Shown: one piece after another, positions 1 to 8,803 of the stretch
Layout: every line of letters begins with the position of its first letter
Numbering within the stretch: the stretch's first letter is position 1
Assembly (NCBI GenBank): GCA_002067405.1
Contig: MVRP01000179.1
Coordinates: 1 to 8,803 of the forward strand
Reading direction: 5' to 3'
From: Syntrophorhabdaceae bacterium PtaU1.Bin034
GTDB taxonomy: Bacteria; Desulfobacterota_G; Syntrophorhabdia; Syntrophorhabdales; WCHB1-27
DNA length: 8,803 bases
Position numbers and translations under genes: made by a program
The notes under the pieces: generated by a model
What the model saw: only the letters and a program-made list of their open reading frames with translations
Databases searched by the model: none
What the model was told of the DNA's origin: nothing

Positions 1-2
1 AT

Positions 3-455
<453 letters not shown>

Positions 456-654
456 AATCTGTTGACATCGAACACAGCTGCTCAATGGCTCGCGTTGCTC
501 GCTCGTAAATTCCCACTCGACGCGAGACCGGCAGAGGACCCCGGTCATGGGGCCGGGGGTGAATGCCGGGTTGGCTCATGGCCGTTCAAGGGCCACGGGC
601 GTGAGCCCGTGGGAATCTGTTAGACGAATGAAGCAACGAGCGGCCAGTGCCACG
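456..654 (+). ncRNA. Structured non-coding region, candidate IS110/IS1111 bridge RNA
   Basis: I see no convincing gene between the transposase stop and the convergent gene at 688. This stretch is rich in potential RNA structure. There is a perfect 8-bp stem 593-600/605-612 closed by a GTGA (GNRA-type) tetraloop. There is a 6-bp GC stem 539-544/553-558 with an 8-nt loop. A possible long-range 7-bp pairing joins 493-499 (cgttgct) to 632-638 (agcaacg) and would enclose both hairpins. A multi-stem RNA with internal loops is what IS110-family bridge RNAs look like, and IS1111-type elements carry theirs downstream of the transposase. The assignment is inference from position and folding by eye; no conserved sequence was matched. 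Confidence 0.4.
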
Positions 655-687
655 TTTTTTCCTCGCTTTCACCTGTACAATGAACCA

Positions 688-1491
688 CTATATTGCATAG
701 GCGAACGGCTTTTCGGCCTCGGCAAAGAATTCTGCATAAATCACTTTACGGATCTGGACAAAGTCATAGTCGCTGCGGTCGCGGGGCCTCGGCAATTCAA
801 CGGGAACGATTTTTTTTACCGTTCCCGGACGGCTCGACATGACCACGATCCGGTCGCCAAGAAAGACCGCTTCGTCGATATCGTGGGTGACCAGGATCAT
901 CGTGGTCCTCTCCGCTTCCCAGATACGCAGGATCTCCTGCTGCATCTGTATTTTGGTCAGCGCATCCAAAGCGCCGAAAGGCTCGTCCAGGAGCAGCACC
1001 TTTGGCCTGTTGACAATGGCTCTGGCAATTGCCACACGCTGTGCCATCCCTCCTGAGAGCTGGTGAGGATGGGCCCTGGCAAAGCCCGAAAGGCCCACAA
1101 GCTCCAGGTGCTCGTTGACGAGCCTCCTTTTCTCGCCAACATCTCTGCCATTGAGGCCAAAGGCCACGTTCTGCTCCACTGTCAACCAGGGTAGCAGTCG
1201 GTGCTCCTGAAAGATCATTCCCCGGTCGAGTCCGGGACCTGATATCCGGTGCCCGCCGAGATGAACCGTACCTTGGTACCCGTCCTCGAGCCCCGCAATG
1301 ATGCGCAAAAGCGTGCTTTTGCCGCATCCGCTGCTGCCGACGACGGCAAGAAATTCTCCCTGTCCGATGGTCAGGCTGATCTCTTGCAGGGCTGTCACGA
1401 CGGCATCCCGCACTTTGTATTCTTTGTGGAGCTTCTCGACAACGAGAGTGCCCCCGTTTGATTCCCCTGTAGTAATGCCAGCGTATTCCAT
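688..1491 (-). CDS. ABC transporter ATP-binding protein, NitT/TauT/SsuB type
   Basis: This 267-residue protein is the cytoplasmic ATPase that powers the importer encoded just upstream. All nucleotide-binding motifs are intact: Walker A GSSGCGKST at 52-60, Q-loop glutamine at 95, signature LSGGMAQ at 145-151, Walker B VLLLDEP at 165-171 with catalytic Glu170, the D-loop GALDALT, and the H-loop His203. The sequence around the Q-loop (IFQEHRLLPW) and the LSGGMAQRVAIARA signature are typical of the SsuB/TauB/NrtD subfamily. It is the last gene of the minus-strand operon, separated from the permease by an unusually long 89-bp gap. The ATG at 1491 is the only plausible start, since the frame is stopped at 1549-1551 upstream and has no GTG or TTG in between. 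The Shine-Dalgarno is weak, with the nearest GGAG about 16 nt upstream. The substrate is not deducible from this subunit. Confidence 0.93.
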   Translation of the reverse strand: MEYAGITTGESNGGTLVVEKLHKEYKVRDAVVTALQEISLTIGQGEFLAVVGSSGCGKSTLLRIIAGLEDGYQGTVHLGGHRISGPGLDRGMIFQEHRLLPWLTVEQNVAFGLNGRDVGEKRRLVNEHLELVGLSGFARAHPHQLSGGMAQRVAIARAIVNRPKVLLLDEPFGALDALTKIQMQQEILRIWEAERTTMILVTHDIDEAVFLGDRIVVMSSRPGTVKKIVPVELPRPRDRSDYDFVQIRKVIYAEFFAEAEKPFAYAI

Positions 1492-1502
1492 TTGCTGTTG
1501 TC

Positions 1503-1542
1503 GGGGCTCCCGCCGCCCCTGATCACGAGCTCCCGCAGCCCC
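1503..1542 (-). repeat. GC-rich inverted/direct repeat between permease and ATPase genes
   Basis: The 89-bp gap between the two transporter genes contains an inverted repeat (ggggct 1503-1508, agcccc 1537-1542) and an 8-bp direct repeat gctcccgc (1506-1513, 1529-1536). In the minus-strand transcript this could form a GC-rich hairpin ending about 11 nt before the ATPase start codon, with the only nearby GGAG inside the hairpin. No T-run follows, so it is not a standard intrinsic terminator. It could stabilise or process the message, or limit translation of the ATPase. Confidence 0.35.
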
Positions 1543-1580
1543 TTCTCCTCATTGTTTTTATAGTGACGCGTCCTTTCCCG

Positions 1581-2372
1581 TTAGCCCCCTGCAAAGGAGG
1601 TTTTCCAGGTAATCAATCGCGCCTCCAGCTGTTTGATCAGGCTGTCCATTATCTTGCCGATGACCCCGATGGAGATCATGCCCACGAGGACCACATCCGA
1701 TTGGGAGAGCTGCCTCGCATCCATGATCAGGTACCCTATGCCGCTGCTGGCGGCGATGAGTTCCGCTGCTACCACGCACATCCAGGCCACCATAAGGCCG
1801 ACCCGCAGGCCGGTCATAATCGCGGGAAAAGCTCCGGGTATCACCACCTGGCGAATGAGCTTGCTCCGGGGCACCTCAAGAATTCGTGCTACCTCGACGA
1901 ACTTGTGGTCCGTCTGTCGAATCCCGTCGATGGTGCTCACAATGATAGGAAAAAAGGCACCCAGGAAGATAATGTAGACCTTCGACTGCTCGCCGATGCC
2001 GAACCAGAGGATTGCCAGGGGTATCCAGGCGATAGGCGGGATCGGTTTGATCACCTGGATGATGAGGTCGGACAGCCTGTCCATGGTCCGGGAAAGACCT
2101 ATGACCGTACCGAGCCCGAGCCCGAGAAAGGCTGCGATGCCGAAGCCTTCGAGCACCCGCACGATACTGATCCCGATATGGCGCGCGAGATCGCCGCTCC
2201 TCGACATCTCCCAAAGAGTTCTGATCACCATCGATGGGGGCGGAAGCGTGATCGGCTTTATATACCCGAGGTAAAAAAGGAGCTGCCAGACTACCAGGAT
2301 GATGATCGGGAAGCTCACATATTGCAGCAATCGTTTCACCTTCTCGAGTTCCGGCCGTGCAGGATGAGGCAT
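1581..2372 (-). CDS. ABC transporter permease, SsuC/TauC type
   Basis: This 263-residue inner-membrane protein is of normal length for the binding-protein-dependent permease family. Hydrophobic segments lie at about 18-37, 68-92, 102-124, 131-150, 185-210 and 225-245, consistent with six membrane helices. The cytoplasmic EAA coupling loop that contacts the ATPase is visible at about 159-190 (VEVARILEVPRSKLI, followed by VVIPGAFPAIMTGLRVG), a good match to the family consensus. It would form a homodimeric channel with the ATPase and receive substrate from the binding protein encoded upstream. A strong AAGGAG ribosome binding site precedes the ATG at 2372, and the gap from the binding-protein gene is 34 bp. 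The sulfonate/taurine/nitrate grouping is from family resemblance; the actual substrate is open. Confidence 0.93.
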   Translation of the reverse strand: MPHPARPELEKVKRLLQYVSFPIIILVVWQLLFYLGYIKPITLPPPSMVIRTLWEMSRSGDLARHIGISIVRVLEGFGIAAFLGLGLGTVIGLSRTMDRLSDLIIQVIKPIPPIAWIPLAILWFGIGEQSKVYIIFLGAFFPIIVSTIDGIRQTDHKFVEVARILEVPRSKLIRQVVIPGAFPAIMTGLRVGLMVAWMCVVAAELIAASSGIGYLIMDARQLSQSDVVLVGMISIGVIGKIMDSLIKQLEARLITWKTSFAGG

Positions 2373-2406
2373 CTCATTCTCTCCTTATTTGTGTCCTCTC
2401 ATGTTG

Positions 2407-3384
2407 TTATTTGAGGCCGCTTTCCCTGCCGATGCCGGTGTCCACAAAATCGTTGATATTGACCGCGGTCTTTATGAGGCCTGTCGACTTCATAAAGGCT
2501 TCGCTTTTCTTCAGTTCCTCAATGTCGTCATTGCGGATCGCCGGGTTGTAATTGAACTTGGTGAACACCTTGAGCAGAAGATCCGACGGAAGGCTGACGT
2601 CTGTCGCGATGAGCTGAGCCGCATCCTTGGGGTTGGATTTGATGAAATCCGCGCCTCGCTGATACGCCCTGAGGACCGCCTTTGTCTGATCCCGGTGCTT
2701 TTGCAGAAAATCGTTGGAAACGACAAGAACGAGGACGCCTTTTTTTATCCCGGTGCCGTCGGCAAGCACCCGCGCTATTCCTTTGGTTTCCAGGCTTGTA
2801 ATCAGGGGTTCCCAGATAGCGGCGGCATCGATATTGCCGTTGGCTATGGCGGTGGCAATATCAGCCTGGGAAAGGTTGATGAGCTGAATGTCCCCGGTTG
2901 TCAGCCCGCCCTTCTGAAGTACAAGGACCAGGAGGTGGTGGGCATAGGAACCCTTGACGACCGCGACTTTTTTCCCTTTGAGCTCCTTGGGTGACTTGAT
3001 GGATGAGTTCGTCGGCACGACGACCGCGAGGGATTTGGGACCGTCCGAGGTCAGGGCCACAACGCGGGTATTGATGCCGGCACTCTTGGCGATGATGGCG
3101 GGGGTGTCACCCAGCAAGCCGAAGTCCTGCTGTCCGGCTGCGAACGATTCATTGATCGGAGGGCCTGCCGCGAATGAAGCCCATTTGACGGTAACGGCGG
3201 GAAAACCGGCTTTTTTTAACTCTTCTTCTATCCACTTCTTCTGTTTGGCCACGAATATGGGGCTGTAATGGGGGATGGGCTGCGTTGCAATCCTGATCTC
3301 ATCGGCCGCTACAAAGGCGGGAAGGGCCGTAGCGATAAGAATGCCGATAAACATTACAAGAAGTGCGTTGAGTAGCCTTTTCAT
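2407..3384 (-). CDS. Periplasmic substrate-binding protein of NitT/TauT/SsuA-type ABC importer
   Basis: This 325-residue secreted protein captures the substrate for the adjacent permease and ATPase. It begins with a Sec signal peptide: basic MKR, a hydrophobic core to about residue 25, and a likely cleavage after Ala27 (FVAA before DEIRIA). No lipobox cysteine is present, so it should be a soluble periplasmic protein. The mature chain has the type II binding-protein layout of the SsuA/TauA/NMT1 families: IATQPIPHYSPIFVAKQKKW, then AAGPPINESFAAGQQDFGLLGDTPAII at about 71-98, KGKKVAVVKGSYAHHLL, and the NGNIDAAAIWEP segment at about 182-193. The start is supported by GAGGAG 8 nt upstream of the ATG. 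These families bind alkanesulfonates, taurine, nitrate, thiamine precursors and other small ligands. Aliphatic organosulfur is favoured by context but not proven. Confidence 0.9.
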   Translation of the reverse strand: MKRLLNALLVMFIGILIATALPAFVAADEIRIATQPIPHYSPIFVAKQKKWIEEELKKAGFPAVTVKWASFAAGPPINESFAAGQQDFGLLGDTPAIIAKSAGINTRVVALTSDGPKSLAVVVPTNSSIKSPKELKGKKVAVVKGSYAHHLLVLVLQKGGLTTGDIQLINLSQADIATAIANGNIDAAAIWEPLITSLETKGIARVLADGTGIKKGVLVLVVSNDFLQKHRDQTKAVLRAYQRGADFIKSNPKDAAQLIATDVSLPSDLLLKVFTKFNYNPAIRNDDIEELKKSEAFMKSTGLIKTAVNINDFVDTGIGRESGLK

Positions 3385-3435
3385 ATCATAAACTCCTCAT
3401 CTGTGTTTTAAAATCTCCTTACCGTTCTCGATGGA

Positions 3436-3906
3436 TCATATCCTTTTTGCCAGCCGGTCAAGATGGATGAAGGTTGGATGGAGCGCTTCTTCCTCTCTTC
3501 TTCGCGCGGAATAGCGCTGGTCTGTTACTTTTTCCGGCTCTATAATCCAGATAGTGGCCAGGTCCACATCTCCCAGCCGCTCTCTGATGCTCACATAGTA
3601 TTTTTGGAATACCGGCCCCGTAATGAGTGCCCTGACGGGTTTCCCGATGATCTGGTAGCTCTCGCCTTCCTTTCCTTGAAGCGCCACAGCCACTTTTCGG
3701 TCAAACCAGATGCTCCGGACAAGATTCTTGTTCGTCTGGGACGATTCGAGCAGTTCGAGATAGACCAGATTTCCGTCTTCCCCCACATGCAGCGTCCCTT
3801 TGATGACCACGTGTGGAACACCGTCTTCACCCGTGGTGGCAAGCACCTTGAAGGTATCTTTATCCTGAAGCAGCTCTTTTACTTCATCGCTCAGTTGGAT
3901 TGCCAT
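3436..3906 (-). CDS. Pyridoxamine 5'-phosphate oxidase-like (PPOX) flavin-binding protein
   Basis: This small 156-residue protein resembles the FMN-binding split-barrel PPOX-like family. An N-terminal strand region (DTFKVLATTGEDGVPHVVIKGTL) is followed by LVYLELLESSQTNKNLVRSI, then DRKVAVALQ and a GKPVRALITGPVF strand, the usual order of the beta barrel and its flavin-phosphate contacts. I chose the ATG at 3906 because GGAGG sits directly before it. A longer frame back to 3993 would overlap the end of the radical SAM gene and encode an implausible, arginine-rich leader. It lies 28 bp after the radical SAM gene and 51 bp before the binding-protein gene. Members act as FMN oxidoreductases or as flavin, F420 or heme binders; here it may supply electrons or handle a product of the pathway, which is inference. 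Confidence 0.75.
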   Translation of the reverse strand: MAIQLSDEVKELLQDKDTFKVLATTGEDGVPHVVIKGTLHVGEDGNLVYLELLESSQTNKNLVRSIWFDRKVAVALQGKEGESYQIIGKPVRALITGPVFQKYYVSIRERLGDVDLATIWIIEPEKVTDQRYSARRREEEALHPTFIHLDRLAKRI

Positions 3907-3934
3907 TTTTCCTCCTTCTGCCTTTCGCCTTTCA

Positions 3935-5188
3935 TCACAGCAGGCGCGACAGATCCGTATCCGGATGGTTACCGCAGCGACGGTAATCGTCATAATCGAT
4001 GGGCAGGCTGTACTTCACCCTTATTTCATGGATGCCTTTGGCCAGACGGACGAAATAATCGAGCGAAGGGTTCTGCTGGTCGCGAAACAATGAGCCGGGT
4101 TTCGGCACCCACACGATGTAAACCGTATTGACCCCGTTGCGTGCCAGGAAATCAGCCTCTTCAAGAGTTGATTTCAGAGCGTCGTCCTCACTCACAAAAC
4201 CGTTCGGCTTGGCAAGCTCGACACCTCCGACTATTCCCGTGCTCACGTTGCCGCGACCGAAAATACCCACAGCCCTGAACAGCCGGTCCCGCCATTCCTT
4301 GTAGCCGATCCATTCGGTTTTTCCCGGGCATATCCATCCGAACAGATCCTCGTTCAGCACCTCCAGGTCAGCGGTGTAGCTGGTAAGGCCGGTGTTTTCA
4401 TAGAGGCGTGCCAGTTGCTTTTTCGTGAAGGCGGTGGCGATCAGCTGGCTGGGAAATTTCTTCACGGCAAAGTTCTCGCCGATGGCCTGCAGAAGCTCGA
4501 TATAAAAGTCGACCTCCTGGTCAAAAGGCAGGTGGCCGTTCGTATTGGAGCCGGAGGTCAGGCAGATCCCGGTAAACCGTCCCGGTTCCTTCAATGCCTC
4601 GGCAATGGTCTCCGAAACATCGCCGGGGGTAAGCCTGGCGGGTATGCCCAACTCAGCCCGCTGCTGCTTGAAATGGGTAACAATATCGCAATACCGGCAG
4701 CCCTTGTTATTTGCCCAGAAATAGCAGAAGCCCGATTGAAATACATTGAGCCGCTGAGGGCGGGCGCTGACGACAAAGCTCATGGGGATCCCGGAGGCCG
4801 TCTTCTTATCGTAGTAGGCAGGCTTGGGCCAATACTCCACTTCTTCCAGGATCTCACCGTCATCCGTTAAAACGACCCTCCCGTCTCTCGCATCAACTAT
4901 ATAAGGATGTTTTTCGAGGGGGGTAGGATCGACGATGATAGAGGTGCCGTCCCTGAGCAGAAGGGATTCGGGCACTGACGAGAGTTGGGCATCTCGCGAT
5001 CCGAAAATGTAAGGGCTTCTCATCTGGTGCACGGATTCGTCGACTTTAGCAAGAGCCGCTTCCGTATAGTGGACTCCGCGCCTTTGGACATCGGTTTTCA
5101 AAATAACGAGCGGGGGTACTTCGGGGTATTTTTCAATAACCTCATTCAACGATAATGTCTCAGTGTGCTTTTGGGCATGCACCTGCAT
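3935..5188 (-). CDS. Radical SAM protein with atypical C-X8-C-X2-C cluster motif
   Basis: This 417-residue protein has about 140 residues of N-terminal sequence I do not recognise, then a radical SAM-like core. The cluster-binding cysteines appear to be Cys155, Cys164 and Cys167 (FCYFWANNKGCRYCD), spaced C-X8-C-X2-C instead of the usual C-X3-C-X2-C. They are followed by an aromatic-free IVTHFKQ helix. The GICLTSGSNTNGH segment at 207-219 fits the strand-2 GGE-like SAM-binding motif, and later strand-like segments (SYTADLEVLN, NVSTGIVGGVELAK, NTVYIVWVPKPGS) complete a TIM-barrel pattern. Extra cysteines occur at 209, 287 and 405. GGAGGG 7 nt upstream supports the ATG at 5188. It follows the DUF2325 gene by 23 bp. 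It could mature the cofactor of the divergently encoded NifDK-like enzyme in place of NifB, or modify the imported substrate. No named radical SAM family was recognised. Confidence 0.82.
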   Translation of the reverse strand: MQVHAQKHTETLSLNEVIEKYPEVPPLVILKTDVQRRGVHYTEAALAKVDESVHQMRSPYIFGSRDAQLSSVPESLLLRDGTSIIVDPTPLEKHPYIVDARDGRVVLTDDGEILEEVEYWPKPAYYDKKTASGIPMSFVVSARPQRLNVFQSGFCYFWANNKGCRYCDIVTHFKQQRAELGIPARLTPGDVSETIAEALKEPGRFTGICLTSGSNTNGHLPFDQEVDFYIELLQAIGENFAVKKFPSQLIATAFTKKQLARLYENTGLTSYTADLEVLNEDLFGWICPGKTEWIGYKEWRDRLFRAVGIFGRGNVSTGIVGGVELAKPNGFVSEDDALKSTLEEADFLARNGVNTVYIVWVPKPGSLFRDQQNPSLDYFVRLAKGIHEIRVKYSLPIDYDDYRRCGNHPDTDLSRLL

Positions 5189-5211
5189 TTGGAACCCTCC
5201 TTACGACTTTT

Positions 5212-5526
5212 TCATCGCAGTGCAGAAAGGGACTTCTTAAGGGCGGAAACACTGCTTGGTTTCACGGTGACCAGCGGAATTCCGGACGAATGTGCCATCT
5301 TGCGGGCGCGCAGCGCCATGCTGTGGGAGACCGTTGCGGTAAAAAGGATGATAAAATCGGTTCCCTCGGCCGTTCCCTTAAGGCCGTTGTTGTTTTGATT
5401 GTATATCCTGGAATAGAAATTCCTTTCTTCAAGGACCCGTCGATACTGCGGCTCCAGCCCCGTAATTCCGCCGATCACCGCCACGGTTCTTTGAGCCGGA
5501 AAAGATTTGACTTCTGCTTGTCTCAT
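5212..5526 (-). CDS. DUF2325 domain protein
   Basis: This 104-residue protein matches the general pattern of DUF2325: an N-terminal strand-turn VAVIGGITGLEPQYRRVLEER at about 15-35, a central acidic-polar stretch ending in a hydrophobic strand (TDFIILFTATVSHS at 56-69), and a helix plus strand (ARKMAHSSGIPLVTVKPSSV). The pattern is that of a small Rossmann-like alpha/beta fold; no signal peptide or membrane segment is seen. I chose the ATG at 5526 because GGAGG lies 8 nt upstream. The frame could extend six codons to a TTG at 5544, but that would run through the ribosome binding site. It sits 46 bp after the cap-domain gene and 23 bp before the radical SAM gene. The biochemical function of the family is not known to me; VSHS and GG residues are the features to watch. 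Confidence 0.72.
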   Translation of the reverse strand: MRQAEVKSFPAQRTVAVIGGITGLEPQYRRVLEERNFYSRIYNQNNNGLKGTAEGTDFIILFTATVSHSMALRARKMAHSSGIPLVTVKPSSVSALKKSLSALR

Positions 5527-5572
5527 AATTGTTTCCTCCGTCAAATATCAACTTGTCTGCAGCCGGAAGTGT

Positions 5573-5872
5573 TTAAAGGTACGATACCGTCCGCATGACG
5601 GCCTTGCTGCGGATGTGCGGCCTAAACACTTCGAGCCCGGCCTTGAGCGCATCAACACACACGAGAAGTTCCGACAGGCAGTATTTTTGCGTACGATAGA
5701 GCTCATTTACACGGGCCATTCCGGCGGACAATCCCTTCTCTACGGCATAGTCAGCGGTTATGCCCTTCTCCAACGCCACCCTGGAAAGCTCGACACAACG
5801 GTTCGCGTCATACCGTACCACTGCTTGCTTAAGCCCTGAGATGATCTTTCCTGCTTCCTTTGCCCTGGCCAT
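5573..5872 (-). CDS. Stand-alone B12-binding_2-like (corrinoid methyltransferase cap) domain protein
   Basis: This 99-residue, mostly helical protein resembles the four-helix cap that precedes the cobalamin-binding Rossmann domain in corrinoid proteins such as MtaC and MetH. The matching positions are VELSRVALEKGITADYAVEKGLSAGMARVNELYRTQKYCLSELLVCVDALKAGLEVFRPHI at about 27-87. The typical corrinoid protein continues with a GTVxGDxHDIGKN segment, whose His ligates cobalt. Here the chain ends with KAVMRTVSYL followed by a stop, exactly where that domain should begin, and no remnant of it is seen in the 46 bp to the next gene. It is therefore probably a genuine cap-only protein or an old truncation. 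It is the first gene of the minus-strand operon, with GGAGG 8 nt before the ATG. It may bind a corrinoid or a hydrophobic partner, or act as a scaffold for the radical SAM protein. Confidence 0.72.
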   Translation of the reverse strand: MARAKEAGKIISGLKQAVVRYDANRCVELSRVALEKGITADYAVEKGLSAGMARVNELYRTQKYCLSELLVCVDALKAGLEVFRPHIRSKAVMRTVSYL

Positions 5873-5986
5873 GGAAAGCCTCCTTTGTTCTCTTCTCGAC
5901 TTGTCTGGCTGTCCTTCATTGATAATCGCTGCCTTGTCGTGCTCTTCTTAAATCACTATATAAATAATAGACTAACTTGTGTTTTA

Positions 5987-6015
5987 AGTATGGCAATCTT
6001 AACTATAGTTGTCAA
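5987..6015 (-). promoter_or_regulatory. Predicted sigma70-type promoter for the minus-strand operon
   Basis: Reading the minus strand, TTGACA (complement of 6010-6015) is followed by a 17-bp spacer and CATACT (complement of 5987-5992). The -35 is perfect and the -10 matches 4 of 6 consensus bases. Transcription would begin near 5980, giving a leader of about 108 nt before the cap-domain gene. A perfect palindrome AACTATAGTT (6001-6010) occupies the spacer and touches the -35 box, a likely place for regulator binding. Confidence 0.55.
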
Positions 6016-6020
6016 GAACA
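6010..6020 (-). promoter_or_regulatory. Site 1 of an 11-bp repeat (TGTTCTTGACA) at the minus-strand promoter
   Basis: The minus strand reads TGTTCTTGACA here, identical over 11 bases to 6292-6302 on the plus strand. It covers the -35 element of the minus-strand promoter and is itself an imperfect dyad, TGT-N5-ACA. An exact shared 11-mer over both divergent -35 boxes suggests a common activator or repressor site, or a shared extended -35 element. Confidence 0.5.
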
Positions 6021-6040
6021 AAATAAATAAAATTTAGTAA

Positions 6041-6068
6041 AATGATAATAAATGATAATTTAATTATC
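6041..6068. repeat. AT-rich tandem and inverted repeat, Fur-box-like hexamers
   Basis: Two tandem 10-bp units begin aatgataat at 6041 and 6051. The second runs into a perfect 7-1-7 inverted repeat gataatt-t-aattatc (6054-6068). The hexamers gataat, gataat and attatc are those of Fur boxes, but the spacing between them does not match the standard 19-bp Fur site. It could bind Fur or a related metalloregulator, or be only an AT-rich bend between the promoters. Confidence 0.3.
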
Positions 6069-6126
6069 GCATTATATAGTTCGGCTATTAGCAGAAAAGA
6101 TGCTCGAAACCTATGAAAATATGGCG

Positions 6127-6182
6127 ATAGTCAATAAGGCAGACACCCGGAGTGACTTCGTTGTTTGACTATTTCAGATAGT
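6127..6182. repeat. Overlapping dyads in the divergent control region
   Basis: An 8-bp inverted repeat atagtcaa (6127-6134)/ttgactat (6165-6172) encloses a 30-nt loop. The right arm also forms a shorter dyad actat-N5-atagt (6168-6182), so the two pairings exclude each other. The site lies upstream of the predicted plus-strand start, so DNA-level regulator binding is more likely than RNA attenuation, unless a further upstream promoter exists. Confidence 0.35.
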
Positions 6183-6250
6183 GGTCTTATTAATACAGGT
6201 CTGTGAATAATTACCGGCCCTCGGTCGGTCGTCCTCTTTTTCACTGCCTG

Positions 6251-6261
6251 TGTCCTGAACA
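6251..6261 (-). promoter_or_regulatory. Site 2, degenerate copy of the 11-bp regulatory repeat
   Basis: The minus strand reads TGTTCAGGACA, which agrees with TGTTCTTGACA at 9 of 11 positions. It sits 30 bp upstream of the plus-strand -35 copy. With the other two copies it suggests a dyad consensus TGTYC-N-GRACA. Confidence 0.35.
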
Positions 6262-6291
6262 AATATCAGTTATTTACTTGTATATAAAAAA

Positions 6292-6302
6292 TGTTCTTGA
6301 CA
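6292..6302 (+). promoter_or_regulatory. Site 3 of the 11-bp repeat (TGTTCTTGACA) at the plus-strand promoter
   Basis: This is an exact inverted copy of the site at 6010-6020, and it again overlaps the promoter -35 box. Both copies are preceded by an A/T-rich run that could act as an UP element. Confidence 0.5.
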
Positions 6303-6326
6303 TGTACAGTCAGCATTGCTTATAAA
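6297..6326 (+). promoter_or_regulatory. Predicted sigma70-type promoter for the yezD-nifK-like-nifD-like operon
   Basis: TTGACA (6297-6302) is separated by 18 bp from TATAAA (6321-6326), or by 17 bp if TTATAA is taken as the -10. Transcription should begin near 6333, about 84 nt before the first gene. The near-consensus -35 implies a strong promoter that would need repression under non-inducing conditions. The absence of a sigma54 element separates this from classical NifA-controlled nif operons. Confidence 0.65.
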
Positions 6327-6341
6327 TAGTATATCATGTTT

Positions 6342-6354
6342 ATAGTATTACTAT
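6342..6354. promoter_or_regulatory. Perfect 13-bp palindrome just downstream of the predicted transcription start
   Basis: The sequence atagta-t-tactat is a perfect 6-1-6 palindrome about 10 bp after the predicted start site, a position typical of repressor operators. Its ATAGT/ACTAT half-sites recur in this region at 6001-6010, 6127-6131 and 6168-6182, so one regulator might recognise several of them. Confidence 0.4.
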
Positions 6355-6393
6355 GGTTAAAATTGGACCTTCGAAAACAGAGTGGAGGTTGAA

Positions 6394-6414
6394 ATGCCTG
6401 CGGTGGAGAAGTAA
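6394..6414 (+). other. Seven-codon upstream frame (MPAVEK) with its own ribosome binding site
   Basis: GGAGG at 6384-6388 lies 5 nt before an ATG that encodes only six residues before TAA at 6412-6414. The frame runs across the GGAG (6405-6408) used by the next gene and ends 2 nt before that gene's ATG. It could couple or tune translation of the operon's first gene. It may also be a chance frame. Confidence 0.35.
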
Positions 6415-6416
6415 GG

Positions 6417-6593
6417 ATGGCCCAGGATGTCATGCATTTGAGCGAAGCCGAAAAACAGCTTCTGTTACAGGTCCTGAAAGCGGTGAGAAGCATCCGGTTC
6501 GGCTACATTAATATTATTGTGCAGGATTCCAAAGTCGTGCAGATAGAAAAAACGGAAAAAACCAGATTTGACAAAAAGGTCTCTTCAACATGA
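6417..6593 (+). CDS. yezD: YezD family (DUF2292) small protein
   Basis: This 58-residue protein has an N-terminal helix (SEAEKQLLLQVLKAVRSI, about 9-26) followed by the family's hallmark beta segment FGYINIIVQDSKVVQIEKTEKTRF at about 28-51. The GxxxIxIQDxKVVQIExTEK pattern is nearly complete. GGAG lies 8 nt before the ATG. The TGA stop overlaps the next start codon in an ATGA arrangement (6590-6593), so translation with the NifK-like gene is probably coupled. YezD-like proteins are generally found beside sulfur assimilation and organosulfur genes, though their biochemical role is not established to my knowledge. As the first gene of this operon it supports a sulfur-related role for the nitrogenase-like enzyme. 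The symbol is a family label, not proof of orthology. Confidence 0.85.
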   Translation: MAQDVMHLSEAEKQLLLQVLKAVRSIRFGYINIIVQDSKVVQIEKTEKTRFDKKVSST

Positions 6594-7933
6594 GCACCTT
6601 CATTGACCGTCCGAGATACTTGTGCGCCCTTGGGGGCGCAGTAGCCACCCTGACCAACCTGCCTCGGGTCATTCCCATTCTCCATGCAGCGGGCGGCTGC
6701 GGAGGAAACATCGCGAATGCCCTCAACAATGCGGGAGGATATGCGGGCACGGGTTACTGCGGCGGCCAAAGCCTGCCCAGTTCCAACATCTATGAAAGGG
6801 ACATAGTGTTCGGTGGAGAGGAGCGCCTTGACGAACAGATCGAGACCACGATGAAGATCATCGACGGCGGTCTCTATTTCGTCGTGACGGGCTGCATGGT
6901 AGAGATGATCGGAGACGACGTCTCCTCGGTGGTAAAAAGGTGCCGGAACGGACATGCGCCGGTCCTTTCAGCGGTCACCGGCGGTTTCCTCGGGACCTCG
7001 TCAAAGGGCTACGATATTGTCCTTGAAACCTTAATCAGGCACTACGTGACGAAAACCTCCCGCAGAGACCGGAAGACCGTCAACCTGTGGGGCATCATGC
7101 CTGTCCAGGACGTTTTTTGGAAGGGCAATCTCAACAGCCTGAAGCGTCTCATAGGAAAGCTCGGATACAAGGTAAATACCTTCTTCGGTGAAAGAGAAAC
7201 CCTTGATACCCTGAAAAACTCCGGCAAAGCGGCGTTGAACATCGTTGTCTCCGACATATACGGGATAGAGCCGGCCAGGGCCTTTGAAGAGGTCCACGGT
7301 GTTCCTTACCTGTCGGCGCCTTTGCCTATTGGTCCCCACGGCACGGATATCTTTTTGAGAACCCTGGCCGACGCCCTTCGCATCAAAGAAAGCGTTGTCG
7401 AGGCCGTAATCAAGGAAGAGAAATCCCGGTTTTACGACTATCTGGAGCGGGTAACCGATGTCTATAACGACCTCGATCTTCAGCGGTATGCGGTCGTCGT
7501 CGGCGATGCCAACTATACGCAGGCCCTTACCCGGTTTCTCGCCGACGATCTCGGATGGCTGCCGGAACTGGCAGTGGTCACCGACGATGATCTGCCCGAT
7601 GAACAACGGGAGGCGCTGTCGAAAAGGTTCGCCGGTTATGCCTCGGGCATTACCCCCGAACTGGTTTTCGATACCGATACCTCCGCAGTGGCAAAGCACC
7701 TGAGTAACCATTGGCCGAGAAACAAGGGTCAACGCTACTATGATTCTTTCAATCCGGCCTTTGTCATCGGGAGCGTCTTTGAGAGGGACCTGGCGGAGAG
7801 TCTCGACGCCGGGTTCTTGAGCGTCACCTATCCGGTGTCCAACCGGGTAGTCCTCGACAGGGCATACGCCGGGTATGCGGGGGCGCTGAGGCTGACCGAG
7901 GATATTTTCACCGTGCTCGTCGCGGGCAGATAA
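6590..7933 (+). CDS. NifK-like nitrogenase component 1 family protein (beta-type subunit)
   Basis: This 447-residue protein is a nitrogenase/oxidoreductase component 1 homologue. The N-terminal part is NifK/NifN-like: CALGGA with Cys12, HAAGGCGGN with Cys37, SLPSSNIYERDIVFGGEERL at 61-80, and VVTGCMVEMIGDD with Cys102. Cys12, Cys37 and Cys102 correspond to the three NifK P-cluster cysteines; the first spacing of 25 residues is identical to that in Azotobacter NifK (Cys70, Cys95). Further cysteines are Cys57 and Cys118. The protein lacks the long N-terminal extension of true NifK, which is about 520 residues. The start overlaps the yezD stop. It should form a heterotetramer with the NifD-like protein encoded 13 bp downstream. 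The K-before-D order is the reverse of nif operons. Similar proteins include NifN, methylthio-alkane reductase and uncharacterised nitrogenase-like groups. Confidence 0.88.
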   Translation: MSTFIDRPRYLCALGGAVATLTNLPRVIPILHAAGGCGGNIANALNNAGGYAGTGYCGGQSLPSSNIYERDIVFGGEERLDEQIETTMKIIDGGLYFVVTGCMVEMIGDDVSSVVKRCRNGHAPVLSAVTGGFLGTSSKGYDIVLETLIRHYVTKTSRRDRKTVNLWGIMPVQDVFWKGNLNSLKRLIGKLGYKVNTFFGERETLDTLKNSGKAALNIVVSDIYGIEPARAFEEVHGVPYLSAPLPIGPHGTDIFLRTLADALRIKESVVEAVIKEEKSRFYDYLERVTDVYNDLDLQRYAVVVGDANYTQALTRFLADDLGWLPELAVVTDDDLPDEQREALSKRFAGYASGITPELVFDTDTSAVAKHLSNHWPRNKGQRYYDSFNPAFVIGSVFERDLAESLDAGFLSVTYPVSNRVVLDRAYAGYAGALRLTEDIFTVLVAGR

Positions 7934-7946
7934 GAGAGGACTATCG

Positions 7947-8803
7947 ATGGATTATATTAAGGAGAAAACACCGCCGGTCCGGGAAGACAGGCTCGGCGCA
8001 TGCAGCGCCTTCGGCGGCTCCTGCTGCGAACTGGGCAGACAATCGGGTGAGGGCTGCCTGAATCAGGCGGCGAGGAGCTTCTCCCAGACCCAGGGATGCC
8101 AGTTGAGCCTGAGCCTCGCCATACTCAACACCATAAGGAACGCCGTGATCATCGTCCACGGCCCCATCGGGTGCGGAGCGAGCAACGCCGCGTTAACAGG
8201 TGTCACGAAAACATTTCAAAGGCTGAGGGACGGGAAGGCCGGGGGATTGATATGGCTCAACACCAACCTCAACGAAGCCGATGTCATCTCGGGTGGCGAG
8301 GCAAAGCTGAAAGATGCCGTATTGTTCGCAGAGAGCGAGTTCCGGCCTGAGGCACTTATCATCGTCAACAGTTGCGTGCCTGCCCTCATCGGGGATGACC
8401 TTGACGGCATTGTGGCCCGGTTGCAGGAGGAGGTGTCGGCAAAGATCGTCCCCATCCACTGCGAGGGCTTCAAGACGAAGATCATGGCGAGTGCGTACGA
8501 TGCGGTGTACCACGGTATCCTTAGAAACCTCATGGAAAAAGAGGAGGACCCCAGGACCGTCATACCCGACGACCTCGAGACCCTCAAGGAACAATACCGG
8601 ATCAACAGGACGGTCAATATCCTCAATGTTTCTTCCATGAGCCGGGCGGATGAAAAGGAGCTGACGAGGCTGGTGGAAGCCCTCGATCTTCATGTGCGCA
8701 TTCTGCCGTGCTTTGCCCGTCCCGACGATTTTGCGTCTGTCTCCGAGGCTGCCCTGAACGTGAGCATCTGCTCCACCCACGATGATTATTTTGCCGGCCA
8801 CAT
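7947..8803 (+). CDS. NifD-like nitrogenase component 1 family protein (alpha-type subunit), 3' truncated by window
   Basis: The frame opens at ATG 7947 after AGAGGA and continues for 285 complete codons to the window edge. The NifD-type core is clear: SFSQTQGCQ (Cys51), VHGPIGCGAS (Cys76), WLNTNLNEADVISGGEAKL and NSCVPALIGDD (Cys143). Their spacings of 25 and 67 residues nearly equal those of the P-cluster cysteines of Azotobacter NifD (62, 88, 154). The HCEGFKTKIMASAYDAVYHG segment at 171-190 aligns with NifD RCEGFRG, but Gln191 becomes Met180 and His195 becomes Tyr184. Arg96 becomes a non-basic residue. The segment ALNVSICSTHDDYFAGH places Cys275 where NifD has its cofactor-ligating cysteine. 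A cysteine-rich N-terminus (Cys19, Cys26, Cys27, Cys37) precedes the core. The protein looks able to hold an active-site metal cluster but not to act as a standard nitrogenase. The cofactor histidine region lies beyond the edge. Confidence 0.88.
   Translation, partial: MDYIKEKTPPVREDRLGACSAFGGSCCELGRQSGEGCLNQAARSFSQTQGCQLSLSLAILNTIRNAVIIVHGPIGCGASNAALTGVTKTFQRLRDGKAGGLIWLNTNLNEADVISGGEAKLKDAVLFAESEFRPEALIIVNSCVPALIGDDLDGIVARLQEEVSAKIVPIHCEGFKTKIMASAYDAVYHGILRNLMEKEEDPRTVIPDDLETLKEQYRINRTVNILNVSSMSRADEKELTRLVEALDLHVRILPCFARPDDFASVSEAALNVSICSTHDDYFAGH

Follow-up and report, generated by a model that had tools for sequence, protein, structure and literature searches.

Organization of the locus

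The window, by which we mean the whole stretch of 8,803 nucleotides analysed here, contains two divergent operons separated by an intergenic region (5873–6416, assigned to neither strand). The plus-strand operon begins with a small YezD-family gene (6417–6593; DUF2292, PF10055, E 7.7e-16), the end of which overlaps by four bases the start of a gene for a K-like nitrogenase-like subunit (6590–7933; Oxidored_nitro, E 1.1e-71). This is followed by a gene for a D-like subunit (7947–8803; Oxidored_nitro, E 1.8e-41) that is open at the window end; since only its first 285 codons (7947–8801) can be read, the C-terminal ligand of the window D is not visible. The minus strand carries seven genes, which in transcriptional order encode a corrinoid-protein cap (B12-binding_2) without a B12-binding domain (5573–5872; E 2.2e-13), a DUF2325 protein (5212–5526; E 2.1e-19), a radical SAM protein (rSAM; 3935–5188), a PPOX-fold (FMN-type split-barrel) protein (3436–3906) assigned by its predicted fold, an SsuA-family substrate-binding protein (2407–3384), an SsuC-type permease (1581–2372) and an SsuB-type ABC transporter ATPase (688–1491; ABC_tran, 6.4e-35). 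The far left is occupied by the 3′ part of an IS110-family transposase gene on the plus strand (3–455; profile matches), with its 5′ end outside the window. Genes for NifH, NifB and CysK are absent from the window.

Two of the start sites were chosen by the presence of a Shine-Dalgarno-like sequence. The 185-residue open reading frame for the PPOX protein overlaps the rSAM gene, and the ATG at 3906, behind an AGGAGG, is the likely start; the DUF2325 reading frame opens with a TTG at 5544, and the ATG at 5526 is preferred. Every member of the arrangement described in the first-pass annotation is present, in which genes for YezD, a K-like and a D-like protein diverge from a seven-gene minus-strand set. 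That annotation had placed the SsuABC genes within the interval 3436–8803; the genes are indeed present, but they lie outside it, at 688–3384.

The divergent region gave no match in an Rfam scan, and its two promoter-like sites are not above chance (2.2 expected). Neither a SAM riboswitch nor another known RNA precedes either operon of the window, the sole match up to an E value of 1 being a chance-level snoRNA inside a gene.

The K and D subunits form a distinct nitrogenase-like family

The nearest matches in the PDB are MarK for the K-like protein (E 1.5e-85) and MarD for the D-like protein (E 2.6e-33), both subunits of methylthio-alkane reductase (MAR). Nonetheless, the window K and D each fall into a single clade, here called the K-D family, with 100% SH-aLRT in both trees, and MAR forms a separate clade, likewise with a value of 100, so placed that the K-D family lies beside it and not inside it. 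The two are also apart in a 284-tip tree, where the K-D family lies outside the NifDK, AnfDK and NifE clades as represented by NifD, NifK, NifE, AnfD and AnfK references (the two trees with SH-aLRT values include a subset of the Nif/Anf-side references). The first-pass annotation, which had proposed phylogenies of this kind, is supported in so far as D and K are a family distinct from Nif, NifE, Anf and MAR. Carriers of the family include Clostridia, Negativicutes, Paenibacillus, termite-gut Treponema and relatives of Geobacter.

Alignment identifies C12, C37 and C102 of the window K as counterparts of the MarK P-cluster cysteines, and in the window D identifies C51, C76 and C143 as P-cluster type and C275 as the Fe8S9C-type ligand (Cys270 of MAR); all six P-cluster cysteines are therefore found across the two proteins. 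The three cysteines are present in all 83 family K rows, and the three P-cluster cysteines together with Cys270 in all 80 family D rows; the loop-I His429 is present in 77 of the 80, its position in the window D lying beyond the window end. The pocket, however, departs from that of MAR. Arg428, a proposed MAR hallmark, is an arginine in none of the 80 family D rows, Trp195 is replaced by M or Q in 70 of them, and Phe199 is Tyr in all; the window D has I, M and Y where MAR has H194, W195 and F199. Because of these differences, the substrate may be another compound.

MAR (MarBHDK; structures 9d9u and 9fmg) thus resembles the K-D family in its fold family and subunits, in the P-cluster cysteines and Cys270/His429-type ligands, in the short NifB-like protein and NifH often found near K-D relatives, and in a sulfur-assimilation setting. 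It differs in sequence (K is about 38% identical and the family D about 34%), in gene order (K precedes D in most K-D loci), in the pocket residues (Arg428 and Phe199 are absent from all K-D members and His194 and Trp195 from most) and in the CysK genes and Ssu-type transporters that are the usual K-D neighbors. The K-D enzyme is probably a distant cousin of these C–S-bond-cutting reductases. Sulfur assimilation by nitrogenase-like enzymes is on record in two cases, isethionate reductase (IsrBHDK, with SsuCAB) and MAR (PMC12552129, PMC11423573), and the R. capsulatus isethionate reductase likewise combines a nitrogenase-like enzyme, a radical SAM protein and an Ssu-type importer, there for a sulfonate. 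IsrD, however, has one of the three P-cluster cysteines and no Cys275 (PMC11423573), and the window D, with all four cysteines, does not show this pattern.

Genomic setting of the K-D genes

Among 80 K-D loci the most frequent neighbors are CysK (56), ssuB (51), ssuC (44), a short NifB (41) and NifH (40), followed by NifX-type proteins (22), corrinoid proteins (12), MetY (10), RACo-type activators (8) and YezD (8), with individual examples identified for the RACo, corrinoid and MetY labels. A count of 43 for ssuA was set aside, as proteins of a URO-D methyltransferase cluster, of which one was identified, also fall under that label. CysK neighbors score above the TIGR01139 cut-off in all four K-D loci tested. 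Proximity is well beyond expectation: 15 of 34 CysK copies are found no more than 10 kb from a group-IV-type gene against 0.6 expected, and 38 of 111 SsuC-type permeases against 2.1, with K-D, MAR and other group-IV-type genes pooled in both counts. None of ten K-D loci scanned has a SAM riboswitch-type element at gathering score.

YezD/DUF2292 proteins are tied to sulfur metabolism, with which these neighborhoods agree; a literature search on them gave mostly unrelated papers. The CysK, Ssu-type transporter and YezD neighbors support a setting in cysteine and organosulfur assimilation, which is partly in print already. The first-pass annotation had gone further, proposing that the cluster imports and reductively desulfurises an organosulfur compound; the sulfur setting is supported, but reductive desulfurisation is a step that we can only infer.

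Group IV-A 'MarHDK-like' genes in type I mlp clusters are linked with corrinoid methyltransferases, CysK and MetY (preprint PMC10418091), the same neighbors as in part of the K-D loci when compared by description. N2 fixation has been proposed for the group IV-A/Nfa proteins of Endomicrobium proavitum and for the NflDK1 proteins of Heliophilum, with genes for nflB, nflH and nflX close by (PMC9147875, PMC8399215). The group IV-A/Nfa proteins may belong to the K-D family.

A separate rSAM-PPOX-SsuABC module

The rSAM protein exceeds the cut-off of the NF045502 'variant' radical SAM model (205.5 bits against 125) and has 1310 homologues at E<=1e-20. The usual radical SAM motif has the spacing C-x3-C-x2-C, and that of the window protein is wider: across 33 aligned sequences the invariant residues are C155-x8-C164-x2-C167, C287 and C405-G-N-H408. 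The predicted model is a radical SAM barrel (pLDDT 87.6). Pfam places the PPOX protein weakly, below its cut-off (E 2.6e-4), and the predicted model (pLDDT 83.5) is a flavin split barrel that matches HupZ, PhdC and an FMN-binding protein. PDB sequence searches with either protein found nothing, and PPOX alone turned up, as weak matches (30–33%), in two of 31 genomes. The importer is complete, with a permease and an ATPase accompanying an SsuA that passes the TIGR01728 (SsuA_fam) cut-off (222 bits against 163.5); the best match of the permease is PRK11365 SsuC, under that model's cut-off, and the nearest solved structure to SsuA is a periplasmic aliphatic sulphonates-binding protein (2x26, E 3.2e-33). 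An assignment to the SAO organometal system was rejected, as the matches of the transporter proteins to the SaoA, SaoP and SaoX models are all below cut-offs.

These genes constitute a module of their own. At ten other rSAM loci, Ssu genes are present in all ten and PPOX in nine, with MetK in five and CysK in three, and this conserved PPOX-SsuABC-MetK setting is new information on the NF045502 family. No rSAM, PPOX or DUF2325 gene occurs in any of the 80 K-D loci, and no K-D family D or K gene in the ten fetched rSAM stretches. The window transporter is also closer to those of rSAM loci (best identities of 78% for SsuB, 74% for SsuC and 70% for SsuA; ranges of 62–78% for SsuB and 52–74% for SsuC against the five closest) than to those of K-D loci (64%, 51% and 35% at most, respectively). 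The view that the seven minus-strand genes are an accessory set of the K-D enzyme is therefore not supported. Neither a targeted literature search nor a broader one brought up a paper on the rSAM-PPOX-Ssu module. SAM riboswitches do occur at two rSAM loci (L153 and L164), where they precede MetA and not the rSAM gene.

Some observations favor a link between the two systems. Three of the ten rSAM loci have NifH, a short NifB, or a divergent D and K: L164 and L165 have NifB or NifH beside rSAM without D and K, and L171 has a D and K that are about 26–33% identical to the K-D family or MAR and fall outside the K-D family. One genome (G155) has a K-D family pair and the rSAM module on a single contig. 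Another genome (G200), in contrast, has three rSAM genes with no K homologue at E<=1e-20.

Possible roles of the two modules

The adjacency of the K-D genes and a separate, conserved rSAM and importer module suggests an anaerobic route to sulfur from organic compounds. We consider it reasonably likely that two anaerobic modules for scavenging sulfur meet in the window, one in which K-D cuts C–S bonds and one in which the rSAM and PPOX proteins process an imported sulfonate-like anion. YezD-K-D would supply the catalytic component of a nitrogenase-like enzyme driven by ATP and, joined by NifH and by the short, MarB-like NifB seen in its relatives, would contain both a P-cluster and a cluster of the [Fe8S9C] type. 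It may then cut the C–S bond of an organosulfur compound, with an adjoining CysK catching the freed sulfide, or MetY a thiol. The Ssu-type importer of the minus-strand rSAM-PPOX-SsuACB genes would take in a sulfonate-like anion for processing by rSAM and its flavin-fold partner, and the two operons may be co-regulated. A bolder form of this proposal, advanced only tentatively, is that rSAM-PPOX-SsuABC is an undescribed anaerobic desulfurising system in which rSAM and PPOX free the sulfur of a sulfonate-like compound taken up by the importer, and that K-D is a second reductive C–S cutter with a new substrate, feeding CysK, the two being joined into one pathway in some bacteria. Here rSAM would use SAM in quantity, which would account for the MetK beside it. 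The lack of rSAM in all 80 K-D loci indicates that joint action of the two modules is not general.

That same absence agrees with the modules being neighbors by chance, each serving sulfur nutrition separately with different compounds, as do the lack of an rSAM relative at E<=1e-20 in nine of 13 chosen K-D genomes, the three rSAM genes of G200 in a genome with no K homologue, and the six of ten rSAM loci with no NFL gene found within the fetched part of the contig. Yet among 398 genomes of one phylum, K (E<1e-80) occurs in 15, rSAM in four and both in three (Fisher 1.7e-4, uncorrected for kinship); for the K-D family alone, delimited by a 40% identity threshold that was set once the list had been inspected, the numbers are 13, four and two (p 0.006). 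With NFL genes also beside the module in L164, L165 and L171, and a contig shared by the module and K-D in G155, we regard a chance association as rather unlikely. A role of rSAM and PPOX in maturing or repairing the nitrogenase-like enzyme, comparable to the dependence of Isr on IsrB, is quite improbable. Isr does require a radical SAM protein whose resemblance to NifB is confined to the radical SAM motif (PMC11423573), and NFL genes stand beside rSAM in L164, L165, L171 and L167 (a distant rSAM, 28%), but 41 of the 80 K-D loci have a NifB-like radical SAM protein of their own and none has the window type, while Ssu genes accompany rSAM in ten of ten loci and the module occurs without K in G200.

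What K-D itself does can be weighed in a similar way. Conversion of thioethers to methanethiol for methionine supply, a salvage route of the MAR kind in which corrinoid methyltransferase genes form a side branch, is unlikely: MetY (10), corrinoid proteins (12) and RACo-type activators (8) do occur in the 80 loci, and the preprint on mlp clusters ties corrinoid methyltransferases, CysK and MetY to IV-A genes (PMC10418091), but CysK, in 56, is far commoner than MetY. Moreover, four K-D genomes (G001, G004, G007 and G008) have a true MAR, 66–79% identical to that of R. rubrum, and K-D is therefore not needed there for this job. Least probable is N2 fixation, with K-D acting as a nitrogenase of group IV-A. 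This reading draws on the proposed fixers of Endomicrobium and Heliophilum (PMC9147875, PMC8399215) and on NifX-type proteins in 22 of the 80 loci; against it stand the CysK, Ssu transporter and YezD genes linked to K-D, the position of the K-D cluster-binding histidine, which corresponds to loop I of MAR, and the presence in six of eight carrier genomes of conventional-type matches as well (at least 300 bits, with types checked for some).

Reactions are known for only a few nitrogenase-like enzymes. As a large family with MAR-type ligands, another pocket and a frequent CysK partner, K-D would add another C–S-cutting type and would inform the question of whether 'group IV-A nitrogenases' serve N2 fixation or sulfur acquisition. 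For the O2-free uptake of sulfur from organic compounds in anaerobes, the rSAM-PPOX-Ssu module provides testable genes.

The cap and DUF2325 proteins

The cap and DUF2325 genes are not conserved with the rSAM module. DUF2325 matches (E<=1e-5, 60% coverage) are absent from the ten rSAM loci and the 80 K-D loci; DUF2325 was rejected as an rSAM partner, matches in four of 12 genomes being 28–31% identical and away from rSAM. The cap is likewise not a conserved subunit, the window's own being the only protein of that size found (12 candidates scored, at low sensitivity). Its reading frame stops in the linker ahead of the B12-binding domain that follows the cap in corrinoid proteins of the MtbC/MtgC type, and it probably represents a corrinoid protein that has been truncated; in other genomes, relatives of full length occur near K-D genes.

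Two conserved modules meet in the window

The cluster proposed in the first-pass annotation, in which a nitrogenase-like enzyme adjoins an organosulfur-type importer, is real and interesting, and Pfam and NCBIfam scans find all of the genes named there, with the SsuABC genes falling outside the interval (3436–8803) assigned to it. On the plus strand, the gene for the small DUF2292 protein YezD is followed by the K-like and D-like genes (6417 to the window end); YezD and K overlap by 4 bases, and 13 bases separate K and D. The minus-strand run (5872 to 688) has the order cap, DUF2325, rSAM, PPOX, SsuA, SsuC, SsuB, and is headed by cap (5872–5573), an ORF containing a B12-binding_2 corrinoid cap; rSAM is a radical SAM protein and PPOX a putative flavin split-barrel protein, assigned mainly on its predicted fold. 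An IS110-family transposase fragment (3–455) adjoins the operon end.

The sulfur reading holds up, and the proposal of one enzyme with a new set of accessory proteins is replaced by two modules, each conserved: K-D and rSAM-PPOX-SsuABC. The two meet in the window, with looser meetings in a few other genomes; their mechanism and substrate are what we infer.

Relationships of K and D

The closest solved structures to K and D are MarK and MarD of methylthio-alkane reductase (MAR). A homologue search scored 7998 proteins, 1021 of them at E≤1e-20 (the best 120 of which were listed), and 80 loci (L001–L080) were retained from the 250 relatives found in a genome scan; together with further loci these yielded 346 candidate proteins of 350–1000 aa, 280 of them distinct. 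In a 284-tip FastTree that includes NifD, NifK, NifE, AnfD and AnfK references identified by NCBIfam, the window K lies in an 83-tip clade (support 99) and the window D in an 80-tip clade (support 100), here called the K-D family. Both stand beside a MAR superclade of 33 tips, the sister relation having support of 91 for K and only 50 for D. Trees under a better model were built for 65 rows each of K and D, diversity-picked from 141 K-side and 143 D-side rows, by a quick search with no bootstrap; several outgroup rows sit on long branches. In both trees the 24 rows of the K-D family form a single clade (100% SH-aLRT), and true MAR (5 rows) is a separate clade nested among MAR-like rows.

Cluster ligands and pocket residues

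The MAR P-cluster cysteines are given as MarK 32, 56 and 121 and MarD 66, 91 and 158, the Fe8S9C ligands as Cys270 and His429, and Arg428 is proposed as a MAR hallmark (PMC12552129). The three P-cluster cysteines are kept in all 83 K rows of the K-D family, and the other three, together with Cys270, in all 80 D rows. His429 is present in 77 of the 80; of the other three, one is the window D, which is truncated, one has a gap and one an X there. The pocket differs: the Trp195 position holds M in 50 of the 80 D rows, Q in 20 and W in 5, the Phe199 position is Tyr throughout, and Arg428 is absent, its position being a gap in the multiple alignment of these rows and Gly when one family member is aligned pairwise (two alignments). 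The MAR pattern is found in 5/5 true MAR rows, and W195, F199, R428 and H429 are all kept in 26 of 28 MAR-like rows.

The D subunit of isethionate reductase (IsrD) is reported to retain one P-cluster Cys and to lack Cys275 (PMC11423573), a pattern that rules out the window D as an IsrD. Two other D-K pairs (L128:8767-11561 and L136:8925-11635) have this single-Cys pattern and are probably isethionate reductases; their genomes encode K-D and MAR as well. Candidatus Formimonas warabiya encodes a 737-aa fusion of a NifH/CfbC-type protein with D (L120:8340-10550); nifH-nifE-like fusion genes have been noted before (PMC3464626).

Genes neighboring K and D

The 1390 mechanically called ORFs of the 80 K-D loci were clustered and then labelled. 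The commonest neighbors are CysK (56/80), ssuB (51/80) and ssuC (44/80), followed by a short NifB (41/80), NifH (40/80) and a NifX-type protein (22/80), with a corrinoid protein (12), MetY (10), YezD (8) and a RACo-type activator (8) being rarer; these counts are lower bounds, since many loci are short contigs and ORF picking was crude (of the 80 loci, 74 received a K label and 69 a D label). The labelled gene preceding K is most often CysK (20 times) and then NifB (14), an unlabelled ORF preceding it 19 times. The gene order in L063 and L072 is YezD-NifB-NifX-NifH-CysK-K-D-SsuC-SsuB-SsuA. CysK scores above its equivalog cut-off in 4/4 K-D loci tested and in the rSAM locus L155; example checks supported the short NifB and NifH labels, NifB falling under the nifB cut-off because its C-terminal part is missing, and examples of the corrinoid protein, URO-D methyltransferase, RACo and NifX-type protein were also checked.

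As a proximity control, every CysK match and every SsuC-type permease match across 11 genomes was compared with 95 group-IV-type matches (105 scoring under 300 bits, minus 10 that had a match of at least 300 bits no more than 5.5 kb away; five weak matches under 130 bits were excluded). Within 10 kb of these lie 15 of 34 CysK copies (0.6 expected) and 38 of 111 permeases (2.1 expected). The p-values overstate certainty for K-D: gene copies are clustered, the 11 genomes were selected because they are carriers, and MAR and other types are among the 95. Some genomes have large nitrogenase-like gene sets, with 24 PF00148 matches in Sporomusa sp. KB1 (G007), 24 in G375 (C1) and 28 in G008; many of those in Sporomusa lie in one region with Ssu-type permeases (C1:2888309-2972575).

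Sulfur roles for genes of this kind have precedents in the literature. Cys275-type nitrogenase-like genes have been noted in the vicinity of cysteine synthase or of O-acetylhomoserine sulfhydrylase, with others close to ABC transporters (PMC3464626); group IV-A genes have been connected with corrinoid methyltransferase gene clusters that include CysK and MetY (PMC10418091, a preprint); one termite spirochete has nifK-nifD with cysteine synthase (PMC13067680); and a nitrogenase-like enzyme working with a radical SAM protein and SsuCAB has been shown for isethionate (PMC11423573). N2 fixation has been proposed for a IV-A type (PMC9147875). In the open-licence literature searched we found no comparison of the K-D pocket with the MAR structure, no counted CysK/Ssu linkage of K-D, and no rSAM-PPOX-SsuABC module with adjoining nitrogenase-like genes.

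The rSAM-PPOX-SsuABC module

The rSAM protein has 1310 homologues at E≤1e-20, of which the best 120 were listed, and is rare among the genomes scanned: it occurs in 9/398 genomes of the phylum of the Moorella locus (G003) at 1e-20, 4 of these at 1e-80, and at 1e-80 in 3/297 of the phylum of the Geotalea locus (G407), G407 included. Four of 13 chosen K-D genomes have it at 1e-20, one just 31% identical. Ten loci (L153–L156, L163–L166, L170 and L171; nine genomes) have an rSAM that is at least 45% identical; Ssu genes are present in all ten, and PPOX at 60% coverage in nine, that of L164 being a fragment. MetK is found in five (L153, L154, L155, L163, L171), and CysK and MetY in the same three (L153, L155, L164). 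SAM riboswitches lie upstream of MetA and MetY genes near two of the loci (L153:2924-3019, L164:3471-3658). In L155, genes resembling one subunit of a 2-hydroxyacyl-CoA dehydratase and the enzyme's BadF-type activator, named by eye, stand between SsuA and SsuC (4260-7485).

Neither cap nor DUF2325 was found in any of the ten loci (E≤1e-5, 60% coverage). The cap ORF stops in the linker ahead of the B12 domain, and no other relative of its size was found. Its full-length relatives (37–41% identity) include corrinoid proteins near K-D genes (G155, G116), and cap is probably a truncated copy of that K-D-associated protein.

Nitrogenase-like genes accompany the module in three of the ten loci. L171 has NifH-D-K followed by rSAM-PPOX-SsuC-SsuB; its D and K are so low in identity (about 26–28% and 31–33%) to the K-D family and MAR that they do not belong to the family. 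In L165, rSAM-PPOX-SsuACB is followed by a partial NifB match and by YezD and NifH, and L164 has NifB-CysK-SsuC-SsuB-PPOX fragment-rSAM, with CysK split over two frames. In G155, rSAM (36.1 kb) shares a contig with a K-D family K gene (14.8 kb), and MetA, MetK, CysK, NifH and NifB lie between or near them. G200 has three rSAM genes, and a genome search with K gave no match there. At L167:6625-14299, SsuA-SsuB-SsuC, a distant (28%) rSAM, NifH, D-like and MarK-like genes stand in one row.
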